Source of the DNA: Terriglobus roseus
GTDB taxonomy: Bacteria; Acidobacteriota; Terriglobia; Terriglobales; Acidobacteriaceae
DNA length: 64,000 bases
NCBI RefSeq assembly: GCF_900105625.1
Contig: NZ_FNSD01000001.1
Location: forward strand, 3,534,001 to 3,598,000
Direction: 5' to 3'
Of the stretch, positions 1 through 64,000 are shown one piece after another. Numbering within the stretch: position 1 is the first letter of the stretch; the number at the start of each line of letters is the position of its first letter. Under the pieces are notes generated by a model. The model was not told where the DNA came from. It worked only from the letters and a program-made list of their open reading frames with translations, and made no database searches. The translations under genes and the position numbers were made by a program.

Positions 1-487
1 ACGGCACCAGGTAGAGATCAATGGCGCCCGGCGAAATGGCTTCATCAAGAAAGCGCAGGGAAATCTGCCCGGACGGCGCCGGCTGTGACTGGTCGGTGAG
101 CACCTGGCTCTGGATGGTCGCAGCTGCATTGTTGATCAGCAGTGTGTACTGCTTCGCTGTGGCGAGGGTGGCGCGTACGGTGGTCAGCGCTGTCCTGGTG
201 CCGGCAGTGTCGATGGAGTATGTGTAAGTCGACGGTGTCGCGGGGACATACGACGTAATGGTGCCAAAACCCAGGTTGTACGCGATCGCAGAGGTGCCGG
301 AATATATGTCGAGGCCGCCTGCGTCCGGCGATGCATCGATAATGCGCAGCTGTGCGATAGTGGCGGACGTGACACCGTTCACAGCCTGGCAACCGCTCAA
401 CCCGCTAACGCATGCCAGCATGGCCACCGCACCGAACACCATGCGCGGAAGAATGCTGCGACAGGCGAATTGAAGGGAAGGGATCAT
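1..487 (-). CDS. DUF4397-domain lipoprotein, C-terminal end outside the window
   Basis: The minus frame is open from an ATG at 487 to the window edge (162 codons seen). The protein begins with a basic/hydrophobic signal segment and a lipobox, Leu-Ser-Gly-Cys, with the acylated Cys at residue 33. Residues 47-60 read LRIIDASPDAGGLD, the typical opening of DUF4397 repeats, which form beta-sandwich cell-surface domains of unknown ligand. It is probably an outer-membrane or periplasmic lipoprotein. It is divergently transcribed from the transglutaminase-like gene at 807. The family call rests on this motif and the lipobox; the function is unknown. Confidence 0.75.
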   Translation of the reverse strand, partial: MIPSLQFACRSILPRMVFGAVAMLACVSGLSGCQAVNGVTSATIAQLRIIDASPDAGGLDIYSGTSAIAYNLGFGTITSYVPATPSTYTYSIDTAGTRTALTTVRATLATAKQYTLLINNAAATIQSQVLTDQSQPAPSGQISLRFLDEAISPGAIDLYLVP

Positions 488-806
488 GAAAGCGGAGGCC
501 TATGACCGGGAGAAGACAAGGGCTGTGCCTCTCACTGTAAACGAAAGCAGCAGCCTCAGATAGCCCTGAAATCCCCGAAGAACCCCGGAGACAACAGGGA
601 ATCAGCTTCGTTCTGGAGTGGGATGAGCCCAAAGTTGACGGGATTGCAGAGTGGACGGTGCCAGAAGCGGCAACCATCGGGAAATATTCGTAGAGGTAAG
701 CAGGCGGCGCAGTAAGCTGACTCTCAAGAGTCAACAGGTCAAACCCCACCAAACACACGGCGACAACAGCAGGATGCCTCGGGCGCATCCAAGCAGGAAC
801 CTATCT
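488..806. promoter_or_regulatory. Divergent intergenic region with an inverted repeat
   Basis: 319 bases between divergent start codons at 487 (minus) and 807 (plus). It must carry promoters for both genes, but I see no convincing -35/-10 pair. A perfect inverted repeat, TGACTCT-ca-AGAGTCA, lies at 718-733, about 75 bases before the transglutaminase-like start, and could be an operator. An ATTGCAG heptamer occurs near 643 without flanking arms. Confidence 0.35.
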
Positions 807-1733
807 ATGTTGATTCAAAGCGAGTTCGACATCCAGTTCCATCTGCCCGGCGAGACACCGATGGTGGCCCTGCTGCACCTGCATCCTTCGCTGGACGCTG
901 CGCTGCGCTCAAGTGATGACCTCGTCGTCGAACACATTGATGCGAATCACACGACGAGCATCCTGCCAGAAAACTACACCGACAGCTTTGGCAATCGATG
1001 CGCACGGTTTCATGCTCCAGCAGGCGCTTTGCGTCTGACCGGGAACACCATTCTGGAAGCTCCTGAGACACCCGATCCGCAGCCCTTCGGTGCGGAGCAA
1101 CACCAGGTGGAAGATCTGCCCTCGGAAGTGCTGCAGTTCCTACTGGCAAGTCGGTATTGTGAGGTCGATCGCTTCAGCGCCATCGCAAGCGACCTGTTCG
1201 GCAATCTGCCCCCAGGGGGCGAGCGCGCTATGGCCATTCGTGATTGGGTGAACTGGAAGGTGCGTTTCGACTATGCCAAGGCGCGGCCCACCAAGACCGC
1301 TATGGATGTCTATACGGAACGTGAAGGTGTCTGCCGAGACTTTCAACACCTGGCCATCACCCTTACCCGTGCGATGAATATGCCAGCGCGGTATGTCACG
1401 GGACAGCTTGGGGATATCCGCATCCCATTCAGCGGCGCTGGCGACTTCTCGGCCTGGTACCAGGTCTGGCTCGGCGGTCGATGGTGGGATATGGATGCCC
1501 GGCACAACACACCCCGGCTGGGCCGTATTCTGATGGCGACCGGTCGCGATGCCGCCGACGTAGCCATCACCACGTCCTTCGGCCAGGCCAACCTGACCCA
1601 CTTCTACGTCGAATCCAACGAGATCGACAGCAGTGGAGCGCGCATCCCGCTGCCACCACGGCTCGTGGAGCAGGTGCCATCGCACGTACCACCGCAGCGG
1701 CCTGTTAACGCGCTTGTGACACAAAGCGAATAA
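807..1733 (+). CDS. Transglutaminase-like protein lacking the usual catalytic histidine
   Basis: 308 aa. The start is the ATG at 807, preceded by an AGGA about 9 nt upstream; an in-frame start 156 bases earlier has no family-like sequence. The C-terminal half matches the bacterial transglutaminase-like (papain-fold) family that carries an N-terminal beta domain: the nucleophile motif GVCRDF (Cys about 176), then a segment ending WDMDARHN (Asp about 230) and the closing ITTSFG. In relatives the segment between them reads H-A-W; here it is Ser-Ala-Trp (Ser about 215), so the His of the Cys-His-Asp triad appears replaced. It may be a peptidase relative turned binding protein, or a variant enzyme. 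No signal peptide is seen. Confidence 0.8.
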   Translation: MLIQSEFDIQFHLPGETPMVALLHLHPSLDAALRSSDDLVVEHIDANHTTSILPENYTDSFGNRCARFHAPAGALRLTGNTILEAPETPDPQPFGAEQHQVEDLPSEVLQFLLASRYCEVDRFSAIASDLFGNLPPGGERAMAIRDWVNWKVRFDYAKARPTKTAMDVYTEREGVCRDFQHLAITLTRAMNMPARYVTGQLGDIRIPFSGAGDFSAWYQVWLGGRWWDMDARHNTPRLGRILMATGRDAADVAITTSFGQANLTHFYVESNEIDSSGARIPLPPRLVEQVPSHVPPQRPVNALVTQSE

Positions 1734-1834
1734 GCAAGACAAGCGTTCGTGTTGGCCGGATGTCAAATGGTCCGGTCATCGAACTGCTTTGTGGTGCCAG
1801 GGGAAGACGCTGTCCCCCTGCTAGACTGGCGCTG

Positions 1835-3271
1835 ATGAAGCTCTCCTTCCCGACGCGATTTCCTCCCGCGTACATGCTCACTTGCGCAGGCATCATCTTT
1901 GTCGCTGCGTGGGCTGAAGGGACAGACATCCTTGTAGCGCTACTGGCTGGTACATTCGTCATCCTCTCGGGGCTCGCGTTTAATATGGCGGGCGGCCTCG
2001 TGTATCCCAGCGGCGCTTACATTTTTTTTCTCGCAATCCTCGGTCTCGGTCTCGGCATGGCCGTCAAAATTCTCCTGGGGGAATCCCTCGACAGCAATCT
2101 ACGAGATGCCCAGCAGAGCATGCTGGTTTACAACGCAGGTATGCTGACGATCTACGCCGCTGCAACGGTGAACCGGCGTCTGCGGCGGCGACGTCCTCTG
2201 CTGGCGAATGTGTTGATTAAAGAGCGCATGGATCGAATAGCGGTCGGTTGCGTCCTGATCGGTATTGTCGGCCCCTTAGTAGTACCGGAAAGTGCCGCCG
2301 CGACCTTCAGGCAATTAAATAACTTTGCGGTTTTCGCTATCCTTCTCCCGGTGTACAGTCGCGCCAAGGAGACAGACGGTGCGTCGACGTTCAACTGGAT
2401 CTCGTTCGCAGCCTGGGGTTATATCACCGTCTTCGGTCTATTGACCTTTTCCAAGCAGGGTATCTTTGTCGGTAGTATCGCCTGGGCGGTGGCCGCCTGC
2501 GCGGCTGGGTATCGCGTCGGGAAATTGCGGCTGTTTGTGCTGGCAATCGTTGCGGTGGTGGCAAGCTCCATTCTGACGCCCTACTCGCAAATCGGTCGCC
2601 AGTTCCGAGGCGCCGCGGACCTCAATGAGCAGGCGATCTATCTGCTGGAACACCCACTCGAGACTCGAAATCTTTACGTGTTACAGACCGAACTCGCGGA
2701 TTCCAAAAAGAAATCCGCGATCCATTGGTTCGAGCATTCGCAGGGGCTGCTGGATCGGCTCACAATGTTCCCGATTGACGACGCTCTCATCTCGGTGACC
2801 GACCACGGTCATTCGCGTACGCTCTACGTCTTCGCGACCTACGTGATGAATGCGGTGCCGCATATTTTCTACCCGGACAAGCCGAACATCCTCTGGGGAA
2901 ATGAATTCGCGCACGAGGTAGGAATGCTTTCCCCGGGCGATCACACGACGAGCATCTCATTCGGTCCCTTTAGCGACGCATATCATGTCGGTCAGTGGAA
3001 GGTGATGTTCTTGATCGCCCCATTCATGTTTCTGCTGCTGTTTTTCGTGACAGACTCCGTGACAGGCTCCACCGACCAGACGGCCTGGGCCCTTTTGTAC
3101 ATCCTGTACTTCTCCCACACAGCCCCTGAGGGCATGATGAGCACAACGATCTATGGATCGTCCACATACACCATCGTCGTTATCTTCGGTGCGTTCACGG
3201 TTTCCCGCATTGCACCACTCCTTGGCCAGCTCGTCACGCTGCCAAAGCCGGTGGCCACTGCCAGATCCTAG
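1835..3271 (+). CDS. Polytopic membrane protein, O-antigen polymerase/ligase-like
   Basis: 478 aa with about ten hydrophobic segments spread along the length and a long, mostly hydrophilic loop around residues 260-390 (2610-3000), a layout typical of Wzy polymerases and WaaL-type ligases. No signature motif is strong enough for a firm family. The start is the ATG at 1835 (MKLSFPTRF); an upstream in-frame extension to 1760 is hydrophilic and unlikely. It is followed after 26 bases by an FtsX-type permease. Neighbouring acyltransferases and an ArnT-like enzyme support a role in cell-surface polysaccharide assembly, which is inference. Confidence 0.6.
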   Translation: MKLSFPTRFPPAYMLTCAGIIFVAAWAEGTDILVALLAGTFVILSGLAFNMAGGLVYPSGAYIFFLAILGLGLGMAVKILLGESLDSNLRDAQQSMLVYNAGMLTIYAAATVNRRLRRRRPLLANVLIKERMDRIAVGCVLIGIVGPLVVPESAAATFRQLNNFAVFAILLPVYSRAKETDGASTFNWISFAAWGYITVFGLLTFSKQGIFVGSIAWAVAACAAGYRVGKLRLFVLAIVAVVASSILTPYSQIGRQFRGAADLNEQAIYLLEHPLETRNLYVLQTELADSKKKSAIHWFEHSQGLLDRLTMFPIDDALISVTDHGHSRTLYVFATYVMNAVPHIFYPDKPNILWGNEFAHEVGMLSPGDHTTSISFGPFSDAYHVGQWKVMFLIAPFMFLLLFFVTDSVTGSTDQTAWALLYILYFSHTAPEGMMSTTIYGSSTYTIVVIFGAFTVSRIAPLLGQLVTLPKPVATARS

Positions 3272-3297
3272 GCCTACCCGTACAATCAACCTTGTCT

Positions 3298-4431
3298 ATG
3301 AATCGTCTGGTTGTCGGCAATCTCGTCCATCGTCCCCTGCGCTCGTTGATCTCGGCGCTTGCAGTGACCATTGAAGTCGTCATGATCCTGTCCATCGTTG
3401 CCATCATGCTGGGTATGGTGAACGGGCAGAAGTTGCGCACCAATGGAATCGGTGGCGATATCATCGCCAAACCCGGCGCAGCATCGAACCTGATTGGAGT
3501 AAGCGGGGCCCCCGCGTCTGCAAAGGTGGGGCTCGTGCTTGCGAAACTGCCACACGTCAAGGTGGCTGCACCCATCTACATCCAGTTGACAACGTCTGCG
3601 GGTGCCGTCGAGAACATCTTCGGCATCGACTATTCGACCTTTAACGCCTTGACGCCATTCGTGTTCGTGGAAGGGGGCCCGTTCTCTGGCCCAGATGACA
3701 TCATTGTTGACGATGTAGCGTCGCACGGTTCGACGGATGGCCCTGCGATGCGGGGCAAGAGCTTCCACGTCGGAGAAACAACCAAGCTTCTAGGCCATGT
3801 CTTTCATGTCTCGGGGGTAGTGGTGCATGGCAGAGGCGGCCGAAAGTTCATTCCGCTAGACACAATCAACGCAATCAACGGGACGGACAACCGTTGCAGT
3901 GTCTTTTATCTGAGGACAGAAGATGCTCCGAAGTGGCAGAAGGCCGTTCGCGAAGAAATTCAGGCGACGGAAGGTATGCAGCAATGGGATGTCCAAACGC
4001 TGGACGAGCTCCTGAGTCAGATGACCCCTGAGAAGTTCCCAGGATTCAATATTGGCCTCAGCGTTGTAATCGGAATCGCAGTTGTTATCGGCTTCCTGGT
4101 GATCTTCCAATCCATGTACACGGCAGTAATGGAACGCACCCGCGAGATCGGCATCCTTAAGTCACTGGGAGCTTCCAAGGGATACATCGTAGGAATCGTG
4201 TTGCGCGAGTCGGGCCTATTGGCTGTTTGTGGTGTCGTCGCGGGCGTTGCAAGCACATACCTGTTACGTGCGATTCTTCACATCAAGGCGTCACAGTTGG
4301 AGTTTGAGGTCACGCCCGCATGGGTCGCCAAGGCCGCGGCGATCGCGATCGTGGGCGCCTTGCTCGGTGCCCTCTACCCGGCCTTGAAGGCTGCCAGTAA
4401 AGATCCGATCGACGCGCTTTCCTACGAATAG
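3298..4431 (+). CDS. FtsX/MacB-family ABC transporter permease
   Basis: 377 aa. There is an N-terminal membrane helix (residues about 15-38), a periplasmic domain of about 220 residues as in MacB, then three helices containing the FtsX-family signature ERTREIGILKSLGAS (from about residue 278), where the permease couples to an ATPase. Such permeases work in lipoprotein transport, efflux or mechanotransmission. No ABC ATPase gene lies next to it or elsewhere in the window, so its partner must be encoded elsewhere. The ATG at 3298 is preferred over the TTG two codons before. A bidirectional terminator follows. Confidence 0.85.
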   Translation: MNRLVVGNLVHRPLRSLISALAVTIEVVMILSIVAIMLGMVNGQKLRTNGIGGDIIAKPGAASNLIGVSGAPASAKVGLVLAKLPHVKVAAPIYIQLTTSAGAVENIFGIDYSTFNALTPFVFVEGGPFSGPDDIIVDDVASHGSTDGPAMRGKSFHVGETTKLLGHVFHVSGVVVHGRGGRKFIPLDTINAINGTDNRCSVFYLRTEDAPKWQKAVREEIQATEGMQQWDVQTLDELLSQMTPEKFPGFNIGLSVVIGIAVVIGFLVIFQSMYTAVMERTREIGILKSLGASKGYIVGIVLRESGLLAVCGVVAGVASTYLLRAILHIKASQLEFEVTPAWVAKAAAIAIVGALLGALYPALKAASKDPIDALSYE

Positions 4432-4445
4432 ATTCCTGACAGACA

Positions 4446-4483
4446 AAAAGACAACAGCGCCCTTCCGGGCGCTGTTGTCTTTT
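4446..4483. terminator. Bidirectional intrinsic terminator
   Basis: Perfect 17-bp stem (4446-4462 with 4467-4483), TTCC loop, with A-tract on one side and T-tract on the other, between the convergent permease and acyltransferase genes. Confidence 0.9.
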
Positions 4484-4559
4484 GCGGAGGCACCGACGCA
4501 TGGCAGGCCCGCGCGCCGCAGGGAGCAATTGAAGTCTTGCGGGCGCCTGGCACGAAACG

Positions 4560-5681
4560 TCACACCTCGCGGGTCTTCACCGTCGCGAAGCGCTCCTTGA
4601 AGCGCAGGAAGAAAGCCTCGAAGTAGCGGTAGGAGACGTGCGCCATCCCGAACGTAATCATCAGTCCCAGAGCGGCCTGGATGATGCGCCCTTCCCAATC
4701 TGGCAGGGCCATTCGTCGTACCAGCAAGGAAGCAGGCCGCAGGGCGATGCGCAATCCCAGAACATGAAAGACATACAGGCCGTAAGAGACCTTCCCAAGA
4801 TAGACGAGGAACGTGGCCCGTCCGAGCCGGGCCATTCCCAGCACCGAGAAAAACAGCATGACCGACCCAGCCGCAAGCAGAAGGTATTCGGGCACTGCGT
4901 TCCTCACCAAGGACATATCGCCGCTGTGGTGGAAGAAATACTGCGCTACGAAAAAGGCGAAAAGGCCACCCAGGAACAACAGGGCACGCCCTGCCAGCGG
5001 CCAGCGCGGGGAGGCTCCCTTGAGCTGCAGTGCCAGCATCCCGCCGAGGCCAAAGAACTGGATCTGTACGAAAGTATTCACCCAGAACTGACGTTCAAGC
5101 CGTGCATGCATGCAAAGCCAGAAAATGGCGGCGTACGAAACAGGAAACGTGAGGATGCTGACAAGAAGCAATGCGCGCGATCCAAGGAATTTCCGTACCG
5201 AAGGCCACACAAGATAAAACTGCTCTTCCACCGTGACGCTCCACAGCACCAGTGCGAACGATGCCGGGAATCCGTAGAAGTAGGTGTACCAGTTGCCAAC
5301 CAGGAAAACCGAAGCGAGCAGGCGCCCGTTGGACATCTGCAGATGTGGAACGTGCCAGTCGATCAATCGTGCGAGCAGCAGAGCCAGAAAGTAAAGCGGC
5401 CAGATGCGGAGGGCACGGCGGATATAGAAGGAGCGGAGGCTGATTCCATGGGTCTTCGCATCCTCGCGTTCCAGCAGTTCCGTGATGAGATAAGAACTCA
5501 ACAGAAAGAAGACGCAGACGCCACCGCGTCCACTCTCAGAGATTGCCTTGAGGATTGGGGTACTTGCCACGTCAGCATGCACGGCAAAGACCATTACAAA
5601 GGCCAGGAAGCGGAGAACATCCAACTCCGGACGGTAAAAACGTGGGCCGGTTGGAGATTCGTGAACTGTGGGGATACCCAT
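4560..5681 (-). CDS. Acyltransferase 3 family (OafA-like) membrane protein
   Basis: 373 aa, about ten transmembrane segments. The N-terminus has RPELDVLRFLAFVMVFAVH, the family's conserved start with the active-site His, followed by FFLLSSYLI and the Arg-rich loop RRALRIWPLYFL (about residues 88-99). Family members move acetyl or other acyl groups onto sugars of O-antigen, peptidoglycan or exported metabolites. No extra SGNH domain is present. It is divergent from the related acyltransferase at 5934, with about 250 bases between the starts. The substrate is unknown. Confidence 0.88.
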   Translation of the reverse strand: MGIPTVHESPTGPRFYRPELDVLRFLAFVMVFAVHADVASTPILKAISESGRGGVCVFFLLSSYLITELLEREDAKTHGISLRSFYIRRALRIWPLYFLALLLARLIDWHVPHLQMSNGRLLASVFLVGNWYTYFYGFPASFALVLWSVTVEEQFYLVWPSVRKFLGSRALLLVSILTFPVSYAAIFWLCMHARLERQFWVNTFVQIQFFGLGGMLALQLKGASPRWPLAGRALLFLGGLFAFFVAQYFFHHSGDMSLVRNAVPEYLLLAAGSVMLFFSVLGMARLGRATFLVYLGKVSYGLYVFHVLGLRIALRPASLLVRRMALPDWEGRIIQAALGLMITFGMAHVSYRYFEAFFLRFKERFATVKTREV

Positions 5682-5933
5682 GGATGCGGTCAGTGTAGAC
5701 GACCTGCTCTCGTGGCGCGAACCGTGAGAGAGTCAGTGACTGCTGTGCGCTGCATTCGTCTCTGTCGTTTGTTAAAAGCGATGCTCAACCGGGATGCTGG
5801 TGAAGCGCAACGGGTGTGCTGATTTTGTGTGGCGAGTACACGCCGTCTTGATGGCGCTGTGAGGCGTAGTTTTCACCAGCATGCCTCGTGGGGGAATCCG
5901 TGGCACGTTTTTCTGCATGGTAGCCTTCACACA

Positions 5934-7007
5934 ATGCAGGGAGATCGGATTCGTACCCACGAGGAAGCGGAGCTGCTGGCACGCACCCCGAAGGGAAGGC
6001 TCTTTCAACTGGACGCCCTGCGTGGTATCGCGGCGTTTTTTGTAATGTGGTATCACCTTCGGTACGCCTATCCGCCATTTCATACCCGCAACCCGATCGT
6101 GTTTCTGTTCACGTCAGGGCGCCAGTCAGTCATCCTCTTCTTCGTCCTAAGCGGATATGTGCTGGGTATGCCGTACTGGCGTGGACGGGAGACGCCTTAC
6201 CGGCGATATCTTCTTCGTCGATTCTTTCGCATCTACGTTCCATTTCTTGTCGCTCTGATCTTCGCGTGGGTCTGCGCGGATCATTTTCTGTATTCGCATC
6301 TGCCACTGACTCCGTGGTTCTACAAGACCTGGCAGACGCCGCTTACCGGCGGCCTCTTTGTCCGGCAACTGTTCATGAGTAACGACGCGACCATTAATAC
6401 AGCGTTCTGGTCCCTGAGAATTGAGGCGGAGTTCTCCATCCTGCTGCCCCTCTGTTGCTCTCTGGTGCGGCGGCTCCCTGCCATCGGGACCTTGCTGCTT
6501 TGCGTCGTAAGTTACGCGGGAAGCATGTACACGCATCAAGAGGGTTTGGCACAGGCACTGACCAACTTCCCCATGTTCTTCCTCGGTCTCCTTCTTTCGC
6601 TGCATGCCGAGCGCATTGCCCAGGTCTGGAGGCGATTCCATCCCGCAGCGCATTGCGTGGTGCTGGCGTTTGCAATGCTGCTCTACCTGCATGTGCTTCC
6701 CGCGAAGTTCTGGGCGGACGCTTTGACGGGCATCGGTGCGGCGCTGATCATCGTCTGTTCGCTCCATTCGGCATGGATCACAAGACTGCTGCGGCACAGC
6801 CTGCCGGAATATCTTGGGAGGATCTCTTACAGCCTTTACCTGGTTCATGGAACTGTACTGTTTGCGACGTTGAACCTTCTCTATGGTCGCGTGTCGACAT
6901 GGCTGGTCGGCCTTTGTTATGGTCTGACTACGTTCGTCTTTGCACACTTGCTATGCATTCTGATCGAAGAGCCGTCCATGCGGCTCGGACGAAAACTTAC
7001 GACCTGA
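5934..7007 (+). CDS. Acyltransferase 3 family membrane protein
   Basis: 357 aa from the ATG at 5934. Conserved family features appear in order: FQLDALRGIAAFFVMWYHL with the catalytic-type His, FFVLSGYVLG, and the loop RRFFRIYVPFL; about ten hydrophobic segments follow. A longer frame back to 5829 exists, but its N-terminus is not family-like. It belongs to the same family as the divergent gene at 4560 and the gene at 20482 but is clearly diverged from both. The glycosyltransferase gene downstream begins within about 15 bases of its stop or overlaps it, suggesting co-transcription and a role in surface glycan modification. Confidence 0.85.
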   Translation: MQGDRIRTHEEAELLARTPKGRLFQLDALRGIAAFFVMWYHLRYAYPPFHTRNPIVFLFTSGRQSVILFFVLSGYVLGMPYWRGRETPYRRYLLRRFFRIYVPFLVALIFAWVCADHFLYSHLPLTPWFYKTWQTPLTGGLFVRQLFMSNDATINTAFWSLRIEAEFSILLPLCCSLVRRLPAIGTLLLCVVSYAGSMYTHQEGLAQALTNFPMFFLGLLLSLHAERIAQVWRRFHPAAHCVVLAFAMLLYLHVLPAKFWADALTGIGAALIIVCSLHSAWITRLLRHSLPEYLGRISYSLYLVHGTVLFATLNLLYGRVSTWLVGLCYGLTTFVFAHLLCILIEEPSMRLGRKLTT

Positions 7008-7021
7008 ACGGGGTCTCCAAG

Positions 7022-8611
7022 TTGAACGAGAGACTCGAGAGGCTGCAGGATCCAGTCAAGGACCGGGCAACGTCCCATGTGCAGCGTGCGATCGTTGCGT
7101 TTCTGCTGGTCCTGGGTGGACTTGCGTTTGCTCTGCACTTCCTGCATCTCCGCGCGGATTTCCCAAATCACTCTCCTTGGGTCGACTGGGCCAAGTACAC
7201 CGATGAAGGCTGGTATGGCGATGCCGCGATCCGTCATTACCTGCGCGGGACGTGGCGGCTGCCCGGCGATTTCAACCCCGCAGTTGCACTGCCGGTGTGG
7301 CCTCTGGTGGAAGCGGGGCTCTTTCGTTTTACCGGTGTGGGCATCGTCGCAGCGCGTGCTCTAACGGTCTGTGTGTTCGGTTGCATCCTGTGTAGCAGTT
7401 TCTTCTTCCTGCGTCTGCGAGCGGAGCGACGGGGGGATCGTCCCATGCGAACGGTCTTTGCGGCCGCCGCTGTTCTTGTGCTGGCTGCCAGCCCGTTTGT
7501 CTACGTCTTCACGCGCCTGGCCATTCTGGAGCCGCTGCTGGTCCTGATGATGCTGTTGAGTCTGCAGGCTGCTTATGCCATGCGGCTGGCACGGTTGAGG
7601 TGGCAGCGTGCGGCTTACGCTGCGGGCGTCGGTCTGCTGATCGCGCTGATGATCGGGACAAAGACCACTGCGGTCTTTCTGTTGCCTGCGATTGCGTATA
7701 TGCTGGCGGACTCCGCCGAGTGCCGCGGGCGTCGGATGCTGCGAACCGGCCTGATCACCGGTGGAGTCGTCGCGCTGCTATGCGGCAGCTACTTCCTGAT
7801 GCTGGTGCATCGCGGGTATCTGGGTGATTTCCGCTACCTGTTCAGCGCCAACGCGTACACAGGCATCACCCGCAGCACGTTCTTCAAAACCGTGGGAGAG
7901 ACACTGACAGACGGTATGTGGACTGGACCGTTGACGTACCCTCTCGCCGGCTTGATGCTCGTCATCGCATGCCTTCGTCCTCGGGTGTGGCGCGACCCGG
8001 TGTTTACCTCACTCGCGCTATGGGCTGCCGGCTACATGATCTTCATGGCGTATCACGCCAACATGCAGCCCCGGTATTACCTGGTTGTCGCTGTGCCGCT
8101 AGTCTTGTTGCTACTGCGCGGTGCGCTCCATGTGGCGGAGTGGAACCCTGTCGCGCCGCTGGCGTTGGTGCCGCTACTGCTGCTGGTGGTGGGGCATGAG
8201 GCGCGACAGACCGTGAACTTTGCGCGGCATCCCGACTATACGTATCAGACGGCCGCGGTTCGGATCGAGCACATCATCGAAGCAGAGCCATCGCACAGCC
8301 ACACGGTCCTCTCAATTTCCGGCAGTAATCTGTCCCTGATGACGGGTCTGCCGTCGATCTGTGACGACTTCGGAACTATGCAACTTGAAGACCGCATCGC
8401 GGCCTATCAGCCGGGCTGGTTTGTGGCCTGGAACTACGTGGAAGATGACAAGATGCAGGCCCTGTCCCGCTTTTACACGCTGACTCGCGTCGGGGAGTTC
8501 CCAGCAATGGACGATCCCGACCGGAACCTGATGATCGTCTACCGTCTGGATCCGAAGGAAGGCGTAAAGCCCAGACGCAAGCGGCCGGGTGCGAAATTGC
8601 TCCCGATGTAA
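7022..8611 (+). CDS. ArnT/PMT-like lipid-linked sugar transferase (GT-C fold)
   Basis: About 529 aa with many transmembrane helices. After the first helix comes WAKYTDEGWYGDAAIRHYL, in which an acidic Asp-Glu pair in the first periplasmic loop marks GT39/ArnT-type enzymes that use polyprenyl-phosphate sugars. A long hydrophobic core and a short soluble tail (from about 8230) complete the fold. The start is uncertain: TTG 7022 is given; GTG 7079 would be shorter, and ATG 6953 would overlap the acyltransferase by 55 bases. It probably adds a sugar to a lipid, glycan or protein outside the cytoplasm; the acceptor is unknown. Confidence 0.75.
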   Translation: MNERLERLQDPVKDRATSHVQRAIVAFLLVLGGLAFALHFLHLRADFPNHSPWVDWAKYTDEGWYGDAAIRHYLRGTWRLPGDFNPAVALPVWPLVEAGLFRFTGVGIVAARALTVCVFGCILCSSFFFLRLRAERRGDRPMRTVFAAAAVLVLAASPFVYVFTRLAILEPLLVLMMLLSLQAAYAMRLARLRWQRAAYAAGVGLLIALMIGTKTTAVFLLPAIAYMLADSAECRGRRMLRTGLITGGVVALLCGSYFLMLVHRGYLGDFRYLFSANAYTGITRSTFFKTVGETLTDGMWTGPLTYPLAGLMLVIACLRPRVWRDPVFTSLALWAAGYMIFMAYHANMQPRYYLVVAVPLVLLLLRGALHVAEWNPVAPLALVPLLLLVVGHEARQTVNFARHPDYTYQTAAVRIEHIIEAEPSHSHTVLSISGSNLSLMTGLPSICDDFGTMQLEDRIAAYQPGWFVAWNYVEDDKMQALSRFYTLTRVGEFPAMDDPDRNLMIVYRLDPKEGVKPRRKRPGAKLLPM

Positions 8612-8636
8612 GGGAGGCCGGCGTACACTTCGCCCC

Positions 8637-8960
8637 GTGAGAAGATCTAGGCTTTTAACGCTGATCCTGATCTTTTGTTTCATTGTCGCCGCCTGCCATC
8701 CAGGGGCCGCACTGACTCTCGCAGCTGTCAGTCCCGGGACGGAGCTGCCCGTCTCGTCGGCTGTCCATGAACCCGCACCGGCTGATGCAGGGCTACAGAC
8801 CGAGTTGGCAGATGCTCAGGCCTCGCCACAGAACGCGCCACCTCCCTCCTCACCGGCACCGCAGAAGCATCCGAAGCACCAGAAATTGATCCTGGTCGTT
8901 GGTTTGGGCGGCCTGCTGCTATTCGTCGTGTTCGCCGCAATCAGCCTCGGACACACATGA
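8637..8960 (+). CDS. Small lipoprotein or membrane protein, unknown
   Basis: 107 aa from a GTG start at 8637. There is an N-terminal hydrophobic helix with a lipobox-like Val-Ala-Ala-Cys (Cys near residue 18), then a Pro/Ala/Gln-rich linker of about 60 residues, then a second hydrophobic segment (LILVVGLGGLLLFVVF) close to the C-terminus. It starts 25 bases after the glycosyltransferase stop and is likely in the same transcript. No family is recognised. If the lipobox is cleaved, the C-terminal helix would give two membrane anchors; otherwise it is a bitopic hairpin protein. Confidence 0.55.
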   Translation: MRRSRLLTLILIFCFIVAACHPGAALTLAAVSPGTELPVSSAVHEPAPADAGLQTELADAQASPQNAPPPSSPAPQKHPKHQKLILVVGLGGLLLFVVFAAISLGHT

Positions 8961-8976
8961 TTTACGCCGAACTTTG

Positions 8977-9005
8977 TTGACTCCCATCCAGACCTCCGTT
9001 ATCCT
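8977..9005 (+). promoter_or_regulatory. Promoter for rplM-rpsI
   Basis: TTGACT (8977-8982), a 17-base spacer and TATCCT (9000-9005). Transcription would begin near 9012, so the first nucleotides form the hairpin GCAGAC-TCGC-GTCTGC (9016-9031), leaving a leader of about 285 nt before rplM. Confidence 0.7.
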
Positions 9006-9011
9006 AAGAAC

Positions 9012-9295
9012 TCGCGCAGACTCGCGTCTGCATACCTGTGCTTTTCGGAGCTGCGGGAATGCGGATGCGGCGACGCGGTGGATCCTGCGGGACGTCAGTT
9101 GGCTTGAACACAGCCTCTGCGCAGGTTTCCGGAGCAGGCGGCCAGGCAGTATCGGTTGCGGCAGACGGAAACGGTCTCACACAGCACCCACTCGCATTCA
9201 GCGGATCTAGCCCCGTAAGGGGTGCTTTGCGTGTGCACGACATTGGTTGAGTTGTAATTAGAAGTTCAGATTTTGGTTGTTAGAAGGAAGACTCG
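9012..9295 (+). promoter_or_regulatory. Structured leader of the L13-S9 operon
   Basis: A transcribed leader of about 285 nt without a convincing gene. Near its 3' end a CCCC-GTAA-GGGG hairpin (9211-9222) competes with pairing of AGCACCC (9183-9189) to GGGTGCT (9220-9226), because both use the same G run. Ribosomal-protein leaders often bind a product of the operon to switch expression; that role here is inference. Confidence 0.45.
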
Positions 9296-9730
9296 ATGTC
9301 GACGTTTGTACCCAGTTCGAATGATACGAACCGCAAGTGGTATGTGGTGGACGCTACGGGGAAGACCCTGGGCCGCCTCGCCAGCGGTGCCGCGCGTGTG
9401 CTGAGCGGCAAGAACAGCACGCAGTACACCCCCTACATTGATACCGGTGACCATGTCATCGTCATCAACTGCGAAAAGATTGTGCTGACCGGCCTCAAGG
9501 CCCAGCAGAAGCTCTATCGCCGTTACACCGGTTTCCCCGGCGGTCTTCGTGAAGAAGAGTTCGTCAAGCTGCTCGCGCGCCGTCCCGAAGCAATCGTGGA
9601 ACAGGCCATCAAGGGCATGCTCCCCAAGACCAAGATGGGCCGCCAGATGGCGACTAAGCTGAAGGTCTACAAGGGCGATAAGCACCCCCACGATGCACAG
9701 ATGCCCGAGCCGCTCGTAGTTTCGGCGTAA
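9296..9730 (+). CDS. rplM: 50S ribosomal protein L13
   Basis: 144 aa, the normal length. Characteristic segments are [19 protein letters not shown] (residues about 10-28), the YTGFPGGL region and the C-terminal [14 protein letters not shown] and [12 protein letters not shown]13 is an early assembly protein of the 50S subunit that binds 23S rRNA. It is first in a two-gene operon with rpsI, 24 bases downstream, the classical bacterial arrangement. The ATG at 9296 follows AGAAGGAAG. Confidence 0.98.
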
Positions 9731-9754
9731 CCGTTCAGAAGGAAAGATAGAGAC

Positions 9755-10150
<396 letters not shown>

Positions 10151-10169
10151 TTGCTTGGTGTATCTACTG

Positions 10170-10197
10170 CGGCGGATGATCTTCGGGTCATCCGCCG
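10170..10197 (+). terminator. Hairpin with UUCG tetraloop after rpsI
   Basis: A 12-bp stem (10170-10181 with 10186-10197, one G-T pair) closed by a C(TTCG)G tetraloop. It lacks a strong T-run, so it may terminate weakly, protect the upstream mRNA, or act as part of the rpsB leader. Confidence 0.6.
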
Positions 10198-10290
10198 TAA
10201 AGTTGTAAAACCTCCAGGAGTTCAATCTCCCAGACGAACGGGATCAATCCCGGCCTGATCCGCCGGGATGCCGCATACAAGGAGCCTCAC

Positions 10291-11214
10291 ATGGCATCGA
10301 TCACAATGAAGGAACTGCTCGAAGCGGGCGTTCACTTTGGTCACCAGACCAAGCGCTGGAACCCCAAGATGAAGGAATACATCTTCGGCGAGCGCAATGG
10401 CATTTACATCATCGACCTGCAGAAGACGCTGAAGATGTTCAAGGAAGCGTCCAAGTTCGTCACCGAGCTGACCTCTTCGGGCAAGCTGATCCTCTTCGTC
10501 GGCACCAAGCGCCAGGCACAGGATGCAGTCGCTGAAGAAGCGACCCGCGCCGGCATGCCCTACATCAACAGCCGCTGGCTGGGTGGTCTTCTGACGAACT
10601 GGGTAACCTGCCAGAAGTCGGTCAAGCGCCTCGCAGAGCTGGACGAGATGGCTGTCGACGGCCGTTTCGAGCTGATGACGAAAAAGGAAGTCATCAAGCT
10701 GGAGCGCGAGCGCAAGGCTCTGCACACGAATCTGGCCGGCATCAAGAACATGCGCCGCCTGCCGGACGCGATCTTCGTCATCGATTCGAACAACGAAGCC
10801 ATCGCCGTCTCGGAAGCACGTAAGCTCGGCATCCCGGTTGTTGCAGTCGTTGATACCAACTGCGATCCGACCGTGGTCGACTATGTGATCCCCGGCAACG
10901 ATGATGCTCTGCGCGCCATCCGCCTGTTCACCACCAAGATCGCCGATTCGGCCTTCGAGGGTGTGCAGATGATTGGCGACAAGTCGATCGCCAACGAGTA
11001 TGCCGATGTGGTGCCGGTTGCGACCGAAGCACACTTCATCGGTCTCGAAGACGAGGAAGCGCAGGAGTCCAACCCGGTTGCTACCACCCCGGTGGAGCAG
11101 GCTGAAGAAGAGACTGTTGATCTCAACGCAGCTCTGGGCGGTGGCATCAAGAAGCAGGCTGCATCCGACACCGAGACTGAGGCAGAGCCCGTCGCAGTCG
11201 AAGCCGGCGCGTAA
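10291..11214 (+). CDS. rpsB: 30S ribosomal protein S2, with a long acidic C-terminal extension
   Basis: 307 aa against about 240 in many bacteria. The S2 core is clear: [22 protein letters not shown] (N-terminus), [14 protein letters not shown] and [12 protein letters not shown], followed by the usual [10 protein letters not shown] helix near residue 220. After about residue 245 comes an acidic extension rich in Glu, Thr and Ala. S2 completes the 30S head and is needed for Shine-Dalgarno interaction. It is paired with tsf about 100 bases downstream, the standard rpsB-tsf order. Start ATG 10291 after AAGGAG. Confidence 0.97.
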
Positions 11215-11313
11215 GCTTCTCCGAAACGATTCAACGGAGAGCGTGGCTGCCGCCTATGGCACCACGCTCTTTCTGTGTACAGCTACTGTTTCAAAACCGT
11301 AAAGGATATGACG

Positions 11314-11979
11314 ATGGCGACCGAGACCCCTGTAAAGATTGATGCGAAGCTGGTAAAGGAACTGCGTGAGAAGTCCGGCGCGCCCATGGGCGACTGCCTG
11401 AAGGCGCTGCAGGAAGCTGGCGGCGACATGGAGAATGCATTCGTTGTGCTGCGCAAGCGCGGCATGGCGTCGGCAGCGAAGAAGGCTTCGCGCTCCACCA
11501 ACGAAGGCGCTGTGGGGAACTACATCCACGCCGGCGGCAAGATCGGCGTCATGCTGGAACTGAACTGCGAGAGCGACTTCGTTGCCCGAACGGAAGACTT
11601 CCAGGAACTGCTGCGCGACATCTCGATGCACATCGCGGCGGTTGATCCGCGCTTTGTGGGCCGCGATGAAGTGACGGAGGCTGACGTCGAGCGCGAGAAG
11701 GAGATCTACCGCGCCCAGGCTGCTGCTACCGGCAAGCCCGCAAACATCATCGAGAAGATGCTCGAAGGCAAGATGGGTAAGTTCTACGAGGAAGTCTGCC
11801 TGCTCGATCAGCCCTTCATCAAAGAGCAGTCGCAGACCGTGGCGCAGGTCATCGCAACCAAGGTCGCAAAGCTCGGTGAGAACATCACCGTCCGCCGCTT
11901 CGCACGCTTCAAGATCGGCGAGCCCAACGCCACCTTCGCACAGGCGAAGATCGTGGCGACCGAAGAAGCTGCTTCGTAG
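11314..11979 (+). CDS. tsf: Elongation factor Ts
   Basis: 221 aa, a short-form EF-Ts. The N-terminal UBA-like domain carries KELREKSGAPMGDCLKALQEA, and the EF-Tu contact motif appears as GVMLELNCESDFVARTEDF (about residues 72-90). The protein exchanges GDP for GTP on EF-Tu. The ATG at 11314 is chosen because AAAGGA lies 7 bases upstream; the ATG at 11308 is two codons earlier and too close to that site. It shares a likely transcript with rpsB and ends at a strong terminator. Confidence 0.96.
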   Translation: MATETPVKIDAKLVKELREKSGAPMGDCLKALQEAGGDMENAFVVLRKRGMASAAKKASRSTNEGAVGNYIHAGGKIGVMLELNCESDFVARTEDFQELLRDISMHIAAVDPRFVGRDEVTEADVEREKEIYRAQAAATGKPANIIEKMLEGKMGKFYEEVCLLDQPFIKEQSQTVAQVIATKVAKLGENITVRRFARFKIGEPNATFAQAKIVATEEAAS

Positions 11980-11997
11980 CTAATTCTCAAGACGGCA

Positions 11998-12026
11998 AAG
12001 GGGCCCGGCGAAAAGCCGGGCCCTTT
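11998..12026 (+). terminator. Intrinsic terminator after tsf
   Basis: A stem of about 12 bp (11998-12009 with 12015-12026, one G-T pair), GAAAA loop, ending in TTTG. Confidence 0.85.
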
Positions 12027-12058
12027 GTCATGTAGGCGACGCTCACTTGATCGGTACC

Positions 12059-13222
12059 ATGCGAGTGTTAGCAATGCCGTGTCAACCGATTGTGGGTTCA
12101 ACTGCACGTGACAAACTGCTCGTTACCACCTTTGTTTTACTTGCCGCGGTTGAAAGCATTGTGGTCGCTGAGGCGCATGGTGGTCACGGCATCCTGGGTG
12201 CACTCCTCTATGCCATGATGCTGGGGGCGGCGGTCTCCTGGCTGCTCCTGCGAGCCCACGGGGATAACTTTCGCAGGGTGTTTTCATCGCGTGTCTTCTG
12301 GATTTCGATTGTCCTGTTGATAGGCGTCCTTGCTGAGAAGCATTACCTTTCGACGCTCGGGATTCAGAACCGCATCAGTACAGCAAAGGCGTTGGAATTT
12401 CCGGCACGTGCACTCCTGTTGCACGGTCACGACCTTTACAGTGTCACTGCGGGTGAGACGCCCATCAGCCCTGGCCCGGGCTGGATCATCTTGTGGGCTC
12501 CGCTCAGTATCTTCAATCTCACCGCGTTCATCCCAGTGTTGGCCCTGCTTTTTGCATACGGTGTGCTGTTCCGACGCGACAGGGTGCGGGCTGGCCTTTT
12601 TGCGCTCCTGATGCTCGTGCAGATGCTGTTCCTCTCCGAGATGCGAAACGGGCAGGATCTCTTTGCGATCTCGCTGATGCTGGTCGCGCTGGCTCTTCTG
12701 CTGGAGGACGCGCCGGTCTCCAACCACCACCTCGTCTTGTTGGGTGTGCTTGGCGGAATCATCGCGTCGGCCCGTATCCCCATGATCATCATGACCTCTC
12801 TCATCGGCTTAGGTCTCTGGCGCCGAGATCGTAGAGTGGGCACGATCTTTCTCGCTCTCAGCGTTGGAACAGCGATGGTTTGGCATGGCCTCTTCTACCT
12901 GTGGGCTATCTATGACGGCGACTGGTATCAGCCTCTGCATGTACTTGGCCGTGCGTCGCGTGCCGGGAAGAAGCCACGCCTTCTGTCGATGTCTGCTCTG
13001 CCCGTCGTCCTGATGGGGATTTATCGCAGAATGGGTAAGACTTCCATGACGTGGCTGCTCTCCACGTTCCTGCTCATGATCACGCTCTTCGCGCCCGTTG
13101 GTATCGGCGAATACCTGGAGAGCCGTCAGCTCGATTGGGAGGGCGCCAACTACATCGTCTTCCCGGTGCCGCTTCTCCTCACGTACATCCTCTTTCACAC
13201 GTTGCAACGGAGAGATGCGTGA
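12059..13222 (+). CDS. Polytopic membrane protein, intact copy of a tandem pair
   Basis: 387 aa with about nine hydrophobic segments. Recognisable internal motifs are FPARALLLHGHDLYSV, ISPGPGWI, NGQDLFAISL, ASARIPM and, near the end, LDWEGANYIVFP. The general look (a conserved first loop with a Tyr/Ser pair and a Pro-rich entrance) recalls GT-C/DUF2029-type membrane glycosyltransferases, but I cannot place it firmly. The paralogous copy at 13591-14777 shares all these motifs and is frameshifted. Start ATG 12059; a TTG at 12047 is also in frame. Confidence 0.6.
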   Translation: MRVLAMPCQPIVGSTARDKLLVTTFVLLAAVESIVVAEAHGGHGILGALLYAMMLGAAVSWLLLRAHGDNFRRVFSSRVFWISIVLLIGVLAEKHYLSTLGIQNRISTAKALEFPARALLLHGHDLYSVTAGETPISPGPGWIILWAPLSIFNLTAFIPVLALLFAYGVLFRRDRVRAGLFALLMLVQMLFLSEMRNGQDLFAISLMLVALALLLEDAPVSNHHLVLLGVLGGIIASARIPMIIMTSLIGLGLWRRDRRVGTIFLALSVGTAMVWHGLFYLWAIYDGDWYQPLHVLGRASRAGKKPRLLSMSALPVVLMGIYRRMGKTSMTWLLSTFLLMITLFAPVGIGEYLESRQLDWEGANYIVFPVPLLLTYILFHTLQRRDA

Positions 13223-13260
13223 AGACTTGCGAATGAAAACTGGCAGCAGTCACGGTATCA

Positions 13261-13355
13261 AGCGCCAGCTTCTGCCCCGCTGCGGTCTCATACGGCAGCG
13301 TGTGTGCGGCATCTCCATTCACGATTAGTCACCGCCGGTCCACTCTACTAGCGGC
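13261..13355 (-). repeat. Decayed remnant of the hydrolase 3' end (duplication copy 1)
   Basis: About 95 bases, roughly 80 percent identical by eye to 14717-14806, which encodes the C-terminus of the alpha/beta hydrolase. In translation the remnant gives LIV..DAAHTLPYETAA against LIVIEDAAHMLPYEAAA in the intact gene, with a stop and no start. It shows that the membrane gene plus hydrolase unit was duplicated and this hydrolase copy was lost. The rest of 13356-13590 holds nothing else I recognise. Confidence 0.75.
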
Positions 13356-13590
13356 CTTAGGAATCACTGCTGCTGTGTCACCCCAGCGCGAATCCGCGAT
13401 CGTGACAGAAAAGTTCCAAGCTTGGACGGCCCGCAGCTCACCCCGTTTCTATCCCTCAACGTTTTCCTTGATCTTCGCTAAGACCTCGTTCGTCTGGAGC
13501 TGACCCATCACCACTGCATTCTATGCACCCCCACGGAAACATCTCTCGCTTCTGCTTGCCTTCGGCGCGTTTGCTTACGTAGAGTCCTTC

Positions 13591-14777
13591 ATGTTCCCAG
13601 CGGCGCACTGGCATCGCGGTATGTTGGGTGGCACGATTTATCTCCTGCTGCTGGCACCTTTCATCGCGTGGTTTTTTTACGTCCCTCACCACCCCCGGAT
13701 GATTCGCTGCCTTTCGACTGCGGCTGTATGGGGCGCAATACTCTTGCTCTTCGCCGCCGTAGACCAAAAGCAATTCCTGCACAACCAATTGCTGTCGGAT
13801 CCCGGCAGCACCGCGAAGGGGTTGGAATTGCCGGCCAGGGCCCTTCTGCTTCATGGTCACGAACTCTACAGTGTGGACGCGATCGGAACTCCGGTCAGTC
13901 CTGGGCCGGGATGGATCCTGCTGTGGTCTCCCATCACTTTGGCCGGCTGGACGGGCTTGCTGGAAGTGATCACCTTGGCGATCACGACGTGGCTTATCTA
14001 TAGCCGCCACCGGCTTGCCGCTGGAGTCTTCTGCCTGCTCATGCTGCTTCTGCCTCTTTTCCATCGCATCATGTCCGGAGGGCAGGATCTGTGGGCGATC
14101 TCGCTGGCGTTCGTTGCGCTGGGACTTGTCATGGACAACACCTGTGAGTCGGACTCGCAAACAGTCCTCGTTGCATTGCTCGCGGGGACAGTCGCCACCG
14201 CGCGCGTTCCGATGCTCTTGCCGCTCCTTGTCCTGGGCTTCGGACTTCATCGGAAGAATCGGCGCGCAGGAAGCATTTTTCTCCTGGTCATGACCATCAC
14301 TGCCATGACCTGGCACATTTCATTTGCGGCTATTGCGCACCATGCCGGCCACCTGTACCAGCCGCTGCACGTACTAAGAAGGGCCGGTCGCGCAGGGACC
14401 TGGAACCGCGTCTCTGCGGCCGTACTTTGTGTCGGCTGCTTTGGCTGGTGCTACAAGAAGATCACTGACGATATAAGAACGTGGCTCACGGAGCCTTCCT
14501 TATGATGGAGGTTCTCTTCGCTCCCACCGGGATCGCGGAAGGTTTACACGATTTACGTCTGGACTGGGAGGGCGCGGGTTACATCACCTTCCCGATGCCA
14601 CTGCTGGTGGCTGCAATCGCCCTCTATATCCGTCGACAAGCCATGTTGCGGGTCGATGCACACACCTCCGAACCTACGTTGCCTTCGCCAGCTGGACAAT
14701 TGTCGTTTCCAGAGCCAGCGCCAGTTCCGCTGCGGCCTCATACGGCAGCATATGTGCGGCATCTTCGATCACGATGA
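13591..14777 (+). pseudogene. Frameshifted second copy of the membrane protein
   Basis: Paralog of the gene at 12059: LPARALLLHGHELYSV, VSPGPGWIL, GGQDLWAISL, ATARVPM and LDWEGAGYITFP follow in the same order. The first frame stops at 14505. The remaining homology (FLMMEVLFAP onward) continues in another frame from about 14496. Alignment to the intact copy needs one missing base at 14494-14495, a single-nucleotide deletion. Homology also begins upstream of ATG 13591 (from about 13535) without a start codon in that frame, so the 5' end is damaged too. The 3' end runs into the hydrolase gene on the other strand. Confidence 0.75.
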
Positions 14778-15438
14778 GTCGTCCGCCGGCACGTTCAACC
14801 AGCGGCAGTGTGTATTGCCGCTGAAAACTGAGTGGGATCGCTTCATCAAACTCACCGACGATGAGAGTCGTCGGTAAGAGAAAGTGCTTCACGCGTCCGG
14901 ACCAGTCTTCTTTCGTGCCATGTTCCACCCAGGCACGCCAGGCTTCGTGGTTCGCTCGCTCTACGTCGGCGATGCCGATGGCGATGTCTTCGTCGGTCAT
15001 CGTGCGGTGTGCGCCATTCTTCACAAAAGCTTCTGTCCGTGCTCGCGTCGTATTTGCGAGGAGCATGGTCTCGCGCGCCTCTGCGGTCATGGGTTCGGGC
15101 TGCAGCGGCGACGGCGCCACGAGGATCAACTGCGTCAAGTTCGGCGGCGGGGCTGCCGCCAACACCATGCCGACCTTTCCGCTGAGCGAATGTGCCACCA
15201 GCACCACCGGCGACGGTGCAAAGGACTCCACCAGCGTCTGCACTTGTGCGCACATTTCACTCACCGTGTAGCCGCGAAGCTCGGCGGCATCCCCAAAGCC
15301 CGGCATGTCAGCGGCTACGCATCGGTACTGCAAGGACATGCGTTCCATTACGTGGCGCCACTCGTGCTGGGAACTGCCGAAGAAGTGCAGGAACAGGAGG
15401 ACTGTGTCGCCGGTGCCGGTTTCGCTGTAGGGAAGCAT
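14674..15438 (-). CDS. Alpha/beta hydrolase
   Basis: 254 aa from ATG 15438 (MLPYSETGTGD); the longer frame to 15510 adds a non-homologous N-terminus. Triad candidates are Ser in AHSLSGKVG (near residue 94), Asp in GEFDEAIP and His in DAAHMLPYE. The motif order matches small esterases and hydrolases of the 3-oxoadipate enol-lactonase/MhpC type, and the substrate cannot be read from sequence. It converges with the frameshifted membrane gene and overlaps its readthrough end by about 100 bases. A remnant of a second copy lies at 13261-13355. Confidence 0.85.
   Translation of the reverse strand: MLPYSETGTGDTVLLFLHFFGSSQHEWRHVMERMSLQYRCVAADMPGFGDAAELRGYTVSEMCAQVQTLVESFAPSPVVLVAHSLSGKVGMVLAAAPPPNLTQLILVAPSPLQPEPMTAEARETMLLANTTRARTEAFVKNGAHRTMTDEDIAIGIADVERANHEAWRAWVEHGTKEDWSGRVKHFLLPTTLIVGEFDEAIPLSFQRQYTLPLVERAGGRLIVIEDAAHMLPYEAAAELALALETTIVQLAKAT
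14717..14806 (-). repeat. Duplication copy 2: intact hydrolase C-terminal segment
   Basis: Partner of the repeat at 13261-13355, here inside the intact hydrolase gene and covering its catalytic His region. Confidence 0.75.
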
Positions 15439-15632
15439 TCGTCTTGGGATGAAGGAAGCCGTCGTGCTGGCGCATGTCGTAGCGCGGAATCTGGGCGGAT
15501 GTGGGCGCATTCCGATGGCATCAACAGAGGCCCATTGCTTCTGCGGTTTGACTCACATTGCGATCGCGACCGCAATGTGTCGCCGTAGCTCGGCACATCC
15601 CGCTTCCTGCGTCGGCATCTCACCACCAGATC

Positions 15633-16283
15633 ATGAGCGAGACACTGTTACCTATCCTCAGTAATCGAGCCGTGCTTGAGCGCACGTCGGACGCGACGCG
15701 TCGTGTTCTGGAAGATCGTGCCCGACCGACCGATCCCGCTCTGCGTTATTTGTCTCCGGAACTCTACGCAACGTTGCAGCAGGTCGTGGCGGCAGTGCTG
15801 CCGCAGGATGCCATCGGAACGGACGTGGATATCGCTGCATCGATCGACGAGCGGCTGCGCAAGGGGACCAATGCCGGCTGGCGCTTCGCCGACTTGCCGT
15901 CAGACGGCGAAGCCTATCGCCAGGGACTGTCTGTGTTCGCGATGATGCTGGAGCAGACGCCTATGAAGCACTTTGAGCGTATGCCACCACCTGCGCGGGA
16001 GGGATATCTACGCTGCGTGGCCAAAGGTGATGTGGATGGGCCCGCACAGTTTCCTCTCTCGCGATGGTTAAGCATGTTACGCACTGATGTCGTGAAGGCG
16101 TGGCTGTCTCATCCCTCCACGATGGAGAAGCTTGAGATCTACAGCTTCGCGGATGGCAGGACCGGTGCTACCGACGGACCGACCGAAAGCGAGGGATGGC
16201 AGGCGACAACGCCGAACAGGTCTCTGTCATTTGAGCAAGGGGTCTCGGCATCAGCGGCTTCCGTCACGGAGCGTGGCGCATGA
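15633..16283 (+). CDS. Gluconate 2-dehydrogenase subunit 3 family protein
   Basis: 216 aa. Segments RYLSPELYATLQQVVAAVLPQD and IDERL match the small (gamma) subunit family of membrane-bound gluconate and related dehydrogenases, which helps the flavin subunit fold and reach the periplasm. Unlike many members, this copy shows no twin-arginine signal at the N-terminus. It overlaps the GMC oxidoreductase by 4 bases (ATGA at 16280), so the two are translationally coupled. Start ATG 15633. Confidence 0.8.
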   Translation: MSETLLPILSNRAVLERTSDATRRVLEDRARPTDPALRYLSPELYATLQQVVAAVLPQDAIGTDVDIAASIDERLRKGTNAGWRFADLPSDGEAYRQGLSVFAMMLEQTPMKHFERMPPPAREGYLRCVAKGDVDGPAQFPLSRWLSMLRTDVVKAWLSHPSTMEKLEIYSFADGRTGATDGPTESEGWQATTPNRSLSFEQGVSASAASVTERGA

Positions 16284-17842
16284 AGAAGCCGTTGGATATG
16301 CGTACGTTTCAGAATGACGAAGTCGTCGATGCTGTTGTGATTGGCACTGGCGCTGGTGGAGCGCCTTTGCTTTGGCGGCTGGCACGCGCGGGTCTTCGCG
16401 TAGTGGCGCTTGAAGCCGGCCCATGGTTTGAAAATCCCGCAGAAGACTTCGCCTCGGATGAGATCGGTGCGAGCAAGATTTACTGGACAGACGAACGTCT
16501 CTCCGGCGGCGCAGATCCAACGGCCTTTGGTGGAAACAACAGCGGTACCGGCGTGGGAGGCAGCACGCTCCACTACGGAGCTTACGTGCCGCGTCCGGAC
16601 GCACGCGATCTGAAACTGAAGAGCAGCGATGGCGTCGCCGTGGACTGGCCGGTAACCCTTGAAGAGTTGACGCCATACTTCCAGGAGGTCGAGGAGTTCC
16701 TCGGCGTGTCCGGTCCTGCGAAGTATCCCTGGGATCCAGCGCGCAAATATCCTCTGCCGCCACTGCCGTTAAACAGCTCGGCGATCTACATGGCAGTGGG
16801 CGCCGAGGCCATGGGGATCCGTGTAGCGCATGCCCCCATCGCGGCGACATCACACACCTATACGCGGCCGGAGTACGGTACACGCAACGCATGCGTCAAT
16901 CGTGGGTACTGCCACCAGGGCTGCCGGAACGGTGCCAAGGCGAGCATGGACGTCACGTATCTTCCAGCCGCATTGAACGCGGGCGCAGAGATTCGCGAAG
17001 ATAGCTTTGTGCATGGAGTAGATCGTGATGCGCAAGGCCGTATCTCTGCAGTCCTGTACACGGACAAGCAGGGGAATGAGCGACGTCAACTTACCAGCAA
17101 TGTCTTCCTGTGCGCTGGTGGAGTTGAGACGCCTCGGCAGTTGTTGCATTGGAATCTCGCGAACTCCAGCGGGATGGTTGGCCGTAACTTCATGGCGCAC
17201 ATCTCCACGCAGGTATGGGCAACCATGAACGCGGAGACCAGGCCGTATAAAGGATTTCCTGCGTCACTGATCACGGAAGATTTCATGCGCGCGAAGGATG
17301 CCGACTACGCCGGTGGTTATCTCCTGCAGAGCTACGGCACGCTGCCGCTATCCTGGGCGGAGCAGGTGGTACACGGGCGTAATCTCGTTGGCCAGGCGCT
17401 TGTCGACTATCTCTCGCGGTACAACAACGTGGCGGGCATCGGCATGAATGGCGATACGCTGCCGCAGATGGACAACCGCATCACGCTCTCCAGTGAGAAG
17501 GATGCGCGAGGCCTGTCGAAGCCGCTTATCACCTTCTCACTCTCGGAGAACGAGAAGAAGATGAGCGCACATGCTGAATCGAATATGCGCCGCATCCTGA
17601 TGGCCGCTGGCGGCAAGGACCTTTGGAGTTCCCAACGCACGGCACATACGATCGGCACATGCCGCATGGGGACGGATGCGGGGGAGTCGGTGGTGAATTC
17701 CGTCGGTCGCAGCTGGGATGTTCCGAATCTTTATATCGCGGATAACTCGGTCTTTCCGACGTCGCTTGCGGCCAATCCTGCGTTGACGATTATGGCTCTA
17801 TCGCTGCGAACGGCCGATGCATTTCTTGGCGCGGATCATTGA
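16280..17842 (+). CDS. GMC-family FAD oxidoreductase (sugar/alcohol dehydrogenase large subunit)
   Basis: 520 aa. The FAD-binding Rossmann motif VIGTGAGGAPLLWRLARAG is at about residues 20-38, the GMC signature GTGVGGSTLHYG at about 90, and the C-terminal HTIGTCRMG plus NPALTIMAL carry the catalytic His/Asn region. It oxidises a sugar, polyol or alcohol and passes electrons to a carrier; relatives pair with the small subunit upstream and a cytochrome c subunit. No cytochrome gene lies nearby, so the electron acceptor is unknown. No signal peptide is visible; export would depend on the partner. Confidence 0.9.
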   Translation: MKKPLDMRTFQNDEVVDAVVIGTGAGGAPLLWRLARAGLRVVALEAGPWFENPAEDFASDEIGASKIYWTDERLSGGADPTAFGGNNSGTGVGGSTLHYGAYVPRPDARDLKLKSSDGVAVDWPVTLEELTPYFQEVEEFLGVSGPAKYPWDPARKYPLPPLPLNSSAIYMAVGAEAMGIRVAHAPIAATSHTYTRPEYGTRNACVNRGYCHQGCRNGAKASMDVTYLPAALNAGAEIREDSFVHGVDRDAQGRISAVLYTDKQGNERRQLTSNVFLCAGGVETPRQLLHWNLANSSGMVGRNFMAHISTQVWATMNAETRPYKGFPASLITEDFMRAKDADYAGGYLLQSYGTLPLSWAEQVVHGRNLVGQALVDYLSRYNNVAGIGMNGDTLPQMDNRITLSSEKDARGLSKPLITFSLSENEKKMSAHAESNMRRILMAAGGKDLWSSQRTAHTIGTCRMGTDAGESVVNSVGRSWDVPNLYIADNSVFPTSLAANPALTIMALSLRTADAFLGADH

Positions 17843-17953
17843 TACCTTATGTCTGACTGCTGGCTGTCCGCGAGCGCGAAGATGTGTGTACTCGCGCGTA
17901 GCGCATCACGCAAAGCGCCGCGACACAGCGCAGATACAGGGTTGAACAAGACG

Positions 17954-19741
17954 ATGAAGAAAAAGGTCGTGGCGGCGCAGGATGTAGCGCGGATTCCGTG
18001 GGACGCGCTAAAGCGTGAGGCGAAGAAACGCTTCGGTGTCACGGCCTTTCGTTCCGTTCAACGTGAGGTCCTGGAGAGCGTGCTGGGCGGCCACGACACG
18101 CTGGCCATCATGCCAACGGGCGCAGGGAAGTCCCTGACCTACCAACTGCCGGCGCTCTTCCTGCCGCATACGGTTCTCGTCGTATCCCCGCTGATTGCGC
18201 TGATGCAGGACCAGCAGCAGAAGGCTGCCGCTGCTGACATCGCCGTCAGCAAGATCGACTCAACACTGACCAGGTTGCAAAGGGAAGAGGCCGATGCCGC
18301 ACTGCGCGCAGGCCTGCCCAGGCTGCTGTATGTCACACCCGAGCGGCTGCAGAATTCCAAATTTCTTGCGGAACTGAAGGGCGCGGGTGTCTCGCTCTTC
18401 GTTGTCGATGAGGCGCACACCATTGCGCAGTGGGGCCACGATTTCCGTCCTGCCTATCTTGGCCTTCGATATGCACGCAAAGAGCTGGGAAATCCGCCGG
18501 TGCTTGCCGTTACAGCGACGGCAACGGATGAAGTCATTCAGGAAATTCTCGAACAACTCGATGCGAAGCATGCGCGCGTGATCAGTGCAGGCAGCGAGCG
18601 GACGAATCTTTACTTTGCCGTGCACCCAACGGTCAACAATGATGCGAAGCTCGCCCGCCTGGTCCAGATGATTTCGAACGAGCAGGGCAGCGGCATCGTC
18701 TACACCGCATCGGTAAAGTCCGCGAATGATCTGCTCGAACGCTTCCGGGAGGCGGGCATTTCTGCTGGTCATTATCACGGCAAGATGGGCAAGCGCGAGC
18801 GAGAAGAGGCTCAGGCTGATTTCATGGCCGATAAGTACAAGGTTATGATCGCGACGAAGGCGTTCGGACTTGGGATCGATAAGCCAAATATTCGTTTTGT
18901 CTTTCACTACGAATTTCCGGACTCGCTGGAAACCTACTATCAGGAGGCTGGCCGCGCCGGACGCGACGGTCTGCCGGCGAGTGCGGTCCTGCTCTACCGA
19001 CTCGAGGACCGGCGCATCCAGAGTTTCTTCTCCGCAGGCCGTTACCCTGGCAGGGAGGACCTGCGGAAGGTTCTCGAGACTCTCTCGGCGCGTGAACCCG
19101 TACCTGCTCAGCTGCTGGCCGAACGAGCGGATGTGGGCAAGCGCCGGGCCGAGGTCATTCTGTTCCTGCTGCGCGAGAATAAGGCGGTCCGGCGGCTTCG
19201 CGGCGGCTATGTGCTGCGGTACGACGAGCCGATTACGGATGCGCACGTTGAAGCGCTGCTCACCTCGTACAGCGAACGTGCCGATCACGACAAGTCGCGT
19301 CTCGACGAAATGATGCATTATGCGGAGACGGTCGACTGCCGCCGCCAGGTATTTCGCCGGTACTTCAACGAGCCCGAGGGGGATCCCTGCGGCAACTGCG
19401 ATAACTGCATTAATAACGCAGCCGAGATGCGTGCCGCAGCACAGCTGCATGCGACGGAAGGCCTGCAGGGCGTAACTCGTGTGGAGACGCTCTCAGGCAC
19501 CATCATGAGCACTGCTCCGGAAACTCTGCCGAAACCCGAGGTCGACACGGGTTTCGATCCGGGAGACAGGGTGCGTCACAAACGTTTCGGTATGGGGAAA
19601 GTGCTGGATCTGCAGGACGATACGCTCCTGATCCGGTTCGACAAGGAGGGCACGCGGAAATTGAAGGCGGCGTTCATACGACACGCACGTGCTTTCGTTC
19701 CGACGGGAAATGCTGCGGCGAAATCTGACACCGTGGCTTGA
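17954..19741 (+). CDS. recQ: RecQ-family ATP-dependent DNA helicase with UvrD-like C-terminal tail
   Basis: 595 aa. The SF2 helicase core has MPTGAGKSLTY (Walker A, about residue 53), VVDEAH (Walker B, about 151), TKAFGLGIDKPN and YQEAGRAGRDG. A RecQ zinc-binding region with four Cys follows (VDCRR to CGNCDNC, about residues 461-485). In place of a normal HRDC domain, the tail (about 535-580) reads GDRVRHKRFGMGKV and ends TRKLKAAF, closely like the C-terminal Tudor-like tail of UvrD/PcrA. It unwinds DNA in repair and recombination. Start ATG 17954; the upstream extension to 17849 is poor. Confidence 0.9.
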   Translation: MKKKVVAAQDVARIPWDALKREAKKRFGVTAFRSVQREVLESVLGGHDTLAIMPTGAGKSLTYQLPALFLPHTVLVVSPLIALMQDQQQKAAAADIAVSKIDSTLTRLQREEADAALRAGLPRLLYVTPERLQNSKFLAELKGAGVSLFVVDEAHTIAQWGHDFRPAYLGLRYARKELGNPPVLAVTATATDEVIQEILEQLDAKHARVISAGSERTNLYFAVHPTVNNDAKLARLVQMISNEQGSGIVYTASVKSANDLLERFREAGISAGHYHGKMGKREREEAQADFMADKYKVMIATKAFGLGIDKPNIRFVFHYEFPDSLETYYQEAGRAGRDGLPASAVLLYRLEDRRIQSFFSAGRYPGREDLRKVLETLSAREPVPAQLLAERADVGKRRAEVILFLLRENKAVRRLRGGYVLRYDEPITDAHVEALLTSYSERADHDKSRLDEMMHYAETVDCRRQVFRRYFNEPEGDPCGNCDNCINNAAEMRAAAQLHATEGLQGVTRVETLSGTIMSTAPETLPKPEVDTGFDPGDRVRHKRFGMGKVLDLQDDTLLIRFDKEGTRKLKAAFIRHARAFVPTGNAAAKSDTVA

Positions 19742-19775
19742 TCCCTGTCCACGCATGCGATACTGAAACGCGGTG

Positions 19776-20480
19776 ATGTACAAGCGCGTATTACTCAAGA
19801 TATCCGGAGAAGCACTGGCCGCGGGCCGTGGTTTTGGCATTGACGCAATCTTTGTCAGCCGTGTCGCAGAAGAGATCGTGGAGCTGGCGAAGAGCGGCTG
19901 CCAGGTGGCCGTGGTCGTCGGCGGTGGCAACTTCTTCCGCGGTGTCGCGGAGCAGGCCATCCACATGGACCGCGTCGCGGCCGATCACATGGGCATGCTG
20001 TCCACCGTGATCAACGCGATCGCGATGCAGGACGCCATTGAAAAGCTGGGCGTGCAGTGCCGCGTGATGTCCGCGATTGAAATGCACGAAGTCGCGGAGC
20101 CTTATATCCGCCGCCGCGCTATCCGCCACCTCGAGAAGAATCGCGTCGTCGTCTTTGCCGCAGGCACGGGAAATCCCTACTTCTCAACGGATACCGCCGC
20201 TGCTCTGCGCGCCATGGAAATCCGTGCCGACGTGTTGCTCAAAGCCACCTCGGTCGAGGGCATTTACACGGCCGACCCCAAGAAGGATCCGGAAGCAACG
20301 ATGTTCTCGACCATCACCTACATGGAGATGATCCAGAAGAATCTGCGTGTGATGGACACCTCGGCCGTCTCGTTGTGCAACGACAACAACATGCCGATGG
20401 TCATCTTCTCCATGCGCGAGCAGGGCAACATCGTGCGCGTGGTTGGCGGCGAGAAGCTCGGGACGCTTGTCACTTCGTAG
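19776..20480 (+). CDS. pyrH: UMP kinase
   Basis: 234 aa. An amino-acid-kinase-fold enzyme: [21 protein letters not shown] (phosphate-binding N-terminus), [30 protein letters not shown] and the ATP-site segment [14 protein letters not shown]. It converts UMP to UDP with ATP and is usually hexameric and controlled by UTP and GTP. In many bacteria it follows rpsB-tsf; here it lies 7.8 kb downstream of tsf. ATG 19776 is preferred over the adjacent GTG 19773. Confidence 0.97.
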
Positions 20481-20481
20481 C

Positions 20482-21648
20482 ATGGCGCAGCCCATCGCAC
20501 CGGAAGTAGCACCGCCTGCTGTTGTCGAGCGAAAGCCGCCACTGCCGGGACTGACGGGCATTCGCACCTTTCTTGCGATTGGCATCATGTTTTTTCACTT
20601 CACGCCGCCGCTGCCTACGCTGGTTCGGCCCGTGATTGAGGCTGGATTCACGTACATCAGCTTCTTCCTGCTCATCAGCGGCTTCGTGCTTGCGTACAAC
20701 TACGCGCACCGCGCGGAGACGCTGAAGCCCGGGAAGTTCTATGCAGCCCGGCTGTCCCGGTTATATCCGGTGTATTTACTCAGCCTGCTGGTCTCGCTGG
20801 AGATGCTGCACTCCGAATGGACCATGCGCTCGCTGGGCGAGTTCCTCCGTGGAGCATTGCTAACGCCGGTGTTGCTGCAGGGATGGAGTCCGACTCTTTC
20901 CACTTTCTGGAACACCGTCGCGTGGACGCTGTCTACCGAAGCGATGCTGTACCTGGCGTTCCCGCACATAATACGGATGAAGTTCTGGCCGCGCACGCCG
21001 GTTAAGCTGGTGCTGCTGTTCGGTGCCTTCTGGCTGTGGGAACTGGTGTTGCCGACGGTCTACCTTCTGCTCAACCCCGACGGCCTGCACGACATCAATC
21101 GCTACTCCTCCGGTTACTGGCTGCGCGCTTTGAAGTACACGCCGCTGCCGTTTCTGCCCATCTTCCTGGCTGGAATCACGTTGGGCCGTTTCCACGCAGT
21201 CATTCAACTGAGTGACCGCATGGCATTCGCGCTTACGCTCGTCGCCGGACTTGGTATCTTCGGAGCGTTCTACTTCCTGGTTCCACACGTGCCGTATGTT
21301 TTGCTGCACGGCGGTTTGCTGACGCCGGTCTTCGCGCTGCTGGTGCTGGGGCTGACGGGTGTCCACTTTATTTCGCGGGTGCTGGGCTGGGGACCGATCG
21401 CCGCCTTCGGCCGCGCCAGTCTTTGCCTCTACCTGCTTCATTTCAATACGTGGATTACGCTGCATGATCACCACATACCCGAGCGGTTGGGCGTTGCTGC
21501 CCTTGACCCGTGGATCTCGTACGTATTCATTCTTTGCTTTGCATACGCGGCATACCGGCTGGTGGAACATCCCGCGCAGAAGTACCTGCTGTCGCGCTGG
21601 GTCTACAAGACACCGCCGCCGGTGGAACTCAGCGCCCCGCTGGGCTAG
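20482..21648 (+). CDS. Acyltransferase 3 family membrane protein
   Basis: 388 aa, about ten hydrophobic segments. Family signature: LPGLTGIRTFLAIGIMFFHF with the active-site His, then FFLLISGFVLAYNY and ARLSRLYPVYLLSL. The start ATG 20482 is one base past the pyrH stop, so it is probably read from the pyrH transcript. This is the third acyltransferase of this family in the window. It probably O-acylates an exported or surface glycan; the substrate is unknown. Confidence 0.85.
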   Translation: MAQPIAPEVAPPAVVERKPPLPGLTGIRTFLAIGIMFFHFTPPLPTLVRPVIEAGFTYISFFLLISGFVLAYNYAHRAETLKPGKFYAARLSRLYPVYLLSLLVSLEMLHSEWTMRSLGEFLRGALLTPVLLQGWSPTLSTFWNTVAWTLSTEAMLYLAFPHIIRMKFWPRTPVKLVLLFGAFWLWELVLPTVYLLLNPDGLHDINRYSSGYWLRALKYTPLPFLPIFLAGITLGRFHAVIQLSDRMAFALTLVAGLGIFGAFYFLVPHVPYVLLHGGLLTPVFALLVLGLTGVHFISRVLGWGPIAAFGRASLCLYLLHFNTWITLHDHHIPERLGVAALDPWISYVFILCFAYAAYRLVEHPAQKYLLSRWVYKTPPPVELSAPLG

Positions 21649-21914
21649 AACGCTGCCGGAAGCGATTTGTTTGCCTTCCAAATAGTGCAAAGATTCCTGC
21701 TTCGCGTGATTTCTATCTGTGGCCGCGCTTTGGGATTGGTGGCGGCGGGGTTGTCTGTCATACTGTGTTCGCAACCCTTTCACAACTGAATCAGGAGCCG
21801 CGCCTTCGCGCGACGTCCTCCGCATCCGTGTACGTGTACTCGTCCCTACTTGGAACCGCTGGCGCAGATCTGTATCTGTTCCCAGCGAAGAAGTAAGAAG
21901 GAGCCAGTTCTTCG

Positions 21915-23513
21915 ATGTCGATTTCCCGCCGTAATTTCCTTATGCGCGTCGGCCAGGCCGGCGGTTACTCCGCAGCGTTTGCCACCATGCAGGCGCTCGG
22001 TATGTTCCCCATGAAGGCCCAGGAAGTAAAGCCGATCGCGGCTGCCCCTGGCAGTGGCAAGGGCGTCAGTGTAGTGGTTGCTGGTGGTGGCATCTCCGGC
22101 CTCACCACGGCATATGAGCTTCGCAAGCTCGGCTACAACGTCACGCTGCTTGAGGCTCGCAACCGCCCCGGCGGACGGAACTGGAGCGCACGCAACGGCA
22201 CGGTGGTCGAGTTCATCGATGGAACCAAGCAGACCTGCAACTGGGAGACCGGCAACTATCAGAACCTTGGCCCCGGACGTCTGCCTTCGGTACACACCAC
22301 CATCCTCGGCTATTGTCGTGAGCTCGGCGTACCCCTCGAAGTAGAGATCAATACCTCACGTTCCACGCTTCTGCAGAACGATGCAGCCAATGACGGCAAG
22401 CCCGTCGTACAGCGCAAGGCCATCAACGACACCCGCGGCCACGTCAGCGAACTGCTCTCCAAGGCTATCAAGGGCGGCGCACTCGACCAGCAGCTGACCA
22501 AGGAAGACAAGGACCGCATGAATGCGTTCCTTCGCACGTACGGTGCGCTCGGTCTCGACGGCAAATATCACGGCTCTGATCGCGCCGGGTTCAAGGTGTA
22601 TCCGGGAGCAGGCGACCAGGTCGCCATCAACCAGGAACCCATGGAAATGCACACGCTACTGGATGCCAACTTTTGGGCCGGCATCCTGTACGAAGAGGCG
22701 TGGGACTGGCAGGCGACGATGATGCAACCGGTCGGCGGCATGGACCGCATCCCGTACGCCTTCGCGCGCGAACTGGATAAAACCAAGACCATTATCTATA
22801 ACGCACCCATCACCGGCTTCAAACGCACCGGTGCCAACAAGGGCGTGGAAGTGACCTACATGCAGGCTGGCAAGGAGAAGGTCATCAAGGCCGACTACAT
22901 GGTCAATTGCATGCCGCTACCTATTATCAAGAAGATGAAGCAGGACCTGTCGCCCGCCTACATGGACAGCATTAACGGTGCGACATACGCCGCCAGCTAC
23001 AAGCTCGCGTGGGAGTCGCGCCGCTTCTGGGAGCAGGACTACCAGATTTATGGCGGTCTGAGCTTCCGTGCGCCGGGACCGACGACCGTCATCTGGTATC
23101 CGTCCGCTAATCTGATGGCGCCCAAGGGCATCCTGGTCACCGGATACGAAGACGAGATGATCTTCGGTTGGGACAAGCTCTCCATGGACGAAAAGTTCGC
23201 GACGGCCAAGAAACAGCTTGAGAAGATTCACCCCGGCCACAGCCAGGAACTCACCAAGCCACTCATCTGCATGTGGCGCCACATCCCCTACAACGAGGGT
23301 TCGTGGATCCGCGGCTACGGTGGCGGCGACAAGGGCTACAACACACTGTTGCAGCCGGATGGTCCGATCTTCTTCGCGGGCGATCACACCACGCACGTGG
23401 TGGGCTGGCAGGAGGGCGCTGCTCTCAGCGGCCGTCGTGTCGTGGGCTTGATCAGCGACCATGTGAAGTCCGCCCGGCTCGCCGGTGACGCCTTCGGTGC
23501 AGTCGAAGCATAA
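21915..23513 (+). CDS. Tat-exported flavin monoamine oxidase
   Basis: 532 aa. The N-terminus MSISRRNFLMRVG is a twin-arginine signal with a hydrophobic stretch and an Ala-Gln cleavage region near residue 36, so the folded FAD enzyme goes to the periplasm. The mature part has the dinucleotide motif VVVAGGGISGLTTAYELRKLG followed by LLEARNRPGGRNW, and the C-terminal FAD motif FFAGDHTTHVVGWQEGAALSGRR. It oxidises an amine to an imine with release of hydrogen peroxide. The amine is not known. Followed 83 bases later by a secreted RidA protein. Confidence 0.92.
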   Translation: MSISRRNFLMRVGQAGGYSAAFATMQALGMFPMKAQEVKPIAAAPGSGKGVSVVVAGGGISGLTTAYELRKLGYNVTLLEARNRPGGRNWSARNGTVVEFIDGTKQTCNWETGNYQNLGPGRLPSVHTTILGYCRELGVPLEVEINTSRSTLLQNDAANDGKPVVQRKAINDTRGHVSELLSKAIKGGALDQQLTKEDKDRMNAFLRTYGALGLDGKYHGSDRAGFKVYPGAGDQVAINQEPMEMHTLLDANFWAGILYEEAWDWQATMMQPVGGMDRIPYAFARELDKTKTIIYNAPITGFKRTGANKGVEVTYMQAGKEKVIKADYMVNCMPLPIIKKMKQDLSPAYMDSINGATYAASYKLAWESRRFWEQDYQIYGGLSFRAPGPTTVIWYPSANLMAPKGILVTGYEDEMIFGWDKLSMDEKFATAKKQLEKIHPGHSQELTKPLICMWRHIPYNEGSWIRGYGGGDKGYNTLLQPDGPIFFAGDHTTHVVGWQEGAALSGRRVVGLISDHVKSARLAGDAFGAVEA

Positions 23514-23523
23514 GCAACTTTAG

Positions 23524-23551
23524 AGGGCGATCGCTGTGTTGTGATCGCCCT
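23524..23551 (+). terminator. Intercistronic hairpin
   Basis: 9-bp stem AGGGCGATC/GATCGCCCT with a 10-base loop between the amine oxidase and RidA genes. The T-run is weak, so it may only partly terminate. Confidence 0.5.
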
Positions 23552-23596
23552 TAAGTCTTACCGGCGCACCACGCCACACCTCAGGAGTTTCGATTC

Positions 23597-24085
23597 ATGA
23601 AGATCAAGTTTGCAGCCCTCGCAACCGCCCTCACACTCAGCTTCGCTGCCGCGCACGCGCAGGTCGTGGTGAAGCATATCCAGCCGAACGAGAAGTCGCC
23701 TATCGCCACCGCAGTGTGGGCAGGCGACACGCTGTACGTCAGCGGACAACTTGCGGATCCCGTCACGCCCGCGGATGCAGCGAAGGGAACGGCCGCTGAC
23801 TATGGCGACACCAAGACGCAGACCGCCAGCATCCTCTCCAAGATCCAGAAGATCCTGAAGGAGCAGGGACTGGACATGAAGGACGTTGTGAAGTGCACGG
23901 TATTCCTCGCAGCGGATCCAAAGCTTGGCAAGATCGACTTCGCAAACATGAACGCCAGCTTCAGTCAGTATTTCGGCACGAAGGAACAACCGAACAAGCC
24001 GGCGCGTTCGGCCTTCCAGGTTGCGAATCTTGTAGGTCCGGGCTACCTGCTTGAGATCGAAATGATCGCGGTCAAGGGGAAGTAA
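23597..24085 (+). CDS. Secreted RidA (YjgF/UK114) family protein
   Basis: 162 aa: a signal peptide (MKIKFAALATALTLSFAAAHA, about residues 1-21) followed by a complete Rid domain. The substrate Arg is in PARSAFQV and the Glu in YLLEIEMIAVKG, the pair that binds imine/enamine acids in RidA. Most RidA proteins are cytosolic, so the signal peptide is notable. With the Tat-exported amine oxidase just upstream, a periplasmic oxidation-then-imine-hydrolysis pair is plausible. The ATG at 23597 follows a CAGGAG site. Confidence 0.9.
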   Translation: MKIKFAALATALTLSFAAAHAQVVVKHIQPNEKSPIATAVWAGDTLYVSGQLADPVTPADAAKGTAADYGDTKTQTASILSKIQKILKEQGLDMKDVVKCTVFLAADPKLGKIDFANMNASFSQYFGTKEQPNKPARSAFQVANLVGPGYLLEIEMIAVKGK

Positions 24086-24098
24086 ACGAATCAGTTTA

Positions 24099-24125
24099 GG
24101 CGCGGCGGATTGCAGCCGCCGCGCC
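24099..24125 (+). repeat. ATTGCAG-loop hairpin 1
   Basis: Perfect 10-bp stem (24099-24108 with 24116-24125) around the 7-nt loop ATTGCAG. It lies 14 bases after the RidA stop and may also act as a terminator, though without a T-run. One of four hairpins sharing this loop. Confidence 0.7.
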
Positions 24126-24133
24126 GCACAGCG

Positions 24134-24163
24134 AAGGGCAGGCTCCTATGCGGGTCTGCCCTT
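24134..24163 (+). terminator. Terminator downstream of RidA
   Basis: 8-bp stem AAGGGCAG/CTGCCCTT with a 14-base loop, ending in TTT. Confidence 0.65.
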
Positions 24164-24255
24164 TGCTGCGTCTGCGATTTCATTTCGCAGCGTGTAACTT
24201 CGTAGATCGCGGAAAATAAAGTGGTTAGTTTTCCTCAGCAATCGTTGTTTCTCCG

Positions 24256-24284
24256 TTGACACCGCGTTTACCTCTCCGTAATAT
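24256..24284 (+). promoter_or_regulatory. Strong promoter of the TonB-receptor gene
   Basis: Consensus TTGACA (24256-24261), a spacer of exactly 17 bases, and TAATAT (24279-24284). Transcription would start near 24291, giving a leader of about 500 nt. Confidence 0.7.
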
Positions 24285-24290
24285 CAAACC

Positions 24291-24791
24291 CATCATCCAC
24301 ATCCCATAAGTTCCTGCATTGCAGCCCGTTCCCGGGCGGATTGCAGGATAGCTAGCAGAACTACTTGAAGAAGCGCTCGCATTCCGGAGCGGAACCTTCG
24401 CAGTCCCGCAGCACCGCAGCACAAGTTTTTGGCTTCACTTGTTGTCGCACTGAACCTGCACGATGCCGATGCCACACCGCAAGGGTGTCCTCGGATCTCT
24501 GAAGACCAAACGCCCTCAGAGAGCGCACCGCCAGCAGGGGAGCTGATGCAAACGCATCGGTATCTCGAGCCGTAACGACCTGTACAAAAAAGACGCGCAC
24601 CGAAGGACCAACGATCCCGAGGACGCACCAGCACCGTTTGTCGCGCGCTTCATTTGAGCGCCGCAGCCGCACTGTTGCACCCACGGCGTACAACGCCGGG
24701 GAGAAGCAGAACCGTATCTGTACCCGGGATTGCAGCCCGGGACAGAGTACTGACGTACTTACTTGTTTCATTTTTGTGGAGGAAGTTCCTA
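24291..24791 (+). promoter_or_regulatory. Long structured 5' leader of the TonB-receptor gene
   Basis: About 500 bases with no credible gene. It holds several inverted repeats: CCTGCA...TGCAGG enclosing GCCCG-TTCC-CGGGC (about 24315-24342), TCTCTGA...TCAGAGA (about 24495-24523), CCCGGG-ATTGCAG-CCCGGG (24723-24741) and AGTAC-TGAC-GTACT just before the ribosome-binding site. It could be a regulated leader or contain a small RNA; no known riboswitch is recognised. Confidence 0.4.
24723..24741 (+). repeat. ATTGCAG-loop hairpin 2
   Basis: Perfect 6-bp stem CCCGGG/CCCGGG around the loop ATTGCAG (24729-24735), about 50 bases before the TonB-receptor start. Confidence 0.7.
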
Positions 24792-27700
24792 GTGTCCAGA
24801 ATCTCAAGATTCGCATGTCCCATCGCGTTCGCTGCTGTTGTGATTTCAGCAGCCGCCCCAATGCACGCGCAGTCGTACTACGGCACGCTGAAGGGTGTTG
24901 TAAAAGACGCCACAGGTTCCGCGGTTCCGAATGCTGAAGTCACGATGACTGACGTAGGTACGAAAATCACCCGTAAGACCGTCACCAGTGGATCCGGCGA
25001 ATACGTTTTCAATGCAGTGGATCCTGGAACATTCAACATCTCTGTCAGTGCAACTGGCTTTCAGGGGTACGAGCGCAAGGCCGTTGTGGTTGCAACGCAG
25101 CAGGTCGTTGCTGTCGATCTTCCTATCGCCGTCGGTTCGTCCACAACGGTTGTCGAAGTGACTGCCACGGAACCCCTCGTGGATAGTGCGACCGCGTCGA
25201 ACGGCCAGGTATTCGATACGCAGAAGATGGTCGACCTGCCCAACCTGGGTCGGAATCCCTTCCTGTTGACCAAGCTGAATAACAACGTGACTGCCACGGG
25301 CGATCCGCGCTTCAATCGCTTCCAGGATCAGTCTGGTTCCTCAGCGATCTCTGTCGCCGGCGGACCAATCAACATGAATAATTACGAAGTCGACGGCGTG
25401 CCCATCACCGACTTCTCCAATCGCGCTGTGATCATCCCGTCGGTGGAAGCCGTACAGGAGATGAAGATCCAGGCGAACACGTATGACGCAGAAGCTGGGC
25501 GCACTGGCGGCGGAAACTTCAACACGCTGCTCAAGTCCGGCTCGAACACCCTGCACGGCAACCTGTACGGATCTACGCGCCAGTCGAACTGGGCAGCCAA
25601 TACATGGAACAACAACTTCAATGGCACGGGGCGTCCCGTTACGACCCAGTACAGCTATGAGGGTTCCGTTGGTGGTCCCATCTGGAAGGATCGACTGTTC
25701 TTCAACGTGACGGAAGAAGGCTACCGCCAGCGTTCGCCCCTGGCTGCCGATTACTACCTTCCTACCGACCTTGAACGTAGTGGTGACTTCTCACAGACGA
25801 AAGTGAAAGACAGCGCGGGGAACATCGTTCCGCTGAATATCTACGACCCGTCCACGGCAACATCCGGCAACCGCACCGCGTATGCAGGCAACCGGCTTCC
25901 GGCACTCAACGCCGTCGCGGTGAAAGCGCTTGCTGCTCTTCCGCGTTGCGTGGGCAGCTGCATCTCGAACACCACGGTGTACGGCTCGCCGAACTTTCAT
26001 CCCACGGACATTCTTGGGGACCGTGCCGACGAATTCATCGGCAAGGTGGACTTCCAGGTGCTGAAGCGCTGGCTCGCAAACGCTTCCTACATGCACTACG
26101 GCTCCAAGGAGCCCGGTGGTGATCCTCTCGGTTCCTTCGCCGGCGCCAGCAGCTCTTACCTGCTCTATCGCAAGGTGGATGCTGTCACCTTGAACAATGT
26201 AATCACACTGACTCCGACTACCGTCCTGACAGTTGGCTACGGTCAGAATCGGTTCCCGAATAACACTCTAGATTTGACGTCCAACTACAACACGGCCACC
26301 CAGCTGGGTATTCAGGGGCCGTTCGGCACCAGCGTTCAGAAGCAAGCCTTCCCTGAACTGGCGTTCTCGCAGCTGCCGCAGCTCGGTACAAATAACTCGG
26401 GTCCGCAGGTTTACTACTCGCGTCAGATTGTCGCGGGCATTGCGAAGAGCATGGGCCGTCAGTCCGTCAAACTTGGGTACGTCTTCCGCTCCATCAGCGT
26501 GGACTTCACCAACGTGTCGACCGCGAATGGTGTCTTCAACATCAGCAACACATTCACCGCGATTAATCCGACCGCAAAGAACGGTCCTGCGGGCCAGCAG
26601 ACCGGTGCGGATCTTGCTGACTTCCTTCTCGGTTACCCTACTTCGGGTTCTGTGCAAACGACGTCGAAGATCGCGCTGAATGTCCGTTACCACGCCGCTT
26701 ACCTTCAGGACGACATCCGAGTCAATGACAAGCTCAGCATCAATGCCGGACTACGGTATGAGTACGAGCTTGGTATTTACGAGCGGAACAACCGCTACGC
26801 TGTTGGCTTTGACCGCAACGTGAATAGCCCTCTGGCTGCATCGGCGAGCGTCGCGACAAAGGGCGGTATCGAGTTCGCCGGTGTGAACGGTTATCCGACG
26901 CACACCGGCAACAATAGTCACATCAAGTTTGCTCCGCGCGCCGGCTTCGTCTATCAGCCGCATGGCAACATGGTGGTTCGTGGTGGCTACGGTGTCTTCT
27001 ACGCGCCGATCTATTACTCGGCAAGCGCATCGCTTGCTCCCGGCTACACTGCGACGACGACGTACATCGCTTCAAACAACAGTAACTACACACCTGCAAA
27101 CAGTATTACCAGCCCCTATGCAACATTGCAGCCGCCGACCGGCAATTCACTGGGTCTGTCGCAGGGTATTGGTAGCTCCGTGACCACGATCGATCAATTC
27201 CGTCGCAATCCCATCGTGCAGCAGTACTCCTTCGATATCGAACAGGAGCTGCCAGGGAAGATTGCTCTGCAGATTGGCTATGTCGGATCCAAGGGCCGCA
27301 ACCTTCTGCCGGGAAATGGCACCACGGCCAACATCGATCAGATCAACCCTTCCGCTATTCCTTACGGCATCGGTTCCTGCCCGGCCAATACGGGTGCCAG
27401 CCTTTCCACCTTTCTCGGATCTTCAAGCCGTAACCCATACGCTGGGAACGGCGGCTCTGGCGTCATTGGAGCGGCCAGCGTTTCCAACAGCCAGCTCTGC
27501 CGGCCCTTTCCGCAGTTCTCCTCCGTGTCCCTGCAGCAGAGCACATCGAAGTCGCTCTACAACGCGCTCAACGTCAAGGGACAGCGCGCCTTCCATCACG
27601 GCCTGACGGTCATCTCGACCTACACGTGGTCGTCGAACTGGGACGCAACCTACGGACAGGGAAGCAGCCTGAACGTCGGTGCAAACGGACCGCAGAACAT

Positions 27701-28322
27701 CTACAACCTGAACGGCGAGTACGCTCGTGCTATCAACAACACGCCAAACCGCTTCACCTTCGGTGGCACTTACGAGCTGCCCTTCGGTCGTGGCAAGGCA
27801 TTCCTCTCCGGCAGCAAGTGGCTTGATCTGGCCGTGGGCGGCTGGAGCGCGAACATGACCTTTATTGGTCAGAGTGGCGGACCGCTTCCCATCCAGCAGT
27901 TCACAAACAACAACTCCAGCCTGCTCGGCACATCGGTGCAGCGTCCAAACCTGATCCAGGGGATCAATCCCTGCACCACGGGTTCTGTACAGCAGCGCCT
28001 TGGAGTCGGTGGACGTACGCCTTACCTGAACGCTGCAGCCTTCCAGGACGTGCCCGTCGGACAGTTCGGCAATGCTCCTCGCACCATCGGCGGCTGCTCC
28101 TCGCCCGGTTATCGCAATGCGGACGTCTCGGTCTTTAAGGAGTTTCAAACCGAGCGCGTGCACTACCGGTTCCAGGCTGAAGCACTCAATGCCTTTAACA
28201 CACCGCAGTTCGCACTTACCTCGAACGGCCTGAAGACCAACTCCGGCTCCTTCGGTGCAGTTTCCACCAACGCGATCAACTTCCCGCGCTTCATCTCGCT
28301 GGGTGGACGTATCTCGTTCTAA
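24792..28322 (+). CDS. TonB-dependent receptor, Oar-like, with carboxypeptidase-regulatory domain
   Basis: 1176 aa. The start is GTG 24792, chosen by the GGAGGAAG site 6 bases upstream; the frame is open back to 24654 but without a better signal. Signal peptide to about residue 27 (ending MHAQ), then a CarboxypepD_reg-like domain (about 30-115, GVVKDATGSAVPNAEV), a plug region (YEVDGVPITDF, AEAGRTGGGNFNTLLKSGSN) and a large beta-barrel ending in a terminal Phe (GGRISF). This family is abundant in Acidobacteriota and takes up large ligands, probably oligosaccharides or peptides. No SusD partner or hydrolase is adjacent, so the ligand is unknown. Confidence 0.93.
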   Translation: MSRISRFACPIAFAAVVISAAAPMHAQSYYGTLKGVVKDATGSAVPNAEVTMTDVGTKITRKTVTSGSGEYVFNAVDPGTFNISVSATGFQGYERKAVVVATQQVVAVDLPIAVGSSTTVVEVTATEPLVDSATASNGQVFDTQKMVDLPNLGRNPFLLTKLNNNVTATGDPRFNRFQDQSGSSAISVAGGPINMNNYEVDGVPITDFSNRAVIIPSVEAVQEMKIQANTYDAEAGRTGGGNFNTLLKSGSNTLHGNLYGSTRQSNWAANTWNNNFNGTGRPVTTQYSYEGSVGGPIWKDRLFFNVTEEGYRQRSPLAADYYLPTDLERSGDFSQTKVKDSAGNIVPLNIYDPSTATSGNRTAYAGNRLPALNAVAVKALAALPRCVGSCISNTTVYGSPNFHPTDILGDRADEFIGKVDFQVLKRWLANASYMHYGSKEPGGDPLGSFAGASSSYLLYRKVDAVTLNNVITLTPTTVLTVGYGQNRFPNNTLDLTSNYNTATQLGIQGPFGTSVQKQAFPELAFSQLPQLGTNNSGPQVYYSRQIVAGIAKSMGRQSVKLGYVFRSISVDFTNVSTANGVFNISNTFTAINPTAKNGPAGQQTGADLADFLLGYPTSGSVQTTSKIALNVRYHAAYLQDDIRVNDKLSINAGLRYEYELGIYERNNRYAVGFDRNVNSPLAASASVATKGGIEFAGVNGYPTHTGNNSHIKFAPRAGFVYQPHGNMVVRGGYGVFYAPIYYSASASLAPGYTATTTYIASNNSNYTPANSITSPYATLQPPTGNSLGLSQGIGSSVTTIDQFRRNPIVQQYSFDIEQELPGKIALQIGYVGSKGRNLLPGNGTTANIDQINPSAIPYGIGSCPANTGASLSTFLGSSSRNPYAGNGGSGVIGAASVSNSQLCRPFPQFSSVSLQQSTSKSLYNALNVKGQRAFHHGLTVISTYTWSSNWDATYGQGSSLNVGANGPQNIYNLNGEYARAINNTPNRFTFGGTYELPFGRGKAFLSGSKWLDLAVGGWSANMTFIGQSGGPLPIQQFTNNNSSLLGTSVQRPNLIQGINPCTTGSVQQRLGVGGRTPYLNAAAFQDVPVGQFGNAPRTIGGCSSPGYRNADVSVFKEFQTERVHYRFQAEALNAFNTPQFALTSNGLKTNSGSFGAVSTNAINFPRFISLGGRISF

Positions 28323-28346
28323 TTGCTGGGCATCACCAATCGGAAC

Positions 28347-28372
28347 GGGTGCGGCTCCGGCTGCACCCTTTT
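28347..28372 (+). terminator. Terminator after the TonB receptor
   Basis: GGGTGC...GCACCC stem (28347-28352 with 28363-28368), followed by TTTT. Confidence 0.75.
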
Positions 28373-28502
28373 CGTTGCCACTGAAATCGTGCCTTGCGTA
28401 TTTCGCATCTTCAACCGGGCGTCCGCATCTGAATAAAGACCGGCTTGATCGTAGTTCGCAGGCCGCATACACTTGTATTTGAGTTCTGAAGGAGATTCGC
28501 CC

Positions 28503-28895
28503 ATGGCCACTGCCGTTACCACGCCCGAGGTTGTTACCGCGCCGGAGATCGTCAACGCGCCCGCCACGCAGCCGGTGAACCTGACCCCCTCCGCGCAGGC
28601 GAAGGTGAAGGAGATCATGGCGACGCAGGACCCCCTCCCCGCCGGCCTTCGTATCGGCGTCGTCGGTGGTGGCTGCTCGGGCTTCCAGTACTCGATGAGC
28701 TTTGAGAACCAGCAGGGCATGATGGACAAGGTTGTCCGCTTTGACGATCTGAAGGTCTTTGTCGACGCCACGAGCGCCATGTATCTGAACGGCTGCATCG
28801 TCGACTACGTTGAGACGCTGGAGGCGGCTGGCTTCAAGTTTGAGAATCCCCAGGTCAAGAGCACCTGCGGCTGCGGCTCATCGTTCTCCGTCTAG
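28503..28895 (+). CDS. erpA: Iron-sulfur cluster carrier, ErpA/IscA/HesB type
   Basis: 130 aa. After a low-complexity Thr/Ala/Val-rich N-terminus of about 25 residues, the A-type scaffold appears: LRIGVVGGGCSGFQYSM with the first Cys, and the C-terminal STCGCGSSFSV with the Cys pair. A-type carriers take clusters from the Isc/Suf machinery to target apoproteins. Length and motifs suit ErpA, but IscA or SufA cannot be excluded. ATG 28503 has GAAGGAG upstream. A strong terminator follows; the cysteine desulfurase of this window is 33 kb away. Confidence 0.9.
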   Translation: MATAVTTPEVVTAPEIVNAPATQPVNLTPSAQAKVKEIMATQDPLPAGLRIGVVGGGCSGFQYSMSFENQQGMMDKVVRFDDLKVFVDATSAMYLNGCIVDYVETLEAAGFKFENPQVKSTCGCGSSFSV

Positions 28896-28910
28896 GACGT
28901 CCGAACTATC

Positions 28911-28946
28911 GACAGAAAAGGCCCGCTTCGGCGGGCCTTTTCTGTC
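28911..28946. terminator. Intrinsic terminator after erpA
   Basis: Perfect 16-bp stem (28911-28926 with 28931-28946), TTCG loop, with TTTT in the descending arm. Confidence 0.92.
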
Positions 28947-29043
28947 ATGTGATGTACGACGGAACGGCCTGAAAAGACCGGACCGCGCGTTTGCGACACC
29001 TTACCGGCGGCAAGCCGTCTAAAATCGTGCAGGCCCATTTCTT

Positions 29044-30261
29044 GTGACAGAATTCACCGTAAAACTCGCCGACGAACGCGGCCGTGTGCAGGAGCAGACG
29101 CACCCCGCGGCCACCGCGGAAGAACTGCGGGCGCGTTTCACCCAGGCCGGTTACCTGGTGTATTCGGTCAAGCCGCGCACGGCGATGGGCAGCGGCGGTC
29201 GCAACAAGAAGGTCGGCCTGCAGAACTTCCTGGTTTTCAATCAGCAGTTCGTCACACTGATCCGCGCCGGACTGCCCATTCCCGGATCGCTGGAGCTACT
29301 CGCGCGTCGTCAGCGCGACCTGAACTTCAAAGCGCAGCTCGAAAACGTCGCGGCACGCGTCAAGACTGGTGAATCCCTCTCAGGCGCCTTCGACGCGCAG
29401 GGCGGCTTTCCGCTGATCTTCACAACGACACTGCTGGCCGGCGAGCGTTCCGGAAACCTGGAAGAGGTTTTGCAGCGCTACACGGATTTCCAGCGCGTTT
29501 CGCTGACCGTGACGAAGAAGCTCAAGTCAGCGCTTGTCTACCCGGTGTTGCTGATCACGCTGGTGGTGGGTCTCTTCGTCTTCCTGATCTCGTTCGTGGT
29601 GCCGCGTTTTGCCACGCTTTACGACCAGCTCAACGCGCCGTTGCCGAAGATTACGCTGGTGCTCCTGTCCGTAGGCAATGCTGCGCAAAATTACGGACTC
29701 TACGCGATCCCATTGCTGCTACTTGGCGGGTTCCTGATCTATCGCTGGTCGAAGACCGACAAAGGTGCGAGCGCCATCGACAAGCTTCGGCTTGGTGTCC
29801 CGCTGCTTGGCGTCATCTGGCTGAAGTACCAGGTCGCACTCTTTTCGCGGACGCTCTCCACGCTGCTGACTGGCGGCCTGCCACTGGTGCCGTCACTCGA
29901 GACGGCAGCACGATCGATCTCCTCGCGCCAGGTTTCCAACGCGGTCTTCTCATCGGTCACACAGGTGCGCGAAGGTCAGCGCCTGAGCACATCGCTTGAA
30001 GGCACGCGGGTCTTCCCGGAACTGGCCATCGAGATGATCGAAGTCGGCGAATCTACCGGCGCTTTGCCGACCATGCTGAATTCTGTCGCAGGCTTCTTCG
30101 AAGAAGACGTTGAAACGTCGCTCGCCGGCGTTCTTTCGCTCATCGAGCCAACCTTGCTCATCTTCATGGGCGTCGTCGTCGCGGTCATTCTCATCTCGCT
30201 CTATCTGCCCATCCTGCAGCTCGGCGCGGGCGGCATCAACGGTTCCACTTCCGGTCAGTAG
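29044..30261 (+). CDS. pilC: Type IV pilus/type II secretion inner-membrane platform protein
   Basis: 405 aa, normal for PilC/GspF. Two homologous T2SSF domains, each with a long amphipathic cytoplasmic part and membrane helices: the first contains VTLIRAGLPIPGSLELLARRQ and TTLLAGERSGNLEEVLQRY, the second TLSTLLTGGLPLVPSLETAARS and EMIEVGESTGALPTML, with a final helix near residue 380. It anchors the assembly ATPase and drives pilin insertion. The start is GTG 29044. It leads the cluster pilC-pilB and, after an intervening esterase gene, the PilM/N/O-like genes. Confidence 0.92.
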   Translation: MTEFTVKLADERGRVQEQTHPAATAEELRARFTQAGYLVYSVKPRTAMGSGGRNKKVGLQNFLVFNQQFVTLIRAGLPIPGSLELLARRQRDLNFKAQLENVAARVKTGESLSGAFDAQGGFPLIFTTTLLAGERSGNLEEVLQRYTDFQRVSLTVTKKLKSALVYPVLLITLVVGLFVFLISFVVPRFATLYDQLNAPLPKITLVLLSVGNAAQNYGLYAIPLLLLGGFLIYRWSKTDKGASAIDKLRLGVPLLGVIWLKYQVALFSRTLSTLLTGGLPLVPSLETAARSISSRQVSNAVFSSVTQVREGQRLSTSLEGTRVFPELAIEMIEVGESTGALPTMLNSVAGFFEEDVETSLAGVLSLIEPTLLIFMGVVVAVILISLYLPILQLGAGGINGSTSGQ

Positions 30262-30294
30262 CGCCTTCCATCCAAGGTTCCAGGAGTTCAAGAC

Positions 30295-31926
30295 ATGGCC
30301 TCGCCCCTAGCCATACCCATCGCCAACCCCGAACTGAATGAGACCGAGCGCGCACAATTGATGGCGCGACGTTACCACTGTGAGTTCGTCGATCTACGCG
30401 ACTTCAAAATCCAGCATGAGCTTGTAAAGTCCGTCCCGGTTGAGCTGATGTTCCGCTACAACTTCATCCCACTGGAGCAGCTTGGCGATCGTCTTGTCAT
30501 TGCTGTCAGCGATCCTTCGCGCCTGATGGTCCTGGACGAGATCAGCGGTCTACTTGGCACGCGCCTGATGACGCGCGTGGCGACGCTCTCGCAGATTACT
30601 GACCTGCTCAAGAAGACCGAGCAGTCACAGCGTGTCCTCGAAGAAGCCAGCGAAGGTATGACCTTCGACGTCCTAAGTGCTGAGGACAATCCGGACGAAA
30701 ACATTTCCATCGAACGGCTGACGAGCGAAGACGATATTTCGCCCATCATCCGACTTGTCGACACGACGATCTTCTCCGCGCTCGAGCGCCGTGCTTCGGA
30801 CATTCACCTTGAGACCTATGACGATTCGCTGCTCGTGAAGTACCGCATCGACGGCGTGTTGCAGCAGGCCATGGCTCCCATTGCACGGGAGCATCACCAG
30901 ACCATCCTCTCCCGCATCAAGGTCATGAGCGAGCTCGACATCGCCGAACGTCGCGTCCCGCAGGACGGTCGTTTCCGTGTCCGCTACAAGGGCCGCCTCA
31001 TCGACTTCCGCGTCTCCATCATGCCCACCGTGCACGGCGAAAACTGCGTGCTCCGCGTGCTCGACAAAGAGTCGATGAGCGAGAAATTCAAAAAGCTCTC
31101 GCTCGATGTCGTCGGCTTCGGTGCAGAGGATCTGCGGCGCTTCCGTAAGTACATCAAGGAGCCGTACGGCATGGTGCTGGTCACGGGGCCGACCGGTTCC
31201 GGTAAGACCACCACGCTCTACGCCGCGCTGAATGAGATCAAGAGCGAAGAAGACAAGATCATCACCATTGAGGATCCCGTCGAGTACCAGATCCGCGGCA
31301 TCACGCAGATCCCCGTCAACGAGAAGAAGGGCCTCACCTTCGCACGAGGTCTACGCTCCATCCTTCGTCACGATCCCGACAAGATCCTTGTCGGTGAAAT
31401 CCGCGACGCAGAGACCGCGCAGATCGCCATCAACTCCGCGCTTACGGGCCATCTTGTCTTCACGACGGTGCACGCAAACAACGTCGTCGACGTTCTCGGC
31501 CGATTCCTGAACATGGGCGTCGAGCCGTACAACTTCGTGTCGGCGTTGAACTGCATCCTGGCGCAGCGGCTGGTCCGTCAGATCTGCGATTTCTGCGCGA
31601 CCACGCGTACCTACAGCGACGCGGAGATGGTGGCAAACGGCCTGAACCCCGAAGAGTGGCAGGGACACCCATTCCGCGAGGGAACCGGCTGCATCGAGTG
31701 CAGTGGCACCGGTTTCCGCGGCCGTTCCGCCATCCACGAACTGCTGGAACTGGATGATGAGATCCGCGAACTGCTGCTGGTCAAGGCTCCCGGCTCCGAG
31801 ATCCGCCGTAAGGCAAAGGACAAGGGAATGCTCTTCCTGCGCGACTCGGCTCTCGAGCGTGTCCGTGCCGGCATCACAACCATGCACGAGATCAACAAGG
31901 TCACATTCATTGAGAGCGGTCGGTAA
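30295..31926 (+). CDS. pilB: Type IV pilus/type II secretion assembly ATPase
   Basis: 543 aa. An N-terminal MshEN-type domain (about 15-130) precedes the hexameric ATPase core: Walker A GPTGSGKTTT (about residue 298), the Asp box, and Walker B region LVGEIRDAETA (about 365) with nearby conserved His. A four-Cys zinc subdomain follows (CDFC about 431 and CIECSG about 466), as in GspE/PilB extension ATPases. It powers pilus or pseudopilus assembly. It starts 33 bases after pilC. Naming it pilB rather than gspE rests on the PilM/N/O-like genes downstream. Confidence 0.92.
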   Translation: MASPLAIPIANPELNETERAQLMARRYHCEFVDLRDFKIQHELVKSVPVELMFRYNFIPLEQLGDRLVIAVSDPSRLMVLDEISGLLGTRLMTRVATLSQITDLLKKTEQSQRVLEEASEGMTFDVLSAEDNPDENISIERLTSEDDISPIIRLVDTTIFSALERRASDIHLETYDDSLLVKYRIDGVLQQAMAPIAREHHQTILSRIKVMSELDIAERRVPQDGRFRVRYKGRLIDFRVSIMPTVHGENCVLRVLDKESMSEKFKKLSLDVVGFGAEDLRRFRKYIKEPYGMVLVTGPTGSGKTTTLYAALNEIKSEEDKIITIEDPVEYQIRGITQIPVNEKKGLTFARGLRSILRHDPDKILVGEIRDAETAQIAINSALTGHLVFTTVHANNVVDVLGRFLNMGVEPYNFVSALNCILAQRLVRQICDFCATTRTYSDAEMVANGLNPEEWQGHPFREGTGCIECSGTGFRGRSAIHELLELDDEIRELLLVKAPGSEIRRKAKDKGMLFLRDSALERVRAGITTMHEINKVTFIESGR

Positions 31927-32178
31927 TTTTCCTCTGGTTCCATATAGGAACCAGCGATGAGTTCATCTGCAACTTATCACCAGGTGGGAATGTCGATTTG
32001 CTCGACAATACAGAAGTGAATGATGAACGTTGAGTGCCTCCTCAGCGAACCGATCGATTGCCGACGGCTGCGTTGTCTCGCATTCAGTGTCGCGAGTTGA
32101 GGTGGCAGATCTATACGAAGCTGATAGTAAATCTGTGATCGCTTGCTGAGTCTAGTCGCCGTTGGGAAATGGAGAAGC
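31927..32178. other. Intergenic stretch between pilB and the esterase
   Basis: About 250 bases. I see no gene, strong hairpin or clear promoter; base composition is somewhat lower in GC than the flanks. Confidence 0.4.
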
Positions 32179-33132
32179 ATGAAAATGAAGCTCTGGATTC
32201 CCTCTCTACTCGGATCGCTGATGACTGCGAGCCTCTTTGCGCAGAAGATCAGCGACCAACCCAAGGCTCCCGAATTGTCGGTGGTCAGCGCCGCCGGGCT
32301 TATGGGACCACCAGAATTTCAGGCTCTCCCGAGCAAGCCGGCTGACTTTCGATATTCCTATGGCCCGAATGCGGATCAGTTCGGGGAGTTACGCGTCCCG
32401 TCGAATACGGGTCCGCATCCCGTCGCGATCCTGATCCACGGCGGTTGCTGGAGGGCGGATTACTCCACTCTGCGCGATTTGGCTCCAATGGCCGATGCGC
32501 TCAAAGCCAAGGGGATCGCGACATGGAACATAGAGTATCGACGACTCTCACAGTCGGGCGGCGGCTGGCCGGGAACATATCTGGATGTGGGTAAGGGCGC
32601 CGATTATCTGCGCATCATCGCGGAGCGACATCGACTCGACCTCTCACGTGTCATCCTCGTAGGACATTCAGCCGGTGGGCACCTGGCCATGTGGGCGGCT
32701 TCGCGTTCCAGGCTCGCGGCCGGTAGTCCACTGCATGTCAACGATCCGCTTCCAATCCGAGGCGTGGTCAATCTTGCTGGCACGGCAGACATGGAGGCGT
32801 TTATTCCATTCGAACAGGATGCCTGTGCCGAATCGGTAGTGGAAGAACTTCTGGGCGGAAAACCCTTTGAGGTTCCGGAACACTACGAACAAGCATCTGC
32901 AATAAGGAGGTTGCCCATTGGCGTTTCGCAAATTCTCTTCTGGGGCCGGAAGGACCAGGTTGTTCCGATGTCACTGGGCGAACGCTACATAAATGCTGCG
33001 AAGGATGCCGGTGACTCTGTGCGCCTTATAGCCTTCCCAACGGTAGGGCATTTCGAGATCGCCAGTCCGTTCTCCGTGACATGGCCGACAATTGAAAGTG
33101 AGATCGCCTTGCTCCTTCAAAAGAAACCATGA
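32179..33132 (+). CDS. Secreted alpha/beta-hydrolase (esterase/arylformamidase-like)
   Basis: 317 aa. Signal peptide of about 20 residues (MKMKLWIPSLLGSLMTASLFAQ), then an esterase core: oxyanion motif ILIHGGCWR, nucleophile elbow VGHSAGGHLAMWA (Ser near residue 168), Asp in GRKDQVVP and His in VGHFEIASPF. The family includes kynurenine-formamidase-like and BD-FAE carbohydrate esterases; the substrate cannot be told. ATG 32179 has GGAGAAG upstream. It sits between pilB and the PilM-like gene and looks like an insertion into the pilus cluster. Confidence 0.85.
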   Translation: MKMKLWIPSLLGSLMTASLFAQKISDQPKAPELSVVSAAGLMGPPEFQALPSKPADFRYSYGPNADQFGELRVPSNTGPHPVAILIHGGCWRADYSTLRDLAPMADALKAKGIATWNIEYRRLSQSGGGWPGTYLDVGKGADYLRIIAERHRLDLSRVILVGHSAGGHLAMWAASRSRLAAGSPLHVNDPLPIRGVVNLAGTADMEAFIPFEQDACAESVVEELLGGKPFEVPEHYEQASAIRRLPIGVSQILFWGRKDQVVPMSLGERYINAAKDAGDSVRLIAFPTVGHFEIASPFSVTWPTIESEIALLLQKKP

Positions 33133-33352
33133 GTTGGAATTCTGGGTCTGTCAAAGCTGAATCCTTGGGTGAGAATGTTCCTTCTGTGATCTCGGCGCCA
33201 GAGAACTTTGCGACGTCGATCACCGGGGGCAACTGAGGAGCACCCGTGGATGGCCCATGCGCCTTGTTCGCGAACCACGGGTTAATCTGCAAGTCGAATC
33301 CTCTGTTGGTGAATCCCAGGCCGATGCACTCGTTGACGTTTTTGGGTGCCAT
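33129..33352 (-). pseudogene. Possible gene remnant on the minus strand
   Basis: From an ATG at 33352 the minus frame reads a balanced, protein-like stretch (for example NECIGLGFTNRGFDLQINP) for about 75 residues, with good codon usage until it runs into the antisense of the esterase end and stops at 33026. Upstream, the same frame continues for 13 more codons to a stop. No family is recognised. It could be the tail of a decayed gene left when the esterase arrived, or a small gene. Confidence 0.3.
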
Positions 33353-33423
33353 CCAACTGATGGGTGCTATCTCGTAGCGCCGTCGCCCGTCTCAAGCATG
33401 TAGTCTTTCAATAGCTTCAACGC

Positions 33424-34491
33424 ATGGCATCGCTTCTCCCCAAATCGACGATTCAGGTGCGCCCGCGCATTGCGGTAGAAGTGCGCCAAGAGGGTGTGTA
33501 TGCAGCCAGTGCCGGCGATGCCGCGGGCCTGTTGGCGCAGATCGCCTCTGCACCGCTGCCCTCCGGAGCGGTTGTGCCGTCGCTGCGCGTTGGCAACATT
33601 GTCGATCGGATCGCGGTTATCGCCGCACTGAAGCGGGTACTGCCTGCTGTGCAGGTCGGCAAAGGGCGCGATGTGACGTTGATCGTGCCGGATACCGCCG
33701 TTCGCGTTCTGCTGCTGGACTTTGACGAGATCCCCTCCAAAGCCGAAGATGCGCTGCCTGTGCTGCGCTTCCGGCTGGCGAAGCTGCTGCCCTTCAACCC
33801 GGAGCTGGCACAGGTGAGCTACCAGGTGATGAGCCGCCACGCCATGGTGCTGCAGGTTCTGGTCGTCGCCATACCAAATGAAGTCCTGGCAGAGTACGAA
33901 TCGGTCGTACGTGAGGCTGGGTTCGAGCCGGGCGCCGTCCTGTCAAGCACCATTGCCATTGCCGCCGCAATCGACGAGGCGGGCACTTCCGCAGCGCTTG
34001 TGGTGAACGGCAGTGAGTTTGCCGTGACGACTGCAATTCTGCGCCGGGGCGAGTTGCTGCTGCACCGGACGCTCGAACTCAAGTCTCAGACCCTGGCCGA
34101 GGCAGCCGCGCTCGTTGCCCAGGAACCGGCAAACGTCGCCATGAACGCGGAGATCGCGCGGGCTTCGTTCCTCGCAACTGGCGAAGACAGCGAAGTTGCC
34201 GTGGCAGAGATGCTGCAGGAAAGCGTCCTGCGCGATCTTGACGATCCCGACCGCGCCGAGCTGGAGCTGTTGCAGTCCATCTCCGTTGCCGCGGCTTACT
34301 TTGAAGATTCGCTCGCTGTCGCGCCGGAGGAGATCCTGACCGCCGGCACACTCTCGCCCGAGGCACTCGGACCCATGCTGGCCGAGACCGGTTTGCGCGC
34401 GCGGGATGTTCTGCAGTCGACCGATCTGCTCACCACAACGTCTATTCCGCGCGGCCTGCTCGCGGGCCTTCGAGGAGCGTTGAAGAGCTAG
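33424..34491 (+). CDS. PilM-like assembly protein
   Basis: 355 aa with an actin-like (PilM/GspL cytoplasmic) layout: an N-terminal strand region IAVEVRQEGVYAA, the segment VTLIVPDTAVRVLLLDFDEIP, then LRFRLAKLLPF and a C-terminal domain with AALVVNGSEFAVTTAILRRG. PilM binds the cytoplasmic tail of PilN and links the ATPase motor to the periplasmic complex. It starts the run PilM, PilN, PilO and PilP-like proteins plus a pseudopilin-like protein, each overlapping or touching the next. The family call rests on context as much as on motifs. Confidence 0.7.
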   Translation: MASLLPKSTIQVRPRIAVEVRQEGVYAASAGDAAGLLAQIASAPLPSGAVVPSLRVGNIVDRIAVIAALKRVLPAVQVGKGRDVTLIVPDTAVRVLLLDFDEIPSKAEDALPVLRFRLAKLLPFNPELAQVSYQVMSRHAMVLQVLVVAIPNEVLAEYESVVREAGFEPGAVLSSTIAIAAAIDEAGTSAALVVNGSEFAVTTAILRRGELLLHRTLELKSQTLAEAAALVAQEPANVAMNAEIARASFLATGEDSEVAVAEMLQESVLRDLDDPDRAELELLQSISVAAAYFEDSLAVAPEEILTAGTLSPEALGPMLAETGLRARDVLQSTDLLTTTSIPRGLLAGLRGALKS

Positions 34492-34492
34492 C

Positions 34493-35275
34493 GTGCGCGT
34501 CTCCATCAATCTCGCAACACGGCCGTATGTTGAGCTTGACCGCCTTCTGCGGCAACTCCGCATCGCCATCGGCGTGCTCGCCGTGGTGGCCGCTGGTATG
34601 GGCATCTGGCTGCACACCATGACGGCGCGTGCTCGCGAACAGCGGAGCCAGCTTGATCGCCTAAACGCGCAGGCGGATACGCTGCAGCGCGAACGCGCCG
34701 CTAACGAAGCCCGGCTGCGCCAGCCCGTCAACGCCGCGACTCTGGGCCGAAACCATTTTCTGAACACTCTCTTCGCACGCAAGGCATTTTCGTGGACCGC
34801 CGTCCTGATGGACCTGGAAGACGTCATGCCGACCGGTGTGCAGGTGACCTCCATCGAGCCGATCATTGCGTCTACGGGCGAGGTTACGATTCGTCTGCGC
34901 GTCCTGGGCGAGCGGGAGCGGACGGTGGAATTGGTGCGCAACTTGGAGCACTCCAAGCGGTTCATCTCTCCGCGGCTTGCAGGCGAGGCGCAGCAGACGG
35001 CTAATCGCACTGGCGCGACCACGATCGGTGCGAACGGTCTGCCACAACTCGTGGCAGCTACAGGCGCTAACGGACTGCCGGCAATCTCCGGCGTTGAGTT
35101 TGAGATCGTCTCCGGCTACAACCCACTGCAGCCCCGCATGCGTGAGAAGACTGCGCCACACACGGCGCCTGCCGCGGACGCAGCAGACGATGCCCCCGCA
35201 CCCAAGCGCAAGCAGAAGGTTCCGGCAACACCGCAGCTCTCGCCCACTACAGGCGGAAGGGCTGGTGCGCGATGA
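34493..35275 (+). CDS. PilN-like bitopic assembly protein
   Basis: 260 aa from GTG 34493, one base after the previous stop. The very N-terminus VSINLATRPY resembles the PilN peptide (INLLPWR-type) that binds PilM. One transmembrane helix at about residues 22-40, a coiled-coil segment (about 42-80), then a ferredoxin-like periplasmic domain (FSWTAVLMDLEDVMPTGVQVTSIEP). The Pro/Ala/Lys-rich tail of about 50 residues is low complexity. It overlaps the next gene by 4 bases. Confidence 0.75.
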   Translation: MRVSINLATRPYVELDRLLRQLRIAIGVLAVVAAGMGIWLHTMTARAREQRSQLDRLNAQADTLQRERAANEARLRQPVNAATLGRNHFLNTLFARKAFSWTAVLMDLEDVMPTGVQVTSIEPIIASTGEVTIRLRVLGERERTVELVRNLEHSKRFISPRLAGEAQQTANRTGATTIGANGLPQLVAATGANGLPAISGVEFEIVSGYNPLQPRMREKTAPHTAPAADAADDAPAPKRKQKVPATPQLSPTTGGRAGAR

Positions 35276-35910
35276 GATTACCTTCCGGCATCACCGTCGC
35301 CGGTGGCAGCAATGAGGCCCGGCGCGAAAGCTTGCGTAAGGCTCTGTCGGTCCTTAACCTGCACTTTGCCGCGGCCGCCGCATTGTTGCTGCTGTGCCTG
35401 TACCTTGGCGTACGACTCTTTCTGGTTAGCGGCAGCACCGGCACGCAGGGGGACGAGGCCATCGTGATTGCTCAGTCCCGCGTGGCCGCAGCGGAGCTCG
35501 CAGCGAAGCCGCTGCGCGGCGTTGACACCAAGCTGGGCGAGTCTGAGACAGAGGCCACACGCTTTTACGAGGGTCGCCTGCCGTACGCTTACTCCGACGT
35601 TGCAACGTCCATCGGCGCGATCGCCAAGGCGAGCAACGTGCGGTGGAGCCGCGCCTCTTACGTGCAGACTGTGCCGACAAACGGCGTTACGGAGCTGCGC
35701 ATCGACGGCTCGGTCTCCGGGGAATACCGTAACGTTGCGGAGTTCATCAATGCCGTCGAACGTTCGAGGAGCTTTTTCCTCATTCAAAACCTTGCGCTCA
35801 GCGGCGCACAGGGTGGCCTGGTGAACCTGCAGTTGCGCATCGGTACCTACATCCGCGAGCCTATGCCAGTCTTTGCCTCCGCACAGGCCACTGCCGGGAG
35901 CCAGCCATGA
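35272..35910 (+). CDS. PilO-like bitopic assembly protein
   Basis: 212 aa. A cytoplasmic N-terminus (about 35 residues), one helix (AAAALLLLCLYLGVRLFLV), a short helical stem and a periplasmic domain of the PilO/GspM type ending in VNLQLRIGTYIREP. PilO pairs with PilN in the inner-membrane alignment complex. It overlaps both neighbours by 4 bases (ATGA), indicating tight translational coupling. Confidence 0.7.
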   Translation: MRLPSGITVAGGSNEARRESLRKALSVLNLHFAAAAALLLLCLYLGVRLFLVSGSTGTQGDEAIVIAQSRVAAAELAAKPLRGVDTKLGESETEATRFYEGRLPYAYSDVATSIGAIAKASNVRWSRASYVQTVPTNGVTELRIDGSVSGEYRNVAEFINAVERSRSFFLIQNLALSGAQGGLVNLQLRIGTYIREPMPVFASAQATAGSQP

Positions 35911-36527
35911 GCGCCCTTAAGGCCGGTACGGAAGATCGCAAAAAACTGATCGCAGCCGGCGCCTTCGGCGTGCTGGCCATCGGCTATGTCGCGTACACCT
36001 TCCTGGGGTCAAGCGGCAGCAGCAACGATGCATCAGTTCCTGCATCGCCGGTCGTCACGACCTCTGCGCCGGTGGCAACGAACACGGTAAGCCCCGCTGC
36101 CGTTGCCACGGCCCGCATCACGCCTTCCAAGCTCGATCCAGCGCTGCACCCTGAAGGCATGCTGTTGTCGGAATCGCTCGTCTACGCGGGTCGTGGTCGC
36201 AATATCTTCGCTGCTCCCGGCACGCAGGCAGAAGCGTCTGCACCGAAGATTCCGACGCCCGCCGCAACCGCGCGCTACGTCGCGCCCGTTCCCGTGAATA
36301 CCGGTCCGCCGCCACCGCCGCCCATTGACCTGCGCTTCTTTGGCACGGCGACGCGGCGAGACGGCATGCGTCAGGCTTTCCTGCTGCACGGTGAGGATGT
36401 CTTCGTCGCCAGCCCGGGCGATATCGTCAGCCGGCGGTACCGCATCGACGAGATCACCACGAATGCGACTACTGTTACCGACCTGACCAACAACAATCAG
36501 CAGCGCCTCCCGATGAGCCCGCAATGA
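35907..36527 (+). CDS. PilP/GspC-like periplasmic linker protein
   Basis: 206 aa. One N-terminal helix (LIAAGAFGVLAIGYVAYTFLG), a long flexible Ala/Pro/Thr-rich linker with a PPPPPP run near residue 134, and a C-terminal small beta domain (LRFFGTATRRDGMRQAFLLHGEDVFVASPGD) like the HR domain of GspC and PilP, which contacts the secretin. It lacks an obvious lipobox, so GspC is as good a comparison as PilP. It overlaps the next gene by 4 bases. Confidence 0.7.
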   Translation: MSALKAGTEDRKKLIAAGAFGVLAIGYVAYTFLGSSGSSNDASVPASPVVTTSAPVATNTVSPAAVATARITPSKLDPALHPEGMLLSESLVYAGRGRNIFAAPGTQAEASAPKIPTPAATARYVAPVPVNTGPPPPPPIDLRFFGTATRRDGMRQAFLLHGEDVFVASPGDIVSRRYRIDEITTNATTVTDLTNNNQQRLPMSPQ

Positions 36528-37609
36528 GCACGGACCGGCAGACACCGCGGCCATCGTTGCGGCCGTCCCGTCCCGGTGAAGAGGGCTACCTCCTGCTCGG
36601 CCTTGTTGTCGTCTGCTTCCTGCTTCTGCTGGCGCTGTCCGTTGCTGCGCCGCGCGTCGCCAAGGATCTGGAGCGGGAACGAGAGCTTGAGTCGGAGCAC
36701 CGCGCACTGGAGTATGTCCGCGCCATCCAGCTCTACTACAAGAAAAATGGCTCCTACCCCACGACCGTGGAGCAGTTGCTGGGCAGCAGCACCTCCGGCG
36801 CTACCGTAAGCATCGGTCCGGGCGCCAGCGTCAAGTACTTGCGCAAGAAGTATAAGGACCCCCTCACCAACGACGAATTTCGGCTGATCCACACCGGTGA
36901 AGCCAAAACGCAGGTGAAGGGCTTCTTCGGCGAGCCGCTGCAGGGCGCACCTGTCGGCAACCTTGGCTCGGTGCAGGGCATGGTGTCGAATCTGAACACA
37001 ACCGCCGCAGGGACCTTCGGCGGCAGCAGCGCCACCGGCTCACCCGCGTCCAGCAGCACAGGCAGTGGCGGCTCAAGCTTCGGGTCTTCCGCCTTCAACA
37101 ATTCGGGAACCGGCGCTTCAACAGGCACGGGATCGACCTCGACCGGAACCGGAACCGGAACCGGCGCGGGCACGCCGGCGGCAGGCACGACCGGCAGTGG
37201 ATCCAGTACAGACGCCACGACCTTTCAGGGCAGCAAGGGCGCCTTTATGGGCGTGGGCAGCAATGCCAAAGGCTCCGGGCAGCTCGAATGGAACGGCTCC
37301 GCGAACATTGAGGAGTGGGAGTTCCTTTACGACCCTCGCGTCGAGTTGCTAAAGGCAAAAGTCAGTCTTTTCGGCGGTGCTCCTGCCGCCAGCGGCTCCG
37401 GTTCCATGGGAGCTGGCTTCGGCTCGGCGACCGGCACCGGGACGGGAACCGGTTCGACCAGCGGCTTCGGCAGCGGCAGTTCCAGCAGCTTTGGCTCATC
37501 CAGCAGCTTTGGCAGCGGCTCCCCGTCGACGCCGAGCACTGGAACTGGCACCGGCACAGGCGGAACCGGAACCACACCCACCGCCCCCACCACGCCCAAC
37601 CCCTTCTAA
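36524..37609 (+). CDS. Pseudopilin-like protein with long Gly/Ser/Thr-rich region
   Basis: 361 aa. Near residue 18 comes GEEGYLLLGLVVVCFLLLLAL, a hydrophobic helix placed like that of type II pseudopilins, followed by the GspG-like segment RAIQLYYKKNGSYPTTVEQLLG. The canonical Phe-Thr-Leu-x-Glu after the cleavage Gly is missing (here GYLLLG). After about residue 145 the protein turns into repeats of Gly, Ser, Thr and Gly-Phe-Gly-Ser up to the C-terminus, with one ordered island (about 240-290, LEWNGSANIEEWEFLYDPR). It ends the operon. No classical major pilin, prepilin peptidase or secretin is in the window. Confidence 0.7.
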   Translation: MSTDRQTPRPSLRPSRPGEEGYLLLGLVVVCFLLLLALSVAAPRVAKDLERERELESEHRALEYVRAIQLYYKKNGSYPTTVEQLLGSSTSGATVSIGPGASVKYLRKKYKDPLTNDEFRLIHTGEAKTQVKGFFGEPLQGAPVGNLGSVQGMVSNLNTTAAGTFGGSSATGSPASSSTGSGGSSFGSSAFNNSGTGASTGTGSTSTGTGTGTGAGTPAAGTTGSGSSTDATTFQGSKGAFMGVGSNAKGSGQLEWNGSANIEEWEFLYDPRVELLKAKVSLFGGAPAASGSGSMGAGFGSATGTGTGTGSTSGFGSGSSSSFGSSSSFGSGSPSTPSTGTGTGTGGTGTTPTAPTTPNPF

Positions 37610-37864
37610 AGCGGCCGCCATGCGCGTAGCCCCATGACGGACTCTGCGTCAAGGTCGGCCGGCGCTGGAGGCGCTGCGCCTCAAGCTCGCTCCTGGTTGG
37701 GTTGACCTGTCCTGAATCCGTTAAGCGCGCCTGCGCATCAGATACATTGACAGTAAGTCACTCACATGTGATCCTAATCATGCCTGAGCGACTGAGTCAC
37801 AGCATCTGAATCGCAGGACATTGCGGTCGCGACCAAGATCGCGCCGCCGGAGGAGCAACACAAC
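37610..37864 (+). promoter_or_regulatory. dnaK upstream region: promoter, palindrome and HAIR-like site
   Basis: A likely promoter is TTGACA (37747-37752), 17 bases, GATCCT (37770-37775). The palindrome TCACATGTGA (37762-37771) sits inside the spacer and the first -10 base, a normal place for a repressor. Farther up, CTGGAGG-N7-CCTCAAG (37665-37685) resembles the HspR operator CTTGAGT-N7-ACTCAAG at 11 of 14 arm positions. No CIRCE element was found. The start has GGAGGAG 13 bases upstream. Confidence 0.45.
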
Positions 37865-39775
<1,911 letters not shown>

Positions 39776-39879
39776 ACGCGGGGAGGGGCACTAATGCGGG
39801 TGCCACCTTCGCGAAAGCTAAGGTGGAGATCGCGCGATGCGTGACCTTACGCCGAGGCCTGCAGACCCCAACAAGTGGA

Positions 39880-39903
39880 GCCGGGCATAGCATTATGCCC
39901 GGC
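39880..39903. terminator. Hairpin downstream of dnaK
   Basis: Perfect 10-bp stem GCCGGGCATA/TATGCCCGGC, 4-base loop, flanked by partly pairing GGAG/CTCC. No T-run; it may act as a 3'-stabilising hairpin or weak terminator. Confidence 0.55.
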
Positions 39904-39987
39904 CTCCTCCGCAACAAATGTTGTAGCTCGCTGGAACGAAAGTGCGAGTCGAAACGTAAGAAATCGTGTCTAAATAGATAGGAGAAA

Positions 39988-40004
39988 CGCTGCTGCAATC
40001 AGCG
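39988..40004 (-). repeat. ATTGCAG-loop hairpin 3
   Basis: Plus strand CGCTG-CTGCAAT-CAGCG; on the minus strand the loop is ATTGCAG. The 5-bp arms are perfect. Confidence 0.65.
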
Positions 40005-40054
40005 GATTCTTCCTAGTCCGGCCGGGCACAACTGGCTCACCGGCATGATCACAC

Positions 40055-40071
40055 CGCCGCTGCAATCGGCG
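40055..40071 (-). repeat. ATTGCAG-loop hairpin 4
   Basis: Plus strand CGCCG-CTGCAAT-CGGCG, 51 bases after hairpin 3; the minus-strand loop is ATTGCAG with perfect 5-bp arms. Confidence 0.65.
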
Positions 40072-40092
40072 ATGCGTATCGCAATCACGACG

Positions 40093-40127
40093 GGGCGCTC
40101 GAGAGTCGCAAAGCGCATCGAGCGCCC
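40093..40127 (+). promoter_or_regulatory. Large hairpin before the 56-aa gene
   Basis: 10-bp perfect stem GGGCGCTCGA/TCGAGCGCCC with a 15-base loop, ending 57 bases before the start codon at 40185. A structured leader is likely; no known riboswitch is recognised. Confidence 0.45.
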
Positions 40128-40184
40128 TTCGTGTATCGAGACTTGTAAACAGAGCAGGGTAAGGGTCCGAAGGAGGAGAAGGCC

Positions 40185-40355
40185 ATGAATACAGTTATCT
40201 GGAAGTGCGAACAGTACATCGCGGGCAAGCTCCACGAGAAGACGATCTTCGAGAGTGAACAGCAGGCAAGAGACTTCGCCCGCAAACTCTACGACGTCCG
40301 CCCGGACACCATCCTCCGCATCGAGCCTATGCCCATCCAGCACGTCTGGAACTAA
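40185..40355 (+). CDS. Small 56-aa protein, unknown
   Basis: 56 aa, beginning MNTVIWKCEQYIAGKLHEKT and ending QHVWN. An excellent ribosome-binding site (AAGGAGGAG) lies about 6 bases before the ATG, codon usage matches the neighbours, and a perfect terminator follows 20 bases after the stop, so it looks like a real single-gene transcript. The composition is charged and alpha/beta-like with no membrane segment; one Cys at position 8. No family recognised. It lies 409 bases downstream of dnaK, after a region rich in hairpins. Confidence 0.7.
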   Translation: MNTVIWKCEQYIAGKLHEKTIFESEQQARDFARKLYDVRPDTILRIEPMPIQHVWN

Positions 40356-40374
40356 CGCGATCCTCCAAAAGTGT

Positions 40375-40409
40375 ATTGGGTCCCGGTGAGTCACTCACCG
40401 GGACCCAAT
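40375..40409. terminator. Terminator after the 56-aa gene
   Basis: Perfect 16-bp stem (40375-40390 with 40394-40409) and 3-base loop, followed by TGCTTTG. Confidence 0.85.
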
Positions 40410-40428
40410 GCTTTGTAGACTGGTCTGC

Positions 40429-40743
40429 ATGCAACGAGTCTGCTTCACCCTCAAACTCCGCGAGTCCACGCTCCCCGAATACCTGGACCGGCATAAGAAC
40501 GTCTGGCCTGAGATGCAGGAGGCCCTGCGTGCCACTGGCTGGACGAACTACACCCTCTTCCTTGGGCCGGACTCCACGCTGATCGGCTACGTCGAGGTCC
40601 AAGACTTCAACGCCGCGCGCGAGGGCATGAAGGCCTTTCCAGTGAATGAACGCTGGCAGGCAGAGATGCTGCCCTTCTTCGACTCGTCCGCAAAGGCGGA
40701 CGACGCGATGCAACCCCTCACGGAAGTCTTCCATCTCGACTAA
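40429..40743 (+). CDS. rhaM: L-rhamnose mutarotase family protein
   Basis: 104 aa from ATG 40429 (MQRVCFTLKL). RhaM pattern: a first beta strand ending in the catalytic-type Arg/Lys, then LPEYLDRHKNVWPEMQEALRATGWTNYTLFL with the active-site His, and the later NERWQAEMLPFF. The enzyme interconverts alpha and beta anomers of L-rhamnose (or a related 6-deoxy sugar). No other rhamnose genes are nearby. The frame extends to 40408 with no better start; the ATG lies only 19 bases after a terminator stem, so its promoter is unclear. Confidence 0.9.
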   Translation: MQRVCFTLKLRESTLPEYLDRHKNVWPEMQEALRATGWTNYTLFLGPDSTLIGYVEVQDFNAAREGMKAFPVNERWQAEMLPFFDSSAKADDAMQPLTEVFHLD

Positions 40744-40816
40744 AGAATGGTTCTGCGCTGAATTCGCACAGGACGCATGCTAGGGTTTTATTGTGCAGGG
40801 TTCTATCCATTACGGC

Positions 40817-41227
40817 ATGAAGCGGCGCATTGAGTGGAGCGCGCTACTTTTGTTTGTGCTTGGGCTGTGCTCTATGGCGGCGCCGCACAAGATGGTGCAT
40901 GCCACGGTTCACCACCAGCAGATGCCGTCTTCCGGTTCGGGCGGGACGCGCACCTCGCGCACGACACGACAGAATGGCCGGTCCGCTCGCGGTGGCATGA
41001 CGACCGAGATGGACCACCACGGCGCTGACACGGATCGCGCCTTACGGGGCGTGCGTCCCCGTGAAGTAATCGTGGTTGCCATCAGCACATTGGGTGCGAT
41101 GGTCACGCCACGCTTTTTGCTCGCGCCATCACCCGCGCGCGGATCGATCGCACCTGCAGACGATGCTGCGGTTGCAATCTCGTACGATGCACTGCCTTCC
41201 CGCGGCCGGGCTCCTCCAGCGCTGTAA
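40817..41227 (+). CDS. Hypothetical secreted or membrane protein
   Basis: 136 aa from ATG 40817 (MKRRIEWSALLLFVLGLCSMAAPHK), a probable signal peptide of about 22 residues. A His-rich, then Arg/Gly/Ser-rich stretch follows (about residues 25-80), and a second hydrophobic segment VIVVAISTLGAMV at about 85-97. A GTG at 40793 is an alternative start. No known domain. Codon usage and isolation are compatible with a gene, but the composition makes it the least certain in this region. Confidence 0.45.
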   Translation: MKRRIEWSALLLFVLGLCSMAAPHKMVHATVHHQQMPSSGSGGTRTSRTTRQNGRSARGGMTTEMDHHGADTDRALRGVRPREVIVVAISTLGAMVTPRFLLAPSPARGSIAPADDAAVAISYDALPSRGRAPPAL

Positions 41228-41388
41228 CCCCCTCCCCACCATCCAGAGTCAGTGCCTGTTGCGCCGTGCTTTCGCCGTGCGTATCCAGCGGTGCGACTGT
41301 CTTCCCTTCCGTGAGAGGCACAGTACTGCGGCGCGAAGACACTGGTCTGGAAACATCAGGGAAGTGAACCAGCAATGGAGTGAAGCAG

Positions 41389-42063
41389 ATGCAGAATTTG
41401 TTAGAGGGTTACAAGAAGTTCCAGATTGAGGTTTTCCCGAAGCGCGCAAACCTGTTCAAGAGCCTGGAGAGCGGCCAAAAGCCGTCGACGCTCTTCCTGA
41501 CATGCTCCGATTCGCGGATCGTGCCGGACATGATCCTTCAGAGCGATCCCGGCGAGCTCTTCATCTCGCGCAATGCCGGCAACATTGTGCCGCCCTACGG
41601 CGAGGTGAACGGTGGTGTGACCGCCACGATCGAATACGCCGTACTTGCACTGGGTGTGCAGAACATCGTGGTCTGCGGGCATTCTGACTGCGGCGCCATG
41701 AAGGCGGTTCTCAGCGGCAAGCAACACGCGCAGATGCCCACCGTCGATAAGTGGCTTCAGCACAGTGCCAGCGCCATGCAGATGGTGCCGCCCGTGAGCG
41801 ACAACAGCATCGCAACCCCCAAGGAGCGCCTGCGCACCCTGACCCGTGCCAATGTGCTGACGCAGTTGCAGCACCTGCAGACGCACCCCTCCGTGGCCTA
41901 CGCCACCAGCCGTGGGCAGCTACAACTGTTCGGTTGGGTCTATGAGATCCATACCGGCTCCATCGACACCTACGACGCGGAGTCCGGGCGCTTCCTGCCA
42001 CTGACCGACGCCACGCTCAGGCCGTCGGTCGCACCGCCACGGCTGGAGCTTCTCGCATCGTAA
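41389..42063 (+). CDS. Beta-class carbonic anhydrase
   Basis: 224 aa. Zinc ligands and catalytic dyad as in beta-carbonic anhydrases: CSDSRIVPD (first Cys and the Asp/Arg dyad, about residues 36-44) and HSDCGAMKAV (His and second Cys, about 96-102), with NAGNIVPPYG between. It hydrates carbon dioxide to bicarbonate. ATG 41389 has GGAG 8 bases upstream; a GTG three codons earlier overlaps that site. Followed by a terminator. Confidence 0.95.
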   Translation: MQNLLEGYKKFQIEVFPKRANLFKSLESGQKPSTLFLTCSDSRIVPDMILQSDPGELFISRNAGNIVPPYGEVNGGVTATIEYAVLALGVQNIVVCGHSDCGAMKAVLSGKQHAQMPTVDKWLQHSASAMQMVPPVSDNSIATPKERLRTLTRANVLTQLQHLQTHPSVAYATSRGQLQLFGWVYEIHTGSIDTYDAESGRFLPLTDATLRPSVAPPRLELLAS

Positions 42064-42146
42064 GCGGTCACCTGTGTGCTGATGACTCGTGGCGATCAAG
42101 AAGGCGCGAAGATCTTCGATGATGTGAAGGCCTGTGCGGTTCCACT

Positions 42147-42200
42147 GAGGGAGAGTGGGCAGGGGATGCACCCTTTGCCTGCTCTCCCTCGTCTCTTTTA
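42147..42200 (+). terminator. Terminator after carbonic anhydrase
   Basis: GAGGGAGAG (42147-42155) pairs with CTCTCCCTC (42182-42190), with an inner GCAGG/CCTGC stem, followed by CTCTTTTAT. Confidence 0.75.
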
Positions 42201-42214
42201 TCTGGAGAACAGGA

Positions 42215-43192
42215 ATGCCAGAGGGCAATGAAGTCCATCGATGGGCGGAGCGTCATACCGCCGCGTTTGCAGGCCGCAAGCTGAATGTTTTGCCGGGACC
42301 GAACCACCGCTTCAGTGACGCGCATCTGGTCGATGGAAAGAAGCTGCTGAAGGTGCATGCGGTGGGTAAGCATCTTGGCTATGAGTTTCCCGGAGAGCTT
42401 TATCTTCATGTCCATCTGGGTCGTTTCGGCGACTTTACGGAGGGTTGTGGTCCGCTGCCGGAGCCCAAGGGGCTGCTACGCGCGGTCATGCAGAGAGCGG
42501 ATAGCGGCAAGGCATCGCGTTCGCAGAAGGGGCAGCCGCACAACCTGACCTGCGCGAAGGATGACGGCACGCAGCCCTTCCCCGCAGAGGATGTTGACTG
42601 GTGGGAGCTGCGTGGGCCCACGGACTGCTCTGTCTACGACGCGAAGAAGTGGCAGGCCTTGCTCGATCGTCTTGGCCCCGATCCGCTGGCCGATGAGCCG
42701 AATGGACACGACGATCCCAAGCGCGCATTCGATAAGATTCTCTCGAAAAAGAGCTCTATCGGCGAGCTGTTGATGGACCAGACGATCCTCTCCGGCATCG
42801 GAAATATCTACCGCGCGGAGCTCCTGTTCCGGCATCGCATCAACCCGTTTACGCCCGGAAACGAGATGGCGTTGAAACGTCTCAAAGAGATCTGGAAAGA
42901 TTCGATTCCGCTGCTCAAGGCGGGCATGATCGATCGCCGAATCGTCTGCACGGAGCGCAAGGATCGGCCCAGCAAAAAGGCCCTGGCGGAGCGCGGCGAG
43001 GAGCACTATGTCTATCGCCGGCACGGCAAGCCCTGCTTTGTCTGCGGCGAAACGATCCTGCGCAAAGACGTCGCGGGCCGCACGCTCTACTGGTGCCCCA
43101 GGGACCAGGGAACCACGGCCGCTGAGAACGATTCCGCCCTGAGACAGGGCACCAGCCTCAGGGCCAGCCGGGCCGCAGCGAAGCGGCGGTGA
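42215..43192 (+). CDS. Fpg/Nei-family DNA glycosylase with an altered zinc finger
   Basis: 325 aa. ATG 42215 gives the mature N-terminus PEGNEVHRWA; the Pro and Glu after Met are the catalytic imine and acid residues of this family. The helix-two-turn-helix appears as LLMDQTILSGIGNIYRAELLFRHRINP. The C-terminal zinc finger reads C-x2-C-x16-C-x2-D: the fourth Cys is replaced by Asp (YWCPRDQ). PEGN and the overall spacing favour Nei2-type endonuclease VIII of Actinobacteria and Acidobacteria, which removes oxidised pyrimidines. Confidence 0.88.
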   Translation: MPEGNEVHRWAERHTAAFAGRKLNVLPGPNHRFSDAHLVDGKKLLKVHAVGKHLGYEFPGELYLHVHLGRFGDFTEGCGPLPEPKGLLRAVMQRADSGKASRSQKGQPHNLTCAKDDGTQPFPAEDVDWWELRGPTDCSVYDAKKWQALLDRLGPDPLADEPNGHDDPKRAFDKILSKKSSIGELLMDQTILSGIGNIYRAELLFRHRINPFTPGNEMALKRLKEIWKDSIPLLKAGMIDRRIVCTERKDRPSKKALAERGEEHYVYRRHGKPCFVCGETILRKDVAGRTLYWCPRDQGTTAAENDSALRQGTSLRASRAAAKRR

Positions 43193-43213
43193 TCTGTTCT
43201 GCAACATCGGAAC

Positions 43214-43234
43214 CCTGAGTGGGGAAGACTCATC
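43214..43234 (+). promoter_or_regulatory. HAIR-like HspR operator upstream of dnaJ
   Basis: CCTGAGT-GGGGAAG-ACTCATC ends 17 bases before the dnaJ start. The published HspR-binding consensus is CTTGAGT-N7-ACTCAAG; 11 of 14 arm positions match and the 7-base spacing is exact. An HspR-type gene lies 2.9 kb downstream. Confidence 0.6.
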
Positions 43235-43251
43235 TAATCTAGTAAGAAGAC

Positions 43252-44466
43252 ATGGCACCCACACCCAGCAAGGACTACTACGGCGCGCTTGGCATCAAGA
43301 AGACTGCCACGACGGATGAGATCCGGAAGGCCTTCCGCAAGCTCGCGCGCAAGTATCACCCGGATGTGAATCCGAACGACAAGAAGTCCGAGGAGAAGTT
43401 CAAAGAAATCTCTGAGGCCAACGATGTCCTGAGCGACGAGAAGAAGCGCAAGATCTACGATCAGCTCGGCTTCTACTCTGACAACATCGACCCTGCGCAA
43501 GCGGAGGCCGCGGCGCGTGGCGGCTACGGCGGTGGCGCGAATTACGGCGCGGGCCCATCCGCGGACGCTGGCGGCGTGCCGTTTGATTTTGGCGGCTTCG
43601 ACTTTAGTGGCGGAGCCTCGCAACAGGGCGGCGGTGGCTTTGGCTCGTCCTTCCGCGATATCTTCGGCGGCATGTTCAATGGTGGCGCCGCGGGCGGAAG
43701 GCAGCAGGCGCAGCGTGGCCCACGTGCCGGCACCGATCTGGAATACCAGGTCGAAGTCGATTTCTGGACCGCGATTCGCGGTGGCACGACGCGCATTGAG
43801 ATCACGCGGCAGGAGCCGTGCGGGACATGCAAGGGCGCGGGGGTGGTGGGACCACCGCAAAGCTGTCCTCAATGCAACGGCACCGGCCAGGTCACGCAGA
43901 TGAACGGCCGCATGAAGTTCAACGTGCAGTGCCCGCGCTGCGGCGGTTCGGGCCGTATCCAGCAGGGATGCCCCACATGCCACGGCGAAGGTACCGTGAC
44001 ACGCCGCGACTCGCTTGAGTTCCGTATCAAGCCCGGCACGCGCGACGGTCAGCGCATCCGTTTGGCAGGCAAGGGCAATGCCGGCAGTATGGGCGCGCCC
44101 GCCGGTGACCTGTACCTCATCATCAAGGCGGGATCGCATCCCGTCTTCACGCGAACGGCTGACGACATCCGTGTGACGGTGCCCGTCATGGCCTTCGAAG
44201 CGGCGCTTGGGACGAAGATCGACGTACCTACTATCGACGGTCGTGCGCAGTTGAAGATCCCGCCTGGCACACAGACCGGGCAGAAGCTGCGCCTGCGTGA
44301 GAAGGGTGTCCCTTCGGCTGCAACGGAAGGTCTGCGTGGCGACCAGATCGTCGAAGTGCAGATCGTTGTGCCGAAGATCCAGGATGAGCGTTCGAAGGAG
44401 ATTCTGCGCGAGTTGGCGAAGCTGAATCCGGAAGACCCACGCGAAGCGATGTTCTCGAGGGTCTAG
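43252..44466 (+). CDS. dnaJ: Chaperone DnaJ (Hsp40, type I)
   Basis: 404 aa. J domain with HPD at residues 36-38 ([10 protein letters not shown]), a Gly/Phe-rich linker (about 85-145), four CxxCxGxG zinc motifs ([32 protein letters not shown]) and two C-terminal beta domains. It delivers clients to DnaK and stimulates its ATPase through HPD. A HAIR-like site lies just upstream, and a 19-bp terminator follows. Confidence 0.97.
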
Positions 44467-44473
44467 CAAGGCA

Positions 44474-44518
44474 GGGTGCCCGATTCCTGCGCAAGGTTCG
44501 CGCAGGAATCGGGCACCC
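44474..44518. terminator. Bidirectional terminator after dnaJ
   Basis: Perfect 19-bp stem (44474-44492 with 44500-44518) and 7-base loop between the convergent dnaJ and SDR genes. Confidence 0.8.
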
Positions 44519-44527
44519 TATCTGTTG

Positions 44528-45568
44528 CTATTGCTTTGCTTCGATCTCGGCGCCCGTCGTGGTATCGCGGTTGCCGTTGGCCGCGGGCAGGCCGAGGTGA
44601 TTCACCGCTGCAGCGAACTGTTGTGAGAAGTTCGGAGCGAGCCCGACCGCGCGCGCACCCAGCCATGCCTGCGGCGTAATGGTGATCTCCGCCTTACCGG
44701 CGACGGTGGCTGCAAAGATCTTGCGAGCTGCGGCGCGCGCACTGATAGAGACCAATGGAGCCTCTGCTCCAAATTTGAACCACGCATATTCTTTCTCCGC
44801 ATTGCCGGCGAACTTGACCCCGCTCTCGGCACCCGTGCGCATCAGACCCGGGCAGACTGTCGTAACGCGGATGCCTTTGTGCCGCAGCTCGGCATGAAGA
44901 CCTTCGCTGAAGCCCACCAGCGCAAACTTGCTGGCAACATAGGGCAGCATGTGCGGCACGGCGATCTTGCCGCCTACGCTGGCAATGTTCACAATGTTGC
45001 CCGAACCACGCTGCAGCATGTGCGGCACCACCGCCTGGATGGCATAGAGGGCGCCGAAGAAGTTGATGTCCATCGCCTTGTGGAAGGCCTCGGTGGTCAT
45101 ATCCTCAAAGGGCGCAACCTGCATGACAGCGGCACAATTTATCAGCACATCCACGCGACCGAAGCGTTCCATTGCGCTTGCGATGGCGCGCTCGCAGTCT
45201 TCCTGCCTGGAGACGTCTGCGACGACAATGTGGGCTGCAGCGCCATTGGGGATAGCACCCTCCGCCTGCAGTTTGCCCAGCGCATTGCGCAGTTCCTCTT
45301 CGTTGCGTGAAACCAGGACAAGGTGTCCGCCGCCGAGACCGAACTGCCTCGCGATCTCCAGTCCCAGGCCTCGGCTACCGCCCATCACAACGACGATCTT
45401 GCCGCACATCGCAGTGGCTCGCTGCTTCGCTTTATAGGCCTCGTTCGCTGTGATCGCTGCGCCCAGCAGGCCCAATGCGATGGATGTCTCCGTGCGATAG
45501 CCGCGCGCCGTGCGCTTGGCTGCCCACCATGTGGCCTTTGTGCCTAACGTTAAAACCTTTGCGATCAT
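44528..45568 (-). CDS. Short-chain dehydrogenase/reductase with N-terminal extension
   Basis: 346 aa from ATG 45568 (MIAKVLTLG); the frame extends upstream but overlaps the divergent GNAT gene. After a 50-residue N-terminus with a weakly hydrophobic helix comes an SDR core: VVVMGGSRGLGLEIARQF (cofactor motif; Gly instead of Thr at the first position), VLINCAAVM, and the catalytic Ser and YVASK (IASVGGKIAVPHMLPYVASKF). The C-terminal extension is about 80 residues. The substrate is unknown. Confidence 0.85.
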   Translation of the reverse strand: MIAKVLTLGTKATWWAAKRTARGYRTETSIALGLLGAAITANEAYKAKQRATAMCGKIVVVMGGSRGLGLEIARQFGLGGGHLVLVSRNEEELRNALGKLQAEGAIPNGAAAHIVVADVSRQEDCERAIASAMERFGRVDVLINCAAVMQVAPFEDMTTEAFHKAMDINFFGALYAIQAVVPHMLQRGSGNIVNIASVGGKIAVPHMLPYVASKFALVGFSEGLHAELRHKGIRVTTVCPGLMRTGAESGVKFAGNAEKEYAWFKFGAEAPLVSISARAAARKIFAATVAGKAEITITPQAWLGARAVGLAPNFSQQFAAAVNHLGLPAANGNRDTTTGAEIEAKQ

Positions 45569-45640
45569 GCTTAGTAGGACGCACGATGAAGACGCGGCTG
45601 TTGCTGCATCGGCAAAACGATTCCTGTCCTGACAAAGTAG

Positions 45641-46090
45641 GTGACTGTGCACCACGAGTACAGCCTGTTCGAAGAAGTGCCGGACCCGGTGACGTTCTGC
45701 CAGCTTCGGGTTGATGCCGGCATGTCGCCGCGCAGCATCGAGGCCGCTACTGCGGGATTGCCGCGAACGATCTTTGGTGTCCTCGTAAGACATGCGGGCA
45801 AAGTGGTGGGGATGGGACGCGTTGTCGGAGACGGAGGGCTTTGTTTTCAGGTCTCGGATATTGCGGTGCATCCCGATCATCAGGCGCGCGGTCTGGGCAA
45901 AGCGCTGGTGAGTCGCATCGTGGCATATCTTCATGAAAACGTTCCCGCCGGGTCATTCGTCAATCTCCTGGCGGATGGTGAGGCTCACAGGCTCTATGCG
46001 CAATTCGGTTTTCGTCCCACTGCACCGGGTTCGATCGGCATGGACCTGGTCATTGATCGAACGACACGGGCAGCCAAACCAGTAAGATAG
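45641..46090 (+). CDS. GNAT-family N-acetyltransferase
   Basis: 149 aa. The acetyl-CoA-binding core reads VSDIAVHPDHQARGLGKALVSRIVAYL (motif A with Q/RxxGxG), followed by LLADGEAHRLYAQFGFRPT, typical of small GNAT enzymes. GTG start at 45641, with another GTG two codons later. Divergent from the SDR gene and only 15 bases upstream of hspR, so the two are probably co-transcribed. The acetyl acceptor is unknown. Confidence 0.85.
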   Translation: MTVHHEYSLFEEVPDPVTFCQLRVDAGMSPRSIEAATAGLPRTIFGVLVRHAGKVVGMGRVVGDGGLCFQVSDIAVHPDHQARGLGKALVSRIVAYLHENVPAGSFVNLLADGEAHRLYAQFGFRPTAPGSIGMDLVIDRTTRAAKPVR

Positions 46091-46105
46091 GGCAGAGCAA
46101 ACGCT

Positions 46106-46501
46106 ATGGCTACCAAGCGACGCAGCAAAGGCGCCTACATGATCTCTGCCGTGGCAGAGATGTACGCCATTCATCCGCAGACGTTGCGGCTGTATGAGCG
46201 TGAAGGACTTCTGCGCCCATCGCGGTCTGAGGGCAACACGCGCCTGTATACCGACGAAGACCTGGAGCGGCTGGAGTTCATCCTGAATCTGGCGCGCGAT
46301 CTTGGCGTGAATATTGCCGGGATCGCCATCATCCTGCAGATGCGGGAACGCATGGAGCAGATGAACAGCGACATGCAGAACTTCGTCAGCTACATGCGGG
46401 ACGAGATGTTGAGCCGCATGCAGCAACCGCCACGGTCCGAGGCGGGACTGGTGCCGATGAAACGCACCGTCGTGGTTGGTAAGACGGTCCGCAAGCGTTG
46501 A
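46106..46501 (+). CDS. hspR: HspR-type MerR-family heat-shock repressor
   Basis: 131 aa. The MerR winged helix-turn-helix begins YMISAVAEMYAIHPQTLRLYEREGLL (about residues 11-36) with the HspR-typical HPQTLR, then EGNTRLYTDEDLERL, and GVNIAGIAIIL followed by a Met/Glu-rich coiled coil. No metal-binding Cys. HspR represses dnaK-type operons by binding HAIR operators, often with DnaK as co-repressor. A HAIR-like site precedes dnaJ at 43214 and a weaker one lies upstream of dnaK. 15 bases after the GNAT gene. Confidence 0.88.
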   Translation: MATKRRSKGAYMISAVAEMYAIHPQTLRLYEREGLLRPSRSEGNTRLYTDEDLERLEFILNLARDLGVNIAGIAIILQMRERMEQMNSDMQNFVSYMRDEMLSRMQQPPRSEAGLVPMKRTVVVGKTVRKR

Positions 46502-46503
46502 TC

Positions 46504-47736
46504 ATGTGTCACCTGATGCTTGCTGCCGCCACTCCCATGCACCTGGGCGATGTGCTTTTCTGGACCGCCGTTCTCGGGACCGTGACATCGCTCGTCTTCT
46601 GCGGCCTTGCGCTTGCGGCGGCGCTACGCTTCCATCGCCGCCGAGTAGTCTCACTTCGTACTCCCGCGACCTTTACTCCGCCCATCAGCCTGCTGAAGCC
46701 ATTGCACGGCACGCAGCCTGGTCTGGAGACGAGCATTGAAAGTTTCTTTCAGCAGGACTATCCGGCGCCCTATGAGATTCTCTTCTGCGCGCGCCACCTT
46801 CAGGATGAGGGCATCCAGCTCGCGCATTCGATTGCGCAGCGCTATCCGAATCAGCCGGTACGGTATTTCGCCTGTGGCGAGCCGCTGTACCCCAACCCCA
46901 AGATGTTCTCACTGGGTGTGATGAGTGAGGGCGCGGCCTACCCGCACCTGGTAACAAGCGACGCCGATGCACGCGTGTCTCCGGACTACCTGCTGCAGTG
47001 TGTCCAGGCGCTTGCACCGGGTCACACCGTCAAGGGAAGACAGGTTGAACTGGCATCGTGCCTTTACATCGGTCACGTGGACAAGGGTGGCCTCTTCACA
47101 CGACTCGACGCCGTCGGGAAGACGGTCGAAATGGGGTCCGGCGTGCTGGTCGCCGACATGCTCAGCGGCACAGATTTCGCGCTGGGCGTGACCATGGTTC
47201 TCCAGAAAAGGACCTTCGCCGATGGTGGCGGTTATGCCGATCTTGGAAATCACTGGGCGGAGGACTTCGTGCTGGGCAATCGGCTCGCTCACGCGGGCCG
47301 TGGCGTGGAGATGTCCACGCATGTGATCAAGCTGATTGTGGCGGACCAAGGTGTGGTCCGGTCGTTTCGCGATCAACTGCGGTGGATGCAGAGCACGCGG
47401 CGCTCGCGGCCCGCGGGACATCTTGGAACAGGATTGACGTTTGCCATGCCATTTGGTCTGCTCGGATTTGCAGTGGAGGCGGCGCGAGCGCATTGGGGCG
47501 CAGCGTTTGCGTTCCTTGCCATTGCAATCGTCAACCGTATGCTGCAGGCGTTTACCATGCTGCGCGTGCTGGGCGCTGAGGACGTGGCATTTCAGACGCT
47601 GATCTATCCACTGCGCGACCTGCTGGGATTCATCGTCTGGTGCAGCAGCTATCTGCCCGCGGACACCAGCTATCACGGCACCAGGTTCCGCATCATGCCG
47701 GACGGCACGTTGAAGGCGGACGGAGCGCAGCCTTAG
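46504..47736 (+). CDS. Glycosyltransferase family 21 (ceramide-glucosyltransferase/HpnI-like)
   Basis: 410 aa with an N-terminal membrane helix and two or three C-terminal ones. Cytoplasmic GT-A core: SLLKPLHG, TSDADARV (D2), the third Asp in HWAEDFVLG, and RDQLRWMQSTR, the Q/RxxRW motif of processive and ceramide transferases. Relatives are ceramide glucosyltransferases and HpnI of hopanoid synthesis. Acceptor lipid unknown; no other hopanoid gene is in the window. Begins 2 bases after hspR. Confidence 0.85.
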   Translation: MCHLMLAAATPMHLGDVLFWTAVLGTVTSLVFCGLALAAALRFHRRRVVSLRTPATFTPPISLLKPLHGTQPGLETSIESFFQQDYPAPYEILFCARHLQDEGIQLAHSIAQRYPNQPVRYFACGEPLYPNPKMFSLGVMSEGAAYPHLVTSDADARVSPDYLLQCVQALAPGHTVKGRQVELASCLYIGHVDKGGLFTRLDAVGKTVEMGSGVLVADMLSGTDFALGVTMVLQKRTFADGGGYADLGNHWAEDFVLGNRLAHAGRGVEMSTHVIKLIVADQGVVRSFRDQLRWMQSTRRSRPAGHLGTGLTFAMPFGLLGFAVEAARAHWGAAFAFLAIAIVNRMLQAFTMLRVLGAEDVAFQTLIYPLRDLLGFIVWCSSYLPADTSYHGTRFRIMPDGTLKADGAQP

Positions 47737-48323
47737 ACCTTGAGCATGCCGCGAAACCCCCTGGCGCGATAGAACGACTGTGGCGTGTTGTGATACACAA
47801 ACACGCGACCGAAGCGGCGATCTCCAAAGATGCCTCCACCCAGTTTCGCGACCTCTGAGGGTGTCTTGAGCCAGCTCTGGGATTTGGTGTCGAAGCTTCC
47901 CAGAGACTGCAGCAGCCCGTAGTGTTCTTCATCCAGCACCTCAATTCCCATCTCTGCGGCCATGCCAAGCGCGCTGCCTGAAACGGGAAGGCCTTCGTCC
48001 CTTCTTTTCTCGTAACCCCTGGGGTCGTAGCAGATGTTTCTGCGTCCCTCCGGGCTCTCCGCCGAGCAATCGCAGAAGATGTACTGCGCGGAGTCCGCGT
48101 CCTGGCCGATGACATCAGGCTCTCCGCCCGAAGCTTCCATCGCGCTCAGGGACCGCAACGCTTCCGGCTGGGCTTCGAGTCTTACCTGGACATCGGCCCA
48201 GCTGAGTCCTTTGTGGCGCGCCTCATGCTTTGTAAAACGATCTTTCAGGATCGCGAGGAGTGCGTCCTGTTGCTTCTTCGAAAGCTTTCCTGCGGGCACG
48301 GCTCCGTCCTCTGACCGCGTCAT
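47733..48323 (-). CDS. DUF4256 family protein
   Basis: 196 aa, the full length of the family. Conserved segments: GGEPDVIGQD, CDCSAESPEGRRNICYD, LDEEHYGLLQSL, SWLKTPSEVAKLGGGIFGDRRFGRVFVYHN and the final RGFRGML. Found as a single domain in many bacteria, function unknown. It overlaps the glycosyltransferase gene end by 4 bases, convergently. Confidence 0.85.
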   Translation of the reverse strand: MTRSEDGAVPAGKLSKKQQDALLAILKDRFTKHEARHKGLSWADVQVRLEAQPEALRSLSAMEASGGEPDVIGQDADSAQYIFCDCSAESPEGRRNICYDPRGYEKRRDEGLPVSGSALGMAAEMGIEVLDEEHYGLLQSLGSFDTKSQSWLKTPSEVAKLGGGIFGDRRFGRVFVYHNTPQSFYRARGFRGMLKV

Positions 48324-48403
48324 TCTCCGAGGTGCATCGCAACGCCGTCAGGCAATGGAATATCACCCCGACATCGCACAGGCAACGGCAAACTTCTCCC
48401 GCC

Positions 48404-50305
48404 TCAGGGCTTGTTGGTGAGAATCATCTTGCCTCCGGAGGAGGCGAAGATGCGCACCGGCGCGAATCTCTGCAGGTCCGCGATGCGCGGCTTCTCATAG
48501 GTCAGCAGGTACACGCGTTGCGGGCTCGCCCATGCGCGGTGCAGGCTGGCCTCGTCTTCGAAGATGTGTGGCGCGTCGGGCCAAAACGAACCAAACCACG
48601 GTCCGTTGACGCGGCCATTCACCAGTTGCAGCGGGTGCCGTGTGTAGAAGAGGATCGTCGATCCGCTGGTGAGTTCTCCGTCCAGCATAACGGCGTCCTC
48701 CGGCTTTACCACCGTGGCCAGCTGCGTCCCCAATCCCTTCGATCCAATGATGGGATAGAAGCGTGCAAGGCCGGCGTGCACGCACAACAGGACACCGCAC
48801 ATGCTGACGGCGAGCACGGAATTCGCGGTACGTTCGCGATTGGCATTGCGCCGGTTGCCGTTTCGGCGCAGCCACCAGGCGATGGGCCCAACGCCGAGCA
48901 TGCAGACAGCCATGCCCAGCAAGGGTGCGCGGAAGAAGCCCATGGCGCGGGTCGTCAGGTCATGCAGATGGCCGAGGGCCAGGTTGTACTGGTCGGGATT
49001 GCTTGTGAGCAGTTGCGAAATGTCGGCACCCGCTGGTGCTGACGGCGAGATGATGCCGAAGACGCCGCAGATGACGGCGATCACCGTGCAGAGTGGCAGC
49101 AGGAACCATGTGCTGGCGCGAAGAATGTTGCGTCGCAATCCTGCATCGCCATGCTCTGCACCGGCGACGACACCACCAGCCATCAGCGCCAGCGCGGGGA
49201 GCGCAGGCAGCGAGTAATACTCCTGCCGCGAGGAGAGTGTGAAGAAGCCAAGCACCATGCCGCTCCACAGCAATACTGTCAGTGCGGCCTGCTTGCGCTT
49301 GCTGTTGTCCAGGGAGCGGTCGCGCCACAGCCGCGCATACTGCGTCCATGCTGCGGGCAGGAAAGCAACCCACGGCATGAGCCACAGGAAGAACATCAGC
49401 CAGAAGAGCGGGATGGGCACCTGGCCGTAGTCATGCGGAATGCGCAGGCCGCGGAACCGCATGAAGTGCTCATTGATGATGTAGAACCAGAACCATCCAG
49501 CGTGCTCCGGGAGGCCGGTGCCTGCGGGCATGGCGATGGCAGGATTCCGTAATGCGGCAAGCACGTGCCACGGCAGAGCGATCGCTGCAAACATGGCCAG
49601 CGCGCTGAAGAGGGGCAGGCTCACCATGCGGCGCGTCTGCTTGGTCAGCAGTGCGTACAGCACCACGAAGCCGATGGGAAAGACGATTCCGATCAGGCCC
49701 TTCGTCAACAGATTGAGCGCCATCACTGCGGCGAAGGCCAATGTTGCCCAACGTGCCGCAGTGGCCTTTCCCGCCTGCGCGTGGTCGAGTGCGATGAGGA
49801 ACAAGTGCACGCCAAGCGTCATCCACAGAGCGTTAAGGATGTCCGGAATGTAGAAGCGTGTGAAGAGGTACGGGCCCAGGCTGGTCGCCATGGCGAGCGC
49901 TGCGTAGAAGCCTCCTCGCTCGCCGAATAACCTGCGGCCCAGGGCATAGACGGCGAGGAAGAGTCCGAGTACCGCGAGGGACAGCGGCAGACGTGCGGCC
50001 CAGTCATAGGGGCCAAAGATCTTCATGCCGGCGGCTGCCATCCAGTACATCAGGGGTGGCTTGTCAAAGAAGCGTATGCCGTCGACGTAGGGCGTGACGT
50101 AGTCGTGGCGCTGCAGCATCTCGCGCGCCACTTCAATATAGATGCTGTCGACATCATCGAGCAGGCCGGGGGTAAACAGGCAGCCGAGGTGCAGCACAAG
50201 CCACACACAAACCAGGACCGCGAGAGAGCGGCGGCGGAGTTGTCGAGCGGGCGCGGTGGTGATGGGTGATTCGAGGCTGGAAGAAAAGGACATCAGTGCC
50301 TTCAT
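48404..50305 (-). CDS. ArnT/PMT-like membrane glycosyltransferase, copy 1
   Basis: 633 aa, about twelve transmembrane helices. After the first helix comes LLDDVDSIYIEVAREMLQRHDYVTPYVDGIRFFDKPPLMYW, the ArnT/GT83 signature (the acidic DD plus F-x-KPP-x-x-Y-W). ArnT-type enzymes transfer a sugar from undecaprenyl phosphate to lipid A or other targets at the outer leaflet. A soluble C-terminal part (about 540-633) follows. Homologous to the gene at 50354; both lie on the minus strand, 48 bases apart. The acceptor is unknown. Confidence 0.88.
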   Translation of the reverse strand: MKALMSFSSSLESPITTAPARQLRRRSLAVLVCVWLVLHLGCLFTPGLLDDVDSIYIEVAREMLQRHDYVTPYVDGIRFFDKPPLMYWMAAAGMKIFGPYDWAARLPLSLAVLGLFLAVYALGRRLFGERGGFYAALAMATSLGPYLFTRFYIPDILNALWMTLGVHLFLIALDHAQAGKATAARWATLAFAAVMALNLLTKGLIGIVFPIGFVVLYALLTKQTRRMVSLPLFSALAMFAAIALPWHVLAALRNPAIAMPAGTGLPEHAGWFWFYIINEHFMRFRGLRIPHDYGQVPIPLFWLMFFLWLMPWVAFLPAAWTQYARLWRDRSLDNSKRKQAALTVLLWSGMVLGFFTLSSRQEYYSLPALPALALMAGGVVAGAEHGDAGLRRNILRASTWFLLPLCTVIAVICGVFGIISPSAPAGADISQLLTSNPDQYNLALGHLHDLTTRAMGFFRAPLLGMAVCMLGVGPIAWWLRRNGNRRNANRERTANSVLAVSMCGVLLCVHAGLARFYPIIGSKGLGTQLATVVKPEDAVMLDGELTSGSTILFYTRHPLQLVNGRVNGPWFGSFWPDAPHIFEDEASLHRAWASPQRVYLLTYEKPRIADLQRFAPVRIFASSGGKMILTNKP

Positions 50306-50353
50306 CTGTACGGCAACAGACGTGTGGTGCGCAAGTCGATCCTGTGTGTGAGG

Positions 50354-52219
50354 TTAATTCTGCGGATGCAACGGACGATCCGTGATGAGAGCCTTGCCGG
50401 AGACTTCGGACATGATGATCCCGCGTGTGCCCAGCAGCCGGTCCACGACCTGGCGCTTCTCCTCCGGCACAAACAAGACCTTGCGCGGACCTTTCCCCCA
50501 GTTGCCGGTGAGGTCGGCGTTGGAAAGGAAGATGGGCGGCGCGTCCTGGAACGTCGATCCGAACCACATGGACGTCGAGCGTCCTTCCACAAGGGGCACG
50601 ATGCGTCCGGTGTAGAAGGGCAGTGTGGAGCCATATGCCTGGTCGCCATAAAGCATCAACTGTGTGCCTGGCTCGATCACACCACTGTGTTCCGCAGCTA
50701 TGTAGGTATCTGCCAGCGCAGCGGAAGACAGCATGGGTGCGAAACGAATCAGCGCGATATGTGCGGCAATCAGGAAAACGCCGGAGGTGAGCGCGACCGC
50801 AATGGTGCTCTGCACGGCCTGACCGCGACGGCGGAGGAACCACGCCAGCGTTGGCCCAATCGCGAAGACTACCGCAGCCAGCGCGGCGGGCAGTCGCAGT
50901 GCGGCGAAGGACGGTCCCGTGAGATCGAAGAAGTGGGACATGGACAGCGTGTAGTCGCCCACACCACGGTGAGCCAGCAGCGCGCCGATATCCGAGACGT
51001 AGGGCAGATGGCGAGAACTCCATAGGCCCGAGGCGAGTGTCGCCGCAATGGCCAGTCCAAGCACTGCGAATGCCGCGTGGGCAGCGGTGAGCCAGCCACG
51101 AACGCGTGCATGCCGCTCAGCCGCAGTCAGTCCTGCTGCGGTCAGTACGGCAAGCGGCAGGTAGGCCGGGAACGTGTAGTACTCCTGGTTGGTCGAGATC
51201 GAAAAGAACACCAGGATCAACGCTGCGAAGCTGGTCAGTAGCAGGAGCGTGCGGCCTTCATAGGTATGCCGCAGGCCCGAAAAACGGCCACGGCGCAGCC
51301 ACGCAACAGCAAAGCCGGCCGGGAAGAAGAGGCTCCATGGGAAGAGCCATGCCAGGTGCAGCAGCCAGTACAGGCCACCCGGCAGTTTGTTGTAGTCATG
51401 CGGGATGCGGCGACCCAGGAAACGCATGAAGTGTTCATTGACAAAGTAGAACCAGAAGAAGCCATGGCCGCCGTACGCGCCGGTGTTCCGCAACCCCGCA
51501 AGGATGTGCCAGGGGGCTGCGATGGCCAGGAACAGCAGCGTGCCGGTGACCAGTCGAAGCTCGCGCCAGCGCCTCCACTCAGCCATGATCGTGGCATAGA
51601 GCATCAGCGCGCCGCCAACGAAGACGATGGCGATCAATCCCTTGGTAAGCACTGCAAGGGCGAGGAATGCCCATGCCGCGTAGATGTGTCTAGGACTTCT
51701 TTCTTCGAGGCCTCGCTGTACGGCATAGAGCGTGGCCGCGAGAAACAGGCTCAGCAGCACTTCCGGGATGAAAACGCGCGTAAAGAGGAAGACGCCGACC
51801 GACGTAAGGACCATCAGTCCCGCATACAGCGCGGTGCGTTCGTTCCACGCACGGCGCGCCCAGCGGTACGCCAGCAGTGCCAGTAACAGGACGCCCAACG
51901 CCTGGGGCAGATGGACAGCGAACGCATTGAAGCCAAAGATTCGGAAGACCCCGGCCACAAGCCAGTAGGGCAGTGGCGCTTTTTCCAGGTACCGAATGCC
52001 ATCGACGCGCAGGGTAACGAAGTCGTGCGTCAGAAGAATGTTGCGCGCGGCACTCGCATGCGTGGCGTCGGCATCATCCAGCAGCGGTGGAGCAAAGAGC
52101 GCTGCTGCGTAGACTGCAATCCAGAGAACAACCAGAAGAAGCACATGCCTGCGGGCGGGCGTGGAGCTGGCCGCAGCCGTCACCGCCGGGGTCGATGCTA
52201 TCTGTGCGGTGCTGGACAT
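50354..52219 (-). CDS. ArnT/PMT-like membrane glycosyltransferase, copy 2
   Basis: 621 aa from ATG 52219 (MSSTAQIAS); the frame extends to 52555 but overlaps the divergent Ppx gene. Same signature as copy 1: LLDDADATHASAARNILLTHD and YLEKAPLPYWL (KAP in place of KPP), about twelve helices, and a conserved NEHFMRFLGRRIPHDYNKLPGG segment matching NEHFMRFRGLRIPHDYGQVPIP in copy 1. An old tandem duplication, probably specialised for a different donor or acceptor. Confidence 0.86.
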   Translation of the reverse strand: MSSTAQIASTPAVTAAASSTPARRHVLLLVVLWIAVYAAALFAPPLLDDADATHASAARNILLTHDFVTLRVDGIRYLEKAPLPYWLVAGVFRIFGFNAFAVHLPQALGVLLLALLAYRWARRAWNERTALYAGLMVLTSVGVFLFTRVFIPEVLLSLFLAATLYAVQRGLEERSPRHIYAAWAFLALAVLTKGLIAIVFVGGALMLYATIMAEWRRWRELRLVTGTLLFLAIAAPWHILAGLRNTGAYGGHGFFWFYFVNEHFMRFLGRRIPHDYNKLPGGLYWLLHLAWLFPWSLFFPAGFAVAWLRRGRFSGLRHTYEGRTLLLLTSFAALILVFFSISTNQEYYTFPAYLPLAVLTAAGLTAAERHARVRGWLTAAHAAFAVLGLAIAATLASGLWSSRHLPYVSDIGALLAHRGVGDYTLSMSHFFDLTGPSFAALRLPAALAAVVFAIGPTLAWFLRRRGQAVQSTIAVALTSGVFLIAAHIALIRFAPMLSSAALADTYIAAEHSGVIEPGTQLMLYGDQAYGSTLPFYTGRIVPLVEGRSTSMWFGSTFQDAPPIFLSNADLTGNWGKGPRKVLFVPEEKRQVVDRLLGTRGIIMSEVSGKALITDRPLHPQN

Positions 52220-52328
52220 TCTGTTGGTTCGACGCCTCGCGATGCTTTCTGTGTACAGCATGAAGATGCAATGTCGTACGCGAAGTTTCATGCTGATTCG
52301 CGTCATAGCTACATCGTGTAGAGTGCAG

Positions 52329-53975
52329 ATGTTGCACCCGGAAGCGCCGGCGGAGGTCGCCGTACACCCAGTGCAGGAGGAAGCGTTGCCCACTTTTGCA
52401 GCAATCGACATCGGGTCCAATTCTTGCCGGCTCGCCATTGCCACGGTGGAACAGCACAAAGTAAAGGGATTCCACGAGGACAGAGAAGTTGTCCGCCTGG
52501 GCGACAGTGTCTTCGAAACGGGTGAAATCTCCCCCGATGCGATGGCCAACACCATCCGCGCGCTGAAGCGATTTCAGAAGTCTGTGCAGGCGCAGCCTGT
52601 GGATCGTGTGCGTGTTGTCGCGACGTCCGCCATGCGCGATGCGCGCAATGCCGCCGCCTTTATTGCCTGGGTGAAGTCCGCGACCGGATGGGTTGTCGAG
52701 GTCATCTCTGGTCTTGAAGAGGGGCGTCTGATCCACTTGGGCGTGGTCACGCATGAGCCCGGAGCCCGAGGCCGCTGTGTCCTCATCGACCTTGGGGGCG
52801 GATCGTGCGAGGTCACCCTGTCCGATGGCGGACGCATTCAGAGCATGGTTTCACTGCCGCTTGGTTCCGTGCGTCTGCAGCAGGAGTTCCTGCACAACGA
52901 CCCGCCAACGGCCGATCAGCAGAGCCAGCTCCACAGCTACATCGATCGCGAGATGCGCAAGCTGGAACGCAAGATGGGAAAGCCTGGCGCGCCGCTGGTG
53001 ATTGCAACCTCCGGTGCGGCAGCTGCCCTGGCAGAGGCGAGCAAGCACCCAAGCATGTTGCCAAAGGCACTCGCCAAAGCTGCCAAGATGGTGAAGAAAT
53101 CGACCATCGCACGGCGCGTCTCCACGAAGATCGTCCCACTGGAGACGGATACGGCTTCCGTTCGCCGCCTGGCCAACAAACTCGTCAAGATGAAGAACAG
53201 CGAGCGCCTTGTGATTCCGGGCATTGGACCGAAGCGCAGCGAGATCATCATTGGCGGCGCGTTCGTATATGCCGACATCCTGGAGCGACTGCACCTCAAG
53301 GGATTCCGCTACTCACCGCTGGGTCTACGCGACGGCATCCTCGCGCAGATGCTCTCGGACTCAGACGAGCGTGCGTCGGTCCATAAGGCTGTCGAGCAGG
53401 AGCGGTGGGAGGGCGTGCTTGAGGTCTGCCGCCGTTACAACATCGATCCCAAGCGTGCCGACTCGGTACGCGCGGATGCGGTGCGACTCTTCGACGCTAC
53501 CGAGCGCGTGCATGGTCTGCCTGAGGAGTATCGCGAGCTTCTGAGTGCCGCAGCCATGATGAACGAGGTGGGCAAGTTCATGAACCACCAGGGCCATCAC
53601 CGGCACACGCAGTACATCATCGAGAACTCAGAGATCTTCGGCTTCTCATCCGGTGAGCGTACGACCATGAGCGCCATCGCACGTTACCTGGGCAAGAGTC
53701 GTCCAGACCCGATGGATCGCCCCATGCGCAGCATTCCCGTGGAAGAGCATTCGAATGTCGGTCGCGCCATTGTGCTGCTGCGACTGGCCGTAGCGCTCAA
53801 TCAGAACCGTGCGACAGAAGCGCTGCAGGTAGCAGTTCGCGTATATCCCAAGCGCGTGCTGGTAGAGCTTCACGCCGGCAAGAACGGCGCCGAGCTGGAG
53901 CGCTGGATGTTGAAGAAGGAAGCCGCTTACTTCCGGGAGATCTTCCGGCGCGACCTGATCGTCGAGTTGGCGTAG
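52329..53975 (+). CDS. Ppx/GppA phosphatase with HD-like C-terminal domain
   Basis: 548 aa from ATG 52329. Actin-like ASKHA fold: FAAIDIGSNSCRLAIA (phosphate 1), VVATSAMRDA and VLIDLGGGSCEVTLSDG (phosphate 2). The C-terminal half is an HD-like helical domain (LLSAAAMMNEVGKFMNHQGHHRHTQYII), as in exopolyphosphatases. It cleaves inorganic polyphosphate or pppGpp; sequence cannot separate the two. Its 3' end overlaps the convergent SixA gene by 49 bases. Confidence 0.9.
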   Translation: MLHPEAPAEVAVHPVQEEALPTFAAIDIGSNSCRLAIATVEQHKVKGFHEDREVVRLGDSVFETGEISPDAMANTIRALKRFQKSVQAQPVDRVRVVATSAMRDARNAAAFIAWVKSATGWVVEVISGLEEGRLIHLGVVTHEPGARGRCVLIDLGGGSCEVTLSDGGRIQSMVSLPLGSVRLQQEFLHNDPPTADQQSQLHSYIDREMRKLERKMGKPGAPLVIATSGAAAALAEASKHPSMLPKALAKAAKMVKKSTIARRVSTKIVPLETDTASVRRLANKLVKMKNSERLVIPGIGPKRSEIIIGGAFVYADILERLHLKGFRYSPLGLRDGILAQMLSDSDERASVHKAVEQERWEGVLEVCRRYNIDPKRADSVRADAVRLFDATERVHGLPEEYRELLSAAAMMNEVGKFMNHQGHHRHTQYIIENSEIFGFSSGERTTMSAIARYLGKSRPDPMDRPMRSIPVEEHSNVGRAIVLLRLAVALNQNRATEALQVAVRVYPKRVLVELHAGKNGAELERWMLKKEAAYFREIFRRDLIVELA

Positions 53976-54475
53976 AGCGTACGCACCACGCGCGGATCCA
54001 GCATCCACTGCAGCGTGGCGGCGCCGCGCTCAAGGTTCAGCCTTGCAATGCCGCCCTTACGCAGGCGGACGCTGGCTGGCGGCCGGCTCGCGGTGGTCGG
54101 CTGCGCGGGCTGCATCAGCAGACCCAGGTACTGCACAAGGTTGGGACTGTGCCCGACGACGAGCAGTGACTCGTGCCCGGCGCATTCCACCAGCAGCTTC
54201 TCGAACTGTGCGAAGGTGGCGGATGGTGCAAGCGCGTCCGATAGAAGAATCTTCTGCTCGTAGCCGGTCTCCGTGCCGACGAGTGACGCGGTCTGCAGGC
54301 TGCGCTTGAGTGGACTGCTGACGATGAGGTCGAAGCTCACATTCATCGATGACAGGGTATTGCCCAGGAGCAGGCAGTCGCGCTTGCCTGCCTTATCCAG
54401 CGGGCGCTTCACGTCCAGCACGGGGTTGGAACGCCGCTGGCCAGCCGATGCATGTCGAAGCATGTAGAGATTCAT
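53927..54475 (-). CDS. SixA-type phosphohistidine phosphatase
   Basis: 182 aa from ATG 54475. Histidine-phosphatase fold: MLRHASAG (the RHG-type motif with the phospho-accepting His), VSSPLKRSLQTA and LLVVGHSPNL (second His). SixA proteins dephosphorylate histidines on phosphotransfer domains; some relatives act on phosphosugars. The C-terminal basic tail is encoded within the last 49 bases of the opposite-strand Ppx gene. Four bases separate its start from the end of the methyltransferase gene upstream on the same strand. Confidence 0.85.
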   Translation of the reverse strand: MNLYMLRHASAGQRRSNPVLDVKRPLDKAGKRDCLLLGNTLSSMNVSFDLIVSSPLKRSLQTASLVGTETGYEQKILLSDALAPSATFAQFEKLLVECAGHESLLVVGHSPNLVQYLGLLMQPAQPTTASRPPASVRLRKGGIARLNLERGAATLQWMLDPRVVRTLYANSTIRSRRKISRK

Positions 54476-54478
54476 CAC

Positions 54479-55210
54479 CTACGATTCTAGCGGTTCCGGC
54501 CGTACCTCACAGCGCCACAGCTCGGCCGTAAGCAAGCCGCCCAGCATTACGGTCTGATCCTGCAAGACCAGTCCGTATGCCGACAGGGCGCTTCGATAGT
54601 CCGGCAGTTGTTGTGCCCTCAGGCCCGTAAGCAAGCGAAAGCTGAGGTAGAGACCGCGCACGACGATCCACGCGGGGAGCCGCATCGCACCGCGTGTTGG
54701 CACTGCAAACTCTGAGATGATCCACCGCGCATCCGCGGTCATGCGGGGGCGTACGTCTGCCACGAGCCGCTTCACCTCTTCGGTCGTGAGGCAGTCGAGG
54801 AAGAAGTGTGTCGTGATCAGGTCGAAGTGCTCTCCTCGGAGCACATCCGGCATGCCTTGCGAAAGATCGGCGACGTATGTTGCGAGCAGGTTGTCAGCGA
54901 AAGCACAGCGTGATCGAAGCAGCGCGAGCATCGCTGCGCTGCTGTCGACGGCTACGACTCGTCTGGCTTTTGGAGGCCGCGTCTCCTGGGCGAGACTTGG
55001 ATCACCCGCTTTGGAACTGGGCGCACCGTGATCGACCAGTGCGCGTAGCAAGCGTTCTGCGAAGCGGCCGTCGCCATCGCCCAGCAGCAGGGCATGTCGC
55101 GTGCTGGCGAGTTGCGGCAGGAAGTAAAATCGGCACCGCTCGAGTGCGCGGCCGAAGGAAAGGTATTCCATCCACCGGTAGGGCCTTGAAAGGCGATCGA
55201 AGCCGCTCAT
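54479..55210 (-). CDS. SAM-dependent methyltransferase
   Basis: 243 aa from ATG 55210 (MSGFDRLSRPYRW). Class I Rossmann fold: ALLLGDGDGRFAERLL (motif I), VVAVDSSAAMLALLRSR (motif II) and FDLITTHFFLDCLT (motif IV). The N-terminus PYRWMEYLSFG is typical for a group of small-molecule or lipid methyltransferases. It overlaps the upstream membrane-protein gene by 4 bases, so the two probably work on the same substrate. Confidence 0.82.
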   Translation of the reverse strand: MSGFDRLSRPYRWMEYLSFGRALERCRFYFLPQLASTRHALLLGDGDGRFAERLLRALVDHGAPSSKAGDPSLAQETRPPKARRVVAVDSSAAMLALLRSRCAFADNLLATYVADLSQGMPDVLRGEHFDLITTHFFLDCLTTEEVKRLVADVRPRMTADARWIISEFAVPTRGAMRLPAWIVVRGLYLSFRLLTGLRAQQLPDYRSALSAYGLVLQDQTVMLGGLLTAELWRCEVRPEPLES

Positions 55211-56046
55211 CGAGAGAGCAGATGCAGCAATGGCCAGGTGAGCACTGGTGTGAGGAGTGCCGCATCCGCCAGCGCACGAAGATGTACAGGATTCCAATGC
55301 CGACACAACCTGTCCAGTAAAGCCAGCGCAATGCAGGCCAGGGCAAGGGGCACGGCGATTGCCGCTAAATGCATTGCAAGCAGACTTATGCCTGCAACGG
55401 CTGCGAGTGCGAGGCAGGCGATCTGCAGATGCTGCGATGCCCACGCAGTGCCGGCATCCATCGCAGTCCTTGGCGTGCTCTCCCATCGCGCAAGAGCGGC
55501 GCAGTTCAGCCAGCACAGCGCCCCGAAGAGCACCATTGCGACGATCGTCACAGCCGGTGGATCAACGAGCAACGCCGGCATGAAACAGGTGACTGCGAAG
55601 AAGATGCCGACCAGATGTTCCTTCGGCACGCGTGGCAGGCGCCATGCGTGCACTGCCGCGACATAACCAGCAAGGGGTAACGCCTGCAGCATCCATGCGA
55701 GGCGAAGCGTTCCGGGCATCAGGATCAGCAAAAACGCCAACACTGGGACCGCGCCCAGCATGGCGCCAAGGAAGGCATGGCGGTGGACCTGGTGAAAGTG
55801 GTGGCGCTCGCGCAGATCGGTACCGCGTGCTGCGTCGGCCACGCGGTCTGCCGCATAGAGCATCCAGACCGCAACCGCAAGAGCTGCCGGCGCTGTCCAG
55901 GGCAATGCCACACCGAAGCAGCGTGCCAGATAGACAGTCCAGATCGCAGCGACTGTGGGTGCATCCAGGCTCAGCAGATGCCAAAGGGCAAGCGGTGACC
56001 GCGCCTTCGAACCCGTCTGCTGCGCGGCGATAAGTGCGGTTGCCAC
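55207..56046 (-). CDS. Polytopic membrane protein, UbiA-like features
   Basis: 279 aa, eight to nine hydrophobic segments. One loop reads YAADRVADAARGTDLRERHHFHQVHR, an Asp-x3-Asp arrangement recalling the first Asp-rich motif of UbiA-type prenyltransferases, and a later DRLCRHW could be the second. The match is partial, so this is a suggestion. Coupled by a 4-base overlap to the methyltransferase downstream, which would fit a quinone or lipid-modification pair. Confidence 0.55.
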   Translation of the reverse strand: MATALIAAQQTGSKARSPLALWHLLSLDAPTVAAIWTVYLARCFGVALPWTAPAALAVAVWMLYAADRVADAARGTDLRERHHFHQVHRHAFLGAMLGAVPVLAFLLILMPGTLRLAWMLQALPLAGYVAAVHAWRLPRVPKEHLVGIFFAVTCFMPALLVDPPAVTIVAMVLFGALCWLNCAALARWESTPRTAMDAGTAWASQHLQIACLALAAVAGISLLAMHLAAIAVPLALACIALALLDRLCRHWNPVHLRALADAALLTPVLTWPLLHLLSR

Positions 56047-56133
56047 ACTTCAAGTCTACCGAGAGCTGTGGATTTACCGGGGAAGTCGATGCCGACGTTT
56101 AGCGCCCGTCGGCATCGGGACCCCGCAAAGACA

Positions 56134-57834
56134 TCAGGCCTGAGGCTGCCATGCCGATGTCTTCAGATCGGCGAACAGGCAGTCTTCCGCCTCCATTTCG
56201 GCCAATCGGGCGGCATCGGTCTCTGCGAGCGATCCATTGGCCAGGAAGGATTCCCATGCCGCATGGGTCGCAGAGAAACTCTCAGCGTGGTATGCAAATC
56301 GCTTCTCCGCATAGTCTCGAGCGGCGCCCGTAGTGATCAGTGTCGGCCAGTCGCTGGATTCCATCAGCAGCAACTCACGGCACATCTGTCGCGCAATGCG
56401 CTCGCCCGTTCCGCCGTCGGTCCATGCGGCCTGTCGTGACGCAGCACGCACCGAAAGCTCCGCGGCGTACATGCGAGCCAGCAGGGAGGTGGTGTCGCCG
56501 TTGAGCCAGACGCTGTTGTCTCCGTTGGCTCCCCATGAACCTTCCGGCATGCGTATGCGCCCGTCCGTGCCGAATTCTTCGAGGTATGCAGCGCAGGTTG
56601 TGGGCCGGACTCCATGCTTGCCATCCGCCAGTACGCGCGCCACGTTTTCAAGGAACAGCATGCCTTCGTGCCACCAGTGGCCGAAGAGCTCCAGGTCAAA
56701 CGGAGCGCACATCAGGGGCGGTGTGCCGTCCACCGTCGGTTGGGAGCGCAGCGTCTCCGCGACCATCTCCACGAAGTGCTCGGCGTGGGCGCGGCTGCGT
56801 TCCATGGCAGCTTCGGGGTAGTAGGGCTCCTTCGACTCCATGCCAAGACCGGCGCCGGTGACTCGCCAGTAACGATGGCCACCGGGCCACCGCTTCTTGT
56901 GGAAGTCGAGATAGTGAAAGTCGCCGGGATAGCCGTTCTGCGCGCTCCAAACCTGTACGGCAGTGAGAGGATCACGCGCGAAGACGGCGACGTCGCTCGC
57001 ATCGATGCGGTAGGGCCGGTAAAGCGACTTCGCGTCGGTCGTCGGCGTGATTGCGACGGGCTTGCCTGCGCGGTCTGCCGGCGGCAACTTCTCCGCACCT
57101 TCCACGAGGTGGGTGTCGACAAAGGTGAAGCGCAGACCAGCTTCTGCCAGTGCCGTCTCAACGCCCACACGAGCGCGCGCAGGCTCAATCTTCGCGTCGC
57201 CCGCAGGAGCTACGGGGAACCGCCACAGACCCGCCGGACGGTATCCACACTCAGGCAGCCATACGCCTTGCGGAACGGTGCCAAGGTGCCGCTGATGTGC
57301 CCGCACCGCTGTCTGGAACTGGCCGCGGATGCTCTCATCGGTGCCCAGCAGCGGCGCGTAGCCGTGCGTCGCGGCAGAGGTCAGCAGATGCATGGAACCG
57401 GTCGCCTCTGCCTGCCGAAAACCAGCGATGAGGTCGCCTCCAAGGGCGTTGAGGTCATCAAGCGCGTCCTGGAAGAAGCGCTCCCAATGCTGGGCCAGGT
57501 AGAGCAGATGTTGTTCGTCGGCCTGCTCGAAGAACGCCGCATCTTCGCGGGCTGATGTGATCTTGCGCTGAAGGTAGTTGGGTAGCTCTGCGAGAAAGTC
57601 GGGGTGTGCGAGTTGCTCCAGCAGAACGGGAGAGACGCTGACGTTCAGGCAGAGGGGGATGCTCTCGGCATGCAGATGGCGGGCAGTGCGCAGCAGTGGC
57701 AGATAGGTCTCCGCTGCGGCCTCCAGCAGCCACTCCAAACCGTGGGGCCAGGTGCCATGATGCAGAACATAAGGCAGGTGCGCGTGCAGGACAAAGCTGA
57801 AAAATCCGGCGCTAGCCGGCAGGGAATTCTTCAT
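56134..57834 (-). CDS. GH57-type 1,4-alpha-glucan branching enzyme
   Basis: 566 aa. N-terminus FSFVLHAHLPYVLHHG (GH57 region 1), the catalytic Glu region GVWLPECGYRP (about residue 194) and the Asp region CAPFDLELFGHWWHEG (about 380), followed by a C-terminal helical domain. Together these mark the GH57 branching enzymes, which transfer glucan segments to alpha-1,6 branches in glycogen. No other glycogen genes are in the window. Start ATG 57834. Confidence 0.92.
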   Translation of the reverse strand: MKNSLPASAGFFSFVLHAHLPYVLHHGTWPHGLEWLLEAAAETYLPLLRTARHLHAESIPLCLNVSVSPVLLEQLAHPDFLAELPNYLQRKITSAREDAAFFEQADEQHLLYLAQHWERFFQDALDDLNALGGDLIAGFRQAEATGSMHLLTSAATHGYAPLLGTDESIRGQFQTAVRAHQRHLGTVPQGVWLPECGYRPAGLWRFPVAPAGDAKIEPARARVGVETALAEAGLRFTFVDTHLVEGAEKLPPADRAGKPVAITPTTDAKSLYRPYRIDASDVAVFARDPLTAVQVWSAQNGYPGDFHYLDFHKKRWPGGHRYWRVTGAGLGMESKEPYYPEAAMERSRAHAEHFVEMVAETLRSQPTVDGTPPLMCAPFDLELFGHWWHEGMLFLENVARVLADGKHGVRPTTCAAYLEEFGTDGRIRMPEGSWGANGDNSVWLNGDTTSLLARMYAAELSVRAASRQAAWTDGGTGERIARQMCRELLLMESSDWPTLITTGAARDYAEKRFAYHAESFSATHAAWESFLANGSLAETDAARLAEMEAEDCLFADLKTSAWQPQA

Positions 57835-58004
57835 GCGAACTTAAGTCTCTTGGTCACACCGGCGCCCTGCGGGGATTGGGCTACTTGTGACGGGTAGGGG
57901 CCCGAACGAAAGCTGCGCGGGCGGTTCAGAGGGAAATGTTAGCACTGCGAAGGAACAGTTGTCGTATTGCACTGTGTCGCGCAGGGACGGCCAGGAACGA
58001 CAAA

Positions 58005-58033
58005 ACGGGCCGGTGCGATGGGCACCGGCCCGT
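58005..58033 (-). terminator. Terminator after the BON lipoprotein gene
   Basis: Perfect 12-bp stem (58005-58016 with 58022-58033), followed on the minus strand by GTTTTG. Confidence 0.85.
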
Positions 58034-58051
58034 CTCGTGACTGCGCGAATC

Positions 58052-59152
58052 CTACTGGCGATCCTGCAAGGAAGGCGCGCCGTTGTATCCGCCTGCATGG
58101 GTCGAGGTGCGCACCGCGACCGAATTGGTGATGACGAAGCGCACGACAGATTCACTGGGAATCTGCACCTGCTGGCCGCGCGTGACGGCGTTGATACCCG
58201 CGCCGGTTCCGCCACCGGCAGCCGCGCCGATGGCCGCTCCTTTGCCGCCACCGAAGATGCCGCCGAGGACTGCGCCCGCCGCGGCTCCGACGCCGGTCTT
58301 CACGGCCGTGTTCTTTCCGCGGCCCTTACCTTCCACGCTGTACGGCTGCGTGGCCAGGGAGATGCGTTCGCCCCGGGCGTTCACACCGGTCAGTTCTACG
58401 GTCAGCAGTGAGGAGCCGCTGAAGTGACCTGCCTCGTGAACCTCGGTGACGCGACCCGTAACGGCGGAACCGCGCGGGATGATCAGCATGTCGTCCTGGA
58501 CGATGTCGGTCGCGATCGCGCCCGTGAAGGTCTCGCCTGGCTGCGTGGTGGCGGAGTCGAGCGTCTGCGTCACGCGGACGGGAAGCGTGCTGCCGGCAGG
58601 GAGTGTCACCACACGTGCGACGGGCGGTGGCGGCGGCGCGGGCTGCTGTTGCTGTGGCGGCGGTGGCGGCTGCACACGGGCAATCGGCGCCGGTTGCTGT
58701 TGCTGAGGAGGTGGCGGCGTGTAGCGAGGCGGAGGCGGAGGAGCAGCAGCACGCACGCGCTCGCGAGGCGGCGGAACCGTTTGAACGGGAGCCACCGGCA
58801 GCGGTGTCGTCGCGGCCGCCGTGACGGGGGCTGTTGCCGCGCTTACCGTGATGTTGTTGATGACCTGTGTGACACCGGATACCGCCGCGGCGTCATTGGC
58901 CGCGAGACTGCGCGCGGCGGCATTGCTTACCGCTCCGGTCAAGGTCACGGCACCGCCCTGCGAGATGACCTGGACAGGTTCTGTCGCAAGTGCGCTATCG
59001 GAGGCGATGCGCTGCTGAACCTGCGAGGTCAGTGTGGCATCGTCCACCACGGGAGCCGTCTTCTTGCAACCCACGGCGCCTGTCATCATGACTGCCGCGA
59101 GGGCAAGTGCCGTCCCTCGCGATGCCTTCCTCATTGCCATTGTGTGCTTCAT
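58052..59152 (-). CDS. BON-domain lipoprotein with Pro-rich linker and glycine zipper
   Basis: 366 aa from ATG 59152 (MKHTMAMRK). Signal peptide and lipobox-like AVGC, then a BON domain (about 38-105, TLTSQVQQRIASDSALATEPVQV), a Pro/Gln-rich linker, and a domain with VTLPAGSTLPVRVTQTL and DDMLIIPRGSAVTGRV that resembles the VirB10/TrbI beta-barrel core. The end has a glycine zipper (GVGAAAGAVLGGIFGGG) and a short strand. It probably sits in the outer membrane or periplasm. The combination is unusual; the function is unknown. Confidence 0.8.
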   Translation of the reverse strand: MKHTMAMRKASRGTALALAAVMMTGAVGCKKTAPVVDDATLTSQVQQRIASDSALATEPVQVISQGGAVTLTGAVSNAAARSLAANDAAAVSGVTQVINNITVSAATAPVTAAATTPLPVAPVQTVPPPRERVRAAAPPPPPRYTPPPPQQQQPAPIARVQPPPPPQQQQPAPPPPPVARVVTLPAGSTLPVRVTQTLDSATTQPGETFTGAIATDIVQDDMLIIPRGSAVTGRVTEVHEAGHFSGSSLLTVELTGVNARGERISLATQPYSVEGKGRGKNTAVKTGVGAAAGAVLGGIFGGGKGAAIGAAAGGGTGAGINAVTRGQQVQIPSESVVRFVITNSVAVRTSTHAGGYNGAPSLQDRQ

Positions 59153-59461
59153 ATCATCCCTTCGTTGCATCGGTTTCCGGATGCCGCGGTCTGGGCTGCC
59201 GGCTACCGACATGACTCGCTCTCATAAGACGTGTATCGGGCGTATGTCGTTACTGCAGCTACCGATACTCTCCCACCTGCCGCCTTATGCGGCAACCAGA
59301 ATCCGATGGGCCGCATCCGTCCTGATAGGTGCGGCGAAGTCCCTGCGGCCTGCTTCCGTAAGATGAAGCGGGCGGCTCCGATGACAAAGCCGGCACAGCA
59401 GTGCACGGCCGTCCGTGCTCCGGTTTTTGAAGTTCACATTCGTTCCACAGGAGAAAACGAG

Positions 59462-59815
59462 ATGGCAGACGAAAGCTCGATCAGCGGTCTGGGATGGTTC
59501 CTTGCAGGACTCGGCATTGGTGCCCTGGCCGGCGTTCTGTATGCGCCGAAGAGCGGCCGCGAGACCCGTGACGAACTGGCTGCACAAGCCAAGGACGCGA
59601 AAGAGAAGGCTGACCAGTACGTCGGTCAGACCAAGGACCAGGTCAATGAGTACGTTGATAAGGGCCGTGAGTACTACGACAAGGGCCGCACCCAGTGGAG
59701 CCAGTACGTCGACAAGGGCAAGGATTTCGTAGCCCAGCAGCAGGATAAGGTTGCGTCTGCTGTCGATGCCGGCAAGCAGATCTACCAGGAAAAGGTCGAA
59801 AGCCAGACCTACTAA
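59462..59815 (+). CDS. YtxH-like small membrane protein
   Basis: 117 aa from ATG 59462, with AGGAG 9 bases upstream. One N-terminal helix (GLGWFLAGLGIGALAGVLYAPKSG), where APKSGRETR is the YtxH signature, followed by a long amphipathic helix with repeats of Tyr-x-x-Lys-Gly (DKGREYYDKG, DKGKDFV). YtxH proteins are envelope-stress-related and of unknown biochemical role. The downstream gene also encodes a single helix plus coiled coil. Confidence 0.82.
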   Translation: MADESSISGLGWFLAGLGIGALAGVLYAPKSGRETRDELAAQAKDAKEKADQYVGQTKDQVNEYVDKGREYYDKGRTQWSQYVDKGKDFVAQQQDKVASAVDAGKQIYQEKVESQTY

Positions 59816-59953
59816 GTTCCTTTTGATACAGAGGCCCGCGATGTTTTGTCGCGGGCCTCAGTATGTTTCAGGTCAGCTCGCGCCGGCTGATAGGCTTGCA
59901 TTCACTCGCGCGAACGACCAAGACGATTTGCGCTACACGAAAGAGCCGCTGCC

Positions 59954-60547
59954 ATGACTGAGTCGCAATTTCACTACCTGCTGATCTTTATCGGAATCAT
60001 CGCGCTCGGCGCAGTGATCCAGGGCATTGCATTGCTGGCGCTCGGACTCGCCGGCGCCAAGCTGCTGAAGCAGGTCGCAGAACTGACCGCAGAAGCAAAG
60101 GGAAAAGTCTACCCATTGCTTGAGAGCGTGCAGAACATCACCGAGAAGGTAAACGACATCTCGCAGGTAGCGCGCGATGTTGCCATCGACACGGCACCCA
60201 AGATCCGTCGCGTCACGACCAACATCGCTGAGACGAGCGACGTCTACCGTGCGAAGCTGGCCGAGGTCGACTCGTTGATTACGGACACTACCGGCAAGGC
60301 GCGTCGCCAGAGCGATCGCGTCGACGGCATGGTGACCGATGTGCTCGATAAGACGACCGAGGTGACGCACACCGTCGCGCACGCGATCATGGTTCCGGTG
60401 CGGCAGATGGCCGGCCTGGTCAGCGGAGCGAAGGTAGGCATTGAGGCGCTGATCGCAAACTTTTCGGCCAAGCCTAAGACGCCCAAACCCGTGGCCTTTG
60501 AGGGCGAAAGCGTCTACACCGGCTACGAAGACGACTATCACGCGTAA
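59954..60547 (+). CDS. Single-helix membrane protein with long coiled coil (DUF948-like)
   Basis: 197 aa. N-terminal transmembrane segment (LLIFIGIIALGAVIQGIALLALGLAG), then about 120 residues of heptad-like helix (LKQVAELTAEAKGKVYPLLESVQNI) and a short tail. It looks like the DUF948 type. It follows the YtxH gene by 138 bases and may belong to the same envelope-stress group. Ends at a strong terminator. Confidence 0.75.
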   Translation: MTESQFHYLLIFIGIIALGAVIQGIALLALGLAGAKLLKQVAELTAEAKGKVYPLLESVQNITEKVNDISQVARDVAIDTAPKIRRVTTNIAETSDVYRAKLAEVDSLITDTTGKARRQSDRVDGMVTDVLDKTTEVTHTVAHAIMVPVRQMAGLVSGAKVGIEALIANFSAKPKTPKPVAFEGESVYTGYEDDYHA

Positions 60548-60566
60548 ACTTCACGCCTGAGCTTGA

Positions 60567-60597
60567 AAAAGGGGATGCGCGTTGCGCATCCCCTTTT
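60567..60597. terminator. Bidirectional terminator
   Basis: Perfect 14-bp stem (60567-60580 with 60584-60597), GTT loop, A-tract and T-tract on opposite sides, between convergent genes. Confidence 0.92.
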
Positions 60598-60618
60598 AAT
60601 TGTCTAGGAATCGCGACG

Positions 60619-61800
60619 CTAAACCAGCCAGCCGCCGCCGACCACCACATCGCCTTCAAAGAACATGGCTGCCTGGCCTGGCGTAATGGCGCGCTGTGGC
60701 TCGTCGAACAGGATTGCAACGCGACCGCCCTCCATCGGCTTGATGGTGGCTTCTGCGGGCTGATGACGATGGCGTACCTTAGCCTGCACGCGCATGGGGC
60801 CACGCAGTGCTTCGATGCTGATCCAGTTCACGCGGTCGGCAACGCCGTGGCGCGTATGCAGTTCCGGCTCCTGCCCCACCACGATGCGATTGGTCGCGGG
60901 CTCAATACCCAGAACGTAAAACGGCTCAGCATGGTGCTTGTGCAGCTGCTGTTGCACACCCTTGTGCTGACCGACGGTGAAGCTGTGGATACCCTCATGC
61001 GAGCCGACGACTTCACCGTCTGCCGTGACCATCTCACCCTTGGTCTCGGGCATCGTGCGGCCCTGCTCCTGCAGATATGCCGACAGGAATGCCTTGTAAT
61101 CGCCGCCGGGAATGAAGCAGATCTCCTGCGAGTCAGGCTTGTGCGCGACGCGCAGGTTGTGCTCCTCCGCCATGGCGCGCACGGCGGGCTTTACCATCTC
61201 GCCCAGCGGGAAGAGCGTGCGGCTGAGCTGTTCCTGCGTGAGGCCGAAGAGGAAGTAAGTCTGGTCCTTCGAACGGTCGGCGGGGCGCAGCAGCAGCCAG
61301 CGGCCGCGTGCTTCGTCGTATGCGACACGCGCGTAGTGGCCAGTAGCAACGCGCTCCGCACCAATGCCGCGCGCGGTCTTTAGCAACTCGTCGAACTTCA
61401 GATGGTTGTTGCACAGCGTACATGGGATGGGCGTGCGGCCGGCCAGGTACTCGCTGACAAACGGCTGCACCACGTCCTGCTCAAAGCGCCGCTGTTGATT
61501 GACGACATAGTAGGGGATGCCAAGCTGCTCGGCGACGCGGCGGGCATCGTAGACATCGTCCAGCGAGCAGCAGCGGCCGGTAACCTGTTCCGGGATGCCG
61601 CCCTTGCCCGCGAGTCGCCGCTGATCCCATAACTGCAGCGTCAGGCCTACCAGCGTGTGACCCTCCATCTGCAGCAGTGCGGCTACCGCAGACGAGTCGA
61701 CGCCACCGCTCATCGCGACCGCGATGGTGCTCGCAACATCCGGAGCCATTGGCGCGGCAGCGGAAGCGGCGTTCGTCGGAATGTCGATCGCAGCGATCAT
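60619..61800 (-). CDS. mnmA: tRNA-specific 2-thiouridylase
   Basis: 393 aa from ATG 61800. PP-loop ATP-pyrophosphatase: AMSGGVDSSAVAALL (ATP site, about residue 30), the catalytic Cys in CTLCNNHLKFD and the second in DSQEICFIPGGDY, plus the C-terminal beta-barrel. It puts sulfur on U34 of tRNAs for Lys, Glu and Gln. The sulfur comes from a cysteine desulfurase through a relay; that gene lies 52 bases upstream on the same strand. Confidence 0.96.
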   Translation of the reverse strand: MIAAIDIPTNAASAAAPMAPDVASTIAVAMSGGVDSSAVAALLQMEGHTLVGLTLQLWDQRRLAGKGGIPEQVTGRCCSLDDVYDARRVAEQLGIPYYVVNQQRRFEQDVVQPFVSEYLAGRTPIPCTLCNNHLKFDELLKTARGIGAERVATGHYARVAYDEARGRWLLLRPADRSKDQTYFLFGLTQEQLSRTLFPLGEMVKPAVRAMAEEHNLRVAHKPDSQEICFIPGGDYKAFLSAYLQEQGRTMPETKGEMVTADGEVVGSHEGIHSFTVGQHKGVQQQLHKHHAEPFYVLGIEPATNRIVVGQEPELHTRHGVADRVNWISIEALRGPMRVQAKVRHRHQPAEATIKPMEGGRVAILFDEPQRAITPGQAAMFFEGDVVVGGGWLV

Positions 61801-61852
61801 CAACCTTTATTTTCGCAGGTTTCGCAAATCCGGGTGGATGGCTTACCTGGAA

Positions 61853-62986
61853 TCAGAGGGAGCGAAAGCGCGTTACGGCTGCCATGAGGATTGCCGTGGC
61901 TGCCTCGACATCCTCCTCGGTGCTCATACGAGACAGCGAAAACCGAACGCTGCTGCGGGCATCCGCTTCGTCCAGTCCCATGGCGCGCAGCACGTGCGAG
62001 GGTTCGATCGCGCCGCTCTGGCAGGCGGATCCACCGCTGATGGCCAGCCCTTGCAGATCGAGTGCGATGACGAGTTCCTCGGCGTTCACGCCGGCGAAGC
62101 GCAGGGATGCGGTATTCGGCAGGCGGTCAACATGCTCGCTGTTTACGGCCATTCTGGCGATGCGTTCGCGCAGGGAACTTTCAAGCCGGTCGCGCAGCGT
62201 CTGAAGCCGCTGCATTCCGCCCTCGAAAAGCCAGGTGCGGGTCATCGCTGCGGCGGTTCCAAAGCCGACGATGCCCGGAACATTCTCAGTGCCCGCGCGA
62301 CGCTGGCGCTCGTGGCTGCCGCCGTGCAACATCGGCCGCAGCGTCAGGCCGCTGCGCATCCACAGGGCGCCCACACCTTGCGGGCCATGCATCTTGTGTG
62401 CGGACAGGCTCAACAGGTCGCAGCCCAGCGACTTCACATCCACGGGGATTTTGCCACCGGCCTGTACGGCATCCGTGTGCAACAGCGCACCCGCCGCATG
62501 GACGATGTCAGCGATGGCACGTATCGGCTGTATGGCTCCTGTCTCATTGTTCGCGAGCATAACGCTCACCAGCTTCGTGTTGTCGCGCAGCAACGCGGAG
62601 ACAGCGCCAGGATCGACCACGCCACGGGCATCGCATGGAACACGTGAGACGATTACTCCTGTTGCTTCCAGCGCGTCCGCCGCGTGCAGCACGGCATCAT
62701 GCTCGATGGCGCTGACGATCAGGTGATCCCCCAGATGCAGCGTGCCGAAGAGAGCGAGATTGTCGCTCTCCGTGCCGCCGCTGGTGAACGTAATTTCGCT
62801 GGCCTTGCCACCGATGAGCGCGGCTATCTGTTCGCGTGCACCGTCGATCGCTCCACGCGCACCCCGGCCAAAGCCATGCACGGCGCTGGCATTGCCAAAA
62901 CGGTCGGACCAGAACGGTTCCATCGCGGCCACCACCTCCGGCAGCACGGGCGTGGTCGCGTTGGCGTCCATGTAGATACGGCGCAT
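61853..62986 (-). CDS. Cysteine desulfurase (IscS/NifS group I)
   Basis: 377 aa. PLP enzyme: IYMDANATTPVLP (N-terminus), SGGTESDNLALFG, EHDAVLH, the PLP Lys in SAHKMHGPQGVGAL (about residue 202) and the catalytic Cys loop ISGGSACQSGAIEPSHVL (about 320). The long loop is of the IscS/NifS type. Converts cysteine to alanine and a persulfide, here most directly for MnmA downstream; it may also feed iron-sulfur assembly through the ErpA-type carrier. Confidence 0.94.
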   Translation of the reverse strand: MRRIYMDANATTPVLPEVVAAMEPFWSDRFGNASAVHGFGRGARGAIDGAREQIAALIGGKASEITFTSGGTESDNLALFGTLHLGDHLIVSAIEHDAVLHAADALEATGVIVSRVPCDARGVVDPGAVSALLRDNTKLVSVMLANNETGAIQPIRAIADIVHAAGALLHTDAVQAGGKIPVDVKSLGCDLLSLSAHKMHGPQGVGALWMRSGLTLRPMLHGGSHERQRRAGTENVPGIVGFGTAAAMTRTWLFEGGMQRLQTLRDRLESSLRERIARMAVNSEHVDRLPNTASLRFAGVNAEELVIALDLQGLAISGGSACQSGAIEPSHVLRAMGLDEADARSSVRFSLSRMSTEEDVEAATAILMAAVTRFRSL

Positions 62987-63023
62987 CGTTTGATTCTATT
63001 GGGCGGCGGATGACGAAATGAAA

Positions 63024-63989
63024 TCAGCGAGATCTCGGCAGCCGCTGCGGACTGCGCAGCAGGAACGTGAACGCGAAGCCGACCGTATCTTCGTGCAGGC
63101 GGAAGCCGTGGCTGTAGAAGCCCGACCACATGGCGTGCGGCGCCACGGGTACGTCAAGGGACAGATTGACACCGTTGTCCTCAGCGAGACCGCTGTTGGT
63201 CTGTACCGTGGCCTGGCCTGGCCTGCCGCTGCGCGGATCGGTCTGGAAGACGGTCTGCGATCCCAGCGGCAGTTGCTCGTAGCCCTCCAGGTAGATGGTG
63301 GAGGCTCGCGGCAACTCCAGGCTGACGCCTGCGCCCAGGTTAAAAAGGTTTCCCCGCGAAGTCTGGGAGCGCTGCAGCCGCTGGTTCTGCAGACGGCTGG
63401 TGGTTCCAATGCCCACATCGATATAAGGCGCCAGGAACGCATCTGACTGCACGTGATCGGTGAAGTTGTAGGTCACCTTGCCTGCGCCGATGCCATCCTC
63501 GGACGATCCGGTGGGTGCCGATAGCGATCCGGTCAGCGTGTTGCCGAAGCTGCCTGCCTTGCCCATGTCGAAGTGCTTCGAACTCCAGTGCGCGGCCATT
63601 ACGGTGTCTCCCGGGACGCCGTGACGAATATCCGTGAGGCGGGTGAAGGACGGAGCCTGGCCGGGAATCGTCGTATCGACCGTGTGTTGCGATCGCAGGT
63701 AGAGAAAGATGGGCGCGGATACGTCTGCGCTGAAGTAGCGGTTGAAGCGATAGGCGAGACTCGGCGTAAGTACGTTCGCCCAGCCGGTCACGGTATCGAA
63801 CTGCGAACTGGTGATGATGCTGGCGTTGAAGCCGCTGCGAAAGGGGATGATGCCGGACGGGCCCAGGCTGCTGGCGACAGCCAGCGCCAGCTCATCGTCA
63901 GACATTGCGTGCCTCGTCTCTGCGGTCGTGGCGGATGGATCCTGCTGCGCGAAGCACGGTGACGCAGCCACACACAGCAGCAATGCCAT
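63024..63989 (-). CDS. Outer-membrane-protein-like secreted protein
   Basis: 321 aa as far as seen. The N-terminus is a signal peptide (ALLLCVAASPCFAQQ) whose start may lie upstream of the window: the frame is still open at the edge, and ATG 63989 is given. The mature part alternates short hydrophobic/aromatic strands (PSLAYRFNRYFSADVSAPIFLYL, MWSGFYSHGFRLHEDTVGFAFTFLL), suggesting a beta-barrel, with a last strand near the C-terminus. No family is recognised. Confidence 0.6.
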   Translation of the reverse strand: MALLLCVAASPCFAQQDPSATTAETRHAMSDDELALAVASSLGPSGIIPFRSGFNASIITSSQFDTVTGWANVLTPSLAYRFNRYFSADVSAPIFLYLRSQHTVDTTIPGQAPSFTRLTDIRHGVPGDTVMAAHWSSKHFDMGKAGSFGNTLTGSLSAPTGSSEDGIGAGKVTYNFTDHVQSDAFLAPYIDVGIGTTSRLQNQRLQRSQTSRGNLFNLGAGVSLELPRASTIYLEGYEQLPLGSQTVFQTDPRSGRPGQATVQTNSGLAEDNGVNLSLDVPVAPHAMWSGFYSHGFRLHEDTVGFAFTFLLRSPQRLPRSR

Positions 63990-64000
63990 GGCTGGAGTCC

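Follow-up and report, generated by a model that had tools for sequence, protein, structure and literature searches.

The window analysed here is a stretch of 64,000 nucleotides from Terriglobus roseus (contig NZ_FNSD01000001.1, positions 3,534,001 to 3,598,000), and all coordinates below refer to it. On this Terriglobus chromosome, the gene order is tsf, an intact membrane protein gene (mem1), a scrap of a hydrolase 3' end, a filler of 137 bases, a second membrane gene (mem2), a convergent hydrolase gene and a gluconate-dehydrogenase/GMC gene pair. Paper searches for this locus gave nothing. The left anchor is tsf (elongation factor Ts; 11314-11979, plus strand), whose protein is 99.5% identical to the one at the same place in G011, the closest relative, and which is followed by a terminator hairpin at about 11997-12030. 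The DNA similarity to G011 extends on the tsf side to about 12025 and then ends; within tsf itself, the third-position divergence from G011 revealed no breakpoint along the gene. At the right end lie the genes of a gluconate 2-dehydrogenase subunit 3-like protein (15633-16283, plus strand; Pfam PF13618, 3.3e-10) and of a GMC-type oxidoreductase (16280-17842, plus strand; partial matches to the NCBIfam models of cholesterol oxidase and choline dehydrogenase), both of which are conserved neighbours of the hydrolase by synteny.

The mem1 gene (12059-13222, plus strand) is an open frame of 387 amino acids with hydrophobic segments, and its hydropathy indicates a multi-pass membrane protein. Searches of Pfam and NCBIfam assigned it to no family. 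The LIC_10190 family membrane protein (NF047510) resembles mem2 and its homologue in the relative G016 through weak partial matches (22.7 bits, E=3.6e-5, and 15 bits, E=0.0075, respectively), but both lie far under the curated cut-off of 100 bits, and mem1 gave no match to this model. A structure prediction of mem1 from a three-row alignment had a mean pLDDT of 43 and was discarded as too poor for a fold search.

The first-pass annotation described a broken homologue downstream of the membrane gene at 12059, and this was confirmed. The homologue, mem2 (13513-14680, plus strand, start approximate), encodes a protein about 42% identical to mem1 over a near-full-length alignment, and the local alignment of 12105-13375 with 13532-14823 scores 447, where shuffled sequences reach at most 134. 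A one-base frameshift breaks mem2 at about 14486-14495, where the frame reads RTWL and then TEPSL and a stop, and the other frame resumes as GAFLMMEVLFAPTG. The reported damage at the 5' end is also real. The homology to the intact G016 gene, to which mem2 is 61-62% identical over its length, sets in near residue two or three, where there is no ATG, GTG or TTG, and 13591 is the first in-frame ATG. Because the homology starts at this residue, a junction is placed at the mem2 start codon. The mem2 gene is a pseudogene, and the missing start codon supports this independently of the frameshift. A perfect 5-bp hairpin (GGCTC-ACG-GAGCC) lies at 14483-14495, exactly on the frameshift, and both a real slip and a read error are plausible there. 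The differences between mem2 and the G016 gene number 103/64/203 by codon position (p=1e-28), and this strong third-position bias suggests that mem2 was under long purifying selection, was functional until recently and was lost only of late.

The alpha/beta hydrolase gene (14674-15438, minus strand) is intact, as claimed earlier (Pfam Abhydrolase_6, 5.8e-17; 63.5 bits over residues 38-264, against the PF12697 gathering cut-off of 26.3 bits). A longer open reading frame extends to 15510, and the start was taken as 15438 because the orthologues begin at the same MLP/LLP residue. The remnant of this gene behind mem1 survives proper alignment: in a whole-genome search, 13255-13355 matches the hydrolase 3' end at 77% (E=6.4e-15) and is its only other match in the genome, with a score of 88 where shuffled sequences reach at most 25. 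As a feature, this truncated copy spans 13255-13363 on the minus strand, is 77-78% identical to 14705-14815 and has small indels that break the frame. It differs from its own hydrolase at 10/34 third positions and 13/70 first plus second positions; by codon position the differences are 4/9/10, without a significant third-position bias (p=0.22), a pattern consistent with little or no coding constraint since its origin. The absence of repeat ends and mobile genes, noted in the first-pass annotation, holds for the latter, since no transposase-like open reading frame and no strong inverted repeat was seen at 9000-19000, but mem2 is itself flanked by direct repeats, namely the scrap and the hydrolase 3' end.

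Between the scrap and mem2 lies the filler (13376-13512), for which searches of the own genome and of relatives, among them 11 comparisons with the intergenic regions of relatives, the own hydrolase body and mem1, gave no convincing match. Its best score, 23.0 with the G011 hydrolase region, is weak over 11 comparisons, with a shuffled maximum of 22.5. On the minus strand, a short open peptide, NAVVMGQLQTNEVLAKIKENVEG, at 13452-13520 resembles a gene end; as such it was rejected, with no match in 30 relatives.

The tsf neighbourhoods of 13 same-genus genomes were compared. G011, G010 and G004 have tsf, about 190 bases, the convergent hydrolase, the gluconate-dehydrogenase subunit and the GMC gene, inside which the G004 contig stops. 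The same hydrolase set is found some kilobases farther from tsf in G001 and G018. No membrane gene stands beside the hydrolase in any of these five. The opposite case is G016 (Terriglobus sp. NGEE_A_bin12 MAG; L045/L055), where a single intact membrane gene and then pyrH come after tsf, and where a hydrolase of this type was not found in the 80% complete genome. This membrane gene is like mem2 in family, in its site behind tsf and in sequence, and differs in being a single intact copy that has pyrH instead of a hydrolase behind it. Because the hydrolase occurs alone in five relatives and the membrane gene alone in G016, the hydrolase is a neighbour of oxidoreductase genes and has no fixed link with the membrane gene. 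In G016 (L045), the membrane gene, which lies between tsf and pyrH, is followed by genes for an acyltransferase-like membrane protein and for a protein like a type II secretion/pilus ATPase, both named by eye from their translations.

The relatives also give a measure of the ages of the two halves. In a maximum-likelihood tree of five membrane protein sequences with G392 and G518 as the outgroup, mem2 and the G016 gene are sisters with 100% support (62% identity) and mem1 falls outside the pair; forcing mem1 and mem2 together costs 18 log units, and this topology is rejected (AU p=0.015). As the tree holds five sequences and its outgroup branches are long, mem1 may have been drawn to the outgroup by long-branch attraction. 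Measured from one shared node, the mem1 branch is 0.70 and the path to mem2 is 0.80; to the outgroup G392, mem1 is 30.6% identical, mem2 26.9% and the G016 gene 28.0%, so mem1 has not evolved faster. In the species tree, G016 lies just outside G000 and G011 with 92% support. Assuming vertical inheritance of both mem2 and the G016 gene, the split of mem1 and mem2 would predate the split of the G016 species.

The scrap is younger. Over the hydrolase stretch that matches the scrap, the third-position differences from the own copy are 21/37 in G010, 20/37 in G004 and 14/37 in G011. The scrap is 78% identical to its own hydrolase and 72% to that of G011 (informative sites, 12 vs 6), which makes it about as old as the G011 split or younger, and younger than the pair of membrane genes. 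Its third-position distance is 0.37, with a 95% range of 0.16-0.67, as only about 104 alignable bases leave wide age limits. The membrane genes differ at 197/312 third positions and 251/624 first plus second positions, and the hydrolase pair is less diverged (third positions 29% vs 63%, p=0.0002; first plus second positions, p=0.0004). On these comparisons, the two halves of the supposed unit differ in age, and one duplication event is insufficient unless gene conversion later renewed the scrap only. Of the marks of a recent segmental duplication, the same gene order is present in both copies, but the two parts are not equally diverged (0.63 for the membrane genes, 0.29 for the hydrolase) and the copies are not each other's closest relatives, mem2 being sister to the G016 gene.

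The first-pass annotation read the locus as a tandem duplication of a membrane-hydrolase unit in which each unit had kept a different member. The homology and the colinearity stand, with a hydrolase 3' end within tens of bases of a membrane gene 3' end twice; the duplication of one unit is at odds with the tree and with the unequal ages. Complementary retention is unsupported, since the "units" differ in age and the hydrolase lives without the membrane gene in five relatives; the pattern is better read as a truncated junction piece and one recent pseudogene. The locus is a compact case in which an apparent fresh tandem duplication resolves, through relatives, into homologues of different ages, and it cautions against reading complementary decay from one genome.

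Our preferred explanation, to which we give a probability of roughly one half, is that recombination or insertion joined mem1 and mem2 and left a scar of an ordinary kind. The two genes would be old divergent members of a rare family occupying the site behind tsf, and the resident mem2 would have adjoined the hydrolase before the event. A fragment that carried mem1 plus a hydrolase 3' end would then have been placed between tsf and mem2, the hydrolase scrap probably being truncated from birth. The junction would have cut off the start codon of mem2, the frameshift would have come afterwards, and mem2 would have decayed. We infer that the event was an import from a related strain, as opposed to an internal rearrangement, in which direction it went and which of the two mem2 lesions came first. 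The arrangement resembles xenologues or divergent paralogues in tandem of which one copy is a pseudogene, as left by ordinary gene gain through recombination beside a resident homologue, in that divergent homologues adjoin, one is decaying and the presence among close relatives is patchy; it differs in that no donor or mobile element was identified here and that the junction carries a scrap from a neighbouring gene. Several points weigh against insertion. No donor genome that combines tsf, mem1 and hydrolase is available, and no genome with mem1 in the same flank occurs among those searched (one genome per species). The filler has no known source. The age limits of the scrap are wide, and G011 is not much more distant on the same stretch. 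Moreover, a unit duplication would give the same colinear membrane gene-hydrolase order in both halves, and the position of mem1 in the tree may owe something to the long outgroup branches.

A recent tandem duplication of mem2 with the hydrolase 3' end, followed by replacement of the left mem2 through recombination with mem1 as a divergent allele, would account jointly for the young scrap, the old split of mem1 and mem2 and the colinearity, and fits nearly as well as insertion. It calls for two events when a single import would be enough, intermediates were not found, and we regard it as an unlikely but serious alternative. A recent tandem duplication of the whole membrane-hydrolase unit in this lineage, after which mem1 would have changed fast and the remaining members decayed, is rather unlikely: the colinear halves speak for it, as does a scrap nearer to its own hydrolase than to that of G011, which would place its origin in or near this lineage, but mem2 is nearer to the G016 gene than to mem1, and mem1 would require a branch about four times that of mem2, yet it resembles G392 more than mem2 and the G016 gene do. 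If the unit was duplicated before the G016 split, with both copies inherited here and lost elsewhere, the tree is accommodated and a later gene conversion would give the scrap its young look; this we hold to be quite improbable, as both genes must have disappeared from the majority of the 19 genomes searched within the genus and the conversion must be confined to a stretch of 110 bases. That mem2 is intact and its frameshift a sequencing error is very improbable, for although a single indel on a small hairpin and the strong past constraint on mem2 would suit an error, the start codon is missing too.

The locus is a real but ordinary scar of genome wear. Nothing points to a vehicle, as the membrane family had no match in viral contigs and plasmids. 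The gene order to the right of tsf varies widely among Terriglobus genomes. One could speculate, with little confidence, that the site behind tsf is a recurrent exchange point in Terriglobus at which whole divergent membrane protein alleles are swapped between strains, one swap being caught half done. In that view the family would be a fast-changing one, its alleles exchanged like those of surface proteins on which diversifying pressure acts. Members of the membrane family are rare: a search of 399 class and 398 family genomes, two samples that overlap, gave clear full-length ones in this genome, G016, G392 and G518 only. The genes in G392 and G518 have unrelated surroundings. The one in G392, which is of another genus, is a distant family member (L068, 2256-3449), beside which a weak partial match at 3783-3854 (E=0.0035) is possibly another tandem remnant.
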